Assembly (NCBI RefSeq): GCF_009762795.1
Contig: NZ_CP046400.1
Coordinates: 248,001 to 312,000, forward strand
Length of the DNA stretch: 64,000 nt
Origin: Pseudodesulfovibrio cashew
Lineage (GTDB): Bacteria; Desulfobacterota; Desulfovibrionia; Desulfovibrionales; Desulfovibrionaceae
Direction of reading: 5' to 3'
Below the pieces are notes generated by a model. The model searched no databases. It worked only from the letters and a program-made list of their open reading frames with translations, and was not told where the DNA came from. The position numbers and the translations under genes were made by a program. Positions 1 through 64,000 of this stretch are shown piece by piece (position 1 is the first letter of the stretch; each line of letters starts with the position of its first letter).

Positions 1-1
1 T

Positions 2-376
2 GTGGTAGGCGACGGCTGCCTCTGCGCGGTGGCCAAGGTCATCCAGTCCGCCGTGCATCGGCCCGGCGACCTAGTGGCACGCTACGGCGGCGAGGAGTTC
101 GCGGTAATCCTCCCGCATACGGACTACATGGGTGCCTGCGCCGTAGCCGAAAACATCCACGCCAACCTGGCTGAGCAGTGCATCCACCACCCCAGCTCAC
201 CGGTTGAGGACTGCGTGACGGTCTCCATCGGCGTGGCCTCGGGCGTTCCCACCTGCGAGACAACCCCCGAGCATCTCCTCAACGCTGCGGACACGGCCCT
301 GTACCAGGCCAAGCAAGCCGGACGGAACAGAACCGAATCAATGAATCTGGCCTGCAGAGACGACATTCGGCAATAA
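2..376 (+). CDS. C-terminal part of a diguanylate cyclase (GGDEF), cut by the window start
   Basis: This is the end of a GGDEF domain, the catalytic domain that makes cyclic di-GMP from two GTP. The signature GGEEF is intact near residue 30 of the visible part, and the late motifs of the fold (TVSIGVAS, then a helix with ADTALYQAKQAGRN) follow. The visible frame opens inside the conserved GHxxGD segment, so the true start and any sensor domain lie upstream of the window. An intact GGEEF implies activity. The stop is TAA. Confidence 0.9.
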   Translation: MVGDGCLCAVAKVIQSAVHRPGDLVARYGGEEFAVILPHTDYMGACAVAENIHANLAEQCIHHPSSPVEDCVTVSIGVASGVPTCETTPEHLLNAADTALYQAKQAGRNRTESMNLACRDDIRQ

Positions 377-494
377 CCCACTCTTCACACCGGAAAGGAC
401 GGCGCCAGCGACAGCAGACGCCGCATCGGGTTCATCCGCTCCAGACCAAGATAAAACTCAACCGATGGGGAAACAGAAAATCCCAAAAGCGAAC

Positions 495-530
495 GCGGGG
501 CGCCACCGTGCCGTTCGGCGTGCGCCCCGC
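495..530 (-). terminator. GC-rich hairpin downstream of the small zinc-ribbon gene
   Basis: Nine-base arms GCGGGGCGC and GCGCCCCGC face each other around a loop that can itself pair. On the minus strand the stem is followed after a few bases by a short T-containing run. It lies about 70 bases beyond the stop of the minus-strand gene at 603 and could end that transcript. The T-run is weak, so this is a tentative call. Confidence 0.4.
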
Positions 531-602
531 AGTCGACAGGGAAGGGGGAATGACGGGGTGAGGAACCGCCCGGAGGCGGACCCCGCCATGGGGATGTGCT
601 TA

Positions 603-767
603 TTATCGAAGAAAATGGATGGAGAGGTACGCTCCGCAGTGAGGGCAGACCTTGACCGGGGAAGGCTCGCCGTCATCACGCATGATGATTGCCTCCCAGG
701 GAAGGAAACCGTCGAGGGTGTACTGGACCTTCAGCCTGTGACCACACTTGCAAAACCGTTCCTGCAT
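603..767 (-). CDS. 54-residue zinc-ribbon protein (hypothetical)
   Basis: A short frame with start ATG at 767 and stop TAA at 603. Eight bases upstream of the start is a strong ribosome binding site (AGGAGGAG). The product has Cys6-x-Cys8 near the N terminus and Cys41-x2-Cys44 near the C terminus, the pattern of a zinc ribbon or rubredoxin-like knuckle. The spacing of 32 residues would let the two pairs share one metal. There is no signal peptide or membrane segment. A sigma-70-like promoter with a dyad sits upstream (830-858) and a hairpin downstream. I do not recognise a named family; a small metal-binding regulatory or RNA-binding protein is an inference. Confidence 0.75.
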   Translation of the reverse strand: MQERFCKCGHRLKVQYTLDGFLPWEAIIMRDDGEPSPVKVCPHCGAYLSIHFLR

Positions 768-829
768 GACTCTCCTCCTGATGTCGCGCCGTGGCGCGTT
801 TAGTATCGTTCACAATCAACGTGAGTCAT

Positions 830-858
830 TAATAAACAGTTTCGACACACAGTGTCAA
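830..858 (-). promoter_or_regulatory. Sigma-70-like promoter with overlapping GACAC dyad for the zinc-ribbon gene
   Basis: On the minus strand TTGACA (858-853) is followed 17 bases later by TTATTA (835-830). A perfect dyad GACAC-ACA-GTGTC (844-856) overlaps the -35 element, as an operator would. The start codon at 767 is about 60 bases downstream. The rest of the AT-rich stretch 859-1105 holds no gene that I can support. Confidence 0.5.
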
Positions 859-1105
859 TTTAAAATTTACATTTTGTCGTCAAAAAATTCACTTCCTTCA
901 AACAAAAAAATAATCTCCAATAAATTCAGCAGACACAGTCAGACAAGATGTAGAAAACACGCACAGGAAGCCTACCTTGACCCTGAGATCACGTCGCTCA
1001 AAAGGGAAAAGAACTCCACCCAGATCCTCGCGCAAATGAACTTCCTGCCTGACACCTGCCAACAGAGCAGCTGCTGCCAGAGCCCGTCTTTCCGATCCTG
1101 CACCA

Positions 1106-1143
1106 CAAAAAAACGGGCCCGAACGCATCAAGCGTCCGGGCCC
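1106..1143 (-). terminator. Intrinsic terminator of the S24 repressor gene
   Basis: On the minus strand a GC-rich stem (CGGGCCCGGACGC paired with GCGTTCGGGCCCG) is followed by seven T. It lies about 40 bases beyond the repressor stop codon, the classic Rho-independent arrangement. Confidence 0.85.
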
Positions 1144-1179
1144 GGTCTCGTTTCGGATGCGAGAATACGGACAGATCGG

Positions 1180-1839
1180 CTAGCGGTACTCCCTGGAGGC
1201 CCACAAAACCTTGCCAATGACCCGGACGTTGTCCAGCTCATCGCCGGAGAGATGGATGGGCGAATAGTCCAGGTTGTCACTGCGCAGGACCAGGGTGCCG
1301 GGCAGCCGCTCCACGCGCTTTACCATGACCGTGTCCTCCACGCCCACGGCGTAGATGGACCCGGACAGAACCTGGGTGCGCGACTCGTCGATGAGCACCA
1401 TGTCGCCTTCCTTGATCTCCGGCTCCATGGAGTTGCCGACCACCTCCATCAGGACCATGTTGGTGGGATTGCCCCGCGAGTGGAGCCAGTCAGCCCGAAA
1501 GGAATAGTACCCCTCCACCTGGGACTCGGTCTCGAAGGAACCGCCTCCGGCAGAAAGCCGGGCGCGCACCTTGGGCACCTCGAAGTAGGCGGGGTCGTCC
1601 TCGCCGGACGCCCCCGCCGCCTCGGGACGAGGTACTCCCCGCCCCTGCTCCAGCCAGAGAGGATTGAGGCCGTAGGCCGCAGACAGGTCCAATATCCATC
1701 GGGCCGGAACCGAGTCCTTGCGCTTGGCCAGTGACACGGCGGCCCGGCCCACGCTCAGTTCGCGGGCCAGTTGAGATTGATTGGTAATGTCCGTCTCCGA
1801 ACACAGTCTGCGGAAAAACGCCTCGAATCCATTGTTCAT
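1180..1839 (-). CDS. CI/LexA-like transcriptional repressor (phage CI HTH + S24 peptidase)
   Basis: The 219-residue product has an N-terminal helix-turn-helix of the phage CI repressor type (about residues 8-65) and a C-terminal S24/LexA-like domain (about 95-215). The S24 domain shows the catalytic serine in GNSMEPEIKEGD (Ser137) and the lysine in VMVKRV (Lys174), so RecA-stimulated self-cleavage is possible. An Ala-Gly in LSAGGG (97-98) is a candidate cleavage site. The start at 1839 puts the HTH at the N terminus and follows an AGGGCG-type binding site; in-frame starts further upstream would add 57 unrelated residues. No other phage genes lie nearby, so it may be a stand-alone stress regulator or a prophage remnant. 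Confidence 0.85.
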   Translation of the reverse strand: MNNGFEAFFRRLCSETDITNQSQLARELSVGRAAVSLAKRKDSVPARWILDLSAAYGLNPLWLEQGRGVPRPEAAGASGEDDPAYFEVPKVRARLSAGGGSFETESQVEGYYSFRADWLHSRGNPTNMVLMEVVGNSMEPEIKEGDMVLIDESRTQVLSGSIYAVGVEDTVMVKRVERLPGTLVLRSDNLDYSPIHLSGDELDNVRVIGKVLWASREYR

Positions 1840-1878
1840 TGTTGCGCCCTGGTTGGTGTGTTGCTTTTGTTGCCCACT

Positions 1879-1907
1879 GTTTAACATCGGTATACACATA
1901 AAGTCAA
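1879..1907 (-). promoter_or_regulatory. Probable promoter of the S24 repressor gene
   Basis: On the minus strand TTGACT (1907-1902) is separated by 17 bases from TTAAAC (1884-1879), about 40 bases upstream of the start codon. The spacer contains GTGTATAC, a partial dyad that could be an autoregulatory operator. Visual call only. Confidence 0.4.
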
Positions 1908-2000
1908 GACCATGGTGAAAACTTTGCACACCCATTGACGCCGCAAGGTGATTCGGTGCAAGAATGGCGGGACCATCAACCATGACCAAGGAAGACAATA

Positions 2001-2423
2001 GTGCTCTCACTCATCGGTAATATCATATGGTTTCTCCTGGGCGGCGTGTTCATGGCCCTGGGCTGGTTCCTGGCGGGCTGCCTCATGGCCATTTCCATCA
2101 TCGGCCTGCCCTGGGCCCGCGCGGCCTTCGTCATCGCCAAGTTCTGCCTGGTACCCTTCGGGCGGACCCTGGTGCGGCGCGATCTCCTGACCGGCAGACG
2201 CGACGTGGGCACCGGCGTGCTCGGCTTTATCGGCAACATCATCTGGTTCGTGTTCGCGGGCTGGTGGCTGGCCATAGGCCACGTCCTCTCGGGCCTTGCC
2301 TGCTGCGTGACCATCATAGGCATCCCCTGGGGCTGGCAGCACCTCAAGATCGCGGCCATCACCCTGGCCCCCATCGGCATGGCCGTGGTGCCCATCAACC
2401 AGGCAGAGCGAGTGGAACGCTGA
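2001..2423 (+). CDS. YccF-family inner membrane protein
   Basis: A 140-residue integral membrane protein made of two similar halves. Each half begins with the signature GNIIWF (residues 6-11 and about 78-83) and carries an IIGxPW motif (IIGLPWAR, IIGIPWGW). This internal duplication identifies the YccF family, whose molecular role is not established. The start is GTG, with AAGGAA about 8 bases upstream. Four hydrophobic segments are visible. It is divergent from the repressor gene and may share its control region. Confidence 0.85.
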   Translation: MLSLIGNIIWFLLGGVFMALGWFLAGCLMAISIIGLPWARAAFVIAKFCLVPFGRTLVRRDLLTGRRDVGTGVLGFIGNIIWFVFAGWWLAIGHVLSGLACCVTIIGIPWGWQHLKIAAITLAPIGMAVVPINQAERVER

Positions 2424-2572
2424 GGTAAGGAAATAGGACCACAACGCATGAAGCGGATTGTGCAAAATCCGGTTTCTCTTGCCAGCCGTCGCAATCCTGC
2501 TTACTTATGGACAACTACGGGAAACATCCCGGCAATCAAACACAGGAACATCACTTCTTCGGAGGCAAAACA

Positions 2573-3307
2573 ATGAATCAGTATCCCAGCATGCAACGCT
2601 CCGCCGCCAAGGCCGAGGTTCTCAACGCCTTCATGCGCGGCGTGTACGGCTGGATGTCCGGAGGCCTGGCCCTGACCGCCGTGGTGGCGTACCTCACGGC
2701 CAGCGTCCCGGCTCTTCAGCAGCTCGTCTTCAGCATCGACCCGGCTACCAACACCGTGGTCGGCATCTCCAGCCTGGTCTGGATTCTCATGTTCGCCGAG
2801 ATCGGCATCGTTTTCTACCTGGGCGCGCGCATCAGCTCCATGGCCGCATCCACGGCGACGGGTCTGTTCCTGCTCTATTCCGGGCTCAACGGCCTGACCC
2901 TGACGCCCATCCTGCTCATGTATACCTTCGAGTCCGTGGCCTCGACCTTCCTCATCACGGCCGCCATGTTCGGCACCATGTCCATCTACGGCATGATCAC
3001 CAAAAAGGACCTCACAAGCTGGGGCTCCCTGCTGTTCATGGGGCTGATCGGCCTGCTCATCGCCATGGTGGTCAACATGTTCATGCAGTCCTCGGCCATG
3101 GCCTTCGCCATCTCGGTCATTGGTGTGATCATCTTCCTGGGCCTGACCGCCTACGACACCCAGAAGCTGAAGACCATGGGTGAAATGGTCCCCGAGGGCG
3201 ACTCCGCAGCCATCCGGCGCGGCACCATCATGGGCGCGCTGACCCTGTACCTCGACTTCATCAACCTCTTCCTCATGCTGCTCAGACTCATGGGCGACCG
3301 CAGATAA
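2573..3307 (+). CDS. Bax inhibitor-1/YccA family membrane protein
   Basis: The 244-residue product has about seven closely packed transmembrane segments and ends with the family's characteristic charged C terminus after LYLDFINLFLMLLRLMG. The last loop contains the conserved AYDTQKLKTM. These features match the UPF0005/Bax inhibitor-1 (YccA, YbhL) family, implicated in Ca2+ leak and in modulating membrane quality control such as FtsH. The start at 2573 is supported by GGAGG 8 bases upstream; a longer frame would add a soluble tail unlike the family. A terminator follows immediately. Confidence 0.9.
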   Translation: MNQYPSMQRSAAKAEVLNAFMRGVYGWMSGGLALTAVVAYLTASVPALQQLVFSIDPATNTVVGISSLVWILMFAEIGIVFYLGARISSMAASTATGLFLLYSGLNGLTLTPILLMYTFESVASTFLITAAMFGTMSIYGMITKKDLTSWGSLLFMGLIGLLIAMVVNMFMQSSAMAFAISVIGVIIFLGLTAYDTQKLKTMGEMVPEGDSAAIRRGTIMGALTLYLDFINLFLMLLRLMGDRR

Positions 3308-3313
3308 GCATTC

Positions 3314-3341
3314 CGGGGGAGGCCGCACGGCCTCCCCTTTC
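3314..3341 (+). terminator. Intrinsic terminator after the Bax inhibitor-1 gene
   Basis: Stem GGGGAGGCC / GGCCTCCCC with a GCAC loop, then TTTCT. It ends 5 bases before the lpxK start codon, so lpxK would need its own promoter or read-through. Confidence 0.75.
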
Positions 3342-3346
3342 TCCCC

Positions 3347-4469
3347 ATGACAAGCACCGTCACCTCGCTACAGCATGCCTTCGGACCAGTGCTCAAACCG
3401 GCAGCCTGGGCCAACGGCAAGGTCATGCGCCTGCGCGAGTGGCTCTACAGGCGCGGGCTCAAGCCCTCCTGGCGACCCGCTCCGGTGACGGTCTCGGTCG
3501 GCAACATCGGCTGGGGCGGCTCGGGCAAGACCCCCATCGCAGGCTGGCTCCTGGACTGGGCCGAGGCCAACCGCAAGACCGCCCTGCTGCTCACGCGCGG
3601 CTACCGCGCCAAGCCCGAACGCTACCCCTATCTCGTCAGACCCGGCGCCCTGGCCGAAGAGGCCGGGGACGAACCGCTCATGCTCGCCTGCGACCATCCC
3701 AAGGCGCACGTGGTGGTGGACCCGGTCCGCAAACGCGGCGGCCGCTGGGGCGTCAAACGCTTCAAGCCCGACCTGATAGTGCTTGATGACGGCTTCCAGC
3801 ACATGGCCGTGAGACGGCACAGCAACCTGGTCCTGCTCAAGCCCGAGGACCTCGGCGAGCAGTGGAACAGGCTCATCCCGGCGGGCTCCTGGCGCGAACC
3901 AGCCTCGGCCCTGGCCCGCGCCGACGCCTTTCTCATGAAGGTCGGCCCGAAAAATTTCCATCGCGTCGAGCCTCGCTTCAAGCAATTGCTCGGCCACCTG
4001 CGCAAGCCCCTCTTCACCTTCCAGGTGGTGCCCACCGGCATCCGCCAGGTGACGGGCGGCGCGGCCAAACGAGACTTTGACAACGAGAACTACCTGCTGG
4101 TCTCGGGCGTGGGCGATCCGGCCCTGGTCGAACGTACGGCCACCAGGCACTTCGGCTACAAGCCGGTCAAACATCTCATCTACCGGGACCACCACGCCTT
4201 CACCAAGGCGGACGTCAACGCCATTCTGGCCGCGGCCCAGGGCCACGGCTGCGAGGCGATCCTGTGCACGCCCAAGGACGCGGTCAAGCTCGGCCCCCTG
4301 TGCAACAAACAGTTCTGGCAGTTCGACCTGCGCGTGGAGTTCGGCCCTTCGACCATCGGGCCCAAGGCGACCTTCGCCGCATGGTGGCCCCGCCACTTCG
4401 AACGGCTCCGGACACTCTCTGCCGTACACGGCCCGCAGTCCCGCCTGAATCACGAAACCGGAGACGACA

Positions 4470-4477
<8 letters not shown>
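3347..4477 (+). CDS. lpxK: Tetraacyldisaccharide 4'-kinase
   Basis: LpxK phosphorylates the 4'-position of the lipid A precursor at the inner membrane, the sixth step of the Raetz pathway. The 376-residue product has the family's modified P-loop SVGNIGWGGSGKTP (about 50-63), the LTRGYR and GDEPLMLA segments and the DDGFQH motif that binds the magnesium nucleotide. Length fits the family. No clear ribosome binding site precedes the ATG, because the upstream terminator runs up to it. The last eight bases overlap the start of rnr, so the two are probably translated in coupled fashion. The organism therefore makes lipid A. Confidence 0.95.
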
Positions 4478-6668
<2,191 letters not shown>

Positions 6669-6745
6669 GCTCTGCAGACACTCCGCCAGGGACACGCGCC
6701 AAGTTTTGTTTGTGAAAAAACCCGGCGCGTTGTACCCTTTTCGCC

Positions 6746-9169
6746 ATGAGGACAATCAATGACATCTTCGCGGACGGGTCCCTGTCGCTCACGCCCCAGG
6801 AGCTGATCGACTTCGAGCATACGATCAAGGATTGCATCGCCGAATTCCTGCCTTTCACCTCCTACAGCCTCTTCTTTCCCAGAGAGACGCCGGGCGACGC
6901 CGTGCCCGACCCGGAATACCGGGCGGACGACAAGGAGCTGATCCTCCCGCTGGTCTTCCAGGGCAAGCTGCTCTGCTACTTCATAGCCAAGGGCGTGCGT
7001 CTCAAGGCGCCCTCCACCGCGCCCAGATACATCATGGCCCTGGCGAGCAACGTCCTCGAAAAGCTCGCCCTCTACAAGATGGCGGTCACCGACCCGCTCA
7101 CCGGCCTCTATTCCCGCGACTACTACCTCGACGAACTGGGCAAGGCCATCGACCAGGTCCAGGGATGCATCGAGACCGGCAGTTGCCAGGCCGGGGTGGA
7201 GAGCCGCGCCGTGGACATGGCCTTCTCCGGCACCCTGGGCGTGCTTTTCCTCGACCTCGACAATTTCCAGTGGATCAACGAGCACTACGGCTACCTTACG
7301 GGTGACGCCATCCTGCACGAGGTGGGGCTGTTGCTCAAAAAGGTCTGCCCCAAATACACCACGGTCTCGCGCTTCTCCAACGACAAGTTCGCGGTGCTGG
7401 TGCCCGACGCCAAGCCGCGTGCCTGCTTCCAGCTCTCCGAGGTCATTCGCTCGGACATCGGCAAGCTATCGTTCACTGACGAGATCACCAACGACACCAT
7501 TTCCATCACCGGCTCGGTCGGATTCGTCAACTATCCTCAAGGATTGGAAGGAGCGCAGTTCAGGCGCACGGTTTCGGAACAAGCGCGTATGCTGGTACGC
7601 AAGGCGCGCAAGGGCGTGGCCGTGGCCAAAGACCGTGGCCGCAACCGGGTGTTCGGCTACGCGGACATCCTGTCCAAGGGCGGCCGCGTGCTCGACGTGC
7701 TGCCCATGAACCGCATGGTCGTCTCCCTGGGCGAGACCTCCGGGGCCAAGGTGGGCCAGCGCTTCCTGGTCCGTGCGCCCAAGTCCGGCGAGGCCGCCAC
7801 CGCGCACCTGACCGAGGACGAACGCATCCAGGTGCGCTACCCTGCCATCTACAAGGGCGAAGTGGTCCTGGTGGAAGTTCAGGACGAAATAGCTTTCGCC
7901 GAGGTGCTCAGCCTGGGCGACGCAGCCGCCACAGTCACCTCGGGAGACCGCCTCAAGCTGGTGACCGGGGACGATTCGCTTTTCGAGGAAACCATGGAAA
8001 AGGACGACACCGTGCGCAAGGACGCCGCCACCCAACTCTTCAGCTACAGCGACTTTGTCGCCAATTTCTCCACCGCCCGCCTTGCCCCCGAGTCCTTCGG
8101 CCTCTCCCTCATCCGCATCCTGGATCAGCCCGCCGAGTCCGAGGAGAACTACCAGGAGGCCATGGACCAGATGGTGTCCCATGTGGGCAAGATCGCCCGG
8201 GGAGCCTTCTCCGGCGGGACCATGGGCGGAAGGCACGGCCTCAACGGCATGATCTTCTTCCAGGAGGACGTGGACGGCAAGACGCTGCGAGAGCAGACCC
8301 TGGAGATCGTACGCCTGGCAGACGAAAACTACGGCATCACCGTTTCCATCGGCTCGGCAGGCTACCCCTTCCTCAACTTCGACCGCTCCGCCATCCTGGA
8401 GAACTGCCGCAAGGCCCTGGAGCACGCCCTGCTCCTGCCCGAGCCGCGCGTGGCGGTCTTCGACTCCATTTCCCTCAACCTGTCCGCGGACCGCAGGTTC
8501 ATGGACGGCGACATCTACGGGGCCATCGAGGAATTCAAGCTGGCCCTGCTCGACGACGAGAACAACCTGCTGGCGCGCAACTCGCTGGGCATCTGCCACG
8601 CCCAGCTCGGCCGGTTCGAGGAGGCCCGCAAACAGTTCGAGGAGGTCATCGCCATCGACGGCAACGACATCCTCGCCCTGTACAACCTGGGCTGGGCCAA
8701 CCACCGCCTGGGCGACCTCAAACGCGCTCGGCAGGCGTACAGGGAGTGCCTGAAAGCCGACCCGGACCACGTGTTCTCGCTCATGCGCCTGGGTACCATC
8801 GAGGAAAACGCCGGCGCTCTGGACAAGGCCGCCGGCCTCTACAAGAAGGCGGCGGACCTGCCCGGCGGCGAGCGCATGGTCCTGCGCCCCCTGGCGCGCA
8901 TCGCCTACAAGCGGGGCGACATCGAGGGGACGCGCGAATATCTCCACCTGGCCCTCAACGCGGACCACAACGACCACCAGGCCATGCACCTGCTGGCACG
9001 GCTCTATCTCGACCAGGGAGAGGACCCGCAGATCGCCGAGGTGCTCGCCCGCCAATCCTCGGCCCTGTACCCCGCCAAGGACGCCTACTGGGACGTGCTG
9101 GTAGAGGCCCTGGAGGCCCAGGGCAAGTCCGAGGAAGCGGCCAAGGTCGCTGCCCGCGCCGCCGGCTAG
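6746..9169 (+). CDS. Degenerate GGDEF protein with a C-terminal TPR domain
   Basis: The 807-residue protein begins with about 110 residues that may be a GAF-like sensor, followed by a GGDEF fold opening with DPLTGLYSRDYY (116-127). Where the active-site loop should read GG[D/E]EF it reads SNDKF (211-215), so diguanylate cyclase activity is unlikely. A second GGDEF-like fold with no recognisable active site occupies about 430-575 (ITVSIGSAGYPF is its VSIG motif). Several tetratricopeptide repeats follow from about 590 to 800. No membrane segment is visible. The architecture suggests a cytosolic scaffold or nucleotide-sensing adaptor rather than an enzyme. It lies 77 bases after rnr and is closed by a strong terminator. 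Confidence 0.85.
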   Translation: MRTINDIFADGSLSLTPQELIDFEHTIKDCIAEFLPFTSYSLFFPRETPGDAVPDPEYRADDKELILPLVFQGKLLCYFIAKGVRLKAPSTAPRYIMALASNVLEKLALYKMAVTDPLTGLYSRDYYLDELGKAIDQVQGCIETGSCQAGVESRAVDMAFSGTLGVLFLDLDNFQWINEHYGYLTGDAILHEVGLLLKKVCPKYTTVSRFSNDKFAVLVPDAKPRACFQLSEVIRSDIGKLSFTDEITNDTISITGSVGFVNYPQGLEGAQFRRTVSEQARMLVRKARKGVAVAKDRGRNRVFGYADILSKGGRVLDVLPMNRMVVSLGETSGAKVGQRFLVRAPKSGEAATAHLTEDERIQVRYPAIYKGEVVLVEVQDEIAFAEVLSLGDAAATVTSGDRLKLVTGDDSLFEETMEKDDTVRKDAATQLFSYSDFVANFSTARLAPESFGLSLIRILDQPAESEENYQEAMDQMVSHVGKIARGAFSGGTMGGRHGLNGMIFFQEDVDGKTLREQTLEIVRLADENYGITVSIGSAGYPFLNFDRSAILENCRKALEHALLLPEPRVAVFDSISLNLSADRRFMDGDIYGAIEEFKLALLDDENNLLARNSLGICHAQLGRFEEARKQFEEVIAIDGNDILALYNLGWANHRLGDLKRARQAYRECLKADPDHVFSLMRLGTIEENAGALDKAAGLYKKAADLPGGERMVLRPLARIAYKRGDIEGTREYLHLALNADHNDHQAMHLLARLYLDQGEDPQIAEVLARQSSALYPAKDAYWDVLVEALEAQGKSEEAAKVAARAAG

Positions 9170-9196
9170 GACCGGAAAATCAAATTACGGTTAAAA

Positions 9197-9224
9197 AAGG
9201 CCGCCGGGATTACCCGGCGGCCTT
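9197..9224. terminator. Bidirectional terminator between convergent genes
   Basis: Stem AAGGCCGCCGGG / CCCGGCGGCCTT with an ATTA loop, A-run on the left and T-run on the right. It can serve both the GGDEF-TPR gene and the convergent chemoreceptor gene. Confidence 0.85.
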
Positions 9225-9247
9225 TCACTGTTCCGAGGAAGAGCAGG

Positions 9248-10552
9248 CTAGCGGTTCCGAGAGGAAGGAAGGGATCGCGGCTGGGATGAGCACTGTCCGG
9301 CCTGGCCCATGCCGGGCAGCCGGAAATAGCCGATCACGTCCCGAAGCTGCTGGGACTGGGCCGCCAGTTCCTGGGCGGTGGAGGAAAGTTCTTCGGAGGC
9401 TCCGGCGTTCTGCTGGACAACGGCGTCCATCTGGCTCACGGCGCGGGAGACCAATTCGGTGCCCTCACGCTGTTCCTCGCTGGAAGCGGCCACTTCCTGG
9501 AGGCGCTCCGCAGTGGACACGATGTCCGGCACCATCTGCTTGAGGATCTCCCCTGCCTTGGCCGCCACGGCCTGGCTGGAGGCGGAGACCTCGCCGATCT
9601 CGGCAGCGGCCTCACCCGATTTCTCAGCCAGCTTGCGCACCTCGGCGGCGACCACGGCAAAGCCCTTGCCATGCTCACCGGCTCGCGCGGCCTCGATGGC
9701 CGCGTTCAGGGCCAGCAGGTTTGTCTGGCGGGCGATCTCCTCGATGATGGTGATCTCTTCGGCAATGCGATTCATGGCCTCCACGGTCTGCGCCACGGAC
9801 CTGCCGCCCTCTTCGGCCTCGTTAGCCGCAGAATTGGCCGTGGCCGCCGTGGACTTTGCGGTCTCCGCCGTCCGGGCGATGGTGGACGTCATCTGTTGCA
9901 TGGAGGCCATGGCTTCCTCGACGCCAGCGGCCTGCTCAGAGGCTCCCTGGCTCATTTCCTGGGAAGAGTTGGAAAGGACCTCGCTGCCTTCGGCCACGCT
10001 GCACGCGCTCAATTGAATCTGCCCGACCACCTCGCGCAGCTTGTCGCCCATGGTGTTGAGCACGCTGCCCAACTCCTCGAATTCATCGTTCACGGCGTGT
10101 TTGTAAATCTTGCAATCGCGGCAATCCAACCCCTGAATGGCCTTGGGGCAATGCGGGTCGGCGTTGAAAGACCCGGCCTCAACCCAACAATAGGCCTCCT
10201 TGCCGTAGGACCGGCACTGAGGCTGCCCGCAGCCGACCTTGTCCCCGCAGTTCACGGCCTTGCCCATGGGGATGTACTCCACGTCGAGGTTGCCGAGATT
10301 GAGCTGCTTGAGCACGTCGGCCACCCGCATGACCGCACCGCTGACATACATACCGAGCCCCTGCCCCGCGCCCAATGCGATAAGCAGCGACAGGCCGCCC
10401 AGACCCCAGGCCCAAAGCCGGATCGATCCAGCCAGCTCCTGGGCCTGGACCGAATCGCCGCCGGTTTTCCAATAGATGAGACCAATAAAACAGGCGGCCG
10501 TGACCACGGCCACGGAACCACTGAGCGTAAGCACCTTGTATCCGACTTTCAT
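9248..10552 (-). CDS. Methyl-accepting chemotaxis protein with a cysteine cluster
   Basis: Chemoreceptor of 434 residues. It has two N-terminal membrane segments (about 7-27 and 46-70) with a very short periplasmic loop, a linker, and a C-terminal signalling domain whose hairpin tip ([23 protein letters not shown] region) is intact for CheA/CheW contact. Between membrane and signalling parts lies an unusual segment (about 100-150) with seven cysteines, including CW and CRDC. It resembles the so-called two-CW cysteine motif and probably binds a metal, FeS cluster or haem, making this a cytosolic redox or gas sensor. The start at 10552 is preferred because GGGGGA lies 8 bases upstream. Confidence 0.9.
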
Positions 10553-10750
10553 AACAGCATTCCCCCAATGCACACAGGGCCGTCCATGTTGCGGCAGTTT
10601 CTTAAAACCGCACTCTCTCCCATGGGACAGCCCAATTCAGACCAGACAAGTATGGTAAGACATAGCGCAAATTTCTCATCCTTTGCCATTATAAAAATCC
10701 GAAGACGACACCGACGTCAAAGGGGCAAAAGCGCGATGTGTCACTCTTGA

Positions 10751-10778
10751 TTGACCGGGCAGAAATTCCTGCTAAACT
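10751..10778 (+). promoter_or_regulatory. Sigma-70-like promoter of nhaA
   Basis: TTGACC (10751-10756), 16-base spacer, TAAACT (10773-10778). Transcription would start near 10785, at the first candidate ATG (10782), so translation most likely begins at the next in-frame ATG (10815). The remainder of 10574-10750 is the divergent control region shared with the chemoreceptor gene. Confidence 0.55.
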
Positions 10779-10814
10779 AGAATGGAAATCAAAAAGAGGG
10801 AGTTATCCGATATC

Positions 10815-12179
10815 ATGAGCCAACCCGCTGAACGTCCCCTGCCGATCCGTTGCCTGCTGCAATCCTTCAACGACTTTTTCAAGATGGAAGCGGCGGGAGG
10901 CATCGCCCTGATGGTCTGCACCGTGGCCGCGCTCGTCTGGGCCAACTCGCCCTGGGCGGAGTCCTATCACGCCTTGTGGCAGGCCAAGATCACCGTGGGG
11001 GTGGGAGACTGGATGCTCTCCAAGGCGGCCATTCTGTGGATCAACGACGGCCTGATGGCCATCTTCTTTTTCCTGGTGGGCCTGGAGATCAAGCGGGAGC
11101 TGATGGTGGGCGGGCTGTCCACGCCGAGCCAGACCGTCATGCCCGTGGCCGCGGCCCTTGGCGGCATGGTCGTACCGGCGCTCCTTTTCTTCTCCCTCAA
11201 TGCGGGCACCGAATCCATCGGAGGCTGGGGCATCCCCATGGCCACGGACATCGCCTTCGCCCTGGGCATCATGTCGCTGCTCGGCAACCGGGTCCCGGTG
11301 GGGCTGAAGATATTCCTGACCGCCGTGGCCATCGTCGACGACATCGGCGCGATCCTGGTCATCGCCCTGTTCTACACCACCTCGCTGGACGTCGCGGCCC
11401 TGGGACTGGGCGTGGCCGTGCTCGGGCTCATGGCGGTATTGAACCTGCGCTGGAAGATCCGGCACTCCATCCCCTATCTTGTGCTCGGGGTCATCGTCTG
11501 GTTCGCGTTCCTCAAGTCAGGCATCCACGCGACCATCGCAGGCGTGCTGGCGGCAATGACCATCCCTGCGGGCACGCGCATGAACTGTGTCTCCTTCGTG
11601 GAAGAACTGCGGGGAGCGGCCGAGACCTTCGAGCTGGCCATCACGCCGGGGAAAACCGTGCTGACCAACAAAGAGCAGCAGGTTGCCCTGCACTCCATCG
11701 AGCACGCCTACAACGACGCCACCACGCCGTTGCAAAATATTGAGCATGCCCTGCATCCCTGGGTGGCGTTCTGCATCATGCCTGTCTTCGCCCTGGCCAA
11801 CGCGGGCGTGGCACTGAAGGCTGACGTCTTCCGGGATCTGCTCACTCCGGTTTCCATGGGCATCTTCGTGGGATTGGTGGTGGGCAAGCAGATCGGCGTC
11901 ACAGGCGCGTGCTGGATCATCAGCAAGCTGGGCCTGGCGAAGTTCCCGGACCGGACCACCCTGGTTCACCTGTGGGGCGCGAGCTGCCTGGCGGGCGTGG
12001 GCTTCACCATGTCCATCTTCATCGCCAACCTCGCCTTTGACGAAGGCTCACGACTGGTGGAGCTTTCCAAGATAGCCATCCTCTTTGCCTCACTGGTTGC
12101 GGGCGGACTGGGCTACTTCGTGCTCAAGTACCTCGCTCCGGACGCATCGGAACGGCCCGAACCCGGTTCGAATGAGTGA
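10815..12179 (+). CDS. nhaA: Na+/H+ antiporter NhaA
   Basis: NhaA exchanges cytosolic Na+ or Li+ for external protons and controls pH and sodium. The 454-residue product has about twelve membrane segments. The ion-binding region shows the paired aspartates in AIVDDIGAIL and the unwound-helix motif around IPMATDIAFALG. The C-terminal third contains the WGASCLAGVGFTMSIFIANLAF segment, abbreviated here as WGASCLAGVGFT. The start is placed at 10815 rather than 10782, because the likely transcript begins around 10785 and a GAGGGAG lies upstream. There is a charged cytoplasmic tail. It stands alone as a single-gene unit. Confidence 0.93.
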   Translation: MSQPAERPLPIRCLLQSFNDFFKMEAAGGIALMVCTVAALVWANSPWAESYHALWQAKITVGVGDWMLSKAAILWINDGLMAIFFFLVGLEIKRELMVGGLSTPSQTVMPVAAALGGMVVPALLFFSLNAGTESIGGWGIPMATDIAFALGIMSLLGNRVPVGLKIFLTAVAIVDDIGAILVIALFYTTSLDVAALGLGVAVLGLMAVLNLRWKIRHSIPYLVLGVIVWFAFLKSGIHATIAGVLAAMTIPAGTRMNCVSFVEELRGAAETFELAITPGKTVLTNKEQQVALHSIEHAYNDATTPLQNIEHALHPWVAFCIMPVFALANAGVALKADVFRDLLTPVSMGIFVGLVVGKQIGVTGACWIISKLGLAKFPDRTTLVHLWGASCLAGVGFTMSIFIANLAFDEGSRLVELSKIAILFASLVAGGLGYFVLKYLAPDASERPEPGSNE

Positions 12180-12241
12180 CAAAAGAAGAACGGCAGGGCC
12201 GGGAACGGCGGTGACAACCGGGAATGGGAGTCCCTACAGGA

Positions 12242-12520
12242 CTAGAATTCCATGAGCCCGAGGGGGTCCAGCTCGCTGATCTCACGGCGGTGGAAGGTGA
12301 CGAGGTCGTAGAAGAGCTCCTTGCGAACATCCGTGAGGAGCCACTTGCCCCCGGTGCCGAAGGAATTCCAGAGTTCGGTTTCAATGCCCTGGCGGACCTT
12401 GAAGGCCAGCACGTCAACTTCGGGCTCGGAACCTTCGAGGTGAGTCTGGATGAGCGGCACCAGGCCGCAGGTCACATGTTGGACGTCGATGACTTCCGGA
12501 GTATCAGTGTGTTCGGTCAC
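12242..12520 (-). CDS. Conserved-looking hypothetical protein coupled to mnmE
   Basis: A 92-residue soluble protein with GTG start, two bases after the mnmE stop. Its ribosome binding site (AGGAAAA) is formed by the last codons of mnmE, so translation is probably coupled. The sequence is acidic, with a hydrophobic core around LVPLIQTHLEG and a Trp-rich middle (ELWNSFGTGGKWLL). There are no cysteine pairs and no membrane segment. I do not recognise the family. Its position suggests a role near tRNA wobble modification, but that is only context. Confidence 0.65.
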   Translation of the reverse strand: MTEHTDTPEVIDVQHVTCGLVPLIQTHLEGSEPEVDVLAFKVRQGIETELWNSFGTGGKWLLTDVRKELFYDLVTFHRREISELDPLGLMEF

Positions 12521-12522
12521 GG

Positions 12523-13914
12523 CTATTTTCCTATGCAGAATCCGTCGAAAATGGTGTTCAGAATCTCGTTTGACGTAATCTCGCCCGTAATGTTCGCCAG
12601 ACTGTCGCAGGCCGTCTCGAGCCTGACGCTCAGCAGGTCGTAGGGAATGTCCGCCATGGCGTCTTCTTCCAGCAGGAGCAGCTCCTCGCCCGCTTCGGCC
12701 AGTACCTTGGCTTGGCGTGCGTTGGGCGCGATTTCGTCTGGGTCCGGCTGCCCTGCCCCGCCCAACACCCGGTCGCGAATACGCTCGCAGAGCCTGTCCA
12801 CGCCGTTGCCGGTCTTGGCCGAGACCGTCACCGCCTCCATCCCCATGTCGGCCAGGGGAGCCCCGTGCGCCTCGGCAAAACCGGGCAGGTCGGCCTTATT
12901 CAGCACGACCAGGGTTCGGGCCGGGTCCAGCCCTGCGGCGGTGGTCAAAACATCTTCGGAGAAGGGCTCGGAGGCGTCGGCCAGGAGCAGCACCAGGTCA
13001 GCCCGGTCCATGAGCTCACGCCCCATCTCCAGACCCGCTGCCTCCACTGCGTCCTCGGTCTGACGGATGCCCGCCGTGTCGGCGAGCCGGATGTTCAACC
13101 CACCGAGGTTGATAGACTCCTCCAGGTAATCCCGCGTGGTACCGGGCTGATCGGTAACGATGGCCCGGTTGCGTCCGAGCAGGGCGTTCATCAGGCTCGA
13201 CTTGCCCGCGTTGACCCTGCCCGCCAGTACCACCAGGGCGCCCTCGCGCCACGCCCGGGTCCGGTCCACGGCGGCCAGCAGCCCTTCGATCTCCCCACGC
13301 ACGGAGGAGCAGACCGCCACCATTTCCTCGGGCGGCAGACACTCGAGCTCGTCCTCCGGGAAATCCACGGCCACCACCAGTTGGGCGCGCAGCCCCTCCA
13401 GCCGCTGCCGAAGCCGCTGGATAGTCTCGCCGAGCACGCCGGAAAGCTTGACCTGGGCAAGGTGCATGGCCGCCTTGGTAGGCGCGTGGATCATCTCGGC
13501 CACAGCCTCTGCCTGGGAGAGGTCGATGCGCCCGTGCATGAACGCTCGGTAGGTGAACTCGCCGCGCTCGGCTAGCCGCGCACCCCGGTCCAGGATCTCC
13601 TCCAGCACGGCGGCGAGCACAGCCCTTCCGCCGTGGCAGTTGATCTCCACCACATCCTCGCCGGTGTAGGAATTGGGGCCGGGCATGAAGGCGGCGAGCA
13701 CGTCGTCCAACTCCCGCCCCTGCGCGTCGAGCACATGGCCGTAGTGCAGGCGATACGGCTTGAAATCAGCAAACGTCGAAGCGGCTGGCCGGAAGACGGC
13801 GGACGCGATGATCCGGCTGTTCGGGCCGCTGATGCGGACGATGCCGACCCCGCCGTCTCCGGGTGGAGTGGCGATGGCCGCAATGGTGTCCTTGGCGAGT
13901 TTGGGATCGGGCAT
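12523..13914 (-). CDS. mnmE: tRNA modification GTPase MnmE
   Basis: MnmE, with MnmG, installs the carboxymethylaminomethyl or aminomethyl group on wobble uridine 34. All parts are visible in 463 residues: the N-terminal tetrahydrofolate-binding domain (DTIAAIATPPGDGGVGIVR), a helical domain, and a G domain inserted at about 220-375 with P-loop GRVNAGKSS, DTAG and NKAD. The C-terminal FCIGK supplies the catalytic cysteine. The P-loop deviates slightly from the usual GxPNVGKSS, having V and A at two positions. Gene context: upstream methyltransferase on the same strand, downstream coupled small gene. Confidence 0.97.
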   Translation of the reverse strand: MPDPKLAKDTIAAIATPPGDGGVGIVRISGPNSRIIASAVFRPAASTFADFKPYRLHYGHVLDAQGRELDDVLAAFMPGPNSYTGEDVVEINCHGGRAVLAAVLEEILDRGARLAERGEFTYRAFMHGRIDLSQAEAVAEMIHAPTKAAMHLAQVKLSGVLGETIQRLRQRLEGLRAQLVVAVDFPEDELECLPPEEMVAVCSSVRGEIEGLLAAVDRTRAWREGALVVLAGRVNAGKSSLMNALLGRNRAIVTDQPGTTRDYLEESINLGGLNIRLADTAGIRQTEDAVEAAGLEMGRELMDRADLVLLLADASEPFSEDVLTTAAGLDPARTLVVLNKADLPGFAEAHGAPLADMGMEAVTVSAKTGNGVDRLCERIRDRVLGGAGQPDPDEIAPNARQAKVLAEAGEELLLLEEDAMADIPYDLLSVRLETACDSLANITGEITSNEILNTIFDGFCIGK

Positions 13915-13980
13915 GGGTGGGTAATACAGGAAGGCTTTTTGAAAGAAAAGCAGAGAAGGGACGCCTTCGGGACCGACCGT

Positions 13981-14706
13981 CTACTCCGCGCCCTGTCTCC
14001 GCTGGAAAAAGCCCATGTTCCCCTCTGCCCGGAGAACGGCGTCCATCCCGGCCCCGGCGAGAATTGCCAGCACCTCCTCACTTGTCCGGCAGACGACCTC
14101 TCCCTTGCGCTCCCACATCCGCAGGTAGCGATCCGACCAACGCCCCGAGAGATGCAGCGTGGTGAAGCCCGCCTGCCCGGAAGGTCCGAGCACCCGCCGG
14201 ACCTCGGCGAGCATGCCCTCGGGCTCGGGCAGAACGTGAAGCATGTTCATGGACATGACCGTGCCGAAGGCCTCGTCACGGAACGGGAGCGCCATGACGT
14301 CCGCCTGAAGCAGGACGATGTTCTCGCCGGTCATCCCCTCCGCCAGCAGCCGCTGACGGGCTTTCCTGAGCAGGGTCAGGGACTGGTCCGCCAACACAAC
14401 GGGGCGGCTACACCGGGCGTAGGCACCGGCGGTGAAAGCCAGCGAACCGCACCCGGCGTCCAGGAACCATCCCTCGCCCCCGGAGAGAAGGATTTCGCAG
14501 AACCGGTCCAGCCCGGCTGTCCGGTATCCCCACATCAGGCGGTTGTATATCGGGTTGCAGGCCACGGCGTCGTAAAAGGCGAGCGCGCCGTGATCATCAT
14601 AGGAATTGGCAGAGCCCAGGGGCAGCACGGTCAGAATGCCGGGCTCCACCTCTCTGGCGGGAATACTCGGGTGCAGCAGGCCGGTAAAAGATGCGGTCTC
14701 CGTCAC
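13981..14706 (-). CDS. Class I SAM-dependent methyltransferase
   Basis: The 241-residue protein has the Rossmann methyltransferase signature: motif I LDAGCGSLAF (about 82-91), an acidic end of strand 2 (VVLADQS), motif II/III LLQADVMALPFRDEAFG and MNMLHVLPEPEGMLAEVRRVL. This is the Methyltransf_11/UbiE-like pattern. A GTG start with AAGGAGGAA 7 bases upstream is convincing. The substrate cannot be read from sequence; a small-molecule or lipid substrate is usual for this subfamily. It is 66 bases upstream of mnmE on the same strand but need not be functionally linked. Confidence 0.85.
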   Translation of the reverse strand: MTETASFTGLLHPSIPAREVEPGILTVLPLGSANSYDDHGALAFYDAVACNPIYNRLMWGYRTAGLDRFCEILLSGGEGWFLDAGCGSLAFTAGAYARCSRPVVLADQSLTLLRKARQRLLAEGMTGENIVLLQADVMALPFRDEAFGTVMSMNMLHVLPEPEGMLAEVRRVLGPSGQAGFTTLHLSGRWSDRYLRMWERKGEVVCRTSEEVLAILAGAGMDAVLRAEGNMGFFQRRQGAE

Positions 14707-14795
14707 GGGGTTCCTCCTTGCCGGACAGTGGTGACATCGACCGCATACGACACATGAGGCCCTTTAACAAGAAATCAGCGAACAAAATTTCCCGG

Positions 14796-15221
14796 TCAAT
14801 CGCAGGCCTTTTGGGGCGCTCCCACACACTTCCGAAGAACCGGGTCCCACGCCTGGCACTCATGGGGGCACTTTTGCGGCTGCTCCCAGCCCGGACACGA
14901 GAACTCCCCCTTGGCCGAGCATCCGGCATCCGGGCAGGCCTTAAGGTTGTCCCGGCACTGCTTGTAGCAGGCTACGGCGCGGGTGCCCTCCTGCCCCTGA
15001 CAACTGCTAACGCAGGAGCGGTAGGCCGCATAGCAGCTTGCGGGCAGGGTCGCCTGGAAGGCTTCTTCGCAACAGGAGGTGCATTGATTTTCGCCGGGGA
15101 GGCAACCCAGCAGGCAATCGGCAAAAGTCCCGGACTCGGCGGACGCCTTGACGGGACCGGCAAGGACAAAGGCCATGACGAGCATGGCGGCCACAGCCAT
15201 GAATTTCGGCGACGGACGCAT
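14796..15221 (-). CDS. Exported cysteine-rich protein (17 Cys)
   Basis: The 141-residue product begins with a signal peptide (KF, then a hydrophobic stretch of about 17, then KASA before the mature part). Seventeen cysteines follow in roughly 115 mature residues. Several are arranged as Cx3C steps (CLLGC, CVSSC, CYKQC) on predicted helices, followed by a C-terminal CPGW...CPHEC section. The start at 15221 is chosen for the strong AAGGAG 8 bases upstream; longer frames lack this. The protein should be oxidised in the periplasm or outside the cell, or bind metal. I do not recognise the family. The next gene downstream is unrelated. Confidence 0.75.
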   Translation of the reverse strand: MRPSPKFMAVAAMLVMAFVLAGPVKASAESGTFADCLLGCLPGENQCTSCCEEAFQATLPASCYAAYRSCVSSCQGQEGTRAVACYKQCRDNLKACPDAGCSAKGEFSCPGWEQPQKCPHECQAWDPVLRKCVGAPQKACD

Positions 15222-15318
15222 GACGAGCACTCCTTTTTTCTTCCCCATAGCACGGCGGCGCAGGAAAGGCATGCGCAAAAGAAGGAATCACGTCCGAAAC
15301 GATGGGAGCGTCCAATTA

Positions 15319-16254
15319 TCAGTTGGAGGCCAGAGGGCCGTCCGCCGCATGCAGAAGTTTTTCCTCCTGACAGTAGCCGCCCATGAGTTCGAGAAAACGG
15401 CTCAAGGCGGGAGAGAGCGGCCCGTCGCGCCAGGCGAGCATGACGATACCTTTTCGCACGGCCCCCTCCCATTCAAAAGGCACAAGGCGGACCTGGGTGG
15501 GACAGACCTCGTGCATGCGCTCGGGCACGAACCCGACGCCCATGCCCGCAGCGACCAGGGCGAGCTTGGTGTGGTGGGTCTTGGCCTCCTGCACCACGCA
15601 CGGCGACACGCCGAACTGCCGGAACCGGTTCATCATCAGGTCATAGCTGGCCGGATAGTGACGACGAGAGAACATGATGAACGGCTCGCCGTCCAGATCC
15701 TTCCAGCGTCCGATGCCGCGTGCGGCCACCGGATCGTCCCGGTGCACGGCCAGATAATAGTCGTCGTAATAGAAAAGGCGACTGGCCAGCCAAGGCTCCC
15801 GGGCATACCAGTCGTGGCAGATGCCGACGTCCAGCTCGCCCTCGTGGAGCGCCTTGGCCTGGTTGAAGGAATCCATCTCCCGGATGTCGAGAATAATGCC
15901 GGGATACTGTTTGCGAAAATCGGTCAGCGCGTCGGGGAAAGGCGTCTGAATGGAGGAATTGAGGAAGCCGATGCGCAACAGGCCTACCTCGCCACGCGAG
16001 ACCATGCGGGCGTTTTCCACCCCCTGAGTCAAGCCGTCCAGCGCGCTCCGGGCCGTAGCCAGGAAGCTCTCGCCCTCGGCGGTGAGCCGAACCCGCTTGT
16101 TGGTGCGATCGAAGAGCCTGATCTCCAGCTCCTCCTCCAGCTTCTTGATCTGCTGGGAGAGAGGCGGCTGGGCGATATGGCACCGCTCGGCCGCGCGAGT
16201 GAAATTCAACTCCTCGGCCACGGCGATGAAATACCGAAGCTGTCGCAACTCCAT
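15319..16254 (-). CDS. LysR-family transcriptional regulator (first of two)
   Basis: A typical 311-residue LysR regulator. The N-terminal winged helix-turn-helix (residues 1-60) includes AERCHIAQPPLSQQIKKLEEEL, quoted here as AERCHIAQPPLSQQ. The C-terminal periplasmic-binding-type effector domain covers about 90-300. The DNA-binding half is nearly identical to that of the second LysR gene at 16410-17318, whereas the effector halves differ, so the pair are diverged paralogues. A near-palindromic box lies 43 bases upstream (16297-16316). The ligand is unknown; similarity to the CatM/BenM branch is suggested by the N-terminal sequence only. Confidence 0.92.
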   Translation of the reverse strand: MELRQLRYFIAVAEELNFTRAAERCHIAQPPLSQQIKKLEEELEIRLFDRTNKRVRLTAEGESFLATARSALDGLTQGVENARMVSRGEVGLLRIGFLNSSIQTPFPDALTDFRKQYPGIILDIREMDSFNQAKALHEGELDVGICHDWYAREPWLASRLFYYDDYYLAVHRDDPVAARGIGRWKDLDGEPFIMFSRRHYPASYDLMMNRFRQFGVSPCVVQEAKTHHTKLALVAAGMGVGFVPERMHEVCPTQVRLVPFEWEGAVRKGIVMLAWRDGPLSPALSRFLELMGGYCQEEKLLHAADGPLASN

Positions 16255-16296
16255 GTCCGCCCTCCATCATACTTAAGAAGTATCGTCAGTGAATTG

Positions 16297-16316
16297 AATA
16301 TATATTGTACATATCA
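16297..16316. promoter_or_regulatory. LysR-type box upstream of the first LysR gene
   Basis: AATATATATTGTACATATCA. It matches 18 of 20 bases with the element upstream of the second LysR gene (17349-17368) and contains the near-dyad ATATaT-N5-ACATAT, the T-N11-A geometry of LysR sites. Confidence 0.55.
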
Positions 16317-16409
16317 TCATTCAGACGCATATGTAAGGGTTCATCCACTGAAAAATTCCGGAGGAACAGAAAAGGAGGCCTCATGAACAGGCAATGCGGG
16401 CAATGCGGC

Positions 16410-17318
16410 TCAGGCCGAGACGGCGTCGGAAATCTCCCGGAACTGTGCCACCACATCAAGGAATTTCCGCAGCAGGACACTCTCGTTTTTCTTTTTCCAA
16501 AGGGCTGTGATCTCCCATTGCGGGAGGTCGCCGTCCAGGGGGCGGAAGACCACGCCGGAGCGCCGGTCGCCTGCGCTGGAGGCAGGAACCAGAGCGCAGC
16601 CCAGGCCTGTGGCCACCAACGCCACGGTGGACTGCTCGGTGTTCACCTCCTGGACGATGCTGGGCATGAACCCGGCCTTGTGAAAGGAGCCGATGAGCGA
16701 GCGGTACAGGGCGGGCTGGGCGATACGCTGATTGAAGATGAGCGGTTCGTCCTCCAGGTCGGTGATGTCGATTCGTTCGCGGCTGGTAAAGGCGTGGCCT
16801 TCGGGCACGGCAAGGACATAGGGCTCGCGCAGGAAAAGCAGCGTGTCGAGCCCGCGCGTGTCGTGGCCGAAGAGCCGGACAAAGGCGATGTCCAGCCGGT
16901 CGCCACGCAGCATGGGCAGTTGTTCTGTGGTGGACTGGGCCGAGAAGTCCAGCCGGATGTTGGGATTCTGCTCGCGGAAGGCGCGGATGGCCTTGGGCAG
17001 TTTGGACAGCGACGCCGGGCCGATGAACCCGACCCGGAGCTGCCCCTCCAGTCCCTGGGCCATGTCCTGGACGCAGTTTACCGCCTCTTCGAGCCGGTCC
17101 CGGATATCCCGACAACGGCGCAGGAACTCGGTGCCCTCCGGGGTGAGGGAGACCTTGCGGCTGGTCCGTTCCAGGAGCGTCACCCCCAGCTCCTCCTCAA
17201 GGCGCTTGATCTGCTGGGAGAGTGGCGGCTGGGCAATGTGGCACCGTTCGGCGGCTCGGCCGAAGTGCAGTTCCTCTGCCACGGCGATGAAATACTTGAG
17301 TTGTCTGAGTTCCATCAT
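16410..17318 (-). CDS. LysR-family transcriptional regulator (second of two)
   Basis: The 302-residue product has an N-terminal LysR helix-turn-helix that shares almost every residue with the neighbour at 15319 (AERCHIAQPPLSQQIKRLEE). Its effector domain is different (about 90-295). The start could be either of two adjacent ATG codons; the second aligns with the start of the paralogue. The shared box at 17349-17368 lies about 31 bases upstream. That box is also 46 bases upstream of the divergent exported protein gene at 17415, a common LysR regulator-target arrangement. Confidence 0.92.
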   Translation of the reverse strand: MMELRQLKYFIAVAEELHFGRAAERCHIAQPPLSQQIKRLEEELGVTLLERTSRKVSLTPEGTEFLRRCRDIRDRLEEAVNCVQDMAQGLEGQLRVGFIGPASLSKLPKAIRAFREQNPNIRLDFSAQSTTEQLPMLRGDRLDIAFVRLFGHDTRGLDTLLFLREPYVLAVPEGHAFTSRERIDITDLEDEPLIFNQRIAQPALYRSLIGSFHKAGFMPSIVQEVNTEQSTVALVATGLGCALVPASSAGDRRSGVVFRPLDGDLPQWEITALWKKKNESVLLRKFLDVVAQFREISDAVSA

Positions 17319-17348
17319 TCAGATGTAACAGATATCAATCTTCGTGTA

Positions 17349-17368
17349 AATATGTATTGGACATATCA
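17349..17368. promoter_or_regulatory. LysR-type box in the divergent region of LysR 2 and the exported protein gene
   Basis: AATATGTATTGGACATATCA contains a perfect inverted repeat ATATGT-N5-ACATAT. It occupies the 96-base divergent region between the minus-strand regulator and the plus-strand gene at 17415, so it could control both. Confidence 0.6.
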
Positions 17369-17414
17369 ATGTGCAGAAAATAGCGTCGGGCGCACACGAT
17401 AAAGGAGGTTCGTC

Positions 17415-17888
17415 ATGCAGGGTTTTTCGATGTTTCGATGCGTGTTGGTTGTGGCGATGACCGTCATGCTGCTGGCCGTAAGCAATGCCTTGGCCGCACC
17501 CGGAGGCAAGAGCGCGCCCATGGGTCATGTCCTCTGCCGGGTGATGCCCACCGCTGTGGGACTGGTCCTGGACAAGCGGGGTAACCTGTACACCGCCGAC
17601 AGGGACACCGGGTGCGTATACTGCCTGACGCCGAGTTCCGGCACGGTGCTGTTGGCCCGGGTGCCGGGAGAACCCCGCGTCCTGGCCGTGGATCGTTTAC
17701 GCACCGTGTATGTCGGGACCGGCGAAGGCGCGGTTTATGCGGTCTCCCTTGCCGGCGAGGTCGGCGAGGTCTGCCGGTTCGGGACCGGCGTGGTAGGGAT
17801 GGTAGTGGACCGGGATGGCGGACTGGCCGTGGTCCTCGCAAACGGAGCGGTCATGCGGGTTGACAGGGAGCGCTTTCGCATGCAGTGA
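17415..17888 (+). CDS. Exported short beta-propeller-like protein
   Basis: The 157-residue product has a signal peptide (hydrophobic stretch ending near NALAAPGG). The mature part of about 130 residues has three or four repeats of the type G-L-V-x-D-xx-G-N-L-Y-T-A-D, seen as VGLVLDKRGNLYTADRD, LAVDRLRTVYVGT and GMVVDRDGGLAVV. This is the blade pattern of NHL/SMP-30-like propellers, but too few blades are present for a closed propeller, so it may oligomerise or be a remnant. An AAAGGAGG site precedes the ATG. The stop overlaps the next gene's GTG by four bases. The divergent LysR regulator and its box suggest inducible expression. Confidence 0.7.
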   Translation: MQGFSMFRCVLVVAMTVMLLAVSNALAAPGGKSAPMGHVLCRVMPTAVGLVLDKRGNLYTADRDTGCVYCLTPSSGTVLLARVPGEPRVLAVDRLRTVYVGTGEGAVYAVSLAGEVGEVCRFGTGVVGMVVDRDGGLAVVLANGAVMRVDRERFRMQ

Positions 17889-18193
17889 AATCCCTAATGC
17901 GGCGCAAAAAAAGGGCCGATAAGAAAGGCATGCAGCGTTTCATCTGGATCATAGGACTGGCGGGACTCGTGGGATACGCCATGGCCGCGGCGGCATTGCT
18001 GTTCGCCGGGTCCGGTTGGTGCGGCCTGCTCGGCACGGCCATGGTGGCGTTTGCGGTGGGATTTGCCGTCTTTCTCGCCCGACTGGTGATCGAGGGCCGC
18101 CCTTCGGGAACCGGTCGGGGATGGCGAAGCCTGCTCGCCCCGTGGCTGTTCCGGCCGCGTCGCCGCGATTGCCTCGGACGGCCTAGAAATTGA
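17885..18193 (+). CDS. Small two-TM membrane protein (hypothetical)
   Basis: The 102-residue frame starts with a GTG that overlaps the stop of the exported protein gene (GTGA), suggesting translational coupling. A basic N-terminal tail (MRRKKRADKKG) precedes two hydrophobic segments (about 19-41 and 45-70), then an Arg-rich tail. The positive-inside rule would place both ends in the cytoplasm. Its last 11 bases overlap the end of the convergent TPR gene. No family recognised. It may begin at a later methionine. Confidence 0.5.
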   Translation: MKSLMRRKKRADKKGMQRFIWIIGLAGLVGYAMAAAALLFAGSGWCGLLGTAMVAFAVGFAVFLARLVIEGRPSGTGRGWRSLLAPWLFRPRRRDCLGRPRN

Positions 18194-19046
18194 GATCGTG
18201 GGTTTTCTTGGCCTGCCCTCCCGAGGGCTTGGCGCTGCCCCCGGCCATGACCCGGGGTTCGGCCTGCTTGAGCAACTTGCTGGCCTCTGCGTTGAGCGGA
18301 TTACGATCCAGTGCGGCCTTGGCGTTGTTGTAGACCTCTCCCCAGTCCCGTTTGGCCAGGTGAAGTTTGGCCGCCCGCACGTAGAGATTTTCGCTCACGC
18401 CCAGGTAGCGCATGCAGTTCTGAATGGCGTCCAGCCCCTTTTCCGTCTCCCCCAACCCTTCATAACAGGCAATCAGCGCGTTGTGGGCGCGGATGTCACT
18501 CATGGATATTTCCAGGGCCTTGGTCAGGTACTCGACGGCTTCCTGAAACATGCCGAACTGGGTCATGCGGTTGCCGATGTCCGAATCTATGCCCTCAATA
18601 TCCTGGAAGTGCTCGGAAATCTTCCGGTAAAGCTTTCGAGCTTCGAGTTGATCGCCTGCCTGGACCAGCTTGCCCGCCTTGATCAGGTTATCGTCGAGAA
18701 CCTGGTAGCGGTTGCGCTGCTTTGTCGTACGGGCCTTGTCCATGGCCTCCTTCAGCTTCTTGTGAAGGCGCATCAAGGTGAGATAAAAATCCTTTTCCTT
18801 GCCCCGCTGGTACTTGAGCCCGGCCGGAAAGAGCTTCTCGATCATGGGCATCTTGTTCAGATCTCGCATGGCCTCGTCCAGGTGGGCGTAGATCTCGAAC
18901 TTCTCCGCCCCGAACACCGGACTGGTGAGCATATTCTTGAGCGCGCTGGCCAGACAGGAGAGCGTCCTGAGATAGTCGTTCTTCCTGGCGTAGGCTCGCG
19001 CGCGGGCGATATCTTCCCTGATGTCCTTGGCGGTGGCTTTGGGCAT
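18183..19046 (-). CDS. Tetratricopeptide repeat protein
   Basis: The 287-residue soluble protein is all-helical. The first half is charged and possibly coiled (around RLHKKLKEAMDKARTTKQRN). The second half (about 150-260) contains TPR-like repeats, for example FQEAVEYLTKALEISMSDIRAHNAL and WGEVYNNAKAALDRNPLNAE, abbreviated here to AVEYLTKALEISMSD and YNNAKAALDRNP. The C-terminal tail is flexible. No signal peptide. It is transcribed alone and convergent with the small membrane protein gene. Its role is unknown. The 293-base gap upstream (19047-19339) holds only the divergent control region with the M48 gene. Confidence 0.8.
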   Translation of the reverse strand: MPKATAKDIREDIARARAYARKNDYLRTLSCLASALKNMLTSPVFGAEKFEIYAHLDEAMRDLNKMPMIEKLFPAGLKYQRGKEKDFYLTLMRLHKKLKEAMDKARTTKQRNRYQVLDDNLIKAGKLVQAGDQLEARKLYRKISEHFQDIEGIDSDIGNRMTQFGMFQEAVEYLTKALEISMSDIRAHNALIACYEGLGETEKGLDAIQNCMRYLGVSENLYVRAAKLHLAKRDWGEVYNNAKAALDRNPLNAEASKLLKQAEPRVMAGGSAKPSGGQAKKTHDLNF

Positions 19047-19339
19047 GGCTTCGTTTTTTCGATGGTTGTAACAGTATTGTTAAGCGCAAATTAATACAGG
19101 GCGAAGGTTTTCGCAAGCCGATTGGCGAATTGGCCCATTTTCCGAGAGGATAGGAGGCCGGGATAAGCGGATGGCACCCGTTCCGGGGTGACGATTCCGC
19201 GTGGCCGTTTCCTTTTTCCCATTCCGCCATTGACGCGAAAGCGTCCACCGTATAGCGTACATTCCCAATCTTTTCCGTTGCGCCAACAGGTTGCCGCAAC
19301 TGGATATTCACGCCACCAACAGAACGAACCGGAGCCCAG

Positions 19340-20575
19340 TTGAACGTATATCTCGCCGTCATCCTCGCTTCTCTCGCCCTCTCATGGCTCCTCGGTGTGC
19401 TGTCTAACTTTCTCACTACCAGGGCCATGACACCCGAGCCGCCTGAAGAATTCGCGGACATCTACGACGCCGGGGGCTATGCCGATTCCCAGGCCTATGC
19501 CAAGGCGAACATGCGCTTTTCCAATGTGGCGGACACGGCCTCCACCCTGGTCTCCTTTGCCGTCATCCTGCTCGGCGGCTTCAACTGGCTGGACGTCGCA
19601 ATGCGCTCCCTCGGGTACTCGCCGCTGATCACCGGGTTGCTCTACATCGGCACCCTCAGCCTGGCCAGCTATGCCCTGAGCCTGCCCTTCGAAATATACC
19701 ACACCTTCGTGCTGGAGAACCGCTTCGGCTTCAACAAGACCACAGCGGGCACCTTCGTGGCCGACCGGGTGAAGGGGTTGGTGCTCACAGCGCTGCTTGG
19801 CGGCGGGCTGTTGGCCGGAGTGCTCTTCTTCTTTGAGCGCACCGGGGACTCGGCCTGGCTCTGGTGCTGGGGCATGGCCTCGCTCTTCAGCCTGGGGCTG
19901 ACCTATGTGGCCCCCACCTGGATACTGCCGCTCTTCAACAAGTTCACGCCCCTGGAAGACGGGGAGCTGCGCACCGCCCTGGAGAATTACGCAGCAGGGG
20001 CGGACTTCGAGCTGGAGGGCATCTTCGTCATGGACGGCTCCAAGCGCTCCACCAAGGGCAACGCCTTTTTCACCGGATTCGGCAGGCGCAAGCGCATCGC
20101 CCTGTTCGACACCCTGATCAGGGAGCAGTCCCCGGAGGAAATCCGGGCCGTGCTCGCCCATGAGGTCGGCCACTCCAAGCGCGGGCACATCCGCAAACGG
20201 CTGCTGGTAGGCATCGTCAGGACCGGGGCGGTCTTCTACCTCATGTCCCTGTTCATGGATTCACCCGGCCTGTTCGCCGCTTTCGGCATGGAGCAACCCT
20301 CCCTCTACGCGGGGTTGGTCTTCTTCATCCTGCTCTACACTCCCCTGTCGCTGGTCCTCTCCGTGGCGGGCAACTACGTCTCCCGCAAGCATGAATTCGA
20401 GGCGGACGAGTTCGCGGCCAGAACCACGGGAGCGCCGCAGGCCATGGTCTCCGCCCTGAAAAAGCTCTCGGCCAGCAACCTGAGCAACCTCACCCCGCAC
20501 CCTCTGACCGTATGGCTCGACTACAGCCACCCCCCGGTGCTGGCGAGGGTCCGCGCCCTGAATGCGCTGAGCTAG
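19340..20575 (+). CDS. M48-family (Ste24-like) membrane metallopeptidase
   Basis: The 411-residue multi-spanning protein has the zinc-protease motif HEVGH (274-278) and the third zinc ligand region EFEADEFA about 80 residues later. The N-terminal half carries membrane segments and the LPFEIYHTFVLENRFGFN region seen in CAAX prenyl protease 1 (Ste24) homologues. Bacterial members are thought to act in membrane protein quality control; no prenylation is implied. The start is TTG with GGAG 7 bases upstream. The architecture and length match the Ste24 type rather than the shorter HtpX. Confidence 0.9.
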   Translation: MNVYLAVILASLALSWLLGVLSNFLTTRAMTPEPPEEFADIYDAGGYADSQAYAKANMRFSNVADTASTLVSFAVILLGGFNWLDVAMRSLGYSPLITGLLYIGTLSLASYALSLPFEIYHTFVLENRFGFNKTTAGTFVADRVKGLVLTALLGGGLLAGVLFFFERTGDSAWLWCWGMASLFSLGLTYVAPTWILPLFNKFTPLEDGELRTALENYAAGADFELEGIFVMDGSKRSTKGNAFFTGFGRRKRIALFDTLIREQSPEEIRAVLAHEVGHSKRGHIRKRLLVGIVRTGAVFYLMSLFMDSPGLFAAFGMEQPSLYAGLVFFILLYTPLSLVLSVAGNYVSRKHEFEADEFAARTTGAPQAMVSALKKLSASNLSNLTPHPLTVWLDYSHPPVLARVRALNALS

Positions 20576-20807
20576 GTCGTAAAGCCAACCATCCGCGCCG
20601 CCAGGTCGAAGGCACGACGGCCCCCCACGGCACTTGGGTAACACCCATGGCGCAACCTGAGGTGCAACGCCCCCCCGCTCGCATTGGCATATACGATCCC
20701 GCCGCGAACTCGGGACCACATCCTGTTTTAGATACGCCCATGTCGCATCGCTCATATTTTTCTGTTAAGTTGGGACAAACCGAGTGCTCTACCCGACGAG
20801 GTTCGAC

Positions 20808-21299
20808 ATGAAGGAAGTCCCTTTCGATCCGGAAAACAACTGTTTCATGAAACGGTTGCGTTGCGTACCCGCCTTTGACGCCCTGCCCGACGACCATATC
20901 CGCCTGGCCATGAACGCCGCATCCCTCCGCCGCTACGACCCGGGCGAGGTGATCATGGGCGACGGTGTGTGTGAACGGCAGGTCCACTTTCTCATTGCCG
21001 GAGAGGTGGAGGTGAGCGGGATCGGCGAGGAGCCCTACCGTCTGGACCGGTTGGGGGATGTATTCGGCGAGGTCTCGGTGGAAGACGGGTGCTCATGTTC
21101 GAGCCGAGTCACGGCACTTCGCCGGTCGCTGGTGGTGGCCTTTGACGAAGACGCCCTCGGAGCCATGGGCGACGTGGGCAAGATTTTCACCCAGGCGATC
21201 ATCTACAGAATATTTGCCGAGGTTCTGGCCATGCGCCTCAAGGAGGCGGACCGGAGAATCGCCAAGCTCCAGGCCGAACTTGACGATCTGCGCAACTGA
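20808..21299 (+). CDS. Cyclic nucleotide-binding-domain protein without a DNA-binding domain
   Basis: About 163 residues with a CRP/cNMP-binding fold. The N-terminal helix FKRL-like segment, the beta-roll around GEVIMGDGV and HFLIAGEVEV, and the phosphate-binding cassette FGEVSVEDGCSCSSRVTAL, with its Glu and Arg, can be recognised. A C-terminal helix rich in Leu and charged residues (MRLKEADRRIAKLQAELDDL) looks like a coiled coil, and no helix-turn-helix follows. It may therefore be a regulatory subunit or sensor acting through dimerisation. The ATG at 20808 has GAGG 6 bases upstream and is preferred to an upstream GTG. Confidence 0.75.
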   Translation: MKEVPFDPENNCFMKRLRCVPAFDALPDDHIRLAMNAASLRRYDPGEVIMGDGVCERQVHFLIAGEVEVSGIGEEPYRLDRLGDVFGEVSVEDGCSCSSRVTALRRSLVVAFDEDALGAMGDVGKIFTQAIIYRIFAEVLAMRLKEADRRIAKLQAELDDLRN

Positions 21300-21390
21300 T
21301 CCCCCTGCCGGGAGGACGCGTCGAGTCTCCTGGCCTCCCCTTGCCATCATGGCCCGTCACTCCTCCGTGGGGCCAAAGCCAACAAACAAA

Positions 21391-21425
21391 GGCGGCGCAC
21401 CCGAACAGGATGCGCCGCCGTTTTA
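21391..21425. terminator. Bidirectional terminator between convergent genes
   Basis: Stem GGCGGCGCA / TGCGCCGCC followed by GTTTTAA on the plus side, with A-rich sequence on the left for the minus-strand chemoreceptor gene. Confidence 0.75.
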
Positions 21426-21444
21426 ATCTCGCTCCAGGAATCGC

Positions 21445-23409
21445 TTAGAAGCGCTCGTACTCGTCCTCGCCATCGGCCGTGATAGCCTGACGCATGATGG
21501 GCTTGGGCTCGGTGTGCGGCGCGCCGTGAGCTGCCGACACGGCCGGAAGCTGCCGTTGGGCGGGCCGGCCGACCACCTTGACGCCTCCCCGCATGGACGG
21601 GTCCGTGCGATGGGCCGCGACCCGGAAGAAGTCCATGGTCTGCTGCAACTGAACTGCCTGGCTGGACAGCTCCTGGGAGGTGGCGGACAGTTCCTCGGAG
21701 AAGGAGGCGTTCTTCTGGACCACCACGTCAAGGTGCTGGATGGAGGTGGTAATCTGTTGGGAGGAGTCGTGCTGCTCGCGACTGGCCGCGGCGACTTCCT
21801 GAACCAGCTCCTCGTTGTGCTGGATGTCCTGCACGATCTGCTCGAGCATGGAACCGGCCTTTTCCGCCACCTGCAGGCTGTTGCCGGTCAGCTCGCTGAT
21901 CTCGGCGGCGGCCACGCCGCTGCGTTCGGCCAGCTTGCGGACTTCGGCGGCGACAACGGCGAAGCCCTTGCCGTGCTCTCCTGCGCGGGCGGCCTCAATG
22001 GCCGCGTTCAGGGCCAGCAGGTTGGTCTGGCGGGCGATCTCCTCGATGATGGAGGTGCGGTCCGCGATGTCCCGCATGGCGGAGACGGTCTGCTTGACGG
22101 CCTCGCCGCCTTCCTGGGCGTCCCGGGCCGTACGCACCGCGATGTCGCGGGTCTTCTGGGCGGTCTCCATATTGTGCTTGATATTCTCGGCCATCATTTC
22201 CATGGAGGCGGAAATCTCCTCCACGCTGGCGGCCTGCTCCACGGAACCTTCGCTCATCTGCTCGGCGGAGGCGGCGATCTCCTCGCTGCCCGCGGCGACC
22301 ATCTCGGCAGCGGACTTGACGTTGTGGACCACGCCGCGCAGGGCGTCGACCATGGAGCCGAGGGAACGCATGAGCCGTCCCAGTTCGTTGGGAGACTTGG
22401 AGTCGATGTCCTTGAGCAGGTCACCCTGGGACATGTCGTGAGCCAGGACCATTCCATCGGACACAGGCGAGATGACCAGCCTGTTGAGGAAGAGGGTGAC
22501 GATGCCGATGACCAGCAGGATGATACCCGCGCCGATGCCCATGAGCACGTAGCCCTGGTGTATGGCTCCGGCTGCCAGGTCATCCTCGAAGGCGGACATG
22601 CACACGATCCAGCCGGTGGTTTCATCCGTGACAAAGGCCATGAATTTGTTCTTGCCGTCCCACTCGTAAGTGATTTGGCCCTTGCCCATCCGCATGGCCT
22701 CCTTGACGAAACCTTCGCGGCTGTAATCCTTGAGCATGGCCGAGGCGTCCTTGGGGTGGTGGATGAAGCGGCCCGTCCCGTCAAAGACGAAGCCGTATCC
22801 CTCGGTCCCGATGACGATGGGGTCTATAAAGACCTTGGTGAACTTGTCCCAGGAGCACAGCAGGGCGATGCCGCCGAGGACGCTGCCGTTGTTATCGTAG
22901 ACCGGCTGGCTGGCGCCGAAGAGGTAGGACGTGCCGTCCTTGGATTTGAACACCGTGTTGGTCACGTAGTTCTTTTTTCCGGACAGGGCTGCGGCGACGT
23001 AGTTGCGGGTGGCGACGTCCATGCCGTGCATATCCGCATTGGCAGCGGAGGACCCGGCCAGGATCTTGCCGCCCCGGTCGAAGATCAGCACGCCCCAGAG
23101 GTTGGTGTTGTTCGCCAGGTAGGCCTTCATGTCAGGCGCGGCTTCCTTTTCATTGAGCCTCAGGGCCCGGATGACGCCGGGATCCTGAGCCAGGGCCATT
23201 CCGGCCGCCAGGTTGTCGCGCATGAAAAGGTCCAGGGAGTACGCCACGGTCTGGGCCTGGTTGTGGGCCGCCTTGCTTTCCCCTTTCAAAACCATGTCGT
23301 AGGAAGAAAGATTGACATAATACACAAGCGCGGCGACGCCTAAGATTATGGAAGTTATTATTGGAACCAGGATGGCCCGTTTGAGGCTTTTTGCGATCCA
23401 GGTAAGCAT
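21445..23409 (-). CDS. Methyl-accepting chemotaxis protein with a double-Cache sensor
   Basis: The 654-residue chemoreceptor has an N-terminal membrane segment (about 12-33), a large periplasmic dCache-type sensor (about 40-285, including [18 protein letters not shown] and the typical [17 protein letters not shown]), a second membrane segment (about 290-312) and a HAMP domain. The MCP signalling domain follows, with an intact tip ([17 protein letters not shown]). The C-terminal tail after a Pro-rich linker ends in EYERF, of the aromatic-x-x-aromatic type used to tether CheR/CheB in some receptors. dCache receptors usually sense amino acids, amines or carboxylates; the ligand cannot be read here. 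Confidence 0.94.
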
Positions 23410-23473
23410 GTCCAGACTCCTAAAATTGCTGCGGGTTGAGGTGTTTTCAAACAGGAGGTTTAGACCATCTCTC

Positions 23474-23541
23474 CTGCAGAGAATGCAAGAAAAAAAGTAT
23501 CTATATACACTTTCTATTCTCTGCAGACTGATTGATCAATC
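23474..23541. promoter_or_regulatory. Two dyads in the divergent chemoreceptor/pgm control region
   Basis: CTGCAGAGAAT (23474-23484) is repeated as its exact reverse complement ATTCTCTGCAG (23516-23526). The two are 42 bases centre to centre, about four helical turns. The perfect palindrome GATTGATCAATC (23530-23541) follows at once. The AT-rich spacer could hold a -10 element. The rest of this 349-base gap (23410-23758) contains no gene that I can support. Confidence 0.45.
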
Positions 23542-23758
23542 TGTAGTCGCGTTTAATAGCTTGGGCCATTATAAATTACTCCCTATTTCGTGTCGTTATT
23601 GTTACGGTTTTGGTAAAATACGTGATAGTCGAATCCGTCGTGGCCTTTCTCCCGCTCCTTTGCTATGGCTGGGATGCTGTCCGGCTACAGGCGGTTCAAT
23701 GGCGTTCGCCGACCGCTCGGGCGGCGTGGCAATCGATACTCAACACCGGAGAGACGCC

Positions 23759-25396
23759 GTGGCACTGCATGAACTGGCGGGTCTGCCCGCCCCTCAGGAA
23801 CTTCTCGTCAACATTCCCCGCCTGGTTTCCGCCTATTACCTTACTAAGCCCGACCCGACCGAACCCGGCTGCCGGATTTCCTTCGGCACATCAGGGCATC
23901 GCGGCTCGTCCCTGGACGGCAGTTTCAACGAGGATCACATCCTGGCCGTGACCCAGGCCGTGTGCGAACACCGGGCGCAGGCGGGCATCGACGGCCCCCT
24001 CTTCCTGGGCATGGACACCCACGCCCTGTCCGAGCCAGCCCTGGCCACGGCCCTGGAGGTCTTCGCGGCCAACGGGGTGACCGTGTACATTCAGGAAGGG
24101 CTCGGCTACACCCCCACTCCGGTCATCTCCCACGCCATCCTGACCTGGAACCGGGGCCGGGAGACCGGCCTGGCCGACGGCGTGGTCATCACCCCGTCCC
24201 ACAATCCGCCCCGCGACGGCGGCTACAAGTACAATCCGCCCCAGGGCGGCCCTGCAGACACGGCCACTACCGGCGCCATTCAGGACCGGGCCAACCAGTT
24301 GCTGGAGAAAGACCTGGAGGGTGTCAGACGCATGCCCTTCGAGCGGGCGCTCAAGGCCGCGACCACAGTGCACCACGACTACATCGCTCCCTATGTGGCA
24401 GATCTGGAGACAGTGGTGGACATGGCGGCCATCCGGGCCACCGGGCTGAAGATCGGGGTGGACCCCATGGGCGGCTCGGGCATCGCCTTCTGGGAACCGA
24501 TTGCCGAGAAATACGGCCTGGACCTGACCCTGACCAGCAAGGTGGTGGACCCGGCCTTCGCCTTCATGACCGTGGACAAGGACGGCAAGATCCGCATGGA
24601 CTGCTCCTCGCCCTATGCCATGGCCTCGCTCATCCGGCACAAGGACGCCTACGACATCGCCTTCGGCAACGACCCGGACTATGACCGGCACGGCATTGTC
24701 ACCCGCAGCTCCGGCCTGCTCAATCCCAACCACTACCTGGCCGTGGCCGTAAACTATCTTTTCACCCACCGGCCGGACTGGCCCGTGTCGGCCGCCATAG
24801 GCAAGACCGTGGTCTCCAGTTCCATGATAGACCGCGTGGCCGCGGACCTGGGCCGCCGCCTGCACGAGGTGCCGGTGGGCTTCAAGTGGTTTGTGGATGG
24901 ACTGCGGGACGGGTCCTGTGCATTCGGCGGCGAGGAATCCGCCGGGGCGGCCTTCGTTCGCCTGAACGGGAGAGTGTGGACCACGGACAAGGACGGCATC
25001 ATCCTCGACCTGCTGGCCGCCGAGATCACGGCCCGCACAGGACGCGATCCGGGCGAGGCGTATACGGAACTGGAAGCGCGGTTCGGATCACCGGTCTACG
25101 AGCGCATGGAGGCTCCGGCCAACCGGGAACAGAAGGCGGCCTTCAAGGCCCTGACCCCGGAAATGGTCACCGCCGACACTCTGGCGGGCGAACCCATCAC
25201 GGCCAGGCTGACCCATGCCCCGGGCAACGGCGCGCCCATAGGCGGTCTCAAGGTGACCACCGAGAACGGCTGGTTCGCGGCAAGGCCCTCGGGAACCGAG
25301 GACATCTACAAGATCTACGCTGAATCCTTCAAGGGCACGGACCACCTGCGGGCCATCCAGTCGGAGGCGCAGGAAATCGTTTCGGCTCTGTTCTAA
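23759..25396 (+). CDS. pgm: Phosphoglucomutase (alpha-D-glucose phosphate-specific)
   Basis: Interconverts glucose 1-phosphate and glucose 6-phosphate, linking glycolysis to glycogen and surface polysaccharide synthesis. The 545-residue product, almost the length of E. coli Pgm, shows the phosphoserine loop TPSHNPP, the metal-binding DPDYDRHG, the sugar-binding [10 protein letters not shown] and the phosphate-binding [12 protein letters not shown]. The open frame extends far upstream, but alignment of the N terminus ([17 protein letters not shown]) with the known enzyme and a GGAGAG site 6 bases upstream fix the start at the GTG at 23759. Stand-alone gene. Confidence 0.95.
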
Positions 25397-25415
25397 AGGA
25401 CGTCAGGAACTCAGC

Positions 25416-26207
25416 TCAACGCAGGCTGTCATCCAACTCATGGAGCATCGTGCGCAGCCTGCCGCTTTCCCGCATCTGGAACAGGGCGGTATTGAACGCC
25501 TGCCAGAGCTGGTAGGCGTAAGAAGTGTGCTTGCTGAAAATGACCCGGTAGAGTGACGTGCGCAAGGGCTTGGGGTGCGGCGCGAACGCACTGGAATATA
25601 CCATGTTGCCGGATTCCTTGATCGCCGACAGAAAGACCCTGCGGTTGCAGATGACTGCGTCGATCCGTCCCTTGAAGAGCAGGTCGAGCAGCGTCTGATA
25701 GGAAGAAACCTGAAGCAGTTCCACGTCTCCCTGTTCATATGCCTTCAGAAACTGGCAAGGCAGGGATTCACCCATATGGTTGCCCAGACGTAACCCCTTG
25801 GTCGCGCCTGTGGACTCGTAGTCGAGGGGCTTCCTGTCCGCCCGTTGCCAGAGGACAAGGTCCCCCTGAAACAGGGGATCGCTGCCCAGATGGGTGGAAG
25901 CCCAGGTCCGCCATCCGCCCCAGGCCGCAACGCCGTCGATCGTGCCGTTCTTGGACTGCTCCAGAGCCCTGGCCCACGGCATGGGCCTGAACTCCACCTC
26001 TATGCCGGACAGGCTGAAGGCCTCTCGTATGATCCGGCAGACAATGCCACCATCCTCCAGATCAGGAGAGACGTAGGGCCGCCATTCACCCGTGGCCAGA
26101 ACGACCTTTGCGGGTGGATGAAGCTCTTCCGCGTTCGCTGTTCCGGCAGAAAGAAGCAGGAGCAAAACGAGGAGAACTAGCGGGATTATGACGCGGCACG
26201 ATTTCAC
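25416..26207 (-). CDS. Periplasmic solute-binding-like protein (SBP family 3)
   Basis: A protein of about 263 residues with a signal peptide (long Leu-rich stretch ending SAGTANA) and an extracellular solute-binding fold of family 3 (the amino-acid-binding type). VVLATGEWRPYVSPDLEDGG opens lobe 1, and IDGVAAWGG and RIDAVICNRRVF mark later strands. No permease or ATPase gene is adjacent, so it may be an orphan sensor or partner of a distant transporter, or act with a chemoreceptor. The start is uncertain: a GTG at 26207 has GGAGA at proper spacing, while the ATG at 26213 is too close to it. Confidence 0.8.
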   Translation of the reverse strand: MKSCRVIIPLVLLVLLLLLSAGTANAEELHPPAKVVLATGEWRPYVSPDLEDGGIVCRIIREAFSLSGIEVEFRPMPWARALEQSKNGTIDGVAAWGGWRTWASTHLGSDPLFQGDLVLWQRADRKPLDYESTGATKGLRLGNHMGESLPCQFLKAYEQGDVELLQVSSYQTLLDLLFKGRIDAVICNRRVFLSAIKESGNMVYSSAFAPHPKPLRTSLYRVIFSKHTSYAYQLWQAFNTALFQMRESGRLRTMLHELDDSLR

Positions 26208-26353
26208 GGACATTCTCCAAGATCGACTTTGTATATTGTCGACCCACAAAAAGAATAAAACCGTCGATAGTTGGCAGGCAAGTATTTTTTTAGCTCAGTG
26301 AAATGCGGCGTTGAATCGCATGCAGAGCAGCGGGAACCGAAAGGAGAAGATAC

Positions 26354-26383
26354 AAAAAATCCGGCCCGCTGAGCGGACCGGAT
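26354..26383 (-). terminator. Intrinsic terminator of the DUF115 gene
   Basis: On the minus strand ATCCGGTCCGCT / AGCGGGCCGGAT forms a stem followed by TTTTTTG, about 30 bases after the stop codon. Confidence 0.85.
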
Positions 26384-26411
26384 CATGAGTTTTCCGTTAA
26401 AGCGAAGCCCG

Positions 26412-28184
26412 CTATGCCACGGCCTCGGCTTCGTCCCCGCCTGTGCAGACCAATCGGTCGATCTCCCGAACCTTTTTCAGAGCGCACCGGGCGATACGCT
26501 TGAATTCCGGGAAGTCCTTGGCCTCGTAGCGGTGCTTGGCGCGGGTCAGCCCGGCCAGATCGAGGGTCTCGTTGAAGAGATAAGGCATATACAGCGGGTC
26601 CTGCTTGAAAAAGATGTCCACGCGACCGAGGGTTTCATGGATTTCCTTCTGGTTTTTTGACAGATCCTTGAACAGCTTGCCCAGGCGCTTCTCTGCGTTG
26701 CGCAGAGACGTGCTCCACATGGGGCCGCGCGGTTCGAAGCGCATGCGCTTGCCCTTGCCACGACAGGCCATGAGGTCGGTCATGAACCGGTCCACGCTGC
26801 CGGGGGCGGAAGCGAGCACGCCCTGCTTGAAGGCGGTTTCGATGTCCAGGGGCTTGGTCCCCTTGATCACCGCGCCGCCGCCGTAAATGTTGTAGACCGG
26901 GAAAGGAGACTTGCGCAGGTCCTCTTCCAGTTCGCGTTTGGCGGTCATGTACTGGATGGTGGTCAGAATTTCCTCTCCGTCCGCGTTGGTGGTGGTCTGG
27001 TGGAAGGAGCGCTTGTGCATCTTCGTGGCGCAGCTGTGGTGGCCGCCCGCATGGGACTGGTTGTTGATCCAGGCGTAATCCTGGCCGACCATCACCAGGT
27101 GGTTGACCCCGAACCGTCGCAGCAGGCGGGACAGGGTGACCGAGACGTTGCCGCCCGCGTCGATGACCAGGTCGTGCTCCTTCATGACGAAGGTGCCCAG
27201 GCCGCCCACGGTCCAGATGGGCAGGGTCGGCCCGGCATACCGCTTGACCGCCTCGGGGACGATCTTGGTTGAATAGAGCAAGGGAACGTCCTGCACGAAA
27301 TCCGGGTCAAGGCGCTGGAAAATATCGAGCATGGACTTGTCGTAGTCGATGGCCACGCAGAAATGAGGCTTGAGCCCGATTTTCTGCAGGGCGGGCACGG
27401 TCTGCAGGCCGCAGGCGTAAAGCACGTGGCTGCGCCTTTTCAGCAGTTCCGGCCCGTGCCGCTCCAGGCTGGGGCCTGCGCCCAGGAGCACTGCGCCGAC
27501 TCCGCCGGCCTTGCCCTCCAACGACTTGATGGAGCCGTCTGCCAGAGCGCGCTGAAAATTGTGCACCTCGTTGCCGACCATGATGTCCTGGCGGAAACGC
27601 AGGGTGGAGAGCTCAAGGGAGAAGTTCTCCAGCTTGTCGCGCAGGACCCTGTGCCACCAGGCGTATTCCTTGCCGAGCTGACGGCTGGGGATATCCGCCT
27701 TGAGGTGAATCTGGCCATAGACGAACTGGAGGTCCAGATTGCGGATGACCTCGGACACGTAGTCGCGGTCCGGCACCAGGAAGTGCAGCTTCTTGGCCTT
27801 GAAAAAGGGGCGGTAGTCGGTCTGCCCCAGGCAGGCCAGGAGCATCTCTGCGCGCGGCTCCATGACCATGACCTTGTGGGAATCCGGCGTGTTGGACAGG
27901 ACGTGATTGATGCCGTAGCCGAGGTTCGCGCCCACGATGAAGGTGGCCGAGGTCTCGGGCTTGGGGCTGTCGGTCCACCCCGCATAGAGGCCGTGGGGAG
28001 GCAGGGACTCGAACATGCCCTTGCCGCTCTCCATCTTCCAGTCGTGCAGCCCGAACTGGTTGATGTAGATGTTGTTCAGCAGTTCCTCCTGCTTGAAATC
28101 CTGTCTGGAGAGCCACTGATACACCGGATGGCCGATGCGTTGGAGATACTCGATGTTGTCCTGCAAAAACGGATACGCGGTCAT
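26412..28184 (-). CDS. DUF115 / motility-associated-factor-type glycosyltransferase-like protein
   Basis: The 590-residue cytosolic protein has the DUF115 (MptE-like, Maf flagellin glycosyltransferase-related) core in its middle. GAVLLGAGPSLERHG begins the nucleotide-binding loop (about 230-245); the CVAIDYDK and GGNVSVTLSRLL segments and a HSCATKMHKRSF stretch follow. Proteins of this type transfer nonulosonic acids to flagellin in other bacteria, and a C-terminal helical extension is common. No flagellin gene is in the window, so the target is unknown. Divergent from the cysteine synthase fusion gene. Confidence 0.8.
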   Translation of the reverse strand: MTAYPFLQDNIEYLQRIGHPVYQWLSRQDFKQEELLNNIYINQFGLHDWKMESGKGMFESLPPHGLYAGWTDSPKPETSATFIVGANLGYGINHVLSNTPDSHKVMVMEPRAEMLLACLGQTDYRPFFKAKKLHFLVPDRDYVSEVIRNLDLQFVYGQIHLKADIPSRQLGKEYAWWHRVLRDKLENFSLELSTLRFRQDIMVGNEVHNFQRALADGSIKSLEGKAGGVGAVLLGAGPSLERHGPELLKRRSHVLYACGLQTVPALQKIGLKPHFCVAIDYDKSMLDIFQRLDPDFVQDVPLLYSTKIVPEAVKRYAGPTLPIWTVGGLGTFVMKEHDLVIDAGGNVSVTLSRLLRRFGVNHLVMVGQDYAWINNQSHAGGHHSCATKMHKRSFHQTTTNADGEEILTTIQYMTAKRELEEDLRKSPFPVYNIYGGGAVIKGTKPLDIETAFKQGVLASAPGSVDRFMTDLMACRGKGKRMRFEPRGPMWSTSLRNAEKRLGKLFKDLSKNQKEIHETLGRVDIFFKQDPLYMPYLFNETLDLAGLTRAKHRYEAKDFPEFKRIARCALKKVREIDRLVCTGGDEAEAVA

Positions 28185-28327
28185 GCCTGGTCCTTTTGCT
28201 TGCTGAAGTTTGCCTGGGGATACGGGAACCGAATTGCATCTTGCGTGCCAGTTGCGCGAAGCGTTTTTTTACCCTACTGTGCTCTGGTTACATCGAAATA
28301 CTTTGCCCATGATTTCAGGGGAATGTC

Positions 28328-30610
28328 ATGAATGAAGACCTGTTGGCGCTCATCGGCGGCACGCCGCTGGTGAAGATCCGTCATTTGAATCCGCATCCGA
28401 ACGTCAAGATTTTGGCGAAGATCGAGTCCCAGAATCCCGGCGGGTCCATCAAGGACCGTGTGGCCGCCGCCATGATCGCGGCAGCCGAGGCCTCGGGCGA
28501 ACTGACCCGCGACAAGACCATCATCGAGGCCACCTCGGGCAACACCGGGGTGGGGTTGGCCATGGTCGCGGCCATCAAGGGATACCGCATCAAGCTGCTC
28601 ATGCCGGAGACGGCCAGCGAGGAGCGTAAGATGATCATGGCCGCCTACGGCGCGGAGCTGGAGCTGACACCCGGACACCTGGCCACGGACGGGGCCATTG
28701 AACAGGCTTACCGTTACGCCCGCGAGGAACCGGACAAGTACGTGCTCATGGACCAGTACAACAACCCGGCCTCCATAGACGCGCACTACAACGGCACGGG
28801 CCGAGAGATCTGGGAGCAGACCGGAGGCGAGGTCACCCACTGCGTCATGGCACTGGGCACCACAGGCACGGCCATGGGTATCGCAAAGCGGCTGCACGAG
28901 GAAGGCGACGCCTATGTGGCCGCGGTGGAGCCGTACGCAGGGCACAAAATCCAGGGCCTCAAGAATATGCTCGAATCCTATCCGCCCGGCATCTATGACA
29001 AGTCTGCCCTGGACGAGGTGCTGCACGTGGACGACGAGACCGCCTTCGACACCTGCCGCAGGCTGGCCCGCGAGGAAGGGCTCTTTGTGGGCATGAGCTC
29101 GGGCGCGGCCATGGCCGGCGCGCTGCAACTGGCCGAACGCCTGGACTCGGGCCTGATCGTCGTCATCTTCCCCGACTCGGGCGAACGCTATCTTTCCACC
29201 CACCTTTTCCGCCGCCAGGCCGGTTCCGGCATCACGGTGCACGACATGGCAACTGGCACGGACAAGCACCTGAACACCGGCGGCGGGCTGGGCGTGTACG
29301 CCATGGGCCCGAGCCTGGACAATCCGGACGGCCTGGACGCATGGCGGCGGGTCATCCTCCTCGACGTCTTCACCCGCCACCTCGCCTCTCGCGGAGTGGA
29401 CATCTCCGCCGCCGTGGGCCTGACCGACATGGACGACCGCACCCTTGCAGCGGCCCGCGCCGAGAACGGAGCCCGGGACACCTTCGCCGCCAGCCGCAGG
29501 GAGGCCATCCTGGCCCGCGCCGCGCAGATGGGCGTCTCCGACACAATCGACTTTCCCCTGTCGTCGGCCTCCAACGACGCATCCCTGGACCTGTGCCGCA
29601 AGCTGCTCGGCAAGGGGCTGGCCTACGAGAAGCTCCGCTCCGTCTACTTCGACGTATTCCGAGACAAGCGCTACGGCGAGATCGGAACAGTAGATATGGA
29701 CAAGGTCTCCGGCGGCCGCACCGTGGACCTGGACGCCTACGTCAAGGACAATCCGCTCGATTTCACGCTGCTCAAACGCGCCTCGTTACTCGACTTGAAG
29801 CGGGGCGAGGTGCTCGAAACCCAGTGGGGCAACGTCCGCCCGAGCTGGTTCCTGCAGCACGCCGCCGCCGCGCTCTCGGCCCAGCCGCGCACGGACGTGA
29901 TGATCGGCAGCGAGAAGCACCGCTTCCCGCATCTGGAGAACCTGCGCGCCATCTGGTCCGTGACCGGACGCGAGCTGCAGGCCTGGATGGTCTGCCAGCA
30001 GGCCACCGACACGGGTGGCGGCGACCTCGATTCCGTGGCCGAAGCCTTGGGCGGATTCCGCGCGGCCCGGCTCTGGCTCCTGTCCGCAGCCAGCCGCAAG
30101 CCGCTGTGCGCCAGCCCGGAGAACCTCTCCATGTGGGCGCGCAACTGGCGCAAGATACAGGAGTGCGCCGCCGCGCTGACCCTCTCCCTGGACGCCAGGG
30201 GCGACGCGGTTCCAGCCGGTGTTGAACAGGCCGTCTTCGACCTCAAGGCCGGGCTCAAGACCGCCCTGGAGGAAGACCTCTCCCTGCACCATTTCTGGCC
30301 CGTGCTCTTCCGCTTCGTGAAGCGCGTCAACGGCTGGCTCGCCGCCGGTGAGTTGAGCGGCGCGTCCGCCCGGACATGCCTGGAGGAGCTCAAGGCCGTG
30401 GACGCCGTCCTCGGCATCTTCGACCCCGAACAGATGCCCATCCCTCTCTCCGACCTCCCGGCCGGGGTTCAGGGCATGCTGGCCGACCGCCAGAAGGCGC
30501 GGGAGTCCAGGGACTTCGCCGCCTCGGATGCGCTCAGGGATGAGATCGCCGCCGCCGGATACCGGTTGGAGGATACGGCGGGAGCGCCCAGAGTGTTTAA
30601 GGTGGTTTAG
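28328..30610 (+). CDS. Cysteine synthase fused to a degenerate cysteinyl-tRNA synthetase
   Basis: A 760-residue fusion. Residues 1-300 are an O-acetylserine sulfhydrylase/CysK-type PLP enzyme: NPGGSIKDR with the Schiff-base lysine (Lys42), TSGNTGVG, and a phosphate loop near GTTGTAMG. From about 320 to the end the sequence follows cysteinyl-tRNA synthetase: strand and helix after GPSLDNPDGLDAW, LTDMDDRTLAAA, the FPHLEN segment, SPENLSMWARNW and a canonical C-terminal end (DFAASDALRDEIAAAGY). The HIGH motif, the KMSKS loop and most zinc ligands are replaced, so aminoacylation is unlikely. The PLP half looks active. The fused part may bind tRNA-Cys, cysteine or its adenylate and regulate synthesis. 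Start ATG with GGGGAA upstream; terminator downstream. Confidence 0.9.
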   Translation: MNEDLLALIGGTPLVKIRHLNPHPNVKILAKIESQNPGGSIKDRVAAAMIAAAEASGELTRDKTIIEATSGNTGVGLAMVAAIKGYRIKLLMPETASEERKMIMAAYGAELELTPGHLATDGAIEQAYRYAREEPDKYVLMDQYNNPASIDAHYNGTGREIWEQTGGEVTHCVMALGTTGTAMGIAKRLHEEGDAYVAAVEPYAGHKIQGLKNMLESYPPGIYDKSALDEVLHVDDETAFDTCRRLAREEGLFVGMSSGAAMAGALQLAERLDSGLIVVIFPDSGERYLSTHLFRRQAGSGITVHDMATGTDKHLNTGGGLGVYAMGPSLDNPDGLDAWRRVILLDVFTRHLASRGVDISAAVGLTDMDDRTLAAARAENGARDTFAASRREAILARAAQMGVSDTIDFPLSSASNDASLDLCRKLLGKGLAYEKLRSVYFDVFRDKRYGEIGTVDMDKVSGGRTVDLDAYVKDNPLDFTLLKRASLLDLKRGEVLETQWGNVRPSWFLQHAAAALSAQPRTDVMIGSEKHRFPHLENLRAIWSVTGRELQAWMVCQQATDTGGGDLDSVAEALGGFRAARLWLLSAASRKPLCASPENLSMWARNWRKIQECAAALTLSLDARGDAVPAGVEQAVFDLKAGLKTALEEDLSLHHFWPVLFRFVKRVNGWLAAGELSGASARTCLEELKAVDAVLGIFDPEQMPIPLSDLPAGVQGMLADRQKARESRDFAASDALRDEIAAAGYRLEDTAGAPRVFKVV

Positions 30611-30637
30611 CCTGACGGCGTCTTTAAGAGAAAAGGA

Positions 30638-30664
30638 AAGCCGCCCTTTTGGGGCGGCTTTTTT
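30638..30664 (+). terminator. Intrinsic terminator of the cysteine synthase fusion
   Basis: Stem AAGCCGCCC / GGGGCGGCTT with loop CTTTT, followed by six T. Confidence 0.9.
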
Positions 30665-30699
30665 CATGGACTGTGCGTCTGCGGTGCGGGCGAAGAGTC

Positions 30700-31415
30700 A
30701 GCGTTGGGGCCTGCGGCCCCTCGCTTCCAAAGATCGCGCTTGCAGCGCGCGGAGAGCCGGGTTTGGGGGCTTTGCCCCCAAAAGCCCTCCATGCCCTGCC
30801 GGGCGGGCCTACTTTCTTTGGCAGCGCCCAAAGAAAGTAGCAAAGAAAGGTCGCTGTGAATGGTATCCCCGCCCCGGTGCTCACTGGCGAGAATCTCATC
30901 CATCCCGGTCGGCTCCGGACTACGTGGAGTGAAACGCCCTGCCAGCCTTATCGATCGGAGGCCGTCCGACTCCGGGCGGGTTACGGCACAGGAGCCGCCG
31001 CCCGGGTTGGTGAGCTTCTAAGCCCGTGAGCAAGGGGCTGACGGTGGTCCTTCGAATGATTATTCGAAGAGCCAAATGACTTCTTTTTATTCGATCGGCT
31101 AGTGCCAGCTCGGCTTGATGGGCAAAAGGCAATTGCCGCTTTCGGAAAGTTACCAATTACCCCGGCAGCGACCGGTCATCGAGTTCGAGGCTTAGAGCCG
31201 CTTGCACACGGCTGAAGTGGAGCCCGAAGCGCGCCTGCCCGCAGGCTTTCGCTTTTCGGGCAGCGGAAGCCGTGTTAGCGGCTCTTAGGCCCGAGATCGC
31301 GCTGCAGCAACAACAGAGCGACTTTTGCTTACTTTTGGGCGCTCCGGTCCAAAAGTAAGTCGCCCCGAAAGGGGCGAAACCCTTACAACATCAATCGCCG
31401 CCGACAGGCGGCTTC
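30700..31415. other. Hairpin-rich non-coding region
   Basis: No convincing gene lies between 30665 and 31458. The stretch has at least seven stable stems: GGGGCC-TGC-GGCCCC (30706-30720), TTTGGGGGC/GCCCCCAAA (30762-30782), a 13-bp perfect stem CTACTTTCTTTGG (30809-30840), CTTCGAAT-GATT-ATTCGAAG (31050-31069), a roughly 95-base nested cruciform (31192-31287), CTTACTTTTGG/CCAAAAGTAAG (31328-31359) and CGCCCC-GAAA-GGGGCG (31361-31376). The segments around 30822-30856 and 31316-31345 are inverted versions of each other (GCGCCCAAA, AAGTA, GTCGCT in the same order). That suggests either a bounded repeat element or a large structured RNA. Confidence 0.55.
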
Positions 31416-31458
31416 CCTATCTCTTTTCAACCGTAAAAAGGCTCTACCCCCTACCCTT

Positions 31459-31749
31459 CTAGGCTTCCTTTAACGCCTCCAACCCTTCAGCCGTCATGGT
31501 CGGCAAAAACTCCATGATCTCATACTCGGCGATGCCTTCCTTGAAAAACGGGTCCTGGCTGACCAACCGCTCCACGGCTTCGCGCCGGGCCGCGCGGGCC
31601 ATAATCACGCCGCCGGTGCGGGGATTCTGCGGGCCGGAGAGAAGCAGATTCCCAGCCGCATAGTGCTTGGCCAAAAACTCGCGATGCGCCTCAAGGGCGC
31701 GTTCAACGTCTTCGATGGGCTTGAGGTAGTTGACGAGAATAATGAACAT
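31459..31749 (-). CDS. YciI-family protein
   Basis: The 96-residue product matches the YciI/YCII ferredoxin-like dimer fold: MFIILVNYLKPIEDVERALE, an AHREFL helix, GNLLLSGPQNPRTGGVIMA and the DPFFKEGIAEYEI ending. The conserved histidine in the AHREFL helix and an Asp in the DPF turn form the putative active site of the family; its reaction is not established. GGGAGGA lies 7 bases before the ATG. It lies 109 bases downstream of nfo on the same strand. Confidence 0.85.
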   Translation of the reverse strand: MFIILVNYLKPIEDVERALEAHREFLAKHYAAGNLLLSGPQNPRTGGVIMARAARREAVERLVSQDPFFKEGIAEYEIMEFLPTMTAEGLEALKEA

Positions 31750-31858
31750 GAGGATTCCTCCCTGTCTTTCAGAATGATGCCGTGGATCGGCGGGACAGGC
31801 AGGATAGCGCCGAGGACGAAGGCCGTCCACGGGAAAAGGGTAAAGCTCTGCGGACTGC

Positions 31859-32704
31859 CTAAGCGGCCAATTCGCGCAGTATCCCGAGGTTGCGGACGTC
31901 GTCCTGAAGGTCCTTGTCCTTGGGCGTCTCCAGGGTCTTGGGGATGTCCGCGAAACGCGCGTCGCGCATGAGGTTGCGGAAGCCGTCGAGTCCGATCTCG
32001 CCCTGGCCGATGTGCTCGTGGCGATCCTTGTGCGAGCCGAACGGATTCTTGGTGTCGTTGAGATGGAAGAACTTGAGGCGGTCCAGGCCGATGAGCCGGT
32101 CAAAGGCCGCGAAGGTCTCGGCGTAGGCCTCGGGGGTGCGGATGTCGTACCCGGCGGCAAAGGTGTGGCAGGTGTCGTAGCACACGCCCAGCCGGTCAGC
32201 ATGACGGGAAACGGCGATGATGGCGGCCAGCTCCTCGAAGGTGGCGCCGAGATTGGTGCCCTGGCCCGCCGTGGTCTCCAGCAGGACCATACCCCGCTCG
32301 GTGCGGGAGGCCTCGATGGCCTTGTCCAGATTGGCGGCGTAGCGCTCTATGCCCGCGTCCACGCCTTGTCCCAGGTGCGAACCGGGATGGGTGACGAGAT
32401 ACGGCACTTTCAGGGCCTCGATGCGACGGAGCTCCTCGGCGAACGAAATGCCGGACCGCTCGGCCTGGTCCACCTTGGGCGAGGCCAGGTTGATCAGGTA
32501 GGAGTCGTGGGCCGCGATGGGATAGTCGCCCCACTGCTCCCATGCCACGGCGAACAGTTCCGCATCATACGGGGTCAGGGGCGGAATCTTCCACTGCCGC
32601 TGATTGCGCGTGAATATCTGGAGGGCGGTGCCGCCCACCTTGCGAATGTGCTCGAAGGCCATGTGCAGGCCCCCGGCAATGGACATGTGCGCTCCGAGAT
32701 ACAT
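31859..32704 (-). CDS. nfo: Endonuclease IV (deoxyribonuclease IV)
   Basis: AP endonuclease of base excision repair, cleaving 5' to abasic sites with three zinc ions. The 281-residue product starts with YLGAHMSIAGG and carries metal-ligand motifs in order: GAH, THPGSH, LLETTAG, VCYDTCHTFAAGYD, FFHLND and DRHEHIGQGEIG. Length is as in E. coli Nfo (285). The start is set at 32704, where the family begins; longer frames upstream contain unrelated low-complexity sequence. Confidence 0.97.
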   Translation of the reverse strand: MYLGAHMSIAGGLHMAFEHIRKVGGTALQIFTRNQRQWKIPPLTPYDAELFAVAWEQWGDYPIAAHDSYLINLASPKVDQAERSGISFAEELRRIEALKVPYLVTHPGSHLGQGVDAGIERYAANLDKAIEASRTERGMVLLETTAGQGTNLGATFEELAAIIAVSRHADRLGVCYDTCHTFAAGYDIRTPEAYAETFAAFDRLIGLDRLKFFHLNDTKNPFGSHKDRHEHIGQGEIGLDGFRNLMRDARFADIPKTLETPKDKDLQDDVRNLGILRELAA

Positions 32705-32789
32705 GGATGTCCCTGCCTGTCCCAGTCGGATTCGATGCGGAGTTTCAAAAGGATCGCCCGCCTTGACGGCTCGATCCCTTCGGTCTTCC

Positions 32790-33071
32790 CTACTCGATCC
32801 AGCCCTTGAGGGCCTCGACGATCTTCTGGGCCTGGGCCTGGCTGGAAATGTTGAACTTGGACTTGGGGCGGTAGGTGCCATCCACCTTCTGATAGCGGCG
32901 GATGGTAAACTTCTCCGGGCCGTATTCGCCCTTGGCGCGGTTGAGTTCCTGATAGCGGAAAATGATGGTGGTCCAGGCTCCCTTGGAGAGGATGACCTTG
33001 TCCAGCTCCTTGACGATGAGCTGGTTGTCTTCGGAATAATTGATCGTGATTTCGTCCACGTTGGTTGCCAT
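32790..33071 (-). CDS. Small protein, possibly PC4/p15-like single-strand DNA-binding
   Basis: The 93-residue soluble protein starts at an ATG with AAGGAG upstream. Predicted beta strands (QLIVKEL, WTTIIFRYQEL, KFTIRRYQKV, RPKSKFNI) are followed by a C-terminal helix (AQAQKIVEALKGWIE). Four strands then a helix is the order of the PC4-like transcription coactivator fold, found in bacterial YdbC-type single-strand nucleic acid-binding proteins. The match is by pattern only. It lies 85 bases upstream of nfo on the same strand, compatible with a DNA-repair or nucleic-acid role. Confidence 0.6.
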   Translation of the reverse strand: MATNVDEITINYSEDNQLIVKELDKVILSKGAWTTIIFRYQELNRAKGEYGPEKFTIRRYQKVDGTYRPKSKFNISSQAQAQKIVEALKGWIE

Positions 33072-33217
33072 TGTCTGCTCCTTGAATATATCTGGCATCC
33101 GCATTTTCATGCGGTGAGGCGTCCCCCTTTACATATGATAATGGGTGTTGGCAAGGGCGTGATAGGGCTCTCCCTCGGCCAAAACCCCGCAAACGGTGCC
33201 TTTCCGACGCGGACGCA

Positions 33218-33242
33218 CCCCCGGCGGACCATCCGCCGGGGG
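33218..33242. other. Perfect GC-rich hairpin downstream of the peroxiredoxin gene
   Basis: CCCCCGGCGGA-CCA-TCCGCCGGGGG: 11-bp arms with a 3-base loop, 48 bases after the peroxiredoxin stop. There is no T-run on either strand, so it may act as an RNA-stabilising 3' structure or a weak terminator. Confidence 0.5.
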
Positions 33243-33289
33243 CGCTATTCCAAGCAACAGGAGGCGAGAGTGTGACTGTATTCGCTATC

Positions 33290-33922
33290 CTAGTCGTTCA
33301 AGGCTTCGTAGACGTGGCCCACCAGATTTTCGCCGGGGGTCAGGGTCTTGCCGCCCGGGGTCCACTTGGCAGGGCAGACCTCGGCGGGGTGGTCCACCAG
33401 GTAGGTGTTGGCTTCCATCTTGCGGGTCAGCTCGTCGGCGTTGCGGCCCACATTGTAGAAGTTGATCTCGGAGGAGACCAGCACGCCTTCCGGGTTGATG
33501 ACGAAGGTGCCGCGCAGGGCCAGGCCGGTGTCGTAGTCCCAGACGTCGAAGAAACGGGAGACCTCGCCGGTGGGGTCGGCGCCCATCTTGAATTTGACGT
33601 CGGCCAGGAGCCGCTCATCGGTTTTCCAGGCCATGTGCGTGAACTGGGTGTCCGTGGACACGGAGATCACCTCGGCCCCGAGCTTGACCAGCTCTTCGTG
33701 TTTGGTGGCCAAATCGGCCAGCTCGGTGGGGCAGACAAAAGTGAAGTCCGCCGGGTAGAAGAAGAGCACTACCCATTTTCCGGCCTTGCGCAGTTCGCCC
33801 AGGTCAACTTTGGCGAACCCGCCCTCGGTGGGATCGAAGGCGTCCAGGGTGAACTCGGGAACCGGCTGGCCTACTTTGGCGAATTCCGGGAACAATTCTT
33901 CATGGTTGGTATCGCAGGACAT
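33290..33922 (-). CDS. Typical 2-Cys peroxiredoxin (AhpC/Prx1 type)
   Basis: Reduces hydrogen peroxide and organic peroxides. The 210-residue product has the peroxidatic cysteine in FTFVCPTE (Cys64) and the resolving cysteine in EVCPAKW (Cys183), plus a Prx1-like GG turn and C-terminal tail typical of the oligomeric, over-oxidation-prone class. An ahpF-like reductase gene is not present nearby, so electrons presumably come from thioredoxin or rubredoxin. A ribosome binding site AAAGGAGAA lies just before the start. Fits oxygen defence in an anaerobe. Confidence 0.95.
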   Translation of the reverse strand: MSCDTNHEELFPEFAKVGQPVPEFTLDAFDPTEGGFAKVDLGELRKAGKWVVLFFYPADFTFVCPTELADLATKHEELVKLGAEVISVSTDTQFTHMAWKTDERLLADVKFKMGADPTGEVSRFFDVWDYDTGLALRGTFVINPEGVLVSSEINFYNVGRNADELTRKMEANTYLVDHPAEVCPAKWTPGGKTLTPGENLVGHVYEALND

Positions 33923-34129
33923 AATATTCTCCTTTATTGAAAGCTGGTTGATTTCGAATTAGGAATGATTGCTGTTTTCAAGAAGCTAACGATGAGCCGG
34001 TCTGCCGTCAAGCCTTTTCTCGAATTTCCGCAAAAAAAGGCCAAGCCAACCGCTCCACATGATGAAGAGACTACATGACGGTGCGGGAGAGCTCTCGGCG
34101 CCGGTGGGACAACAATCCAAACTGGCGTA

Positions 34130-34158
34130 TTGCCACTATCGACCATGGTGCTTATAAC
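34130..34158 (+). promoter_or_regulatory. Sigma-70-like promoter of the M16 protease gene
   Basis: TTGCCA (34130-34135), 17-base spacer, TATAAC (34153-34158): five of six matches at each element. The predicted start site near 34165 supports the translation start at 34198. Confidence 0.7.
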
Positions 34159-34197
34159 CTTGGTTCCGCCAACGAAAATCAAACCAAGCGAGCATAC

Positions 34198-37107
34198 ATG
34201 AGTCACGGTTTTACCAAGATACAAGAGCAGGCCATCCCCGAACTGGCGTCCGTCGCCCACGTCTACCGTCACGACAAGACCGGCGCGCGCGTGCTGTCCA
34301 TTGTCAACGACGACGAAAACAAGGTCTTCGGCATCTCCTTCCGCACCCCGCCCGAGGATTCCACCGGCGTGGCCCACATCCTGGAGCACTCGGTGCTGTG
34401 CGGCTCGGACAAGTATCCGGTCAAGGAACCCTTCGTGGAACTGCTTAAGGGCTCGCTCCAGACCTTTCTCAACGCCCTGACCTTCCCGGACAAGACCTGC
34501 TACCCCGTGGCCAGCGCCAACACCCAGGATTTCTACAACCTCATCGACGTCTACCTGGACGCGGTCTTTCACCCCCGGCTGACGCCCAACACCCTCAAAC
34601 AGGAGGGCTGGCACTACGAGCTGGAGGCACCGGACAAGCCCATCACCTACAAGGGTGTGGTCTATAATGAAATGAAAGGGGCGTATTCCTCGCCCGACTC
34701 CCTGCTCTACGAGCACTCCCAGCAGTCCCTGTTCCCGGACACCACCTACGGCATCGATTCCGGTGGCGACCCACTGGTCATCCCCTCCCTGACCTTCAAG
34801 CAATTCATGGCGTTCCACGAAGACCACTACCACCCGTCCAACGCCTACGCGTATTTCTACGGGGACGACGATCCGGAAAAACGGCTGGAGATTCTGGACG
34901 CGGTCTTCTCCGAATATGAGAAGATCAACGTGGAAAAGACCCGGGTTCCGCTTCAGGGCCGCTTCGACGAGGCCAAACAGGTGCGCAAGCCCTACCCGGC
35001 CTCCGAGCGACTGGCCAAGGGCATGTTCACGGTCAACTGGCTGCTGGCCGAGACTGCGGACGCCAACCTGAACCTCGCCCTGCACATTCTGGAGCATATC
35101 CTCATCGGCCTGCCCTCCTCGCCCCTGAAGAAGGCGCTCATGGACTCCGGCCTGGGCGACGACCTGGCGGGCGTGGGCCTGGAGGCCGACATGCGCCAGA
35201 TGTTCTTCTCCGTGGGCCTCAAGGGCATGCACCCGTCCAACGCCATCAAGGCGGAATCGGTCATCTTCCACGCCATCAAGGACCTGGTGGAGAACGGCAT
35301 CGCGGCAGAGGATATCGAGGCCGCAGTGAACTCCGTGGAGTTCGCCCTGCGTGAGAACAACACCGGTTCCTACCCGCGCGGCCTCTCGCTGATGTTCCAG
35401 GCCCTGTCCACCTGGCTCTACGACGACGAGGAGTGCGAGGGCGATCCGCTCACCCTCCTGCCCTTCGAGGAGCCACTGAAAAACGTCAAGGCCTGGATCG
35501 CGAACGGAGAAAAAATCTTCGAAGAGCTGCTTGCCCGCCTCTTCCTGCACAACCCGCACCGCACCACCGTGCTCCTGGAGCCGGACCACCAGATGGCCGC
35601 CAAGATCGCGCATAAGGAAGCCAACCGCCTGATAAAGGTCAAGGACTCCCTGAGCGCGGAACAGGTCGAAAAGGTCATCGCCGACGCTGCGGAGCTCTCG
35701 CGCCTCCAGGGCGAGCCAGACTCCCCCGAGGCTCTGAACACCATTCCCCGCCTGTCCGTGGCCGACCTGCCCAGGGAAAACCGGCCGATCCCCACGGAAG
35801 AAAGGGAAATCGCGGGGGCCCCCCTGCTCTTCCACGACCTGCCCACCAACGGCATCGCCTATTTCGACCTCGGCTTCGATCTCTCTGTGCTGCCCGCCGA
35901 ACTCCTGCCCTACGCAGGCGTCTTCGGCCGGGCTCTGACCGAGTCCGGCACGGCCAAGCGCGACTACGTGGACCTGTCCCAGTGGATCGCCCGGACCTCG
36001 GGCGGCATCTGGGCCCAGCCCTTTGCCGCCCCCGTGCGTGGCAGCGCCAAGGCGGCCTCCCGCCTCTTCCTGCGGGCCAAGGCCACGGGCGACAAACTGG
36101 CCGAGACAGTGGAAATCCTGACGGAAATTCTGACCTCCGCCACCCTGGACAACAAGGAGCGGCTGACCCGCATCGTGTCCGAGGCCCGCGCCCGCGCCGA
36201 ACAGCACCTGGTCCCGGCAGGGCACCAGGTGGTCGCCACCCGGCTTCGCGCCCGCACTCATGCGGCCCACGCCATGGAAGAGGCCATGTCCGGCCTGAGC
36301 AACCTCGACTTCCTGCGCTCCCTGGAGGAACGACTGGAAGCGGACTTCAGGGGCGTTGCCAAGGACCTGGAGCGGATGCGCTCCCTGCTCCTCTCCCGCA
36401 GCGGTCTGATAGTCAATGCCACCATGGACGCGGACCTCTTCGCCGCCGCCGAGCCCGAGCTGGCGTCCGTCGCCTCGGCCCTGCCCGAATCGGACGCTGC
36501 TCCCGCCTCCGGCTTTCCCCTCGATTTTCCCGCGCGCGAGGGGCTGGCCATCCCGGCCCAGGTCAACTACGTGGGCAAGGGCGTGTCCCTCGCCGAACAC
36601 GGCATCACCCTTGGCGGCGCGGCCCAGGTGGTCAACAAGCTCATCCGCACCGGCTACCTGTGGGAAAAGGTGCGCGTCCAAGGCGGCGCCTACGGCGCTT
36701 TCTGCCTCCTCGACCGGCTGGCGGGAGCCATGGCAATGGTCTCCTACCGCGACCCTAACGTCGCAGCCACGGTCAAGGCCTTCGATGGCGTGGCCGACTA
36801 CCTCGAGACCATCGACGTCAATGCGGACGAACTCGAAAAGTCCATTATCGGAGCCATCGGCGAGATCGACGCATACCAGCTGCCCGATGCCAAGGGTTTC
36901 ACCGCACTGACCCGTTATCTAACAGGCCAGGACGACGATTACCTTCAGGAGATTCGCGAACAGGCCCTGTCCGCCACCGAGGCGGATTTCCGAGCCTTTG
37001 CCGAGGCTGTGCGCGTCAACGCCGCCCACGGCGACATCTGCGTGCTCGGGGACTCCCTGGCCATGGAAAACGCGGACCTGGACCTGGAAATCCGTCAGGT
37101 GCTCTAG
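34198..37107 (+). CDS. M16C metallopeptidase (presequence protease / PreP type)
   Basis: A 969-residue peptidasome-type zinc protease that degrades short unfolded peptides. The inverted zinc motif HxxEH is HILEH (60-64), followed by the substrate-pocket segment SVLCGSDKYPVKEPF. Four homologous domains span the length, as in PreP/Cym1; the second half has the C-terminal PreP-type arginine/tyrosine region around GAYGAF. No signal peptide, so it is cytosolic. The start is placed at 34198 because a strong promoter lies just upstream and the family begins here. Confidence 0.93.
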   Translation: MSHGFTKIQEQAIPELASVAHVYRHDKTGARVLSIVNDDENKVFGISFRTPPEDSTGVAHILEHSVLCGSDKYPVKEPFVELLKGSLQTFLNALTFPDKTCYPVASANTQDFYNLIDVYLDAVFHPRLTPNTLKQEGWHYELEAPDKPITYKGVVYNEMKGAYSSPDSLLYEHSQQSLFPDTTYGIDSGGDPLVIPSLTFKQFMAFHEDHYHPSNAYAYFYGDDDPEKRLEILDAVFSEYEKINVEKTRVPLQGRFDEAKQVRKPYPASERLAKGMFTVNWLLAETADANLNLALHILEHILIGLPSSPLKKALMDSGLGDDLAGVGLEADMRQMFFSVGLKGMHPSNAIKAESVIFHAIKDLVENGIAAEDIEAAVNSVEFALRENNTGSYPRGLSLMFQALSTWLYDDEECEGDPLTLLPFEEPLKNVKAWIANGEKIFEELLARLFLHNPHRTTVLLEPDHQMAAKIAHKEANRLIKVKDSLSAEQVEKVIADAAELSRLQGEPDSPEALNTIPRLSVADLPRENRPIPTEEREIAGAPLLFHDLPTNGIAYFDLGFDLSVLPAELLPYAGVFGRALTESGTAKRDYVDLSQWIARTSGGIWAQPFAAPVRGSAKAASRLFLRAKATGDKLAETVEILTEILTSATLDNKERLTRIVSEARARAEQHLVPAGHQVVATRLRARTHAAHAMEEAMSGLSNLDFLRSLEERLEADFRGVAKDLERMRSLLLSRSGLIVNATMDADLFAAAEPELASVASALPESDAAPASGFPLDFPAREGLAIPAQVNYVGKGVSLAEHGITLGGAAQVVNKLIRTGYLWEKVRVQGGAYGAFCLLDRLAGAMAMVSYRDPNVAATVKAFDGVADYLETIDVNADELEKSIIGAIGEIDAYQLPDAKGFTALTRYLTGQDDDYLQEIREQALSATEADFRAFAEAVRVNAAHGDICVLGDSLAMENADLDLEIRQVL

Positions 37108-37137
37108 CCGGACCCGGATTTTCCGGAAGGAATGAGG

Positions 37138-37181
37138 CTATATCAATACATCTTGATATAGAAATTTCGCTTGACTAAAGT
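37138..37181 (+). promoter_or_regulatory. panC promoter with a palindromic operator over the -35 element
   Basis: CTATATCAA-TACATC-TTGATATAG is a perfect 9-bp inverted repeat (37138-37161). Its right arm starts with TTGATA, which with TAAAGT 17 bases on (37176-37181) makes a sigma-70-like promoter. A regulator bound to the palindrome would block it. Confidence 0.55.
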
Positions 37182-37210
37182 GCGTAACCCTGTCAGCACC
37201 ATTTTACATT

Positions 37211-38065
37211 ATGGACATGCAGATCATTACCGCCCCCGCAAAGCTGCAACGGCAGTGCCTTACCTGGCGGCGTGAGGGGTTGACTATCGGCCTGGTCCCG
37301 ACCATGGGCTTTTTCCACGACGGGCATCTCGCGCTCATGGAGCGCGCCCGGCCCCTGTGCGACAAGCTTGTGGTCTCGCTCTTCGTCAACCCGACCCAGT
37401 TCGGGGAAAACGAAGACCTGGATAAATATCCGCATGATCTGGACGGAGACACGGCCAAGGCCTGGTCCAAGGGCGTGGACCTGCTCTTCGCCCCCGAAGC
37501 CGGGGCCATGTACGCCCAGGACCACGCCACCTGGATCAACGTCCCGGCCCTGGGAGAGCACCTCTGCGGTGCGGCCCGGCCAGGCCACTTTCAGGGCGTG
37601 TGCACCGTGGTGACCAAGCTCTTCATGCTGACCCAGGCCAACCTTGCCGTATTCGGACAGAAGGACTGGCAGCAATTCGCCATTCTCAGGCGCATGGTCC
37701 GCGATCTGAACATCCCGGTGGAACTCATCGGCCACGAGATCGTCCGCGAAAAGGACGGTTTGGCCATGAGCTCGCGTAACGCCTACCTGACCGAGACGGA
37801 GCGCGCCTCCGCCCCGGCCATTCGTAAAGGTTTGCTCAAGACCGCCGATAAGGTACGCTCCGGGATGCGGAACGTGGACGACATAAAACGCTTCCTGCAC
37901 GACGAGTTCGCCGCCGCCCTGCCCATGGGCGAGGTGGACTACGCGGAGATAGTGGACCCGGACGACATCGTCCCGCTGAAGGAAGTGACCGGTCCGGCCC
38001 TGCTGGCCGTGGCCGTGCGCCTGGGCAAGGCGAGGCTCATCGACAACCTGTTACTTGAGGGGTAG
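37211..38065 (+). CDS. panC: Pantothenate synthetase
   Basis: Joins pantoate and beta-alanine with ATP to give pantothenate. The 284-residue protein has the nucleotide-binding PTMGFFHDGH, the FVNPTQF substrate loop, the GQKDWQQ (normally GEKDYQQ) segment and the AMSSRNAYL (KMS-like) motif. First gene of panC-panD-metK; its stop is five bases before the panD start. The upstream palindrome-containing promoter may regulate the unit. Confidence 0.96.
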   Translation: MDMQIITAPAKLQRQCLTWRREGLTIGLVPTMGFFHDGHLALMERARPLCDKLVVSLFVNPTQFGENEDLDKYPHDLDGDTAKAWSKGVDLLFAPEAGAMYAQDHATWINVPALGEHLCGAARPGHFQGVCTVVTKLFMLTQANLAVFGQKDWQQFAILRRMVRDLNIPVELIGHEIVREKDGLAMSSRNAYLTETERASAPAIRKGLLKTADKVRSGMRNVDDIKRFLHDEFAAALPMGEVDYAEIVDPDDIVPLKEVTGPALLAVAVRLGKARLIDNLLLEG

Positions 38066-38069
38066 CCCA

Positions 38070-38447
38070 TTGGCCCAACGCTGTTTTTTGAGCGCCAAGA
38101 TACACGGCGCGACCATCACCGAGGCAAACCTGGAATACCGGGGCAGTCTCTCCATAGACACGAAGCTCATGAAGACCGTGGGCATCCTGCCCTACGAGCA
38201 GGTGGACGTGTACAACCTGGACAACGGGGAGAGGCTGACAACCTACGCCATCCCCGGCGAACCGGGACAAATCTGTCTCAACGGCGCCGCCGCCCACAAG
38301 GGTGAGCCCGGACAGCGCGTCATCATCGCCACCTACGCGTGGCTCGACGAAACCGAGGCTCGCACCGGCAAGCCCCGAGTCGTCATCGCAGGCAAAAACA
38401 ACGAGATCGATGAAATTCTCGAATGCGATCTCAACCCGAATTTCTAG
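38070..38447 (+). CDS. panD: Aspartate 1-decarboxylase
   Basis: Pyruvoyl enzyme making beta-alanine, the second substrate of PanC. The 125-residue proenzyme contains the self-cleavage site between Gly and Ser in EYRGSLSID (Gly25-Ser26), Lys and His near the start (AKIHGATITEANL), and the conserved YAIPGEPGQICLNGAAAH. The start is TTG at 38070; GAGGGG precedes it and the N terminus then matches the family, which normally begins with Met followed by a few residues. Clustered directly behind panC. Confidence 0.93.
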   Translation: MAQRCFLSAKIHGATITEANLEYRGSLSIDTKLMKTVGILPYEQVDVYNLDNGERLTTYAIPGEPGQICLNGAAAHKGEPGQRVIIATYAWLDETEARTGKPRVVIAGKNNEIDEILECDLNPNF

Positions 38448-38486
38448 GCGACGTACCTAGCAGTACCCCATAAGGAGGATTGTTTA

Positions 38487-39656
38487 ATGCAGATTGAAGG
38501 CAAGTATCTCTTCACTTCCGAGTCCGTGACCGAAGGCCACCCCGACAAGGTCGCCGACCAGATTTCCGACGCCATCCTGGATGCCATCATCGGCCAGGAT
38601 GAGAACGCCCGCGTGGCCTGTGAGACCCTGGTCACCACCGGCATGGCCTTCATCGCCGGCGAAATCTCCACCACGGCCTACGCCGATTTCCCGGATATCG
38701 TCCGCGCCACCATCAAGGACATCGGCTACAACTCCGCCGACACCATGGGCTTCGACTGGCAGACCTGCGCGGTCATCTCCTCCATCGACAAGCAGTCCCC
38801 GGACATCGCTCAGGGCGTCGACCGCCAGAAACCCGAAGATCAGGGCGCGGGCGACCAGGGCATGATGTTCGGTTTCGCCACCAACGAGACCCCGACCCTG
38901 ATGCCCACCCCCATCTACTACGCCCACAAGCTTTCCCGCCGACTGACCTACGTGCGCAAGGAGGGCATCCTTGACTACCTGCGCCCCGACGGCAAGACCC
39001 AGGTCTGCGTCGAGTTCGACAACGGCAAGCCCGTGCGCATCGACAACGTGGTCGTCTCCTCCCAGCATGACGAGAGCATCGCCTACTCCGATCTCCAGGA
39101 AGGCATCCTGAACGAGGTCATCAAGAAGACGCTGCCCGAGGACCTGATCGACGACAGGCTCAAGACCTACATCAACCCCACCGGCCGGTTCGTCATCGGC
39201 GGCCCCGTGGGTGACTGCGGCCTGACCGGACGCAAAATCATCAATGACACCTACGGCGGTGCCGGTGCCCATGGCGGCGGCGCTTTCTCCGGCAAGGACC
39301 CGTCCAAGGTGGACCGCTCCGGCGCCTACATGGCCCGCTACGTTGCCAAGAACGTGGTTGCCGCCGGCCTCGCCGACCAGTGCGAAGTGCAGATCGCCTA
39401 CGCCATCGGCGTGGCCGAACCCGTCTCCGTGGTCGTCTGCTCGCGCGGCACCGGCCAGGTCTCGGACGAGCAGCTGACCAAGGCCGTGACCGAGGTCTTC
39501 GACATGCGCCCCTACTACATCCAGGAACGCCTCAAGCTGCGCCGCCCCATCTTCCAGAAGACCACCAACTACGGCCACTTCGGTCGCGAACTCCCCGAAT
39601 TCACCTGGGAGCAGACCGACGCCGTGGACGATCTCCGCACTGCCTGCAAGATCTAG
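38487..39656 (+). CDS. metK: S-adenosylmethionine synthetase
   Basis: Makes S-adenosylmethionine from methionine and ATP. The 389-residue protein has the first signature [15 protein letters not shown], the [10 protein letters not shown] loop and the [19 protein letters not shown] motif. AAGGAGGA lies just upstream. Its 40-base distance from panD makes co-transcription likely. I see no SAM riboswitch in that gap. A strong terminator follows. Confidence 0.97.
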
Positions 39657-39678
39657 CACGCGCAGAATCGTAATGCCG

Positions 39679-39717
39679 ACGGGGCCGGGAAGCATGCTTC
39701 CCGGCCCCGTTTTTTTT
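39679..39717 (+). terminator. Intrinsic terminator of the panC-panD-metK unit
   Basis: Stem ACGGGGCCGGGAA / TTCCCGGCCCCGT with a GCATGC loop and eight T. Confidence 0.95.
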
Positions 39718-39728
39718 GAATGGAAAGC

Positions 39729-39796
39729 CTCTCCCCTTCCCCCGAACCCCCATCCTCTCTCCTTTCCTAAACTCTTTAGCGCCGCTTCGCGGGGAG
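39729..39796 (-). repeat. Dispersed intergenic element, copy 1 (partial)
   Basis: The stretch from CTCTCCCCTTCCCCC to GCCGCTTCGCGGGG matches 45535-45602 and, less well, 55021-55075. Read on the minus strand it has the order GCGAAGCG, then AAAG-rich, then GGGGAGAG. The remaining intergenic DNA to 40030 holds a perfect 12-bp inverted repeat ATTAATCCCGGG / CCCGGGATTAAT (39813-39824 and 39848-39859), which may be an operator, and a doubtful 26-codon frame at 39891. Confidence 0.65.
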
Positions 39797-39890
39797 GCTG
39801 ACGATTTTACGGATTAATCCCGGGAAAGGTATTCGTTGCGCGACAGGCCCGGGATTAATGCACACTGGAGGGTGTAGTCAGGAGATTTTC

Positions 39891-39971
39891 GTGAGTAATT
39901 CAAGCGGCAAAACGGAAAGTAAATGGATTACGGGCGTAGCTGCAGCCACGGAAAGATTCCTTTTTCCCTGA
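39891..39971 (+). CDS. Possible 26-residue small protein
   Basis: A GTG with an excellent ribosome binding site (CAGGAGAT, 7 bases upstream) opens a frame of 26 residues ending at TGA. The sequence is unremarkable (starts SNSSGKTESKW). It might be a remnant of a longer gene. Reported only because of the strong translation signal. Confidence 0.25.
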   Translation: MSNSSGKTESKWITGVAAATERFLFP

Positions 39972-40030
39972 CAATGCAGTCAGTTGAGACAATCTGCAAA
40001 CGCAGCAGAAGGGTCTCGAGACGACACCAA

Positions 40031-41278
40031 TTAGATGCGGTAGCCGTGGATATCGTCCCGGCTCAAGTCCACGCAGAGAATGAGGTGACGGCCGGTGCTG
40101 CGGTGGTAGAAAACCTGTGAGATGGTGGTGCAAAGATTGCCGGAGGCCAGGGAAATGTAGGGAGGGGAAGTGAACCGCTCAAGGCCGGCCTGGATGGGCA
40201 GGAAGTACTTCTTGAGAGAGTGGTCCGCCCCCTGGCGGGCAGGCTCGTACAGGCAGCGCTTGGACTTCTTGAGCTTGTCCGGGTTGCATAGGGTGTCGGA
40301 CGTCTGCCGCCCCTTCATGTCCAGGACATAGAGGCACTCAACATTGGTGTAAGTGTCTATGAAACGTGTCAGGGAGCGGTTGATGTCCCGGGAAGGCACG
40401 TCGGCCAGGGCCTGGCACATGGTCAGGACCATGAGATTGAAATTCGAGAAGAGGCGCTTTTCCTCGGCGATGTGCCGGGTCCGGTTTTCCCGGTACTTGT
40501 CCGCCAGGGCGTCGACCTTCTTGGCCATGGCAGGAACCGCGTCCAACCCCGGGGCCGGACGGGCGAAGAAGAACCCCTGGAAAAGGTCCACCTCCTGACC
40601 GAGCAGACACATGGCCTCGGAGCTGGTCTCCACGCCCTCAGCCAGGACCAGACAGCCGAGGCGGTCCGACATCTGGACAAAGGAGCGCACCACTTCAAGC
40701 TTGTGAAACTGGCTGTCCACCCCGGAAATAAGGGAGCGGTCAAGCTTGATGATATCCGGCTTGATCAGCGGGATTCGGTCCAGATTGGAAAACCCGGCGC
40801 CCACGTCGTCCAGGGCGATGAGAAAATTCTTTTTTCGGTAGAAGCGGACGAAGTCGAGGAGCGCGTCCTGATCTTCGCACCGGGATTCGATGATCTCGAT
40901 GATCACGTTGCTGGGGCTGATGCCGTAGTGCTTGACCAGCTTGAGCAGATGGTTGGAGCCCCGCGTCATGCTGTTGATGCACGTGGCGTCGATGTTCATG
41001 GAGAGCATCACCGACTTGTCGCGCCGGTGGAGGGTGGCGAAGGATTCCACCGCTTTTGTTCGGCAGGCCCGGTCCAGGGCGAGCCGGGATTCCTTGTCCC
41101 GGGCCTGCTCGAACAGCAGGGTTGGAGGTATAATATCTCCGCTTTGGGGGTCGAAGCCTCGGCTCAAAGCCTCCAGCCCGATGACGGCCTTTCTCTTGAG
41201 GGAGACCTGCGGCTGGAAGTGGGTAAGGATTGAACCGGATTCAATGATCCCCTGTAAATTTATGTCTGTAGTCAGCAT
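40031..41278 (-). CDS. EAL-domain phosphodiesterase with a C-terminal PDC-like sensor
   Basis: About 415 residues. An EAL domain (about 10-250) has EAL intact at 36-38 in GLEALSR, plus the catalytic residues in NIDATCIN, IIEIIES, ALDDVGAGFSN, IIKLDR and AEGVET. It should therefore hydrolyse cyclic di-GMP. The C-terminal 150 residues have a PDC/Cache-like pattern (FIDTYTNVECLYVLDMKG, ISQVFYHRSTGRHLILCVDL); this is the reverse of the usual sensor-first order. The start at 41278 is downstream of the hairpin that probably ends the glnK transcript; earlier starts would make that hairpin coding. The ribosome binding site is weak. Confidence 0.85.
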   Translation of the reverse strand: MLTTDINLQGIIESGSILTHFQPQVSLKRKAVIGLEALSRGFDPQSGDIIPPTLLFEQARDKESRLALDRACRTKAVESFATLHRRDKSVMLSMNIDATCINSMTRGSNHLLKLVKHYGISPSNVIIEIIESRCEDQDALLDFVRFYRKKNFLIALDDVGAGFSNLDRIPLIKPDIIKLDRSLISGVDSQFHKLEVVRSFVQMSDRLGCLVLAEGVETSSEAMCLLGQEVDLFQGFFFARPAPGLDAVPAMAKKVDALADKYRENRTRHIAEEKRLFSNFNLMVLTMCQALADVPSRDINRSLTRFIDTYTNVECLYVLDMKGRQTSDTLCNPDKLKKSKRCLYEPARQGADHSLKKYFLPIQAGLERFTSPPYISLASGNLCTTISQVFYHRSTGRHLILCVDLSRDDIHGYRI

Positions 41279-41352
41279 CTTTCGAACCGTTTCGGCGAGT
41301 TGCCGGGAGGGGGCTGTCGAAGTTCGTTTTCCCGTTTCTCCGCCGATACAAG

Positions 41353-41377
41353 GCCGGGGCGGCTTGGCCGCCCCGGC
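41353..41377 (-). terminator. Hairpin downstream of glnK
   Basis: GCCGGGGCGGC-N3-GCCGCCCCGGC with 11-bp arms, then CTTGT on the minus strand. It lies 26 bases after the glnK stop and probably ends the amtB-glnK transcript. The T-run is poor. Confidence 0.6.
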
Positions 41378-41402
41378 ACTCATATATTCTCGCAATCCGA
41401 TT

Positions 41403-41735
41403 TTAGAGGATTCCGTCTTCTCCGGTCCGGATACGGAGGGCTTTGGCGAGTTCGGTGACGAAGATCACGCCGTCGCCTTCGCTTCCGGTCTGGCCGGCGG
41501 TCCGGATGGCGTCGATGGCCTTGGCCTCGAACTCATCGTTCACGCCGATCTCCAGGCGGACTTTCTTGAGCAGGTTCACTTCCATCTGCACGCCGCGGTA
41601 GGTCTCGGTGAACCCTTTCTGGCGGCCGGAGCCGAGGATGTTGGTCACGGACAGGGAGTAGATCTCCTTGGCGTACAAAGCCTGCTTCACGTCGTTCAGC
41701 TTTTCGGGCCTGATATATGCTATGATAAGCTTCAT
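41403..41735 (-). CDS. glnK: P-II nitrogen regulatory protein (GlnK type) lacking Tyr51
   Basis: P-II proteins sense 2-oxoglutarate and ATP/ADP and bind AmtB to block ammonium uptake. The 110-residue product follows the family from [12 protein letters not shown] to IRIRTGEDG, with GRQKG and TETYRG at the T-loop base. In the E. coli GlnB alignment the uridylylated Tyr51 (in RGAEYMV) is replaced by Met (RGVQMEV), so covalent uridylylation at that site cannot occur. Lys58 is kept. Control is then probably by ligand binding only. It is 42 bases behind amtB and in its operon. Confidence 0.94.
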
Positions 41736-41777
41736 TTTCTTGTTCTCCTTATAATGTCTGGTAATCGAGCTTCTTGA

Positions 41778-43136
41778 CTATTCGTTGCTGAAGAGCTGGA
41801 AGCCGTTGTAGGACTCGGAGCCGTGCTCGGCGATGTCCAGACCCTTGAGCTCCTCTTCCTTGGTGACGCGGATGCCGAAGATGGCCTTGACGATGGACAT
41901 CAGGATGAAACCGGCACCGAAGGCCCAGACGAAGAAGACGCCCACGCCGAGGAGCTGCACGCCGAGCTGGGAGAACCCGCCGCCGTAGAGCAAGCCGCCG
42001 TCAACGTTGAACAGACCGCAGGCGATGGTACCCCAGGCACCACAGACGCCGTGGACAGAGGAAGCGCCGACCGGATCGTCGATCTTGAGGACCTTGTCGA
42101 TGAATTCGATGGACAGGACGACCAGCACACCAGCGACCAGGCCGATGATGATGGAGCCGCCGGGAGTGACGGTGGCGCAGGGGGCGGTGATACCGACCAG
42201 ACCAGCCAGGGCGCCGTTCATGGTCATGGAGATGTCCGGCTTGCCGAAGCGGAACCAGGAGATGACCATGGAGCCGAGCACGCCGGCACAGGCGGCCAGG
42301 GAGGTGTTCATGGCGATCAGGCCGATGGTGTCGTCAGCTGTGGTGGTGGAACCGGGGTTAAAACCGAACCAACCGAACCAGAGGATGAAGACGCCGAGAC
42401 CGGCCAGGGGAATGTTGTGACCCGGGATAGCGTTGGCCTTGCCGTCCTCGGAGTACTTGCCGATGCGGGGACCGAGCACCATGGCGCCGGCCAGGGCGAT
42501 CCAGCCACCCACGGAGTGAACGACGGAGGAACCGGCGAAGTCGCAGAAGCCGTAGGCTTCGAGCCAACCGGCGCCGTCATCGCCCAGCCACAGGGAACCC
42601 CAGGCCCAGTGACCGGAGATGGGGTAGATCAGGCCGCTGAGGATGATGGAAACCACAACGTAGCTGCCGAACTTGGTACGCTCGGCCATGCCGCCGGAAA
42701 CGATGGTGGCGGCGGTGGCGGCGAACACGGACTGGAAGAACCAGAAGGTGTAGGTCCAGGAGAGGTCGCCTGCGGCAACGCCACCCAGGCCGAAGCCGGA
42801 GGTGCCGAAGAAGCCGCCGGCATCAAGGCCGAACATCAGGCCGAAGCCGAACAGGAAAAAGACGATGGAGCCGGCGGCGAAGTCCAGGAAGTTCTTCATC
42901 ATGATGTTACCGGCGGATTTGGCGCGGGTGAAACCGGCCTCGACGCAGGCAAAACCGGCCTGCATGATCATAACCAGACATGCGGCTACGAGCGTCCAAA
43001 GGATGTTGGCGTTGAACTGGGTGAGGTACTCTACCTCTTCAGCGTGGGCGAGGGTCGGAGCAAGGACAGCCACTGCGGCTGCGAGTGCTATTGCGACCTT
43101 CGGGAACTTGTGGGTCGGGGACTTTCTCAAAAACAT
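41778..43136 (-). CDS. amtB: Ammonium transporter
   Basis: The 452-residue Amt/MEP/Rh transporter has an N-terminal signal peptide (ending TLAHA) and eleven membrane segments. Pore features: ACLVMIMQAGFACVE (helix 1), FAGSSVVHSVGG with the first pore histidine, and GASSVHGVCGAWGT with the twin-histidine partner. The C-terminal tail includes the EEELKGLDIAEHG motif that meets GlnK. Start at 43136 with AAGGAGGA 8 bases upstream. Upstream is a near-consensus sigma-54 promoter, as expected for NtrC-controlled nitrogen-scavenging genes. Confidence 0.96.
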   Translation of the reverse strand: MFLRKSPTHKFPKVAIALAAAVAVLAPTLAHAEEVEYLTQFNANILWTLVAACLVMIMQAGFACVEAGFTRAKSAGNIMMKNFLDFAAGSIVFFLFGFGLMFGLDAGGFFGTSGFGLGGVAAGDLSWTYTFWFFQSVFAATAATIVSGGMAERTKFGSYVVVSIILSGLIYPISGHWAWGSLWLGDDGAGWLEAYGFCDFAGSSVVHSVGGWIALAGAMVLGPRIGKYSEDGKANAIPGHNIPLAGLGVFILWFGWFGFNPGSTTTADDTIGLIAMNTSLAACAGVLGSMVISWFRFGKPDISMTMNGALAGLVGITAPCATVTPGGSIIIGLVAGVLVVLSIEFIDKVLKIDDPVGASSVHGVCGAWGTIACGLFNVDGGLLYGGGFSQLGVQLLGVGVFFVWAFGAGFILMSIVKAIFGIRVTKEEELKGLDIAEHGSESYNGFQLFSNE

Positions 43137-43187
43137 TACGGTACTCCTCCTTGAAGTGGAATGCGTTACTAACCTGAGCCCCCCTCT

Positions 43188-43203
43188 ATCAAGACCCGTG
43201 CCA
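43188..43203 (-). promoter_or_regulatory. Sigma-54 promoter of amtB-glnK
   Basis: On the minus strand: TGGCACGGGTCTTGAT, matching TGGCAC-N5-TTGC[AT] except that the C of the -12 element is A. The expected start site near 43177 is about 40 bases from the start codon. The AT-rich DNA 43204-43405 could hold activator sites, but I cannot name one. Confidence 0.7.
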
Positions 43204-43405
43204 AAGTCGTTTTTTGTTGATATTGGCGTAAAATCGTTGTTCTCAGCCGATTTTACATTTGCACTTTTTAGCAATTTTGTTATTTATTACATTTTTGCAA
43301 CCGATTTTTTGCCCCAAAATTGTCAATACGCACAAAATTGAAAAAATGACCGCCGGTCGCAAAAAAATAACCTGTTATGTCCTATCTAATTGAAATCGTA
43401 ACAAA

Positions 43406-43443
43406 TATAATTGTTGACACAACTTCTACCCTAGTGTTAGGTT
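43406..43443 (+). promoter_or_regulatory. Candidate promoters of the aromatic leader
   Basis: A perfect TATAAT (43406-43411) and, just downstream, a perfect TTGACA (43414-43419) followed 18 bases later by TAGGTT (43438-43443). Either could start the leader transcript. With the first, transcription begins near 43418, 35 bases before the leader start codon; with the second, almost at it. Confidence 0.5.
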
Positions 43444-43452
43444 CCCTTCACC

Positions 43453-43548
43453 ATGAAGTTTAACACCTCTCTACCCGCATACTTTACCAACTTTTATTTT
43501 GGCTACTGGTATTCCCGCGCTCGCGGTCAGGGGAGAGGTACACTGTAA
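43453..43548 (+). CDS. Aromatic-rich leader peptide (attenuator) of the aro/trp block
   Basis: A 31-codon frame starting ATG and ending TAA. Its centre reads AYFTNFYFGYWYS: in 13 residues there are three Phe, four Tyr and one Trp, and another Phe is at position 3. A terminator (43583-43619) follows 35 bases after the stop, and the first biosynthetic gene of the aromatic pathway starts 63 bases after that. This is the classic layout of ribosome-mediated attenuation, with stalling at aromatic codons when charged tRNA-Phe, -Tyr or -Trp is scarce. AGAGGT (43534-43539) can pair with ACCTCT (43575-43580) as a possible alternative stem. No strong ribosome binding site is visible. Confidence 0.8.
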   Translation: MKFNTSLPAYFTNFYFGYWYSRARGQGRGTL

Positions 43549-43582
43549 GCAAATGGCTGATTACAACTAAGAAAACCTCTTC

Positions 43583-43619
43583 AAGGGCCGCGGGCGAAAG
43601 CCGGCGGCCCTTGTTTTTT
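43583..43619 (+). terminator. Attenuator terminator before the aromatic pathway genes
   Basis: AAGGGCCGCGGG / CCGGCGGCCCTT with CGAAAG loop, then TTGTTTTTT. It lies between the leader peptide and the ADH synthase gene and can also pair in part with upstream sequence, as an attenuator would. Confidence 0.8.
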
Positions 43620-43681
43620 AAGTTGTCGTCGATCCGCCGGTCCCGGTTTGAAGAGAGAGAAAAACCTACGAGGAGAGAATC

Positions 43682-44476
43682 ATGCACATCGGCAAGGCAA
43701 TCAGGCTGGAGAGAATCGTCAACCGCAACACCGGACGCACCATCATCGTTCCCATGGACCACGGCGTGACAGTCGGCCCCATCGACGGGCTGGTGGACAT
43801 GCGCGAGGCCGTTGGGCGGGTCGTCGATGGCGGCGCAAACGCAGTCATCGAGCATAAAGGGCTGGTCCGCTGCGGACACCGCGCCCAGGGCAAGGACATC
43901 GGCCTCATCGTCCACCTGTCCGCGTCCACCACGCTTTCCCCCTTCCCCAACGCAAAATCCCTGGTCGCCAGCGTCGAAGACGCCATCCGCCTGGGAGCTG
44001 ACGCCGTCTCCATTCACTGCAACCTCGGCGACGAAACCGAAGCCGCCATGCTCAGCGACTTCGGCAGGGTGGCCTCCGAAGCCTCCAACTGGGGCATTCC
44101 GCTCCTGTCCATGATCTACGCCCGCGGCCCCAAGGTGAAAGACGAATACGATCCCGAAGTGGTCGCCCACTGCGCCCGCGTCGGCACCGAACTGGGCGCG
44201 GACATCATCAAGGTTCCCTACACCGGCGACATCGACACCTTCGGCAAAGTATGCGACGCCTGTTGTGTACCCGTGGTCATCGCCGGAGGCCCCAAGCTCG
44301 ACAGCACAGAATCTTTCCTCCAGATGGTCCACGACTCTCTGGAAGCCGGCGGCGCGGGCCTCTCTGTCGGTCGAAACGTCTTCCAGCATGACGATCCCAC
44401 CCGCCTGGTGGAGGCCCTGAACATGGTTGTTCACGGCGACGAGTCCGTGGAGACCGCCCTCAACCATCTCAAATAG
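43682..44476 (+). CDS. 2-amino-3,7-dideoxy-D-threo-hept-6-ulosonate (ADH) synthase
   Basis: Archaeal-type entry to the shikimate pathway: an aldolase/transaldolase-like enzyme of the DhnA class I aldolase family that makes ADH, replacing DAHP synthase. The 264-residue TIM barrel shows the opening [29 protein letters not shown], the Lys-bearing IIKVPYTGD (Schiff base) and IAGGPK. GAGGAGAG lies before the ATG. It is immediately followed by dehydroquinate synthase II, the enzyme that uses its product. Alternative assignment: a generic class I fructose-bisphosphate aldolase, made unlikely by the context. Confidence 0.9.
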
Positions 44477-44494
44477 TACATACGGAAACACCCC

Positions 44495-45478
44495 ATGAAA
44501 AAAGTCATCTTCAAATCCGTTCCCTTTGACAAAAAACTCATCACCCTTGCCCTGGAATCGGGCGTGGACGCCGTGATGGTCGAAAAGGACCAGGTCAAGA
44601 ACGTGCAGTCCCTGGGACGCGTCACGGTCATTACCCCTGAAGACATGCCCGTGGTCGAACTGACCAAGAAGGCGGACGAGGACGTGGCCGTCAACAAGAT
44701 CAAGGCCGGCGATAACGTGGCTCTCAAGAAGGGATGGGAGATCATCCCGGTGGAAAACATCCTGGCCCAGGTGGAAAACCTGGCCCTGGAATGCGAGAAC
44801 CTGGACCGCGCCATCCTGGCCGCAGGCATCCTGGAGCGCGGCTGCGACACCATCGTGGTCCTGCCCGAGGGAGCCACCGATCTCAAGCAGATCGTGGCCG
44901 AGCTCAAGCTCTCCCAGGGCAAGCTGGACCTCCAGGCCGCCACGGTCACGGCCATCGAGGCCACCGGCCTGGGCCATCGCGTCTGCGTGGACACCATCTC
45001 CATGCTCAAGCGCGGCCAGGGCATGCTCATCGGCAACTCCTCGGCCTTCTCGTTCCTGGTGCACGCCGAGACCGAGTCCAATCCGTATGTTGCCGCTCGC
45101 CCCTTCCGGGTCAACGCGGGCGCGGTGCACGCCTACGCCCAGATGCCCGGCGACAAAACCACCTACTTGGAAGAGCTGGCCGCCGGCACCGATGTGCTCA
45201 TCGTCGGCGCGGACGGCAACACCAGCCTGGCCACCGTGGGCAGGGTCAAGGTCGAAATCCGGCCCATGCTGCTCATCAAGGCCGAGGTCAAGACCAAGGA
45301 CGGCGTCAAGGCCGGACAGGTCTTCCTCCAGAACGCCGAAACCATCCGCGTGGTCTCCGACAAGGGCGAACCCGTGTCCGTAGTCACCCTCAAGGTGGGC
45401 GACAAGATCATGGTCAAAACCGACGAGGCCGGCCGACACTTCGGCATGCGCATCAAGGAAGAGATCAAGGAAGGATAA
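44495..45478 (+). CDS. 3-Dehydroquinate synthase II
   Basis: NAD-dependent oxidative deamination and cyclisation of ADH to 3-dehydroquinate, the second archaeal-type step. The 327-residue product has the characteristic central region GLGHRVCVDTISMLKRGQGM and SAFSFLVHAETESNPYVA, and a FRVNAGAVHAYA segment, unique to this family and unrelated to classical AroB. It is 18 bases after the ADH synthase gene. Together they mean that erythrose 4-phosphate is not used for aromatic synthesis here. The later shikimate enzymes (aroD, aroE, aroK, aroC) are not in the window. Confidence 0.93.
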   Translation: MKKVIFKSVPFDKKLITLALESGVDAVMVEKDQVKNVQSLGRVTVITPEDMPVVELTKKADEDVAVNKIKAGDNVALKKGWEIIPVENILAQVENLALECENLDRAILAAGILERGCDTIVVLPEGATDLKQIVAELKLSQGKLDLQAATVTAIEATGLGHRVCVDTISMLKRGQGMLIGNSSAFSFLVHAETESNPYVAARPFRVNAGAVHAYAQMPGDKTTYLEELAAGTDVLIVGADGNTSLATVGRVKVEIRPMLLIKAEVKTKDGVKAGQVFLQNAETIRVVSDKGEPVSVVTLKVGDKIMVKTDEAGRHFGMRIKEEIKEG

Positions 45479-45482
45479 GATG

Positions 45483-45610
45483 CCTCCGGCGGCCGGGGGA
45501 AGGGGAGAAGGAAACCCTTTGAGGAGGGTTGTCCCTCTCCCCTTCCCCCGGACCCCCATCCCCTCTCCTTTCCCAAACTTTTTGGCACCGCTTCGCGGGG
45601 TGGGGGATGA
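45483..45610 (-). repeat. Dispersed intergenic element, copy 2 (complete, reversed)
   Basis: On the minus strand the order is GCGAAGCG, AAAAAGTTTGGGA, a G-rich run, an extended stem (CTCCCCTTCCCCCGG at 45538-45552 pairs with CCGGGGGAAGGGGAG at 45493-45507, internal AACCCT/AGGGTT) and CCGCCGGAGGC. Copies or parts recur at 39729, 45681 (opposite strand) and 55021. With 45611-45820 it fills the 342-base gap between dehydroquinate synthase II and pheA, and the stem may act as a terminator. Confidence 0.65.
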
Positions 45611-45680
45611 CATGACGAGGCACGGCTGCAAATTTTGACGGATATGTTAGGCTGGCGGAAATGAACAAGAGACCCGACCC

Positions 45681-45780
45681 GCCGAAGGCGCGTTAAAAAG
45701 TTTAGGAGGGTCCAGGGAACCCTTTACAAAGGGTTCCCTGGCCGTCGGAGACGCCCCGCCGGCGAGGCGCCGCCGGAGGC
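45681..45780 (+). repeat. Dispersed intergenic element, copy 3 (forward)
   Basis: CGAAGGCGCGTTAAAAAG, TTTAGGAGGG, then the perfect stem CCAGGGAACCCTTT / AAAGGGTTCCCTGG (45712-45741), then CCGTCGGAGACGCC and CGCCGGAGGC. It has the same part order as copy 2 in the opposite orientation, so the two form a large imperfect inverted pair. It ends about 40 bases before pheA. Confidence 0.65.
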
Positions 45781-45820
45781 AACCCGCGCAAGCGGCATCC
45801 TGAAGAGAGAGAATAAAGAC

Positions 45821-46921
45821 ATGGCTGACAAGGAACAAAACGACATCCCGGATCTCGGGGAACTGCGCGAGAACATCGACGCCATCGACGATCAGATCGT
45901 GGAGCTGCTGAACAAACGCGCCGAGCAGTCGCTGGGCGTGGGCCGCTACAAGGCGGCCAAGGGCGAGGCCATCTACAAGCCGTTTCGCGAGCAGGAGGTC
46001 CTGAACAAGATCGCCGACTCATCGCCCGGCCCGCTGCCGGACAAGCACCTGCGCACCATCTACCGCGAGATCATGTCCTCCTCGCGCCACCTGCAGCGGC
46101 CGGAGCGCGTGGTCTATCTCGGCCCTCCCGGCACCTTTTCCTATTTTGCGGCCATCGAACACATGGGCAGCTCGGCCTCGCTCACGCCCAAGAGCAATTT
46201 CGAGGAGATCTTCCGCGCCGTGGCCGAAGAGGGAGCGGAACTGGGTGTCATCCCCCTGGAGAACTCCATCGAGGGCACCGTGGGCCAGGTCGTGGACCTG
46301 TTCATGAGATATAAGGTATATATCCAGGCCGAGGTCTTCAGCCGCATCAGCCACAACCTCATTTCCAACGCCACGAGCCTGGAGGACGTGGAGGTCATCT
46401 ACTCCCACCCGCAGCCGCTGGGACAGTGTCGGGAGTGGCTCAAGCACAAGATGCCCGACGTCCCGACCATCTCTACGGAATCCACGGCCGAAGCCGCCGA
46501 GATCGTTTCCGGCAAGAAGGCCGCCGCGGTCATCGGCCACCGCAAACTGGCCGATCTCTACGGCATGAACATCCTGGCCGAGGCCATCGAGGACCAGCCG
46601 GACAACTGGACCCGGTTCCTGATCATCGGCGCGTCCCCCTCCCAGGAGGACCGGCGCGACAAGACAACCATCCTGTTCACCCTGCCGGACAAACCGGGCG
46701 CCCTCGCCCGGGTGCTGACCACCCTGGCCCATCAGTCCATCAACATGACCAAGCTGGAATCCCGCCCGTTCAAGGGCGAAAAATGGAAGTACGTCTTCTT
46801 CGCCGACCTGGAATGCGATTTCGGAGCCGACCGCTACGAAGATGTGCTTGAAGACATCCGGCACCAGTGCCACACGCTCAGGGTGCTCGGGTCCTACCCG
46901 ACCCAGGAGGAAAGACAATGA
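45821..46921 (+). CDS. pheA: Chorismate mutase / prephenate dehydratase
   Basis: Bifunctional enzyme of phenylalanine synthesis. Over 366 residues: AroQ-type chorismate mutase (about 10-90; LRENIDAIDDQIVELLNKRAE), prephenate dehydratase (about 95-275; YLGPPGTFSYFAA, PLENSIEGTVGQ and the catalytic TRF in NWTRFLII), and an ACT domain (about 285-360; GALARVL and LESRP) for feedback by phenylalanine. The ribosome binding site is an AGAGAGA stretch. Its ATGA end is shared with the aroA start. Confidence 0.96.
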   Translation: MADKEQNDIPDLGELRENIDAIDDQIVELLNKRAEQSLGVGRYKAAKGEAIYKPFREQEVLNKIADSSPGPLPDKHLRTIYREIMSSSRHLQRPERVVYLGPPGTFSYFAAIEHMGSSASLTPKSNFEEIFRAVAEEGAELGVIPLENSIEGTVGQVVDLFMRYKVYIQAEVFSRISHNLISNATSLEDVEVIYSHPQPLGQCREWLKHKMPDVPTISTESTAEAAEIVSGKKAAAVIGHRKLADLYGMNILAEAIEDQPDNWTRFLIIGASPSQEDRRDKTTILFTLPDKPGALARVLTTLAHQSINMTKLESRPFKGEKWKYVFFADLECDFGADRYEDVLEDIRHQCHTLRVLGSYPTQEERQ

Positions 46922-48258
46922 TGAAAGAACCGATCCTGATCAACGCACCGGCATCCAAGTCCCTATCCCACCGGACGCTCATCGCGGCTGCGCTGGCCAA
47001 CGGCGTGTCCGAGGTCTCATCGGCCCTGGACTCCGACGACATCACCCGTACGCGCGGCTGCCTCACGGCCTGCGGCGCAACAATCGAGAAAAAGGACGGC
47101 GTACTTGTGGTCACCGGCATGGAAGACGGCCCCAAGGGCGCCAATGCCGACGGCAAGCACAAGGACGAGGAGCCCCACGAACTCTACATGCACGAATCCG
47201 GCACCACCTGCCGGCTGATGACCGCCGTGGCTGCGGCAGGGCATGGCACCTTCCGGGTTCACGGCGCGCCTCGCATGCACGAGCGGCCCATGGGAGAGCT
47301 GACCGGAGCCCTGACGACCCTGGGCTCGAAATTTCAATACGACGGCGAAAAGGGGTTCCTCCCCTTTTTCATGACCAGCAGGGGCTACACCAAGAAATCG
47401 GTGGACATCACCCTGGAGGAAAGCAGCCAATACCTCTCCGGGCTGCTCCTGGGTGCGCCCCTGGCTGGCCACGAAATCACCGTCAACGTCACCGGCAACA
47501 AGGCCGTATCCTGGCCTTACGTAGCCCTGACCCTGCGCATCATGGAGGACTTCAAGGCCGAGTTCGAGGTCCAGCTCAAGAAGAACGGCAAGTGGCAGGC
47601 CGTCCCCTGGCGCTCGGTCAAGGGTGTCACCCCGGGCAAGATCCGCTTCGTGGTACAACCCTCGGGCTACCAGCCCACGAACTACCGCGTGGAAGGCGAC
47701 TGGTCCAACGCCAGCTACTTCCTGGCGGCGGGAGCCGTGGGACGCAACCCGGTGCTGATCAAGGGACTGGCCGCCGATTCCCTCCAGGGAGACCGCGCCA
47801 TCATGGACATCCTGAGCCAGATGGGCGCGTCCATCCAGGTCACCTTTGACGGCATCCTGGTCGTGCCCGCCCCCCTGCGCGGCATCACCGTCGACATGAG
47901 CCGCTGCCCGGACCTGGTGCCCACCGTGGCCGCGGCCGCGGCCTTCGCGTCCACGCCGACCACCATCGAAAACGTGGCGCACCTGCGCATCAAGGAGACC
48001 GACCGGCTGGCGGCCTGCGCCGAGGAAGTGGCCCGGACCAGGACCGACACGTCCATCGTCGGCGATTCGCTGATCATCCGCCCCGGCGCCCTGCCCAGGG
48101 GGGAGACCATCGCCTTCAAGACGTACAATGACCACCGCATGGCCATGTCCATGTCCCTGTTTTCCCTTGCCGGAATGGACGTCGAGCTTGACAATCCCGC
48201 CTGTGTGGGCAAATCATTTCCCGGCTTCTGGGATGAATGGAAAAAGATCACCGGCTAG
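46918..48258 (+). CDS. aroA: 3-Phosphoshikimate 1-carboxyvinyltransferase (EPSP synthase)
   Basis: Joins phosphoshikimate and PEP to EPSP, the sixth shikimate step. The 446-residue double-domain protein has NAPASKSLSHR at the N terminus, GTTCRLM (the usual GNAGTxxR region is degenerate), HERPMGELTGAL (the RPMxPL-like motif) and the C-terminal RIKETDRLAA and TYNDHRMAMS. The start is at 46918 with AGGAGGAAAG upstream, overlapping the pheA stop by four bases. The low similarity in the first motifs suggests a divergent, possibly glyphosate-tolerant class; that is an inference. Confidence 0.92.
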   Translation: MMKEPILINAPASKSLSHRTLIAAALANGVSEVSSALDSDDITRTRGCLTACGATIEKKDGVLVVTGMEDGPKGANADGKHKDEEPHELYMHESGTTCRLMTAVAAAGHGTFRVHGAPRMHERPMGELTGALTTLGSKFQYDGEKGFLPFFMTSRGYTKKSVDITLEESSQYLSGLLLGAPLAGHEITVNVTGNKAVSWPYVALTLRIMEDFKAEFEVQLKKNGKWQAVPWRSVKGVTPGKIRFVVQPSGYQPTNYRVEGDWSNASYFLAAGAVGRNPVLIKGLAADSLQGDRAIMDILSQMGASIQVTFDGILVVPAPLRGITVDMSRCPDLVPTVAAAAAFASTPTTIENVAHLRIKETDRLAACAEEVARTRTDTSIVGDSLIIRPGALPRGETIAFKTYNDHRMAMSMSLFSLAGMDVELDNPACVGKSFPGFWDEWKKITG

Positions 48259-48294
48259 ATCCCCGGAACCGGACACGACAACACCAATGAGACA

Positions 48295-49065
48295 ATGACC
48301 GAACCAGCCCTTAAACATATCGCCATCGCCGGAGCCAACGGCTCCATGGGAGCGCTCTTCCTGGAGCGTTTCCCGGAGGCGGGGTGTTCCGTTGTCGGGC
48401 TGGCGCGTCCGTACACGGAGGACAAGCTCCGCGAGGCGCTGTCCGAATGCGACATGCTCATGGTCTGCGTGCCGGTCACGGTCATGGCGGATGTCGTGCA
48501 AACCATGCGCCCGTACCTGCCCGAGGGGTGCATCCTGGCCGACGTGGGTTCGGTCAAGGAAGGTCCCATGCGGGCCATGCTCGAAAACTACGACGGCCCG
48601 GTGGTGGGCACCCACCCGCTATTCGGCCCGGTCATTCCCGACGGCTTCCTGCCCAAGACGGCCATCGTGCCCGGCAGGGAGAGCGACAAGGAGGCGGCGG
48701 AGAAGGTCTACTCCCTCTTCGAAGCCTGCGACTACGATCCGTTCATGACCACCGCCGAAGAGCACGACCGGGCCATGGCCTTCATCCAGGGCCTCAACTT
48801 TACGTCCACCGTGGCCTTCCTGGCCGCCACCAGGGACGTCCAATCCATCAAGAATTTCGTTACGCCATCGTTCAAGCGCAGGCTGGATGCGGCACGCAAG
48901 ATGTTGACCATGGACACGGAGCTCTTCGAGACCATCTCCGAGGCCAACCCCTACCTGCAGGAATCCAACCGCAAGTTCATGACGTACCTTAGCCTGGCTG
49001 CCGGCGGCGACCTCGAGTTGCTCTCCAACCGGGCCAAGTGGTGGTGGAACAGAAACATTCGTTAA
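48295..49065 (+). CDS. tyrA: Prephenate dehydrogenase
   Basis: NAD(P)-dependent enzyme of tyrosine synthesis. The 256-residue protein has a nucleotide-binding IAIAGANGSMGALF, a second strand VCVPVTVM, VGSVKEGP and the catalytic/substrate segment GTHPLFGP. It lacks an ACT or chorismate mutase domain; the mutase is supplied by PheA. It is short compared with E. coli TyrA because of this. It lies 36 bases after aroA and is followed by a strong terminator, which separates the aro and trp parts. Confidence 0.92.
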   Translation: MTEPALKHIAIAGANGSMGALFLERFPEAGCSVVGLARPYTEDKLREALSECDMLMVCVPVTVMADVVQTMRPYLPEGCILADVGSVKEGPMRAMLENYDGPVVGTHPLFGPVIPDGFLPKTAIVPGRESDKEAAEKVYSLFEACDYDPFMTTAEEHDRAMAFIQGLNFTSTVAFLAATRDVQSIKNFVTPSFKRRLDAARKMLTMDTELFETISEANPYLQESNRKFMTYLSLAAGGDLELLSNRAKWWWNRNIR

Positions 49066-49107
49066 GGGGTGCGGCGCTTGCCTGCACACGGATCACGGTA
49101 TTTGACC

Positions 49108-49145
49108 GAGGCCGCACCCCAAACGGGAGCGGCCTCATTTTTTTT
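49108..49145 (+). terminator. Intrinsic terminator after tyrA
   Basis: GAGGCCGC / GCGGCCTC with a long loop, then A and eight T. Upstream GGGGTGCGGC can pair with the loop, so the structure may have alternative forms. Confidence 0.85.
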
Positions 49146-49249
49146 GAGGAGGACCAATGAAATTTACCTGAAAGTCGTATGAAAACCGGAAGAAGATAAA
49201 AGGCTGGGAAGTTATTCCCCGCCCATACCATTAAAAGAAATCACAGCGG

Positions 49250-49294
49250 CTTTCGATAGCGGCGCAATCGCGTAGCGAAAGGGTTAATCCTTTC
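49250..49294 (+). promoter_or_regulatory. Competing hairpins in the trpE leader
   Basis: CTTTCG (49250-49255) pairs with CGAAAG (49276-49281), while GAAAGG (49277-49282) pairs with CCTTTC (49289-49294), so the stems exclude each other. They lie in the 219-base leader between the tyrA terminator and trpE. No leader peptide with Trp codons is visible, which would argue for a protein- or ligand-dependent switch rather than stalling. No clear promoter was found. Confidence 0.35.
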
Positions 49295-49364
49295 TCGACG
49301 TGGCCGGGCCATCCGCCCGACACTGGCTCCACTCCCGAAAGCATGCATACGAAAGGAATACGGA

Positions 49365-50822
49365 ATGAATAAAATTTTACTGACGCAACACGGGAAATGG
49401 CTCCCGGCCGATGTCCAGACGACCATCAGTCTGTACATGGGACTGGTGGGAGACCAGCCGGGAATCCTCCTGGAATCGGCGGAAGTCGACGGACGGCTCG
49501 GACGCTACAGCCTCCTTGCCTGGGATTACCGGCTCACCCTGCATCCGGTGGACGGCAAGTTGGTGGTGGACACCGAAGATGAACGCCTCCTCCCCCTCAA
49601 GGACCTCCAGGGCATGGACTACCTGCCCGGCATAAAAGAGGTCGTCAAACGCCTCTCCATCGAACAGCAGGCCGAAGGCGGCAACTCGCGCGACGGCCTG
49701 CCCGGCCTGACTCGGGGCCTCTACGGCTACTTCGGCTACGGCGTGGCCGGCATGTTCGAGCGCAAGCTCAAGGACGTGTGCAGGCCCGAGGACGCCGAGG
49801 CGTGCCTGGTCCTGCCCGGCCAGATGGTCCTCTTCGACCACCTCCGCCACTCCTGCTGCTACCTGAGCCTGGATGAAGGCGCCACGCCCACGCCCGCGCC
49901 CGTGCAATGGGGCGCGGACCTCACCGCTCCCGAGGCCGGGACGCCCACGGTCCACCCTGGCAAGGAGGAGTACATGGCAGGCGTGGAGAAGTGCAAGGAG
50001 CTCATCGCCGAGGGCGAGTGCATCCAGGTGGTCCTCTCCACCCGCTTCACCATGCCGGTGCCGGACGATCCGTTCAAGATCTACCGGCGGCTGCGGCAGG
50101 CCAACCCCTCCCCGTTCATGTTCTACATGAAATTCCCGGACTGCGTGTCCAAGGGCAAATCCTGCGGCACCACCCTGCTCGGCTCCTCGCCCGAGATGAT
50201 GGTCCGCTCCGCCGCCGGACAGCTGGAAGTGCGTCCCATCGCGGGCACCCGCTGGAGGGGCGAGACCGAGAAGGAGGACATGCGCCTGGAGAATGAACTC
50301 CTGGCCGATCCCAAGGAACGCGCCGAGCACGTCATGCTCGTGGACCTGGGCCGGAACGACCTGGGCCGCATCGCCAAGCCCGGCTCGGTCACCGTGGAGA
50401 AATTCATGAACGTGGAGCGGTTCTCCCACGTCATGCACCTGACCTCCTACGTGGAGGCCGAGCTCAAGGACGGGCTGGACGGCGTGGACGTGCTCCAGGC
50501 CACTTTCCCGGCGGGCACCCTCTCCGGCGCGCCCAAGATCAGGGCCATGGAGATCATAGCCGACCTGGAACCCCAGGATCGCGGCCCCTATGGCGGCTGC
50601 ATAGGTTGGATGGGACTGGACGACGGCGTGGTCAGTCTGGATACGGGCATCACCATCCGCTCCATGTGGATTCGCGACGGCATCTGCCACTGGCAGGCCG
50701 GGGCCGGGATCGTCTACGATTCCAACGCCGAAGCCGAATGGAACGAATGCCACAACAAGGCCCGCGTCATCCTCGAAGTCATCACCGGTAAAGGAGGCAC
50801 CGATGTTTTTGCTGATAGATAA
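49365..50822 (+). CDS. trpE: Anthranilate synthase component I
   Basis: Converts chorismate to anthranilate using ammonia from TrpG. The 485-residue protein keeps the feedback motif LLES near residue 35, and the catalytic core has VVLSTRF, RPIAGTRWRGE (Trp at the usual Pro), ELLADPKERAEHVMLVDLGRNDLG and the TFPAGTLSGAPKIRAME end. Ribosome binding site AAAGGA. It overlaps trpG by 20 bases, typical for stoichiometric subunits. First gene of the complete trp operon. Confidence 0.96.
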   Translation: MNKILLTQHGKWLPADVQTTISLYMGLVGDQPGILLESAEVDGRLGRYSLLAWDYRLTLHPVDGKLVVDTEDERLLPLKDLQGMDYLPGIKEVVKRLSIEQQAEGGNSRDGLPGLTRGLYGYFGYGVAGMFERKLKDVCRPEDAEACLVLPGQMVLFDHLRHSCCYLSLDEGATPTPAPVQWGADLTAPEAGTPTVHPGKEEYMAGVEKCKELIAEGECIQVVLSTRFTMPVPDDPFKIYRRLRQANPSPFMFYMKFPDCVSKGKSCGTTLLGSSPEMMVRSAAGQLEVRPIAGTRWRGETEKEDMRLENELLADPKERAEHVMLVDLGRNDLGRIAKPGSVTVEKFMNVERFSHVMHLTSYVEAELKDGLDGVDVLQATFPAGTLSGAPKIRAMEIIADLEPQDRGPYGGCIGWMGLDDGVVSLDTGITIRSMWIRDGICHWQAGAGIVYDSNAEAEWNECHNKARVILEVITGKGGTDVFADR

Positions 50823-51375
50823 TTTCGACTCCTTTACGTTCAACCTGGTCCAAGCCTTCCAGCAACTGGGGGCCGATCCCACGGTCATCCGCAACGACCG
50901 GGAAGAGGTCCTGGAGCTGGCTGAATCGGGCAAGCTGACGCGAGTATGCCTCTCGCCCGGCCCTTCCAACCCGGAGAACGCGGGCTACTGCCTGGAGTTC
51001 CTGGCGCGGCTGCCCAAGGAAATCCCGGTGCTGGGCGTCTGCCTCGGACACCAGACCCTCGGCCACTTCGCCGGGGCTCCTGTCCGGCGCGCCGACCGCA
51101 TCATGCACGGCAAGACCTCCGAGGTGTACCACGAGGGCAAGGGTGTGTTCGCAGGGCTGGATTCCCCGTTCACCGTCTGCCGCTACCACTCCCTGGTGGT
51201 TCCGGCCGAGCTGGCCCCGGACCTCTTGGAAGTCACGGCCCGCACCGACCGCGACGAGGTCATGGGCATCCAGTACAAGGACCGCCCGTGGCATGGCGTG
51301 CAGTTCCACCCGGAATCCATCCTCACGCCCCAAGGCCCCAAGCTGTTGCAAAACTTCCTGAACATCAAAGGATAA
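50803..51375 (+). CDS. trpG: Anthranilate synthase component II (glutamine amidotransferase)
   Basis: Class I glutamine amidotransferase that supplies ammonia to TrpE. Over 190 residues: LLIDNFDSFTFNLVQ at the start, the oxyanion-hole segment SPGPSNPENAG, the nucleophile in GVCLGHQ and the His-Glu pair in GVQFHPESI. AAAGGAGG precedes the ATG inside the end of trpE. No fused phosphoribosyltransferase, unlike E. coli TrpGD. Confidence 0.96.
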   Translation: MFLLIDNFDSFTFNLVQAFQQLGADPTVIRNDREEVLELAESGKLTRVCLSPGPSNPENAGYCLEFLARLPKEIPVLGVCLGHQTLGHFAGAPVRRADRIMHGKTSEVYHEGKGVFAGLDSPFTVCRYHSLVVPAELAPDLLEVTARTDRDEVMGIQYKDRPWHGVQFHPESILTPQGPKLLQNFLNIKG

Positions 51376-51379
51376 GATC

Positions 51380-52387
51380 ATGACCGTACCTGAAATTCTT
51401 GAAATACTGGCCCAGGGGAAAGCACTGACCGACCAGCAGGCCGACTTCATGTTCGGCAAGCTCATGGAAGGCGAACTGACCGAAGGACAGACCGGCGCCC
51501 TGCTCATGGGCATTCGCGCCAAGGGCGAGGACTCCACCGACCTGGCCGCGGGTGTCCGCGCCGTGGTCACGCATGCCCGGAAGATTCCCGGCTATGACGG
51601 CGAACGCTCTGAACCGGTCATCGACACCTGCGGCACGGGCGGAGACGGCCAGTGCAGCTTCAACAACTCCACGGCGGTCTCCCTGTTCCTGGCGGACATG
51701 GGCTACACCGTGGCCAAGCACGGCAACCGCGCCCTGTCCTCTTCCTGCGGTTCGGCTGACGCGCTCGAAGCCCTGGGCATCCCCCTTGAGCAGACCCCGG
51801 AAGAGGCGGCGGCAGGACTGGACAAGTACAACTTCGCCTTCCTGTTCGCCCCGGCCTACCATCCGGCCTTCAAGTTCGTCATGCCGGTGCGGCAGCAGCT
51901 CGGCATTCGGACCCTGTTCAACTTCATGGGACCGCTGACCAACCCGGCGCGCCCCTCGCACCAGCTCATCGGCGTAGGCGACCCGGAAAGGCTCCACCTC
52001 ATGGGTGAAACCCTGCTGCTCACCGGTGTCAAACGGGCCCTCATTTTCTCGGGCGCGGGCGGCTTCGACGAGCTGACCACCTGGGGCGTAAACCGAGGCT
52101 ATGTCATCAAGGACGGCGTCATGGAAAAGATCGCCGTCGACCCGGCCAGCCTCGGCTTCGAAGCGCACCGCCCAGAGGACGTGGTAGTGAACGGCAAGGA
52201 CGACGCCGTGGAAAAACTCAAGGCCATCCTGGCCGGAGACGGGCCTGCTGCCATGATGGACATGGTGGCCCTGAATCTGGCAGGGTGCCTCCATCTCCTC
52301 GACGAGGGCTCCCTGGCCGAGTGCGCCGCCAAGGCCCGCGACGTCGTGAAAAACGGACTGCAAAAAGGAATCCCCTATGTTGGATAA
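51380..52387 (+). CDS. trpD: Anthranilate phosphoribosyltransferase
   Basis: Transfers phosphoribosyl from PRPP to anthranilate. The 335-residue protein has the signature DTCGTGGDG (PRPP-binding glycine loop), FNNSTA, KHGNRALSS and the NFMGPLTNP segment. It is four bases after trpG, and its end overlaps trpC by 11 bases, so translation is coupled. Confidence 0.96.
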   Translation: MTVPEILEILAQGKALTDQQADFMFGKLMEGELTEGQTGALLMGIRAKGEDSTDLAAGVRAVVTHARKIPGYDGERSEPVIDTCGTGGDGQCSFNNSTAVSLFLADMGYTVAKHGNRALSSSCGSADALEALGIPLEQTPEEAAAGLDKYNFAFLFAPAYHPAFKFVMPVRQQLGIRTLFNFMGPLTNPARPSHQLIGVGDPERLHLMGETLLLTGVKRALIFSGAGGFDELTTWGVNRGYVIKDGVMEKIAVDPASLGFEAHRPEDVVVNGKDDAVEKLKAILAGDGPAAMMDMVALNLAGCLHLLDEGSLAECAAKARDVVKNGLQKGIPYVG

Positions 52388-53147
52388 ATTCAGAGAGGCC
52401 AAGCAGCTCGAGATCGAGTCGCTGCGCAAGGACTTTGCGGAAGGCCGCATCCCCGCCGCCTACCAGGGCGAGCGCCCCTCGTTCGTGGACGCCATCCGGG
52501 CCAAGGGTCCGGGCGCGATCATCGCCGAATTCAAGCCGGCCAGCCCGTCCAAGGGCGTACTCGGCGAGAACCTCAACCCACTCGACTGGGCCGAGACCTA
52601 CGCAAAGAACGGGGCCGCCGCCATCTCCGTGCTCACCGAGCACAAGTACTTCAAGGGCACCCCGGACTTCCTGTTCATGATGAACGGCCCGGGCGTCCCC
52701 CTGCTGCGCAAGGACTTCATATTCGACCCGCTCCAGGTGGCCATGACCGCGTCCAGTCCGGCCTCGGCAATGCTGCTCATCGCGCGCATGTGCGACGACG
52801 CCGCCCACCTGCGCCAACTGATCGAAATCGCCCGCATGCCCGGCCTTGCCCCGGTGGTGGAGATCTTCGACCAGGCCGACCTGGACATGGCCCGCGAAGC
52901 CGGAGCCGACATCATCCAGGTCAACAACCGCGACCTGGACACCCTGCAGGTGACCCTGGACCAGGCCCGCAAGTTCATCACCCAGAAGAAAGAGGGCGAA
53001 CTGTGGATCTGCGCCAGCGGCGTGAACGAACGTGCCGAGGTGGAGGAAATGGCCTCCCTCGGGTATGACGCCGTGCTCATCGGCACCAGCCTGATGCGGG
53101 CCGAAAACCCCGGCGAGAAGCTCGCCGAACTGACGGGAGCAAAGTAA
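52377..53147 (+). CDS. trpC: Indole-3-glycerol-phosphate synthase
   Basis: Ring closure to indole-3-glycerol phosphate. The 256-residue TIM barrel shows IAEFKPASPSKG with the catalytic Lys, AISVLTEHKYFKG, LLRKDFIFDP, VEIFDQADL, QVNNRDLDTL and CASGVNERAEV at successive strands. It is a stand-alone enzyme, with trpF as a separate gene next to it. It overlaps trpD at its start. Confidence 0.96.
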   Translation: MLDKFREAKQLEIESLRKDFAEGRIPAAYQGERPSFVDAIRAKGPGAIIAEFKPASPSKGVLGENLNPLDWAETYAKNGAAAISVLTEHKYFKGTPDFLFMMNGPGVPLLRKDFIFDPLQVAMTASSPASAMLLIARMCDDAAHLRQLIEIARMPGLAPVVEIFDQADLDMAREAGADIIQVNNRDLDTLQVTLDQARKFITQKKEGELWICASGVNERAEVEEMASLGYDAVLIGTSLMRAENPGEKLAELTGAK

Positions 53148-53148
53148 A

Positions 53149-53778
53149 ATGCCACGTCCCCTGGTCAAGGTCTGCGGAATGACCCGCATGGAAGACGTCA
53201 GGCTCTGCGTGGAGCTGGGCGTGGACCTGCTCGGGTTCATCTTCCACCCCAAAAGCCCGCGCAACGTGGACCCGGCCTTTGCGGCCTCGGTTAAGACGGG
53301 CAAGACCACCAAGGTCGGCCTGTTCGTCAACCAGACGGCCGACGAGGTCATCGAGATCATGGACCGCTGCGGCCTGCACGCGGCCCAGCTGCACGGCGGG
53401 CAGGACCGCGCCTTCTGCGAGAAGGTCGGCCCGGACCGGGTAATCAAGGTCTTCTGGCCCGACACCTACGCCTCGCCTGTGGCACTGGCCCGGGATCTGG
53501 ATGCCTACGCAGAGGTCTGCGGCCACTTCCTGTTCGACGCAGGCAAGACAGGCCAGGGCGGAACCGGCACGACGATCAACTTTGCATCACTGCAAGGCAT
53601 TGAAATACATACACCCTGGTTCATTGCAGGTGGCATCGGCCCCGATAATGTCGACCAGGTGCTGGCCCTCAACCCTCCGGGTATCGACATCAACTCCGGA
53701 GTGGAGAGTGCGCCCGGCATCAAGGACGCTGCCAAGCTCAGGGCGGTCTTCGACCGGCTCGAGGCAATGGACGACTAG
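53149..53778 (+). CDS. trpF: Phosphoribosylanthranilate isomerase
   Basis: Amadori rearrangement of phosphoribosylanthranilate. The 209-residue TIM barrel starts VKVCGMTRMEDV (with the catalytic Cys), continues with FHPKSPRNV, GLFVNQTADEV, QLHGGQD, LFDAGKTGQGGTGTT and IAGGIGPDNV (catalytic Asp and the phosphate site), and ends DINSGVESAPGIKD. It follows trpC after one base. Confidence 0.96.
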   Translation: MPRPLVKVCGMTRMEDVRLCVELGVDLLGFIFHPKSPRNVDPAFAASVKTGKTTKVGLFVNQTADEVIEIMDRCGLHAAQLHGGQDRAFCEKVGPDRVIKVFWPDTYASPVALARDLDAYAEVCGHFLFDAGKTGQGGTGTTINFASLQGIEIHTPWFIAGGIGPDNVDQVLALNPPGIDINSGVESAPGIKDAAKLRAVFDRLEAMDD

Positions 53779-53791
53779 CAAAGCACGAAAA

Positions 53792-53838
53792 GGGCCCCGG
53801 ATCGGGAAGGGAGACGATTCCCTTCCTCCGGGAGGCCC
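53792..53838 (+). other. Stem-loop between trpF and trpB
   Basis: GGGAAGGGA pairs with TTCCCTTCC, flanked by GGGCC / GGCCC, giving a long hairpin just before the trpB ribosome binding site. There is no T-run, so it more likely affects message stability or trpB translation than termination. Confidence 0.55.
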
Positions 53839-53853
53839 AGTAAGGATAGAATC

Positions 53854-55017
53854 ATGAAGAAAGGATACTTCGGCGACTTCGGCGGACAGTTCATTCCCGA
53901 GCTGCTCATGCCGCCGCTCATCGAGCTGGAGCAGGCCATGGAGACCATCCTCCCCACCGAGGAGTTCCAGACCCGCTTCACCCACATGCTCAAGGAAAAC
54001 GTGGGCCGCCCCTCGGCCATCACCTACTGCCCTAACCTGTCCAAGGACCTGGGCCTGGACCTCTGGCTCAAGCGCGAGGACCTCAACCACTCGGGCGCGC
54101 ACAAGATCAACAACACCCTGGGCCAGGGACTGCTGGCCAAGATGATGGGCAAGGACGTGCTCCTGGCCGAGACCGGCGCAGGCATGCACGGCGTTGCCAC
54201 CACCGTGGCCGCAGCCATGCTCGACATGAAGGCCGTCATCTACATGGGCGCCACAGACGTGGTTCGCCAGGCCCCCAACGTGGGCCGCATGCGCCTCATG
54301 GGCGCTGAGATCGTAGCCGTCGAGTCCGGCACCAAAACCCTCAAGGACGCCATCAACGAAGCGCTGCGCCGCTGGCTCTCCGACCAGGAGACCACCCACT
54401 ACTGCTTCGGCACCGCAGCCGGGCCGCACCCCTTCCCCACCCTGGTCCGCGAATTCCAGCAGATCATCTCCAAGGAAGCGCGTCAGCAGTTCATGGACCG
54501 CAACGAGGGCAACCTGCCCGACGTGGTCGTGGCCTGCGTGGGCGGCGGCTCCAACGCCATCGGCATGTTCCACAACTTCGTGCCCGACGAGTCCGTCAAG
54601 ATCGTGGGCGTGGAGGCCGCAGGCACGGGCGAGCCGGGCTGCTACAACTCCGCTCCCCTGGACCGGGGTACCGACGGCGTGCTGCACGGCATGATGACCA
54701 AACTGCTTCAGACGGAAGAGGGCCAGATCCTGCCCTCGCACTCCATCGCCCCCGGCCTGGACTATCCCGGCGTGGGCCCGGAGCATGCGGAGCTGCAAGC
54801 TTGCGGACGAGTGGATTACACGACCATCAACGACGGCCAGGCCATTAACGCCTTCAAGCTGCTGTCCAGGCGGGAAGGTATCATCCCGGCGCTGGAGTCC
54901 TCCCACGCCGTGGCCTACGCCATCGAGAACCGGGAGCAGCTGCAAGGCAAGTCCGTGCTCGTCTGCCTGTCCGGCAGGGGCGACAAGGACCTCGGCATCT
55001 TGGACGAGATTTTGTAG
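53854..55017 (+). CDS. trpB: Tryptophan synthase beta chain
   Basis: PLP enzyme joining indole and serine. The 387-residue protein is the TrpB1 type: GDFGGQFIPELLMPPL, the Schiff-base Lys in HSGAHKINN, AETGAGMHGV, the GGGSNAIGMF phosphate site and the HSIAPGLDYPGVGPEH substrate loop. It is preceded by a stable stem-loop and the binding site AAGGAT. A further copy of the dispersed element lies between it and trpA. Confidence 0.97.
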   Translation: MKKGYFGDFGGQFIPELLMPPLIELEQAMETILPTEEFQTRFTHMLKENVGRPSAITYCPNLSKDLGLDLWLKREDLNHSGAHKINNTLGQGLLAKMMGKDVLLAETGAGMHGVATTVAAAMLDMKAVIYMGATDVVRQAPNVGRMRLMGAEIVAVESGTKTLKDAINEALRRWLSDQETTHYCFGTAAGPHPFPTLVREFQQIISKEARQQFMDRNEGNLPDVVVACVGGGSNAIGMFHNFVPDESVKIVGVEAAGTGEPGCYNSAPLDRGTDGVLHGMMTKLLQTEEGQILPSHSIAPGLDYPGVGPEHAELQACGRVDYTTINDGQAINAFKLLSRREGIIPALESSHAVAYAIENREQLQGKSVLVCLSGRGDKDLGILDEIL

Positions 55018-55020
55018 AGG

Positions 55021-55095
55021 GGCGCCTCCCCCGGCTTCCCATCCCCTTTCCCTTCCCAAAATTCTTGGCGCGCTTCGCGTCGTGAGCGGAGGGAT
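55021..55095 (-). repeat. Dispersed intergenic element, copy 4 (between trpB and trpA)
   Basis: On the minus strand GCGAAGCG, CCAAGAATTTTGGGAAGGG, AAAGGGGATGGG and CCGGGGGAGGC keep the order of the element at 45483-45610. It separates trpB from trpA by 129 bases, an unusually wide gap in an otherwise overlapping operon. Confidence 0.55.
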
Positions 55096-55146
55096 GGCTA
55101 GGAGAGGGGAAAACTACAACGAGTTTTACCTTAGTTGGAGATAGAT

Positions 55147-55908
55147 ATGAATCCTATGCAAGTGAAGATAGAAGAGGCCAAGAGCAAGGGGAAGGTGGGG
55201 TTGATTCCCTTCCTGCCCGCGGGATTCCCGAACAGGGAACAGTTCTGGAAGGAGCTGGAGCAGTTGGACAAGGCCGGGGCATCGGTCATCGAGATCGGCA
55301 TGCCCTTCTCAGACCCCGTGGCCGACGGCCCCGTGGTGGAAAAGGCCTCCCTGAAATGCCTGGAGGACGGCATCAACCTGACCTGGATCTTTGACGGGCT
55401 CAAGGAGCGCAAGGGGCAGTTCAATGCCGCGTTGCTGCTCATGGGCTACCTCAACCCGGTATACCAGTACGGACTGGACAAGTTCGGCGCTGACTGCAAG
55501 GCAGCCGGGGTCTCCGGGCTGATCATCGCGGACATGCCCCTGGAGGAATCCGACTTCGTCAAGGAAGCCATCGAGCCGCACGGTGTGGCCCTGGTCCCGC
55601 TGATCGGGCTGAACACCTCCAAGGAGCGTATGAAACTCTATTCCGACGGCGCTTCCGGCTTCTGCTACTTCGTCTCGGTCCTGGGCACCACGGGCCAGCG
55701 CGAGTCCCTGCCCGCAAAGATCAAGGAGAAGCTCAAGGAGGCCAAGGAGGTCTTCGACATCCCCATCGCCCTGGGCTTCGGCATCAAGCACCCGGACCAG
55801 CTCGCCGAGTTCGAGGGGCTCATGGACGCAGCCGTGTTCGGGTCCGCCCTGATCTCGCATATCGAGGCCGGCAATTCGAGCACACAATTCATGGAGCCAT
55901 GGCAGTAA
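55147..55908 (+). CDS. trpA: Tryptophan synthase alpha chain
   Basis: Splits indole-3-glycerol phosphate into indole and glyceraldehyde 3-phosphate. The 253-residue TIM barrel has LIPFLPAGFPN, the catalytic Glu in VIEIGMPFSDPVADGPV, MGYLNPVYQYG, the catalytic Asp in IIADMPLEE, VLGTTGQR, and GFGIKHPDQ at the phosphate site. The start at 55147 has GGAG 6 bases upstream. Last gene of the trp unit, ended by a bidirectional terminator. Confidence 0.95.
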   Translation: MNPMQVKIEEAKSKGKVGLIPFLPAGFPNREQFWKELEQLDKAGASVIEIGMPFSDPVADGPVVEKASLKCLEDGINLTWIFDGLKERKGQFNAALLLMGYLNPVYQYGLDKFGADCKAAGVSGLIIADMPLEESDFVKEAIEPHGVALVPLIGLNTSKERMKLYSDGASGFCYFVSVLGTTGQRESLPAKIKEKLKEAKEVFDIPIALGFGIKHPDQLAEFEGLMDAAVFGSALISHIEAGNSSTQFMEPWQ

Positions 55909-55930
55909 GCCACATATGACCACAAAAAAT

Positions 55931-55961
55931 GGAACAGCCCGGCATGCCGGGCTGTTTTTTT
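55931..55961. terminator. Terminator of the trp operon (bidirectional form)
   Basis: AACAGCCCGGC-AT-GCCGGGCTGTT followed by five further T; A-run on the left side. Confidence 0.95.
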
Positions 55962-56017
55962 GTGTGCGGCAACCGCCTTCCCTTATCTCCGTCTGTGCAC
56001 AACTCTTCCCCAACGGC

Positions 56018-56056
56018 ACAAAAAAACCGAAGGCCCCGTAAAGACTGGGCCTTCGG
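56018..56056 (-). terminator. Terminator of the small Fur-box gene
   Basis: On the minus strand CCGAAGGCCC / GGGCCTTCGG is followed by a run of T (the A-run at 56020-56026). It lies 23 bases after the stop of the 39-codon gene, evidence that the gene is really transcribed. Confidence 0.85.
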
Positions 56057-56078
56057 CTCTTATGCGTTTATTGCATCG

Positions 56079-56198
56079 TTAACTGTCGTCGTTGCTGTCA
56101 CGGTTTTCGTCCTGGCTCTCCGTGATGTTTTCGTCCCACAGCCCGCAGCTGTCGGAAATACAGGAGAGGCACGGTCCGGGGTAATCCATGTTGGGCAT
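56079..56198 (-). CDS. 39-residue acidic three-cysteine protein under a Fur box
   Basis: Start ATG at 56198 with a strong GGAGG 8 bases upstream, stop TAA at 56079. The product has Cys10-x2-Cys13-x4-Cys18 in its first half (PGPCLSCISDSCGLW). Its second half (about 22-39) consists mostly of Asp, Glu, Asn and Ser. It lacks a signal peptide. It has its own promoter region with a Fur box (56279-56297) and its own terminator, so it is a separate unit. Possible roles: a small iron- or cluster-binding protein or a short regulator made under iron limitation. No family recognised. Confidence 0.75.
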   Translation of the reverse strand: MPNMDYPGPCLSCISDSCGLWDENITESQDENRDSNDDS

Positions 56199-56278
56199 AC
56201 TTGCCTCCATTGTCGGAGTATAGGAAAGGCCGGTCAGGCGCTTGGCGGATCGGCCACAGTGTCTAATTTATCTAAATA

Positions 56279-56297
56279 GATAATAAGAATCATTATC
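56279..56297 (-). promoter_or_regulatory. Fur box with overlapping promoter
   Basis: GATAATAAGAATCATTATC agrees with the 19-base Fur consensus GATAATGATAATCATTATC at 17 positions. On the minus strand TTGATA at its edge is a good -35 element with TTAGAT 18 bases later as the -10. It is 80 bases upstream of the small acidic gene on that strand, and no plus-strand gene is nearby. Confidence 0.8.
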
Positions 56298-56329
56298 AAG
56301 CTGGCAAGAGCATTACCTGGAAAATCGAC

Positions 56330-56356
56330 AAAAAAAAGCCCGGTTGTTCCGGGCTT
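56330..56356 (-). terminator. Intrinsic terminator of the TPR gene
   Basis: AAGCCCGG / CCGGGCTT around AACAA on the minus strand, followed by seven T, about 27 bases after the stop. Confidence 0.85.
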
Positions 56357-56382
56357 CGCTTTTCAACAGACTGAAACTGCTA

Positions 56383-57111
56383 TTAAAAATTTTTCCTGCA
56401 ATATTTTAGGAATTTTTGAGCCTCCACAAAGCTCGGATTGATCTCCAGGGCGGTCTCAAGATTTTTGACGCACTCGGTGTTCAAGCCCTTTTCGAAATAG
56501 ACGCGGGCAAGATTGAAGTAGACGTTTTCGTCGTTGTCCACCAACTCCAGGGATTTCCGGTAATAGCGGATGGACTCGTCGTAATGGCCGTTTTTCCGCA
56601 GGCTGATGCCGAATCGGTTGAATTTCTGCCTATGTTCGAAGGAAAACGCTTCTGGCAGGCCCATGAGAGTATCGAGCACGTTCTTGAGCTTGGAGAACTC
56701 CTTCTTTTCCGAGTAGACCTCGCCCAAACCGTAGTTGGCGTCGACGTTCTTGTCGTCGATCATCAGCGCCTTGAGAAACTGCGACTCGGCCTCGTCCAGA
56801 TCGCCGTTGGCAAAGGCCTCCTCACCCTGCGCCACTTTCCGCGACAGGGTTTCCAGCGCCGGGACCGTATGCAGACGGTAATAGGTGGGCTCCGGCGTGT
56901 ACTGCTTGAGGAAGTCCAACCGCTTCAGTTCCGTCCGAACGCCGGACGGGACGTGGTGCTGGTTGAGAGGCTGGACCTCGAAGTTGTCGACGGACAACTG
57001 GCGAGCATACCAATAGGTTATGTTCTCGTGCTTCTCCTGGGTCCCGCCGGTACCGATGTCGGCCTGGAGCTGAAGGGAGTACACGCCGAGTATATGTGGA
57101 TAATCACTCAA
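56383..57111 (-). CDS. Tetratricopeptide repeat protein
   Basis: The 242-residue soluble protein starts with TTG and has GGAG 8 bases upstream. The first 80 residues (HILGVYSLQLQADIGTGGT and ITYWYARQLSVDNFEVQPL) form a domain without a name I recognise. From about 90 the sequence is TPR: GEEAFANGDLDEAESQFLKA, GLGEVYSEKKEF, YDESIRYYRKSLELVD and VYFNLARVYFEKG. It ends ALEINPSFVEAQKFL. No signal peptide. It is a single-gene unit with its own terminator. Its role is unknown. Confidence 0.8.
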   Translation of the reverse strand: MSDYPHILGVYSLQLQADIGTGGTQEKHENITYWYARQLSVDNFEVQPLNQHHVPSGVRTELKRLDFLKQYTPEPTYYRLHTVPALETLSRKVAQGEEAFANGDLDEAESQFLKALMIDDKNVDANYGLGEVYSEKKEFSKLKNVLDTLMGLPEAFSFEHRQKFNRFGISLRKNGHYDESIRYYRKSLELVDNDENVYFNLARVYFEKGLNTECVKNLETALEINPSFVEAQKFLKYCRKNF

Positions 57112-57252
57112 AATCGAATCTCCGTTAAAGAGGGATTGCGGTGGCCGGTTCAGCCCAGAGACTGTCGGCCATAGGCACCTGATTATCTATCGCAGGTACA
57201 ATTGAAAATCAATTATTCATATGTACCCATGAACTTTGCCCCAGCAGACACA

Positions 57253-57366
57253 CCCCGGGAATGCGAACCGGGGGATTGAAGAAGGCCTGAGGAGATCTCC
57301 GCGGAAGGCTCAAACTTTCGATCAGGTCATTATCAGGCAGCCAGAGAGCCCCCTTTCGGGGGCTCT
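57253..57366. other. Structured intergenic segment
   Basis: The 308-base gap 57112-57419 has no gene. It contains CCCCGG / CCGGGG (57253-57273), the palindrome GGAGATCTCC and AGAGCCCCC-TTTC-GGGGGCTCT (57345-57366). The last may end the minus-strand tadE-tadG transcript, although it has no T-run. Confidence 0.4.
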
Positions 57367-57419
57367 ACAAGGAGGAGTTGAAAACGGCGTAACGCCTTGG
57401 AGGGTTCTATCGGGAGAGG

Positions 57420-57887
57420 TTAATCACCGCATGGCTTCCATGGTTCGTTGAGCTTCCGGTCCTGCCCGGTCAGTTCAATTACTTCGGGGAAAACACCGCT
57501 CAGGAAGGGAGTGAAGGGATGGTATGCATAGACCACGGCCACTTCCACCAGTTGGCAGGGGCCTCCGGCGCTGCCTTCGGAACCGCTGCCGTTGGCATTG
57601 GTCGAGGGCCAGGACGTGACCGTGACCTCCTTCTCGCCGCTCAATACGGCGAGCCCATTTTCGGTGACCGAAATGATCTGGGAGACACGAGTGCCCTCCT
57701 CCTCGCCCTGACCTGTCGAAGCGAACCGGGCCCCGGACTGGGCCGCCTTCTGGATGGTCAGCCAGGAATAAAACAGGGAGCCGAACTCTATCAGGCCCAT
57801 GGTCAGCACGAAGAGCAGGGGCATGACCAGGGCGAATTCGACGGAACTGACGCCCCTGCGGCGATCGGTAAAGTTGCGTTTGCTCAT
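57420..57887 (-). CDS. TadE-like pseudopilin (third gene of the minus-strand Tad unit)
   Basis: The 155-residue protein has the TadE signature: a short basic N terminus, then GVSSVEFALVMPLLFVLTMGLIEFG (quoted in part as GVSSVEFALVMP), i.e. a Gly followed after four residues by Glu5-Phe6 and a membrane segment as in prepilin-like proteins. TadE/F proteins are processed by the prepilin peptidase and are needed for Flp pilus assembly. The start at 57887 has AAGGGGGA upstream. The mature part is about 110 residues with one Cys pair. It follows the TadG-like gene by 10 bases. Confidence 0.85.
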   Translation of the reverse strand: MSKRNFTDRRRGVSSVEFALVMPLLFVLTMGLIEFGSLFYSWLTIQKAAQSGARFASTGQGEEEGTRVSQIISVTENGLAVLSGEKEVTVTSWPSTNANGSGSEGSAGGPCQLVEVAVVYAYHPFTPFLSGVFPEVIELTGQDRKLNEPWKPCGD

Positions 57888-57897
57888 GTTGTCCCCC

Positions 57898-59118
57898 TTA
57901 GTTGAGAAGCCGCCAGCCAAGCTGCCTGCCGATCTTCTTGAACACGTCCGGAATGTCATAGACAGAGGGCGCGTCGAAGTAATGGTCGTCCGTGCCCGCC
58001 TTGCTGGAGGCGATCTGCTTCATGAGGTTGATGTCGACGTTATCGGAGGCACCGAACCGGATGGCGAAGATTTCGATGCCGGCGTCCTTGGCCGCCTGCG
58101 CCTCGGCGAGCATCTGCGTATTGAGGACGCCCCCGTCCTCGCAGTGGGACAGGTCGTCGCCCATGCGGAAATAAGCGTTGGTCCAATAGTTGTTGGGGCG
58201 GTAGTAAGCGCGGTAGGTCCCGCCGCACTCGCCGTCCTCGGTATCGCCGTCGGTAAGCACGATCATGACCTTGCGGTAGTCGTCCTTGTCGCCGCCTTCG
58301 GTATAAGGCGCTTCGGGAGTCAGCACGTGACGGCCCCACTTGATCCCCTCGGGAATGACCGTACCCGAGGAGTTGCCCGTCGCGGTCTGGCGGTTGATGG
58401 CCTCGATGACATCCGCCTTGTCTCCCGAAAGAGGCATGGTTTCCGGGATGCTGGAGCAGGTGTCCATGTCGATCCGATCGCGATAATAGTAGGGAAGCGC
58501 ATAGTACTCATCCATGAAGTCTTCATGCAGCCCTGTTTCGTTGACCGAGCCATCGGCGTTGCGGCAGCCTGCATCCTGTCCGTCCACGCCTGCGCCGATA
58601 CGGACCTTGCCCCGGAAGGGCACCACGCCGACCTTGGTGTCGGCAGAGGCCCCGTCGGGCATGAGCAGATCGGTCAGTTCGATGGAAGCCTCTTTGACCA
58701 GGGTAATGGGCGTGCCCTTCATGGAACCCGAGTTATCAACCACGAAGACGACCTCGAGCTTGTTGAAGCCTGCGGCTGCCGAGGCCTCGACCCACTGGTT
58801 GCCGATGCCCAAAATCTTCATGAGGACGAGCTTGACCTCGGCCTTGCCCTTGACCACCACCGAGCGCACTTCCGTGCCGGGCGTGACGGTCTCGACCTCG
58901 GCCTCAGGCATGTTCACGGCCAGCATGTCCGTGACGGCCTGGCTCACCAGCCCCTTGTCCAGATTGGGATCATAGGGCAGCTGCAGGGAACCGGCCAGGG
59001 CCGCCGCATCCACAGCGGTCTGCAGGCGGGTATGGGTCACGTACATGTTACCCATGTCGATGGCCAACCCGGCCACTCCCAGCAGTACGGGGAGCAGGAG
59101 CGCCACGATGGTGCTCAT
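57898..59118 (-). CDS. TadG-like protein with a von Willebrand A domain
   Basis: The 406-residue protein begins with a TadG/TadE-type N-terminal membrane segment (TIVALLLPVLLGVAGLAIDMG, then RLQTAVDAAALAGS). It has a periplasmic von Willebrand A domain with the metal site DNSGS (128-132) and a later TDGDTEDGECG (MIDAS Asp). This is the secreted Tad pilus protein that anchors or assembles pili. The start at 59118 has a poor binding site; an RRG just before suggests the native protein may start a little earlier, at a non-ATG codon. It lies 19 bases after the tadE-like gene. Confidence 0.85.
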   Translation of the reverse strand: MSTIVALLLPVLLGVAGLAIDMGNMYVTHTRLQTAVDAAALAGSLQLPYDPNLDKGLVSQAVTDMLAVNMPEAEVETVTPGTEVRSVVVKGKAEVKLVLMKILGIGNQWVEASAAAGFNKLEVVFVVDNSGSMKGTPITLVKEASIELTDLLMPDGASADTKVGVVPFRGKVRIGAGVDGQDAGCRNADGSVNETGLHEDFMDEYYALPYYYRDRIDMDTCSSIPETMPLSGDKADVIEAINRQTATGNSSGTVIPEGIKWGRHVLTPEAPYTEGGDKDDYRKVMIVLTDGDTEDGECGGTYRAYYRPNNYWTNAYFRMGDDLSHCEDGGVLNTQMLAEAQAAKDAGIEIFAIRFGASDNVDINLMKQIASSKAGTDDHYFDAPSVYDIPDVFKKIGRQLGWRLLN

Positions 59119-59137
59119 TGCGCCCCGGCGGCCCGGG

Positions 59138-59524
59138 TCAGGGCAGAGGCATTGTCGTCTGGGCGACGATCTGAAGAGTCTGCTGACCTGTGAGCATTTC
59201 AAGGGCATCTTCGCCAAAGGGCTGGTAGTCATATGCAACCTCGACGGTAACGGTGTTTTGTCCCGCGTCGGTGGACACGGACGTGGACAGGAATTGCGGG
59301 TCAAGTTCGTCGGTCACGGCCTTGACCAGGGCCTCGATGTCGGAGGTCTCTCCGTCCATGAGCGCGAGCCTGGCTCCTTCGCGGCTGGCTTCCACCAGGT
59401 TCGAATAGGCGTGCATGGCATTGGCTCCCTCGACCAGAAGGAGAAACAACAGCGCCACGGCCGGAAGCATCAGGGCGAATTCCACTGCCGCCAGCCCCTT
59501 TCGGGATTTGTCCGTCTTCCTCAT
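59138..59524 (-). CDS. TadE-like pseudopilin (first gene of the minus-strand Tad unit)
   Basis: The 128-residue protein has the TadE N terminus: RKGLAAVEFALMLPAVALLFLLL with Gly before a Glu-Phe pair (quoted in part as KGLAAVEFALMLP), then a helix and a small periplasmic domain (ANAMHAYSNLVEASREGARLAL). An AAGGAGAT site lies before the ATG. It is transcribed away from the sigma-54 regulator gene, with a 257-base control region between. Confidence 0.88.
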   Translation of the reverse strand: MRKTDKSRKGLAAVEFALMLPAVALLFLLLVEGANAMHAYSNLVEASREGARLALMDGETSDIEALVKAVTDELDPQFLSTSVSTDAGQNTVTVEVAYDYQPFGEDALEMLTGQQTLQIVAQTTMPLP

Positions 59525-59781
59525 CGCCGATCTCCTTATTTGGTTTCCTTACATGTGCGGCAAAGCGCACGGCACGGTTTAAGCAACCTATATGCCGAAG
59601 TATTCATCCAATTCACGGAAATACAATTCAACTGTCAGATTTTACTCCCAAAAAAAATTTGTGACCAAACACTTGTTTCATCCGTATTTCTTGGGTGAAC
59701 CAATAAATATCTATTTTTTGTGGACACTCGGCATAAACCATGTATGCTATAGACTCAGGGAAGGATGAAGAGGAAAACCCA

Positions 59782-61173
59782 ATGCCGGAAAAAATTCTCA
59801 TAGTCGACGACGACCGCGCCTTCCAAGGCATGCTGGTGGAGGCCCTTACCGACAAGGGCTATGAGGTCGACACCGCATCCACAGCCGAGGACGGCATCAA
59901 GAAGGCGGCGAGCGCGTCCTTCGACCTGATCCTGCACGACATCAAGCTGCCGGGCATGTCCGGGCTGGATGCCCTGCCCCACCTGGCCGAGGCCGCACCC
60001 GGCGTGGACGTCATCGTCATGACCGGCTACGCCTCCAAGGACTCCGGGGTCCAGGCCATGCAGCGCGGGGCCTACGACTACTTCACCAAGCCCTTCTCCC
60101 TCTCGGAGATGGAGGTGGTCGTCCGCAGAGCCATGGAAAAGCGGCGCATGCAGGAAGAGTTGAGCGAACTCAAGAAACGCGGCAAGACCAGTCCTCTCAA
60201 CGACATCATCGGTCAGTCCCCGCCCATGCTCGCCATCAAGGAGCGTATCGCCCGAGTGGCCGAACTCAACGCCGACGTCCTGATCATGGGCGAAACCGGC
60301 ACCGGCAAGGAGCTGGTCTCGGACACCATCCACGCCATGAGCAAGCGGGCCAAGGGGCCTTTCATCAAGATCAACTGCGCGGCCATCCCGGAAAACCTCA
60401 TTGAGAGCGAATTGTTCGGCCACGAAAAGGGCGCCTTCACCGGGGCGGCCGCGGCCAAGCAGGGCAAGTTCGAGCAGGCCAAGGGCGGCTCCATCCTGCT
60501 CGACGAACTGGGTGAGATGCCCCTGCACCTCCAACCCAAACTGCTCCGGGCCGTGGAACAAAAACAGGCCGAGCGCCTGGGCGGTACCAAGCCCATCAAA
60601 TATGATGTGCGCATCATCGCCGCCACCAACCGCAACCTGGAAGAAAAAATCGAGGCCGGAGAGTTCCGCAGCGATCTATACTATAGACTGAATGTGGCCA
60701 CTCTCATCCTCCCCCCCCTGCGCGAGCGCAAATCCGATCTGCCGCAACTGGCCGACTTCTTTTTGGAGCGGGCAAACCGCCGCCTGGGAACGGACATTGC
60801 GGGCATCTCGGCGGAAGCCATGGAGATTTTCTTCAACTACGATTGGCCGGGCAACGTACGCCAGTTCGCCAACGCCGTGGAACGCGCCGCCATCTTCTGC
60901 GCCTCGTCCATGATCACCGCCGCCGAGGTGGACCAGGCATTCTCCAACAAACAGCCTGAACAGGACGCCCAGCAGCAGCCCGCCCTGCCTGAAACCGACC
61001 TGCCTCTCAAGCAGGCGCTGATCCAATACGAGCGATATCTCATCGAAAACGCCCTGCGCCGGGCCGGGGGCACCCAGACCGACGCAGCCGACACTTTGGG
61101 CATCTCCGCCAAGAACCTCTGGAACAAATTACAGAAGCACGGCATAGATCCTGCACAATTCAAGTTGCGCTAG
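59782..61173 (+). CDS. Sigma-54-dependent response regulator (NtrC family)
   Basis: Response regulator of 463 residues. A receiver domain (1-120) has phosphoacceptor Asp53 in LILHDIKLPG, Thr81 and Lys103. The AAA+ sigma-54 activation domain (about 140-370) has Walker A GETGTGKE (170-177) and the sigma-54 contact loop GAFTGA (217-222). A Fis-type helix-turn-helix (about 425-460; TDAADTLGISAKNLWNKL) follows. It can therefore drive the -24/-12 promoter at 63318. No histidine kinase is adjacent. Start at 59782 with GAGGAAAA upstream. Confidence 0.95.
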   Translation: MPEKILIVDDDRAFQGMLVEALTDKGYEVDTASTAEDGIKKAASASFDLILHDIKLPGMSGLDALPHLAEAAPGVDVIVMTGYASKDSGVQAMQRGAYDYFTKPFSLSEMEVVVRRAMEKRRMQEELSELKKRGKTSPLNDIIGQSPPMLAIKERIARVAELNADVLIMGETGTGKELVSDTIHAMSKRAKGPFIKINCAAIPENLIESELFGHEKGAFTGAAAAKQGKFEQAKGGSILLDELGEMPLHLQPKLLRAVEQKQAERLGGTKPIKYDVRIIAATNRNLEEKIEAGEFRSDLYYRLNVATLILPPLRERKSDLPQLADFFLERANRRLGTDIAGISAEAMEIFFNYDWPGNVRQFANAVERAAIFCASSMITAAEVDQAFSNKQPEQDAQQQPALPETDLPLKQALIQYERYLIENALRRAGGTQTDAADTLGISAKNLWNKLQKHGIDPAQFKLR

Positions 61174-61188
61174 CGCCGCCCTCATATT

Positions 61189-61205
61189 TTCCACTTTTCG
61201 TGGAA
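61189..61205. promoter_or_regulatory. TCCAC-N5-GTGGA dyad upstream of the phosphatase gene
   Basis: TTCCAC-TTTTC-GTGGAA, 17 bases with the same geometry as the perfect palindrome at 63195-63211. Possible binding site for the adjacent NtrC-type regulator. No -24/-12 promoter was found between it and the phosphatase gene. Confidence 0.5.
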
Positions 61206-61250
61206 TAGTGGCGGCCCCACATGCAACCGAATACAAGGATCAGGACCGCC

Positions 61251-62375
61251 ATGCACGACATAACCAGAGCTCCGGCCGCACGCCCGGCCGAAATCGCAGC
61301 TCACCATATCCGAACCGTTGCCGCGTCCCTGCTGGACAGCCTTTGGCGGCACCGTTTCCTGGCTGCGCTCAGCGCGGTCTACGCGCTTTTCTGCGGGCCT
61401 TTCGCCAAAATGTTCGGGGTGGAGCACCTCGTGGATTACTCCGTCGGCGGCCAAGTGGGGATTTATCTCATGATCCTGACCCTGGTCTGCTTCCTGATCC
61501 TCCACTGCCTGCGCACCCAGTGGCGTGACCGCCCAAAACGGCTCCTGCCCCATGTCGCCAAAAGTCTGAAAAACGATTTTCTCAGCTATGACAGATTGTT
61601 CCATGGCATCATCGCCATCGCCTGTCTCTATCTGCTCATGGCGGTCTTTTCGAACTACAAACGGATGATCCCGTTCGTCGTGCCCTTCCACCTGGACGCC
61701 TTTCTCCACAACCTGGACAAAACGCTTCATTTCGGCATGGAACCGTGGCGGCTGCTCCAGCCCCTGCTGGGCCATCCCCTGATCTCCTTCGCCATCAACT
61801 TCCTCTACAATATCTGGCTCTTCCTCGTGGTCATGGTCTTCTACTGGCAGGCTTTTTCACGCAAGGATCCGGCCCTGCGCATGCAGTTCCTCTCCTCCTT
61901 CCTGCTTTGCTGGGTGATCGTCGGCACGGTCGCGGCCACCCTGCTCTCCTCTGCCGGGCCCTGCTTCTACGGCCTCGTAACCAGTGGTGCCGACCCGTAC
62001 GCGCCGCTCATGGACTACCTGCGCACCGCCAACGAGACCTACCCCATCTGGGCGCTGAGCATTCAGGACACCCTTTACCAAAGCTACACCCAGAGTTCGC
62101 TCACTGTGGTTTCGGGCATTTCGGCCATGCCGAGCATGCACATTTCCATCGCCACGCTCATGGCGCTGCTGGGGTGGCGCATCGGACGCGTGGCAGGATG
62201 GGGCTTCACCGCCTATTGCGGCTGCATAATGCTCGGCTCGGTCCATCTGGGCTGGCATTATGCCGTCGACGGATATGTATCCGTGATAATGACCCTCGCC
62301 ATCTGGCACGCTTGCGGATGGTTCACCGGAAGAGCGTCCGGCAACGAGCCGAAGACCCTCTCCGCAACCCTGTAA
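61251..62375 (+). CDS. PAP2-family membrane phosphatase, Aur1/Ipt1-like
   Basis: A protein of about 374 residues with six or more membrane segments and the PAP2 catalytic motifs SAMPSMHIS and SVHLGWHYAVDGY near the C terminus; the first motif is unusual in lacking the KxxxxxxRP segment. The long N-terminal part with LDKTLH and FLYNIWLF is typical of the Aur1/Ipt1-like PAP2_3 family. Likely substrate: a lipid phosphate or an inositol-phosphate headgroup. The start at 61251 has AGGA 5 bases upstream; an earlier ATG (61221) is possible. It lies between the pilus regulator and pilin gene 1 on the same strand. Confidence 0.78.
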   Translation: MHDITRAPAARPAEIAAHHIRTVAASLLDSLWRHRFLAALSAVYALFCGPFAKMFGVEHLVDYSVGGQVGIYLMILTLVCFLILHCLRTQWRDRPKRLLPHVAKSLKNDFLSYDRLFHGIIAIACLYLLMAVFSNYKRMIPFVVPFHLDAFLHNLDKTLHFGMEPWRLLQPLLGHPLISFAINFLYNIWLFLVVMVFYWQAFSRKDPALRMQFLSSFLLCWVIVGTVAATLLSSAGPCFYGLVTSGADPYAPLMDYLRTANETYPIWALSIQDTLYQSYTQSSLTVVSGISAMPSMHISIATLMALLGWRIGRVAGWGFTAYCGCIMLGSVHLGWHYAVDGYVSVIMTLAIWHACGWFTGRASGNEPKTLSATL

Positions 62376-62385
62376 CGGAGGCAAC

Positions 62386-62547
62386 ATGACACGATTGCTG
62401 AAAGAGGAAAGAGGGGCGACGGCACTCGAGTACGGCTTGATCGGAGCCCTGATCGCCGTGGCCATCATGGGTGTGGTATCCACCCTGGGCCTCCAGATCC
62501 AGACCATCTTTTCAACCATCGCCACGACCATCGCAACAACTCCTTAA
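62386..62547 (+). CDS. flp: Flp pilin 1
   Basis: 53-residue prepilin. Its leader TRLLKEERG ends at Gly10, after which ATALEYGLIGALIAVAIMG begins; Glu15-Tyr16 and a hydrophobic segment are the Flp family signature. A prepilin peptidase (such as the one at 63755) should cleave after Gly10 to release a mature pilin of 43 residues. ACGGAGGCA precedes the ATG. It lies 10 bases after the phosphatase gene and is ended by a strong terminator. Confidence 0.92.
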   Translation: MTRLLKEERGATALEYGLIGALIAVAIMGVVSTLGLQIQTIFSTIATTIATTP

Positions 62548-62570
62548 CCCCGCGCGGTTGTTTGATCGCG

Positions 62571-62608
62571 AAAAGGGCTTGCCTGCCACGGCAAGCCCTT
62601 TTGTTTTG
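62571..62608 (+). terminator. Intrinsic terminator after pilin gene 1
   Basis: AAAAGGGCTTGCC / GGCAAGCCCTTTT with a TGCCAC loop, then TGTTTTGG. Confidence 0.9.
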
Positions 62609-63194
62609 GCCTGCCCCAGACCGCCCCCGAGCTTGTCCCGGGGCCATCTGCTCAAGGACCACGCCGAGGTTCGAGCTATGGATTCATGTATTATGCAGGA
62701 GAGGGAATACAGGCCTGAGCCATACCCAGGCTCCACGATGATCATATTCAGTTAAAAACACGACAGCCTGTATCAGTGCCAGGCGGCCCATAAAGGAAAT
62801 TGGAGTACACGGAAACGATGGAAGATGCCGGCCAGCCCTGGCACGCCAAAGGGAGCACGGGCCCAAGCCTCTCGGGCAATTGCTTTTGCCATTGCCAGCC
62901 CGCATGGCCAGACTCCTGAGGACTGTGGGAGAGGGGGGCAGCCCATTTTCCCGTTCTGGTGGATTGCCCCCCTCCCCATAACGAAGCCCATGGACCAATG
63001 TTATAGCGTCCAGGAGGCAGTGTTTGTTCTTCTTGAAATCATTTGATTTTCAACAATCCGCTCCCATTCTGTTCCGTAACTTCGGGGCATTCAACCAGAC
63101 TTTCAGGCAGCCACTCCACAATTAATAGATGGAATTAACCTTCTGTTTTAACGGCTTTTTCTCGACGAGGTAGAATACTTCCACGCAAAAGGAG
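62609..63194. other. Long non-coding interval between the two pilin genes
   Basis: About 590 bases without a gene that I can support. It contains one large inverted pair, GGGAGGGGGGCA / TTGCCCCCCTCCC (around 62928-62977), and short AT-rich stretches. Open frames here have poor codon choice and no ribosome binding site. The pilin 2 regulatory elements begin at 63195. Confidence 0.5.
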
Positions 63195-63211
63195 ATCCAC
63201 TAATAGTGGAT
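63195..63211 (+). promoter_or_regulatory. Perfect 17-bp palindrome upstream of pilin gene 2
   Basis: ATCCACTAATAGTGGAT, 107 bases upstream of the -24/-12 promoter at 63318. This is the normal position of a sigma-54 enhancer site. It shares TCCAC-N5-GTGGA with 61189-61205. Confidence 0.65.
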
Positions 63212-63317
63212 ACACAAAACCAGGCCAACCTCCCTGGTAGGCAGGCATCCGCCTATAAACTTTTTTTCACGTTTTAAATCAGCATGTTATAAAAAAAATT
63301 TTCATTTTGCAGCCATC

Positions 63318-63333
63318 TGGCACACCGGTTGCT
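63318..63333 (+). promoter_or_regulatory. Sigma-54 promoter of pilin gene 2
   Basis: TGGCACACCGGTTGCT matches TGGCAC-N5-TTGC[AT] at every fixed position. Transcription would begin near 63345, leaving a leader of about 85 bases before the pilin start codon at 63429. Confidence 0.9.
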
Positions 63334-63428
63334 TTATTCGGGGCGTGGCTGATGTGAAGAACGCGAAAACAAATTTCATCAAAAGTAGCCCGGATCGGGC
63401 AAACCGAAAAAAACCTAGGAGAGAAACA

Positions 63429-63605
63429 ATGACCAAAATCATGAACCTCATTCGTAACGAAGAAGGCGCCACCGCTCTTGAATACGGCCTGCTCGCCGCC
63501 CTGATCGCCGCAGCGATTATCACCGCTGTGACCACCCTGGGAAGCACCGTTTCGTCCACCTTCTCTACCATTTCCACCAAGATGAGCGCCGCGATGGCTT
63601 CCTAA
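63429..63605 (+). CDS. flp: Flp pilin 2
   Basis: 58-residue prepilin: leader TKIMNLIRNEEG, then ATALEYGLLAALIAAAIIT with the Flp Glu-Tyr pair, and a Ser/Thr-rich C terminus (TVSSTFSTISTKMS). It is similar to pilin 1 around the cleavage site but longer at the C terminus. AGGAGAGAA lies before the ATG. Its own sigma-54 promoter makes it the regulated major pilin candidate. A long stem-loop without a T-run follows, then the peptidase gene. Confidence 0.94.
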   Translation: MTKIMNLIRNEEGATALEYGLLAALIAAAIITAVTTLGSTVSSTFSTISTKMSAAMAS

Positions 63606-63658
63606 GCCGTCAGGTCAAATCAAGGTACTACCGTTTAACGGAAGCAGCCAGAGCAGCC

Positions 63659-63697
63659 GAACCGGGGCCGCGGGAAAGCAGCCCGCAGCCCCGGTTC
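63659..63697 (+). other. Long stem-loop between pilin 2 and the prepilin peptidase gene
   Basis: GAACCGGGGCCGCGGG pairs with CCCGCAGCCCCGGTTC (one mismatch). There is no T-run, so it could stabilise the abundant pilin message and lower expression of the peptidase. Confidence 0.7.
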
Positions 63698-63754
63698 AGT
63701 CATCCGAGGGGAAAACGGATGACGCGGCCGGAACTGGCACACATCGGGGGGAAC

Positions 63755-64000
63755 ATGAATATTCTCATCACCGGCGTGCTCGGAGCGGCGCTCCTGGTCG
63801 CCACCATCACCGACCTCAAGAGCCAGAAAATTCATAACTGGCTGACCTTTCCGCTCATGCTCACCGGCCTGATCGCGCACACGGTCCACGGCGGCCTGGA
63901 CGGGCTCGCCCTGAGCGCGGGCGGCTTCGCCCTGGGGCTCGGCCTGATGATCGTTCCCTTCCTCATGGGTATGATGGGCGCGGGCGACGTCAAGCTCATG
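63755..64000 (+). CDS. Prepilin peptidase TadV/CpaA (A24), 5' part
   Basis: The start of an A24 aspartic membrane peptidase that processes Flp and TadE-type prepilins. GGGGGG precedes the ATG. The visible 82 residues contain the first catalytic Asp in TITDLKSQKIHNWLT and the second in GMMGAGDVKLM, as well as two membrane segments. It runs off the window end in frame. Its short first half (no N-methylation domain) indicates the TadV/CpaA type rather than PilD. Confidence 0.92.
   Translation, partial: MNILITGVLGAALLVATITDLKSQKIHNWLTFPLMLTGLIAHTVHGGLDGLALSAGGFALGLGLMIVPFLMGMMGAGDVKLM

Follow-up and report, generated by a model that had tools for sequence, protein, structure and literature searches.

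The window analyzed here, a stretch of 64,000 nucleotides from a complete genome of 3.91 Mb (positions 248001-312000), contains a gene that fuses a cysteine synthase to a paralogue of cysteinyl-tRNA synthetase (CysRS) which, to judge from the loss of its catalytic motifs, is unable to charge tRNA and which retains the anticodon-binding domain. The fusion recurs across the phylum, and in half of its hosts it is the only cysteine synthase detected, a point that an earlier note on the sequence of the window had missed. We suggest, tentatively, that tRNA-Cys is still bound by the fused CysRS domain, which no longer charges it, and that through this domain an O-phosphoserine-type cysteine synthase is controlled.

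Results

The open reading frame starts with ATG and consists of 760 codons and a stop, giving a 760-residue protein (Table 1). Pfam, NCBIfam, phmmer and the comparison of an AF2 model by VIA all agree that it joins a cysteine synthase to a CysRS paralogue, as the earlier note had claimed. With Pfam, PALP was found at residues 8-283 (E 3.6e-70), tRNA-synt_1e, the core of class I (C) synthetases, at residues 320-543 (E 1.5e-21), and the CysS_C anticodon domain (PF23493) at residues 708-750 (E 9.4e-7), all above cut-off. Among the NCBIfam models, cysKM (TIGR01136) matched residues 7-294 with 353 bits, above its cut-off, and cysS matched residues 319-753 with 112 bits, far under its cut-off of 340 bits. 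On these matches the second half is clearly, if distantly, related to CysRS; a single-sequence phmmer search of the PDB returned E. coli CysRS (E 9e-25) in collinear order across 433 residues, as the earlier note had said of this half.

Table 1. Features of the fusion gene and its flanks (positions in the window)
Feature	Position	Strand	Basis
Shine-Dalgarno-like AGGGGAA 5' of the ATG	28317..28323	+	sequence
Entire fusion gene	28328..30610	+	open reading frame with full-length homologues
PLP-dependent cysteine synthase domain, CysM-like, residues 1-294	28328..29209	+	Pfam, NCBIfam, VIA
PLP-binding lysine of the SIKDR motif (Lys42), invariant in the family	28451..28453	+	alignments
Substrate loop, residues 206-220, HKIQGLKNMLESYPP	28943..28987	+	alignments
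Linker plus first part of the CysRS fold, residues 295-318; model confidence low at about 289-300	29210..29281	+	AF2 model
CysRS-like nucleotide-binding fold, CP insertion and helical domain, residues 319-705, without HIGH/KMSKS	29282..30442	+	Pfam, NCBIfam, phmmer, VIA
GLDA replacing HIGH, residues 335-338	29330..29341	+	alignment to CysRS
Block of highest conservation in the CysRS-like half, residues 433-510	29624..29857	+	alignments
Former zinc-ligand stretch, residues 511-539: H511 (C209), H535 (H234), L539 (E238)	29858..29944	+	alignment
Degenerate stretch at the expected KMSKS site, residues 557-567	29996..30028	+	alignment
CysS_C anticodon-binding domain, residues 708-752	30449..30583	+	Pfam and alignment
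Strong terminator-like hairpin AAAGCCGCC..GGCGGCTTTTTT, 27 bases past the stop	30637..30661	+	sequence

The AF2 model reached a pLDDT of 87.5 and a pTM of 0.61, the latter making the relative placement of the two halves uncertain. VIA aligned the model with CysRS at Z 40.2 for 1u0b (431 residues, to model residue 759) and Z 41.5 for 8qhp, and its N-terminal half with the CysM/CysK enzymes E. coli CysM and M. tuberculosis CysM (3dki) at Z of about 40 to 41. Residues 301-759 are thus modeled as a complete CysRS fold (Z of about 40), in which neither HIGH nor KMSKS is intact.

The N-terminal half appears to be an active PLP fold-type II cysteine synthase (CysK/CysM) with a full-length fold, in agreement with what had been read from Lys42; besides K42, the motifs TSGNTG (69-74) and the GTTGT phosphate loop (G177-T181) are conserved. 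The assignment to CysK, made at the same time, holds as far as cysteine synthase is concerned, but the enzyme looks more like the O-phosphoserine/CysM type than like the O-acetylserine (OAS) type that is fed by CysE, which the earlier note had likewise missed. The substrate loop reads HKIQGLK212NM..ESYPPGI, in which GLKNM is invariant in the order (Lys212 in 34/34) and is also found elsewhere in the phylum, whereas the genome's own CysE-paired CysK has IQGIGAGF at this place (OAS-type CysK: IGAG). At the position of Lys212, M. tuberculosis CysM has Arg220 (motif YALRNM; sequence checked against the PDB), a residue that reportedly selects O-phosphoserine, and E. coli CysM has Arg210. A short query of the PDB with the loop sequence returned low-complexity hits for the most part and was set aside. 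The loop is no proof of O-phosphoserine use, since the basic residue of the fusion is Lys and not Arg, and E. coli CysM, which is an OAS enzyme, has Arg at the same position. In a tree, the CysK domains of the fusions, a group of synthases with the GLK loop and M. tuberculosis CysM, the protein of an entry titled "an O-phosphoserine dependent cysteine synthase" (PDB 3dki), are split from OAS-type CysK with 98% support. Taken together, O-phosphoserine is the likely acceptor of the fusion synthase.

Seventeen CysK loci were taken from genomes that lack CysE and had been selected as lacking the fusion; 14 of them carry GLK[HN]M or GLKNL, one of the 14 having proved to be a cut fusion. Standalone GLKHM-type synthases of such genomes in the phylum (L101, L103-L108, L111, L112, L114 and L115) form a separate clade of candidate O-phosphoserine enzymes. 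A point that weighs against O-phosphoserine use is that the classical SerC model (TIGR01364) was strong in only 4 of the 20 fusion genomes tested; most of the CysE-less ones (e.g., G164, G185, G189, G210 and G219) lack classical SerC, and these probably have another phosphoserine aminotransferase.

The fusion was detected in 94 of 150 sampled genomes of the order (E 1e-60 or better) and in 155 of 395 of the phylum (E 1e-80 or better), the latter from 48 families, mostly as open frames of about 760-880 residues; 44 full-length members of distant families share 37-46% identity with the window protein. The CysK domains of the fusions group together in the tree, a branch with 100% support parts their CysRS domains from real CysRS, and the only standalone protein inside the group (L110), at first a candidate descendant, is actually a fusion that runs off the end of its contig. 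For these reasons the fusion is, as far as sampled, old and of a single origin in both halves, and within the phylum sample no standalone member derived from it by loss was found. DVU0663 was considered as a member and set aside, as cysK-cysE adjacency in the order suggests an ordinary CysK instead; plasmid records yielded, among the matches listed, ordinary CysRS only, at about 28% identity or less. Possible second copies were seen in G093, where two adjacent family-like open frames (L072) may be an antisense-frame artifact, and in G033, a genome with 5% contamination and two fusion matches.

Outside the window, the same genome holds the genuine second cysS for which a search had been recommended (546 bits), one tRNA-Cys gene (detected by its pattern, with ARAGORN in agreement) and an ordinary CysK (449 bits, G000:C1:3238078) immediately ahead of a CysE gene. 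With this CysK and CysE, the organism does not need the fusion to make cysteine. In the order and phylum samples, too, a genuine cysS accompanies the fusion. On the other hand, 77 of the 155 fusion genomes had no CysE match at a threshold of 1e-30, and in 76 of these 77 an ordinary CysK was missing too, every CysK-like match being of fusion strength only, with the best E above 1e-120. In those 76 genomes the fusion is the sole cysteine synthase detected. Among the 78 fusion genomes with CysE, 74 have an ordinary CysK. The association of CysE with ordinary CysK gives a Fisher p of about 4e-38 when kinship is ignored, and the CysE-less hosts belong to at least 28 families. From these counts, CysE and ordinary CysK seem to be gained or lost jointly and the fusion seems independent of CysE; as judged by this genomic proxy, it works without CysE. 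Its sole-synthase status in 76 genomes also backs the prediction that it forms cysteine from activated serine and sulfide. In the exceptional CysE-less fusion genome (G445), the ordinary CysK (G445:C44:531-1424) contains an in-frame TAA and is apparently decaying after the loss of CysE.

Residue counts in the CysRS-like half were made on 78 fusions, 34 from Desulfovibrionales and 44 from the rest of the phylum. The replacement of HIGH and KMSKS noted before is confirmed for the window protein, in which alignment to CysRS puts GLDA at the former site and finds no KMSKS; what had been described as "most" zinc ligands amounts to exactly three of four, with C28, C209 and E238 (E. coli numbering) replaced by M326, H511 and L539 and H234 kept as H535. 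In none of the 78 fusions are HIGH and KMSKS both intact: 74 lack the second His of HIGH (among them 40 of the 44 outside Desulfovibrionales) and 77 lack the second Lys of KMSKS, the lone exception being a likely alignment accident. All four zinc ligands (CCHE) are kept in 29 of the 44 fusions outside Desulfovibrionales versus 0 of 34 within, and many of the former retain KMSRS; from this we infer that the ancestor probably still bound cysteine. Retention of the pocket showed no correspondence with the presence of CysE among the 44 distant members (hand count). One relative, L121, has the fusion as its sole synthase, a lost zinc pocket (TVHV) and the full set of anticodon residues.

The anticodon domain behaves differently from the active site. 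Residues R721, R725, F730, D734, R737 and D749 of the fusion correspond to R423, R427, W432, D436, R439 and D451 of E. coli CysRS, which we take to be anticodon contacts from the name of the Pfam domain and from the 1u0b structure. R423, D436, R439 and D451 are kept in 78/78 fusions, position 427 is R or K in 76, position 432 is aromatic in all, and PF23493 was found in 39 of 42 members. In Desulfovibrionales, the fraction of CysRS-invariant sites retained is 0.89 in the anticodon domain and falls to 0.28 across both active-site regions (p 3e-5); in the rest of the phylum the fractions are 0.78 and 0.58. On the simplest reading of this pattern, the constant job of the CysRS-like half would be the binding of tRNA-Cys, although these residues could instead be kept for folding.

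Within the genus, dN/dS lies between 0.08 and 0.25 in each segment of the fusion gene, indicating purifying selection, with 0.13 for the anticodon domain versus 0.25 for the HIGH half. These values and the recurrence of the fusion (94/150 in the order, 155/395 in the phylum) rule out a decaying or frameshifted gene. With its own Shine-Dalgarno-like site, a terminator-like hairpin and neighbors that are not conserved, the gene appears to be a stand-alone unit. No conserved operon partner was found next to it, the neighbors varying by genus (MptE-like, RsfS-GpmI, exonuclease III and fumarate reductase genes), which lends a regulatory link no support from gene order, and guilt by association was discarded as a guide to function because of these changes. 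An Rfam search upstream for a riboswitch or T-box gave no match approaching significance.

Several features of the surroundings may be recorded. In the window, a gene for a 590-residue MptE-like protein (PF01973; 26412-28184, minus strand) diverges from the fusion, with no functional link seen, and positions 30611-31450, about 840 bases past the fusion terminator, hold no clear gene and contain imperfect repeat-like pieces such as TTTCTTTGGCAGCGCCCAAAGAAAGTAG. In two families of the order (f3 and f5; L060, L067, L071, L073, L075 and L077) an RsfS-like gene lies directly upstream of the fusion, in most cases with a gene for GpmI phosphoglycerate mutase also just upstream, an arrangement that other lineages do not have.

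Discussion

In the reading that we favor, and that we consider quite possible, though short of probable: (i) the synthase half would be a CysM-type PLP enzyme with O-phosphoserine as acceptor and sulfide as donor, hence independent of CysE; (ii) the CysRS-like half would bind tRNA-Cys through the anticodon, without charging it; (iii) this half would tell the synthase half whether tRNA-Cys is free or charged, in the way of the dead HisRS-like domain of GCN2 and following the logic of HisZ; and (iv) control by tRNA-Cys would stand in for the feedback normally given by CysE. Inhibition of CysE by cysteine is the usual control of cysteine synthesis, and a CysE-independent synthase lacks this control point. 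The ancestral fusion, its zinc pocket kept, would probably have sensed cysteine too; in Desulfovibrionales the cysteine input would then have been lost and the tRNA-reading part alone kept. The binding of tRNA-Cys, its allosteric coupling to the synthase and the direction of that coupling we infer from conservation and from analogy with other systems. The broader claim, that the cognate tRNA directly gates a bacterial enzyme of amino acid biosynthesis by way of a dead synthetase built into it, may also be correct, and we hold it with more doubt.

Three functions had been suggested for the CysRS-like half when the gene was first noticed, namely, sensing of cysteine, sensing of tRNA-Cys or a tRNA-dependent reaction. 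Of these, we favor tRNA-Cys because the zinc pocket is gone in 34/34 Desulfovibrionales while the anticodon residues are kept in 78/78 fusions. Cysteine sensing is the less favored suggestion for Desulfovibrionales, with their pocket lost; for the 29 of 44 relatives that have all four zinc ligands, cysteine sensing via the CysRS pocket is plausible.

It is rather unlikely, in our view, that the CysRS-like half is a feedback subunit in the manner of HisZ, which would bind cysteine or another small ligand and inhibit the synthase, with no role for tRNA. Such a subunit would suit both the cysteine-binding site, CCHE, kept in those 29 relatives despite the second His of HIGH being lost in 40 of the 44, and a CysE-less biosynthesis deprived of its usual feedback point. 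The pocket, however, is absent from all 34 Desulfovibrionales fusions compared, including the window protein, and from some relatives that have no other synthase than the fusion (e.g., L121, with TVHV), and the anticodon domain is kept in all.

Less probable still is a relic, with the CysRS-like half reduced to a ligand-free partner in folding or oligomerization on which the synthase now depends. Conservation does peak in the core block at residues 433-510 (consensus YEKLRSVYFDV..YG..TVDL..Y.KDNP.DFTLLKRASL.DLK.G..T.WGNVRPSW..Q), which could be a domain interface, and catalytic and zinc residues have been lost progressively. Against a relic, the whole half is under purifying selection (dN/dS 0.12-0.25), the anticodon domain is selectively retained, and the search for standalone members derived by loss produced none, its one candidate being the contig end mentioned above.

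We regard as quite improbable a scaffold or channel in which the CysRS-like half brings tRNA-Cys, or CysRS itself, to the site of synthesis, passing new cysteine on to charging. The retention of the tRNA-reading part after the loss of catalysis and the genuine cysS in the same genomes would be in line with such a role, but the fusion is not genetically linked to cysS, no docking partner is indicated, and bacterial CysRS is usually monomeric. Very improbable indeed is a SepCysS-like synthesis in which misacylated (seryl or phosphoseryl) tRNA-Cys is shown to the PLP site and becomes Cys-tRNA-Cys: a tRNA-reading module on a PLP sulfhydrylase with a loop like that of O-phosphoserine enzymes would fit, and methanogens offer a precedent for tRNA-dependent cysteine synthesis, by SepCysS in archaea (PMC5424206 and PMC8762117), but an enzyme loading Ser or Sep onto tRNA-Cys would be required (PMC8762117 reports SepRS in other bacterial groups and, tentatively, a divergent SepRS-like gene in Deltaproteobacteria), the substrates of synthases with this fold are free amino acids, over which the active site closes, and the genome has a genuine cysS.

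Control through tRNA-Cys can be set beside several known systems. M. tuberculosis CysM, an O-phosphoserine sulfhydrylase, resembles the synthase half in fold, PLP lysine, basic residue in an L[KR]NM loop and lack of need for CysE; unlike the fusion, it has no CysRS-like half and carries Arg220 in place of Lys212. The sulfur source of that enzyme is the carrier CysO. The CysE-paired CysK of the same genome shares fold and PLP chemistry with the fusion but has the OAS-type loop, adjoins cysE and bears no fused domain. With CysRS (1u0b, 1li5 and 8qhp) the second half shares the whole fold, including the anticodon domain with R423, D436, R439 and D451; it differs, at about 22% identity, in the HIGH, KMSKS and zinc ligands lost from the window protein and in the attached synthase. 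HisZ, the HisRS-like regulatory subunit of ATP phosphoribosyltransferase, is likewise a catalytically dead paralogue of a synthetase that works for an enzyme making the amino acid in question; it is of class II, a separate subunit that binds histidine and has no anticodon domain, whereas the fusion retains its tRNA-reading domain. In GCN2 a dead HisRS-like domain is fused to an enzyme as a proposed sensor of uncharged tRNA for the kinase, but GCN2 is eukaryotic and acts on translation, while the partner in the fusion makes the amino acid itself. MshC, the CysRS-derived mycothiol cysteine ligase (3c8z), is another CysRS paralogue and shares the core fold (Z 39.5), which VIA follows to model residue 699, as opposed to 759 for CysRS 1u0b; it is active, works without tRNA and does not have the anticodon-binding domain, and the fusion is the reverse, with the domain present and the motifs absent.

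We propose, on the strength of these analogies, that the fusion joins the known group of regulatory paralogues of aminoacyl-tRNA synthetases. We know of no other dead synthetase paralogue that sits on a biosynthetic enzyme for the same amino acid and keeps its tRNA-reading domain. A description of a cysteine synthase-CysRS fusion was not found in the open-access literature, most subscription papers and preprints lying outside that scope, and the papers cited above on tRNA-dependent cysteine pathways do not mention it in their relevant passages.

The evolutionary series within the family, from zinc pocket kept to zinc pocket lost, could serve to separate cysteine sensing from tRNA sensing. Sulfate reducers and their relatives are rich in iron-sulfur proteins and heme, and the fusion suggests a route to cysteine without CysE in these bacteria; in half of the carrier genomes, where it is the only cysteine synthase detected, the cysteine supply would pass through it. 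If the proposed mechanism is true, much of the phylum would set its cysteine synthesis by the charging state of tRNA-Cys, acting on the activity of the enzyme, and not by T-box control or feedback through CysE.

Follow-up and report, generated by a model that had tools for sequence, protein, structure and literature searches.

The aromatic amino acid supraoperon of Pseudodesulfovibrio cashew is very probably governed by two-stage, ribosome-mediated transcription attenuation, with one predicted attenuator ahead of the first structural gene (43414-43619) and another where tyrA gives way to trpE (49039-49145; unless noted, positions refer to the forward strand of the window, that is, the whole 64,000-nucleotide stretch of DNA that was analysed). 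The locus carries the parts that define attenuators of the trp and phe type, namely a leader open reading frame (ORF) rich in regulatory codons, an intrinsic terminator before the first gene, and a mutually exclusive antiterminator that uses the 5' arm of that terminator. Leader translation, stalling, termination and the response to each amino acid are steps that we infer from the sequence.

At the upstream site, an ATG-initiated ORF of 31 codons (43453-43548) reads MKFNTSLPAYFTNFYFGYWYSRARGQGRGTL and ends in a stop codon. Its aromatic codons are numbers 3, 10, 11, 14-16 and 18-20, so that eight of the thirteen residues of AYFTNFYFGYWYS are aromatic, with a further Phe at position 3. Among the roughly 2,590 stop-to-stop segments in the six frames of the 64-kb window, only the leader reached 8/13 aromatic residues, and a single other segment reached 7/13. 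Downstream lies terminator 1 (43582-43619), composed of a hairpin (43582-43613; CAAGGGCCGCGGGCGAAAGCCGGCGGCCCTTG, about -29 kcal/mol) and the tract TTTTTT. The first structural gene (43682-44476) scores above the TIGR01949 cut-off and encodes ADH synthase (aroA'); the ORF with its aromatic run and early Phe, the terminator and the identity of the gene behind it are all as the first-pass annotation had described them. Family models identify the genes that follow as 3-dehydroquinate synthase II (aroB', 44495-45478), chorismate mutase/prephenate dehydratase (pheA, 45821-46921), EPSP synthase (aroA, 46915-48258; TIGR01356, start codon position provisional), prephenate dehydrogenase (tyrA, 48295-49065) and trpE, trpG, trpD, trpC, trpF, trpB and trpA (49365-55908), giving the order aroA'-aroB'-pheA-aroA-tyrA-trpEGDCFBA. 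The 3-dehydroquinate synthase II shares about 87% identity with those of Pseudodesulfovibrio records. The three-way leader is most simply explained by the scope of this operon, which provides for all three aromatic amino acids. The aroB'-pheA gap (45480-45800) is filled by inverted repeats that fold strongly (about -180 kcal/mol for 381 nt), and a weaker structure is present in the trpB-trpA gap (55010-55140).

A location upstream of an amino acid operon would also suit a riboswitch or a T-box in place of a leader read by the ribosome. However, an Rfam scan of the window returned nothing at the curated cut-off for amino acid leader, T-box or riboswitch families, and the element combines two competing helices with a leader that is coding and whose codons suit the operon; we give this alternative a negligible probability.

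To follow the element through relatives, ADH synthase and DHQ synthase II genes were located across the family and the order, and 100 stretches, mostly of operon length, were retrieved. Of the 131 distinct upstream regions from Desulfovibrionales, 128 have an aromatic-rich ATG leader followed by a terminator; the three others (L117, L121 and L128) belong to tandem ADH synthase genes whose retrieved stretches are too short, and a covariance model found the element in genomes G021 and G015. The best leader ORF of each region had 7-12 aromatic residues out of 13 in almost all relatives, as opposed to mostly 2-5 on the reverse strand of the same regions. Phe and Tyr were both encoded in all 128 leaders, and Phe, Tyr and Trp together in 122. 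Terminator 1 is almost invariant (AAGGGCCGC-R-GGC...GCCGGCGGCCCTT) and is more conserved than the role of a mere terminator would require. The pattern expected of a genuine attenuator in the first-pass annotation, an aromatic run and a terminator that are kept while other codons vary, is thus the one seen across Desulfovibrionales (the relatives share ancestry, so these counts are not independent events and p-values are indicative only). Beyond the order, 26 of the 41 Desulfobacterota loci scanned have a leader with at least 6/13 aromatic residues and a terminator before the operon; nine of these 26 leaders are without Trp, and 22 of the 26 passed the antiterminator test. Ahead of its ADH synthase gene, a record labelled as a Deferribacteraceae metagenome-assembled genome (L274) likewise has an aromatic leader (MNLSWSAFFYFFYFSKFLRLRLASG) with a terminator, for which gene transfer or a mislabelled bin may be responsible.

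The leader ORF and the terminator are joined by alternative pairings. Region 2 (CGCTCGCGGTC, 43518-43528) lies within the leader ORF, and region 3 (GGCCGCGGGCG, 43586-43596) can take as its partner either region 2, to form the antiterminator, or region 4, to form the terminator; in the minimum-energy fold, calculated from the window sequence alone, region 1 (the putative protector ACCTCTCTACCC, 43465-43476) can pair with GGGGAGAGGT (43530-43539) if the leader is untranslated. Just past the aromatic run, nearly every sequence has 9-15 leader bases, encoding A-C-G, A-R-G or A-S-G, that form a helix with the 5' arm of the terminator. The central pair of this helix, between the first base of the Cys/Arg/Ser codon and the opposite terminator base, covaries: it is T-A in 62, C-G in 28, T-G in eight and A-T in five sequences (103/103 paired, no mismatch), against a permutation expectation of 76.6 paired and a maximum of 86 in 10,000 permutations, so that a change in the terminator goes along with a change in the residue that follows the aromatic run. 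In a 34-sequence alignment, 94.4% of antiterminator cells were paired, compared with 37-46% when the arms were slid, and the terminator was 99.5% paired; set against 200 dinucleotide shuffles, the antiterminator came among the best 10 in 118 of 128 regions, with a median z of -3.0. The alternative stems for which the first-pass annotation had proposed RNA folding were therefore found, and they covary. Since the core of region 2 ends about 14 nt before the leader stop, a ribosome parked at the stop would cover its flank rather than the core, and masking of region 2 would have to come from the passing ribosome.

The start of the transcript bears on how the leader might be read. A predicted promoter, with TTGACA as -35 (43414-43419) and a weak -10 box, TAGGTT (43438-43443), would place the start at about 43450, beside the leader ATG. 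Among 128 relatives, 96 have TTGAC 36-42 nt 5' of this ATG, and none of the 96 has a Shine-Dalgarno-like motif; in 24 other regions TTGAC lies farther upstream, and 18 of those 24 have such a motif. This pattern points to a leaderless or near-leaderless mRNA as the usual template for leader translation and, from the conservation of the predicted promoter, to a transcript start close to the leader ATG, a reading that rests on the spacing of TTGAC to ATG, the -10 boxes being weak. Rather than downstream of 43548, where the first-pass annotation would have counted a start against the attenuator, the conserved predicted promoter sits 5' of the leader ORF.

These observations also bear on the idea that terminator 1 alone matters, as an ordinary terminator or a site of processing within a long 5' region, with the peptide either untranslated or acting in trans like peTrpL. 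Most leaders are indeed without a Shine-Dalgarno sequence, and trans-acting leader peptides exist (PMC7298713), yet Shine-Dalgarno motifs appear exactly where the promoter is farther upstream, the aromatic codons persist amid variation in the others, the terminator arm and the leader codons covary, and, as described next, the leader codons track gene content. We regard this explanation as very improbable and retain attenuation by a translated leader.

What such a leader would sense can be approached through its codons and their geometry. On average, leaders hold 4.3 Phe, 2.9 Tyr and 1.4 Trp codons, at median distances to region 2 of 22, 19 and 16 nt, respectively; at these distances, a ribosome stalled on Phe, Tyr or Trp codons alike could leave region 2 accessible, while the aromatic codons nearest to it (4-8 nt) may be poor stall sites. 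It is conceivable, though unlikely, that attenuator 1 is real and senses mainly Phe and/or Tyr, with its Trp codons incidental and Trp control left to attenuator 2, given that Trp codons are the fewest, that Trp is missing in six leaders inside the order and many outside it, and that the paralogous elements described below are Phe-rich. Against this, all 67 leaders of operons with trpE have one to three Trp codons, and 33 of them two or three, whereas among the 20 informative operons without trpE five leaders have no Trp codon, 15 have one and none has more (Fisher p = 4e-4, for sequences related by descent). Trp-less Desulfovibrionales leaders belong to operons without trpE, while one genus whose operon has no trpE still keeps a single Trp codon in most of its leaders. 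A median of 16 nt is, in addition, a workable stall distance for Trp. From codons and geometry, sensing of all three amino acids is likely; of the earlier proposal that one mixed leader could read Phe, Tyr and Trp at once, the codons stand (122 of 128 leaders), and the response itself is what we infer from them.

In the first stage of the mechanism that we propose, transcription would begin close to the leader ATG, with a ribosome trailing RNA polymerase through the Phe/Tyr/Trp-rich leader. Shortage of any of the three charged tRNAs would stall this ribosome in the aromatic run with region 2 left free to pair with region 3, terminator 1 would not form, and the operon would be transcribed from ADH synthase onward. 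With all three plentiful, the ribosome would continue through region 2 as far as the stop codon, allowing the terminator to form.

The second stage would depend on a likely internal Trp attenuator before trpE, for which the 3' end of tyrA would serve as the leader. TyrA ends in ...AKWWWNRNIR, with the three Trp codons (TGGTGGTGG) at 49039-49047, and a classical trpL-type ORF was not seen in the translation of the tyrA-trpE gap. Region 2 of this attenuator (GGGGTGCGGCGCTTGC, 49066-49081) comes directly after the tyrA stop, where GGGGTGCGGC forms a helix with the 5' arm of the strong terminator 2 ahead of trpE (49108-49145; a hairpin at 49108-49136 followed by A and T8). The duplex has a calculated energy of -29.1 kcal/mol, and none of 1000 shuffles was as strong. 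A search for ungapped helices gave weak and mixed results because the helices of attenuator 2 contain bulges, and duplex folding against dinucleotide shuffles was used instead; by this measure, the bases after WWW form a helix of unusual strength with the 5' arm of the terminator in 43 of 47 tyrA-trpE arrangements from relatives. All 49 genuine terminator cases have WWW, and where the genes overlap or the terminator is absent the motif is mostly reduced to WW or lost. Two apparent terminators, in L144 and L149, were set aside because overlap of the genes places them inside trpE.

Part of the WW(W) motif probably belongs to TyrA protein structure, since WW near the C-terminus is also kept without a terminator and many genomes keep WWW without trpE. 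Carried further, the same observation, WW(W) in many TyrA proteins with no trpE next to them, would mean that the motif serves the structure of TyrA and that the hairpin ahead of trpE is simply an internal terminator or an element of RNA stability. The unbroken association of WWW with genuine terminators, and the strong helix in all but four of the 47 arrangements, make this quite unlikely in our estimation. Under the attenuation reading, the ribosome finishing tyrA would act as the Trp sensor for trpEGDCFBA: a stall on the three Trp codons would let GGGGTGCGGC engage the 5' arm of terminator 2 and transcription proceed into trpEGDCFBA, so that the trp genes would additionally require Trp shortage. 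The first-pass annotation proposed that the leader could control a large part of the block; the trp genes appear to have, in addition, a second attenuator of their own, which that annotation had not noted.

Between terminator 2 and trpE, a 25-codon frame (49157-49234, forward strand) reads MKFT-TGA-KSYENRKKIKGWEVIPRPYH; its codon 5 is an in-frame TGA that never varies, and it comes with a GAGGAG Shine-Dalgarno-like motif. Across 14 distinct sequences from the genus, 104 changes fall at third codon positions versus 33 and 18 at the others, a predominance that suggests translation past the TGA. A tRNA-Sec is encoded in the genome, but the 14 sequences show no conserved hairpin after the TGA, and a strict pattern search did not detect the frame beyond the genus. 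It is a candidate selenocysteine or read-through micropeptide.

The RNA element of attenuator 1 recurs at other loci. The covariance model matched 143 of 150 Desulfovibrionales genomes, and within the genus there are typically three copies per genome, at the supraoperon, at a second ADH synthase gene, and at a small ORF followed by a sodium:solute symporter; leaders at the last two loci are rich in Phe and almost devoid of Trp. The attenuator predicted before the second ADH synthase gene (loci L002 and L352; G000:C1:2715849-2715950 of the same genome, reverse strand) has a Phe-rich leader, here MHNITARFFFFFSFYFNRNACGLGVH, from which Trp is absent in 16 loci. At the third locus (L004; G000:C1:3054052-3054162, reverse strand), a predicted attenuator with Phe as its only aromatic amino acid, MHINQNRFRFFFFFSFRFFRSACGLGVCA, precedes a 44-residue ORF and the symporter (PF00474) and is conserved in the genus, which makes the latter a probable Phe-regulated transporter. 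A third ADH synthase paralogue (L003) showed no such leader. The two ADH synthase loci resemble differently controlled isozymes of the first step, and the retention of different codons on the same RNA arms, locus by locus, points to selection of codon content for what each locus should sense. We think it reasonably probable that these elements form a nested circuit, in which a three-aromatic leader for the supraoperon and a tyrA-encoded Trp leader would be accompanied by Phe-rich copies on an ADH synthase isozyme and a transporter, a single RNA scaffold being retuned by codons only.

Classical attenuators are best known from enterobacteria and for one amino acid. The trp and pheA leader attenuators of E. 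coli, in which ribosome stalling is the sensor, respond to one amino acid each, and share with the present case a short leader ORF with regulatory codons and competing antiterminator and terminator helices before the first biosynthetic gene; they differ from it in that here the run mixes Phe, Tyr and Trp, region 2 lies inside the ORF, and the start is probably leaderless or nearly so. The E. coli ilvGMEDA and thrABC operons have multivalent attenuators with branched-chain or Thr/Ile codons and likewise mix, in one leader, the codons of several end products, although here the codons correspond to the three aromatic end products of one supraoperon. A putative attenuator leader with Phe-Tyr-Phe has been described for Corynebacterium glutamicum aroF (PMC4046766), again before the gene for the first step of aromatic synthesis, but it has three such residues and no Trp, precedes a DAHP synthase rather than an ADH synthase gene, and bears no sign of common origin. 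The generalization in the first-pass annotation that known attenuators sense a single amino acid is thus too narrow, as the ilv and thr leaders and, putatively, that of aroF (PMC4046766) illustrate.

Closer to the present locus, a 2005 listing taken from a prediction website placed a putative attenuator before aroA'>aroB'>aroQ-pheA>aroF>tyrA>[trp operon] of Desulfovibrio vulgaris (PMC1173090, Table 7). The operon is of the same type and the terminator/antiterminator most likely the same, but the entry is a prediction without leader peptide, aromatic codons or an internal tyrA-trpE attenuator; a 2004 paper on delta-proteobacterial regulation did not treat aromatic genes (PMC545781). For the second site, the nearest parallel is YtgCR of Chlamydia trachomatis, where a WWW motif in a structural gene links Trp supply to trp gene expression (PMC7755916); there a stall promotes termination within the repressor gene, whereas here it is proposed to prevent termination before trpE. 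The literature search, which covered open-licence papers, turned up nothing on a leader for three aromatic amino acids, on its codons, or on a Trp leader encoded within tyrA.

For the biology of these bacteria, the analysis points to a single leader with the codons of all three aromatic amino acids that is conserved through the order and, in a looser form, through Desulfobacterota. Natural losses of trp genes act as experiments on it, as Trp-less leaders within Desulfovibrionales occur only where the operon is without trpE, and because the three copies in the genus combine the same RNA with different codons, specificity is testable by codon swaps alone. The C-terminus of a structural gene may double as a leader peptide, a kind of case for which annotation does not look. 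Finally, regulatory predictions are gained for the ADH (archaeal-type) route to dehydroquinate, along with a probable Phe-regulated transporter.
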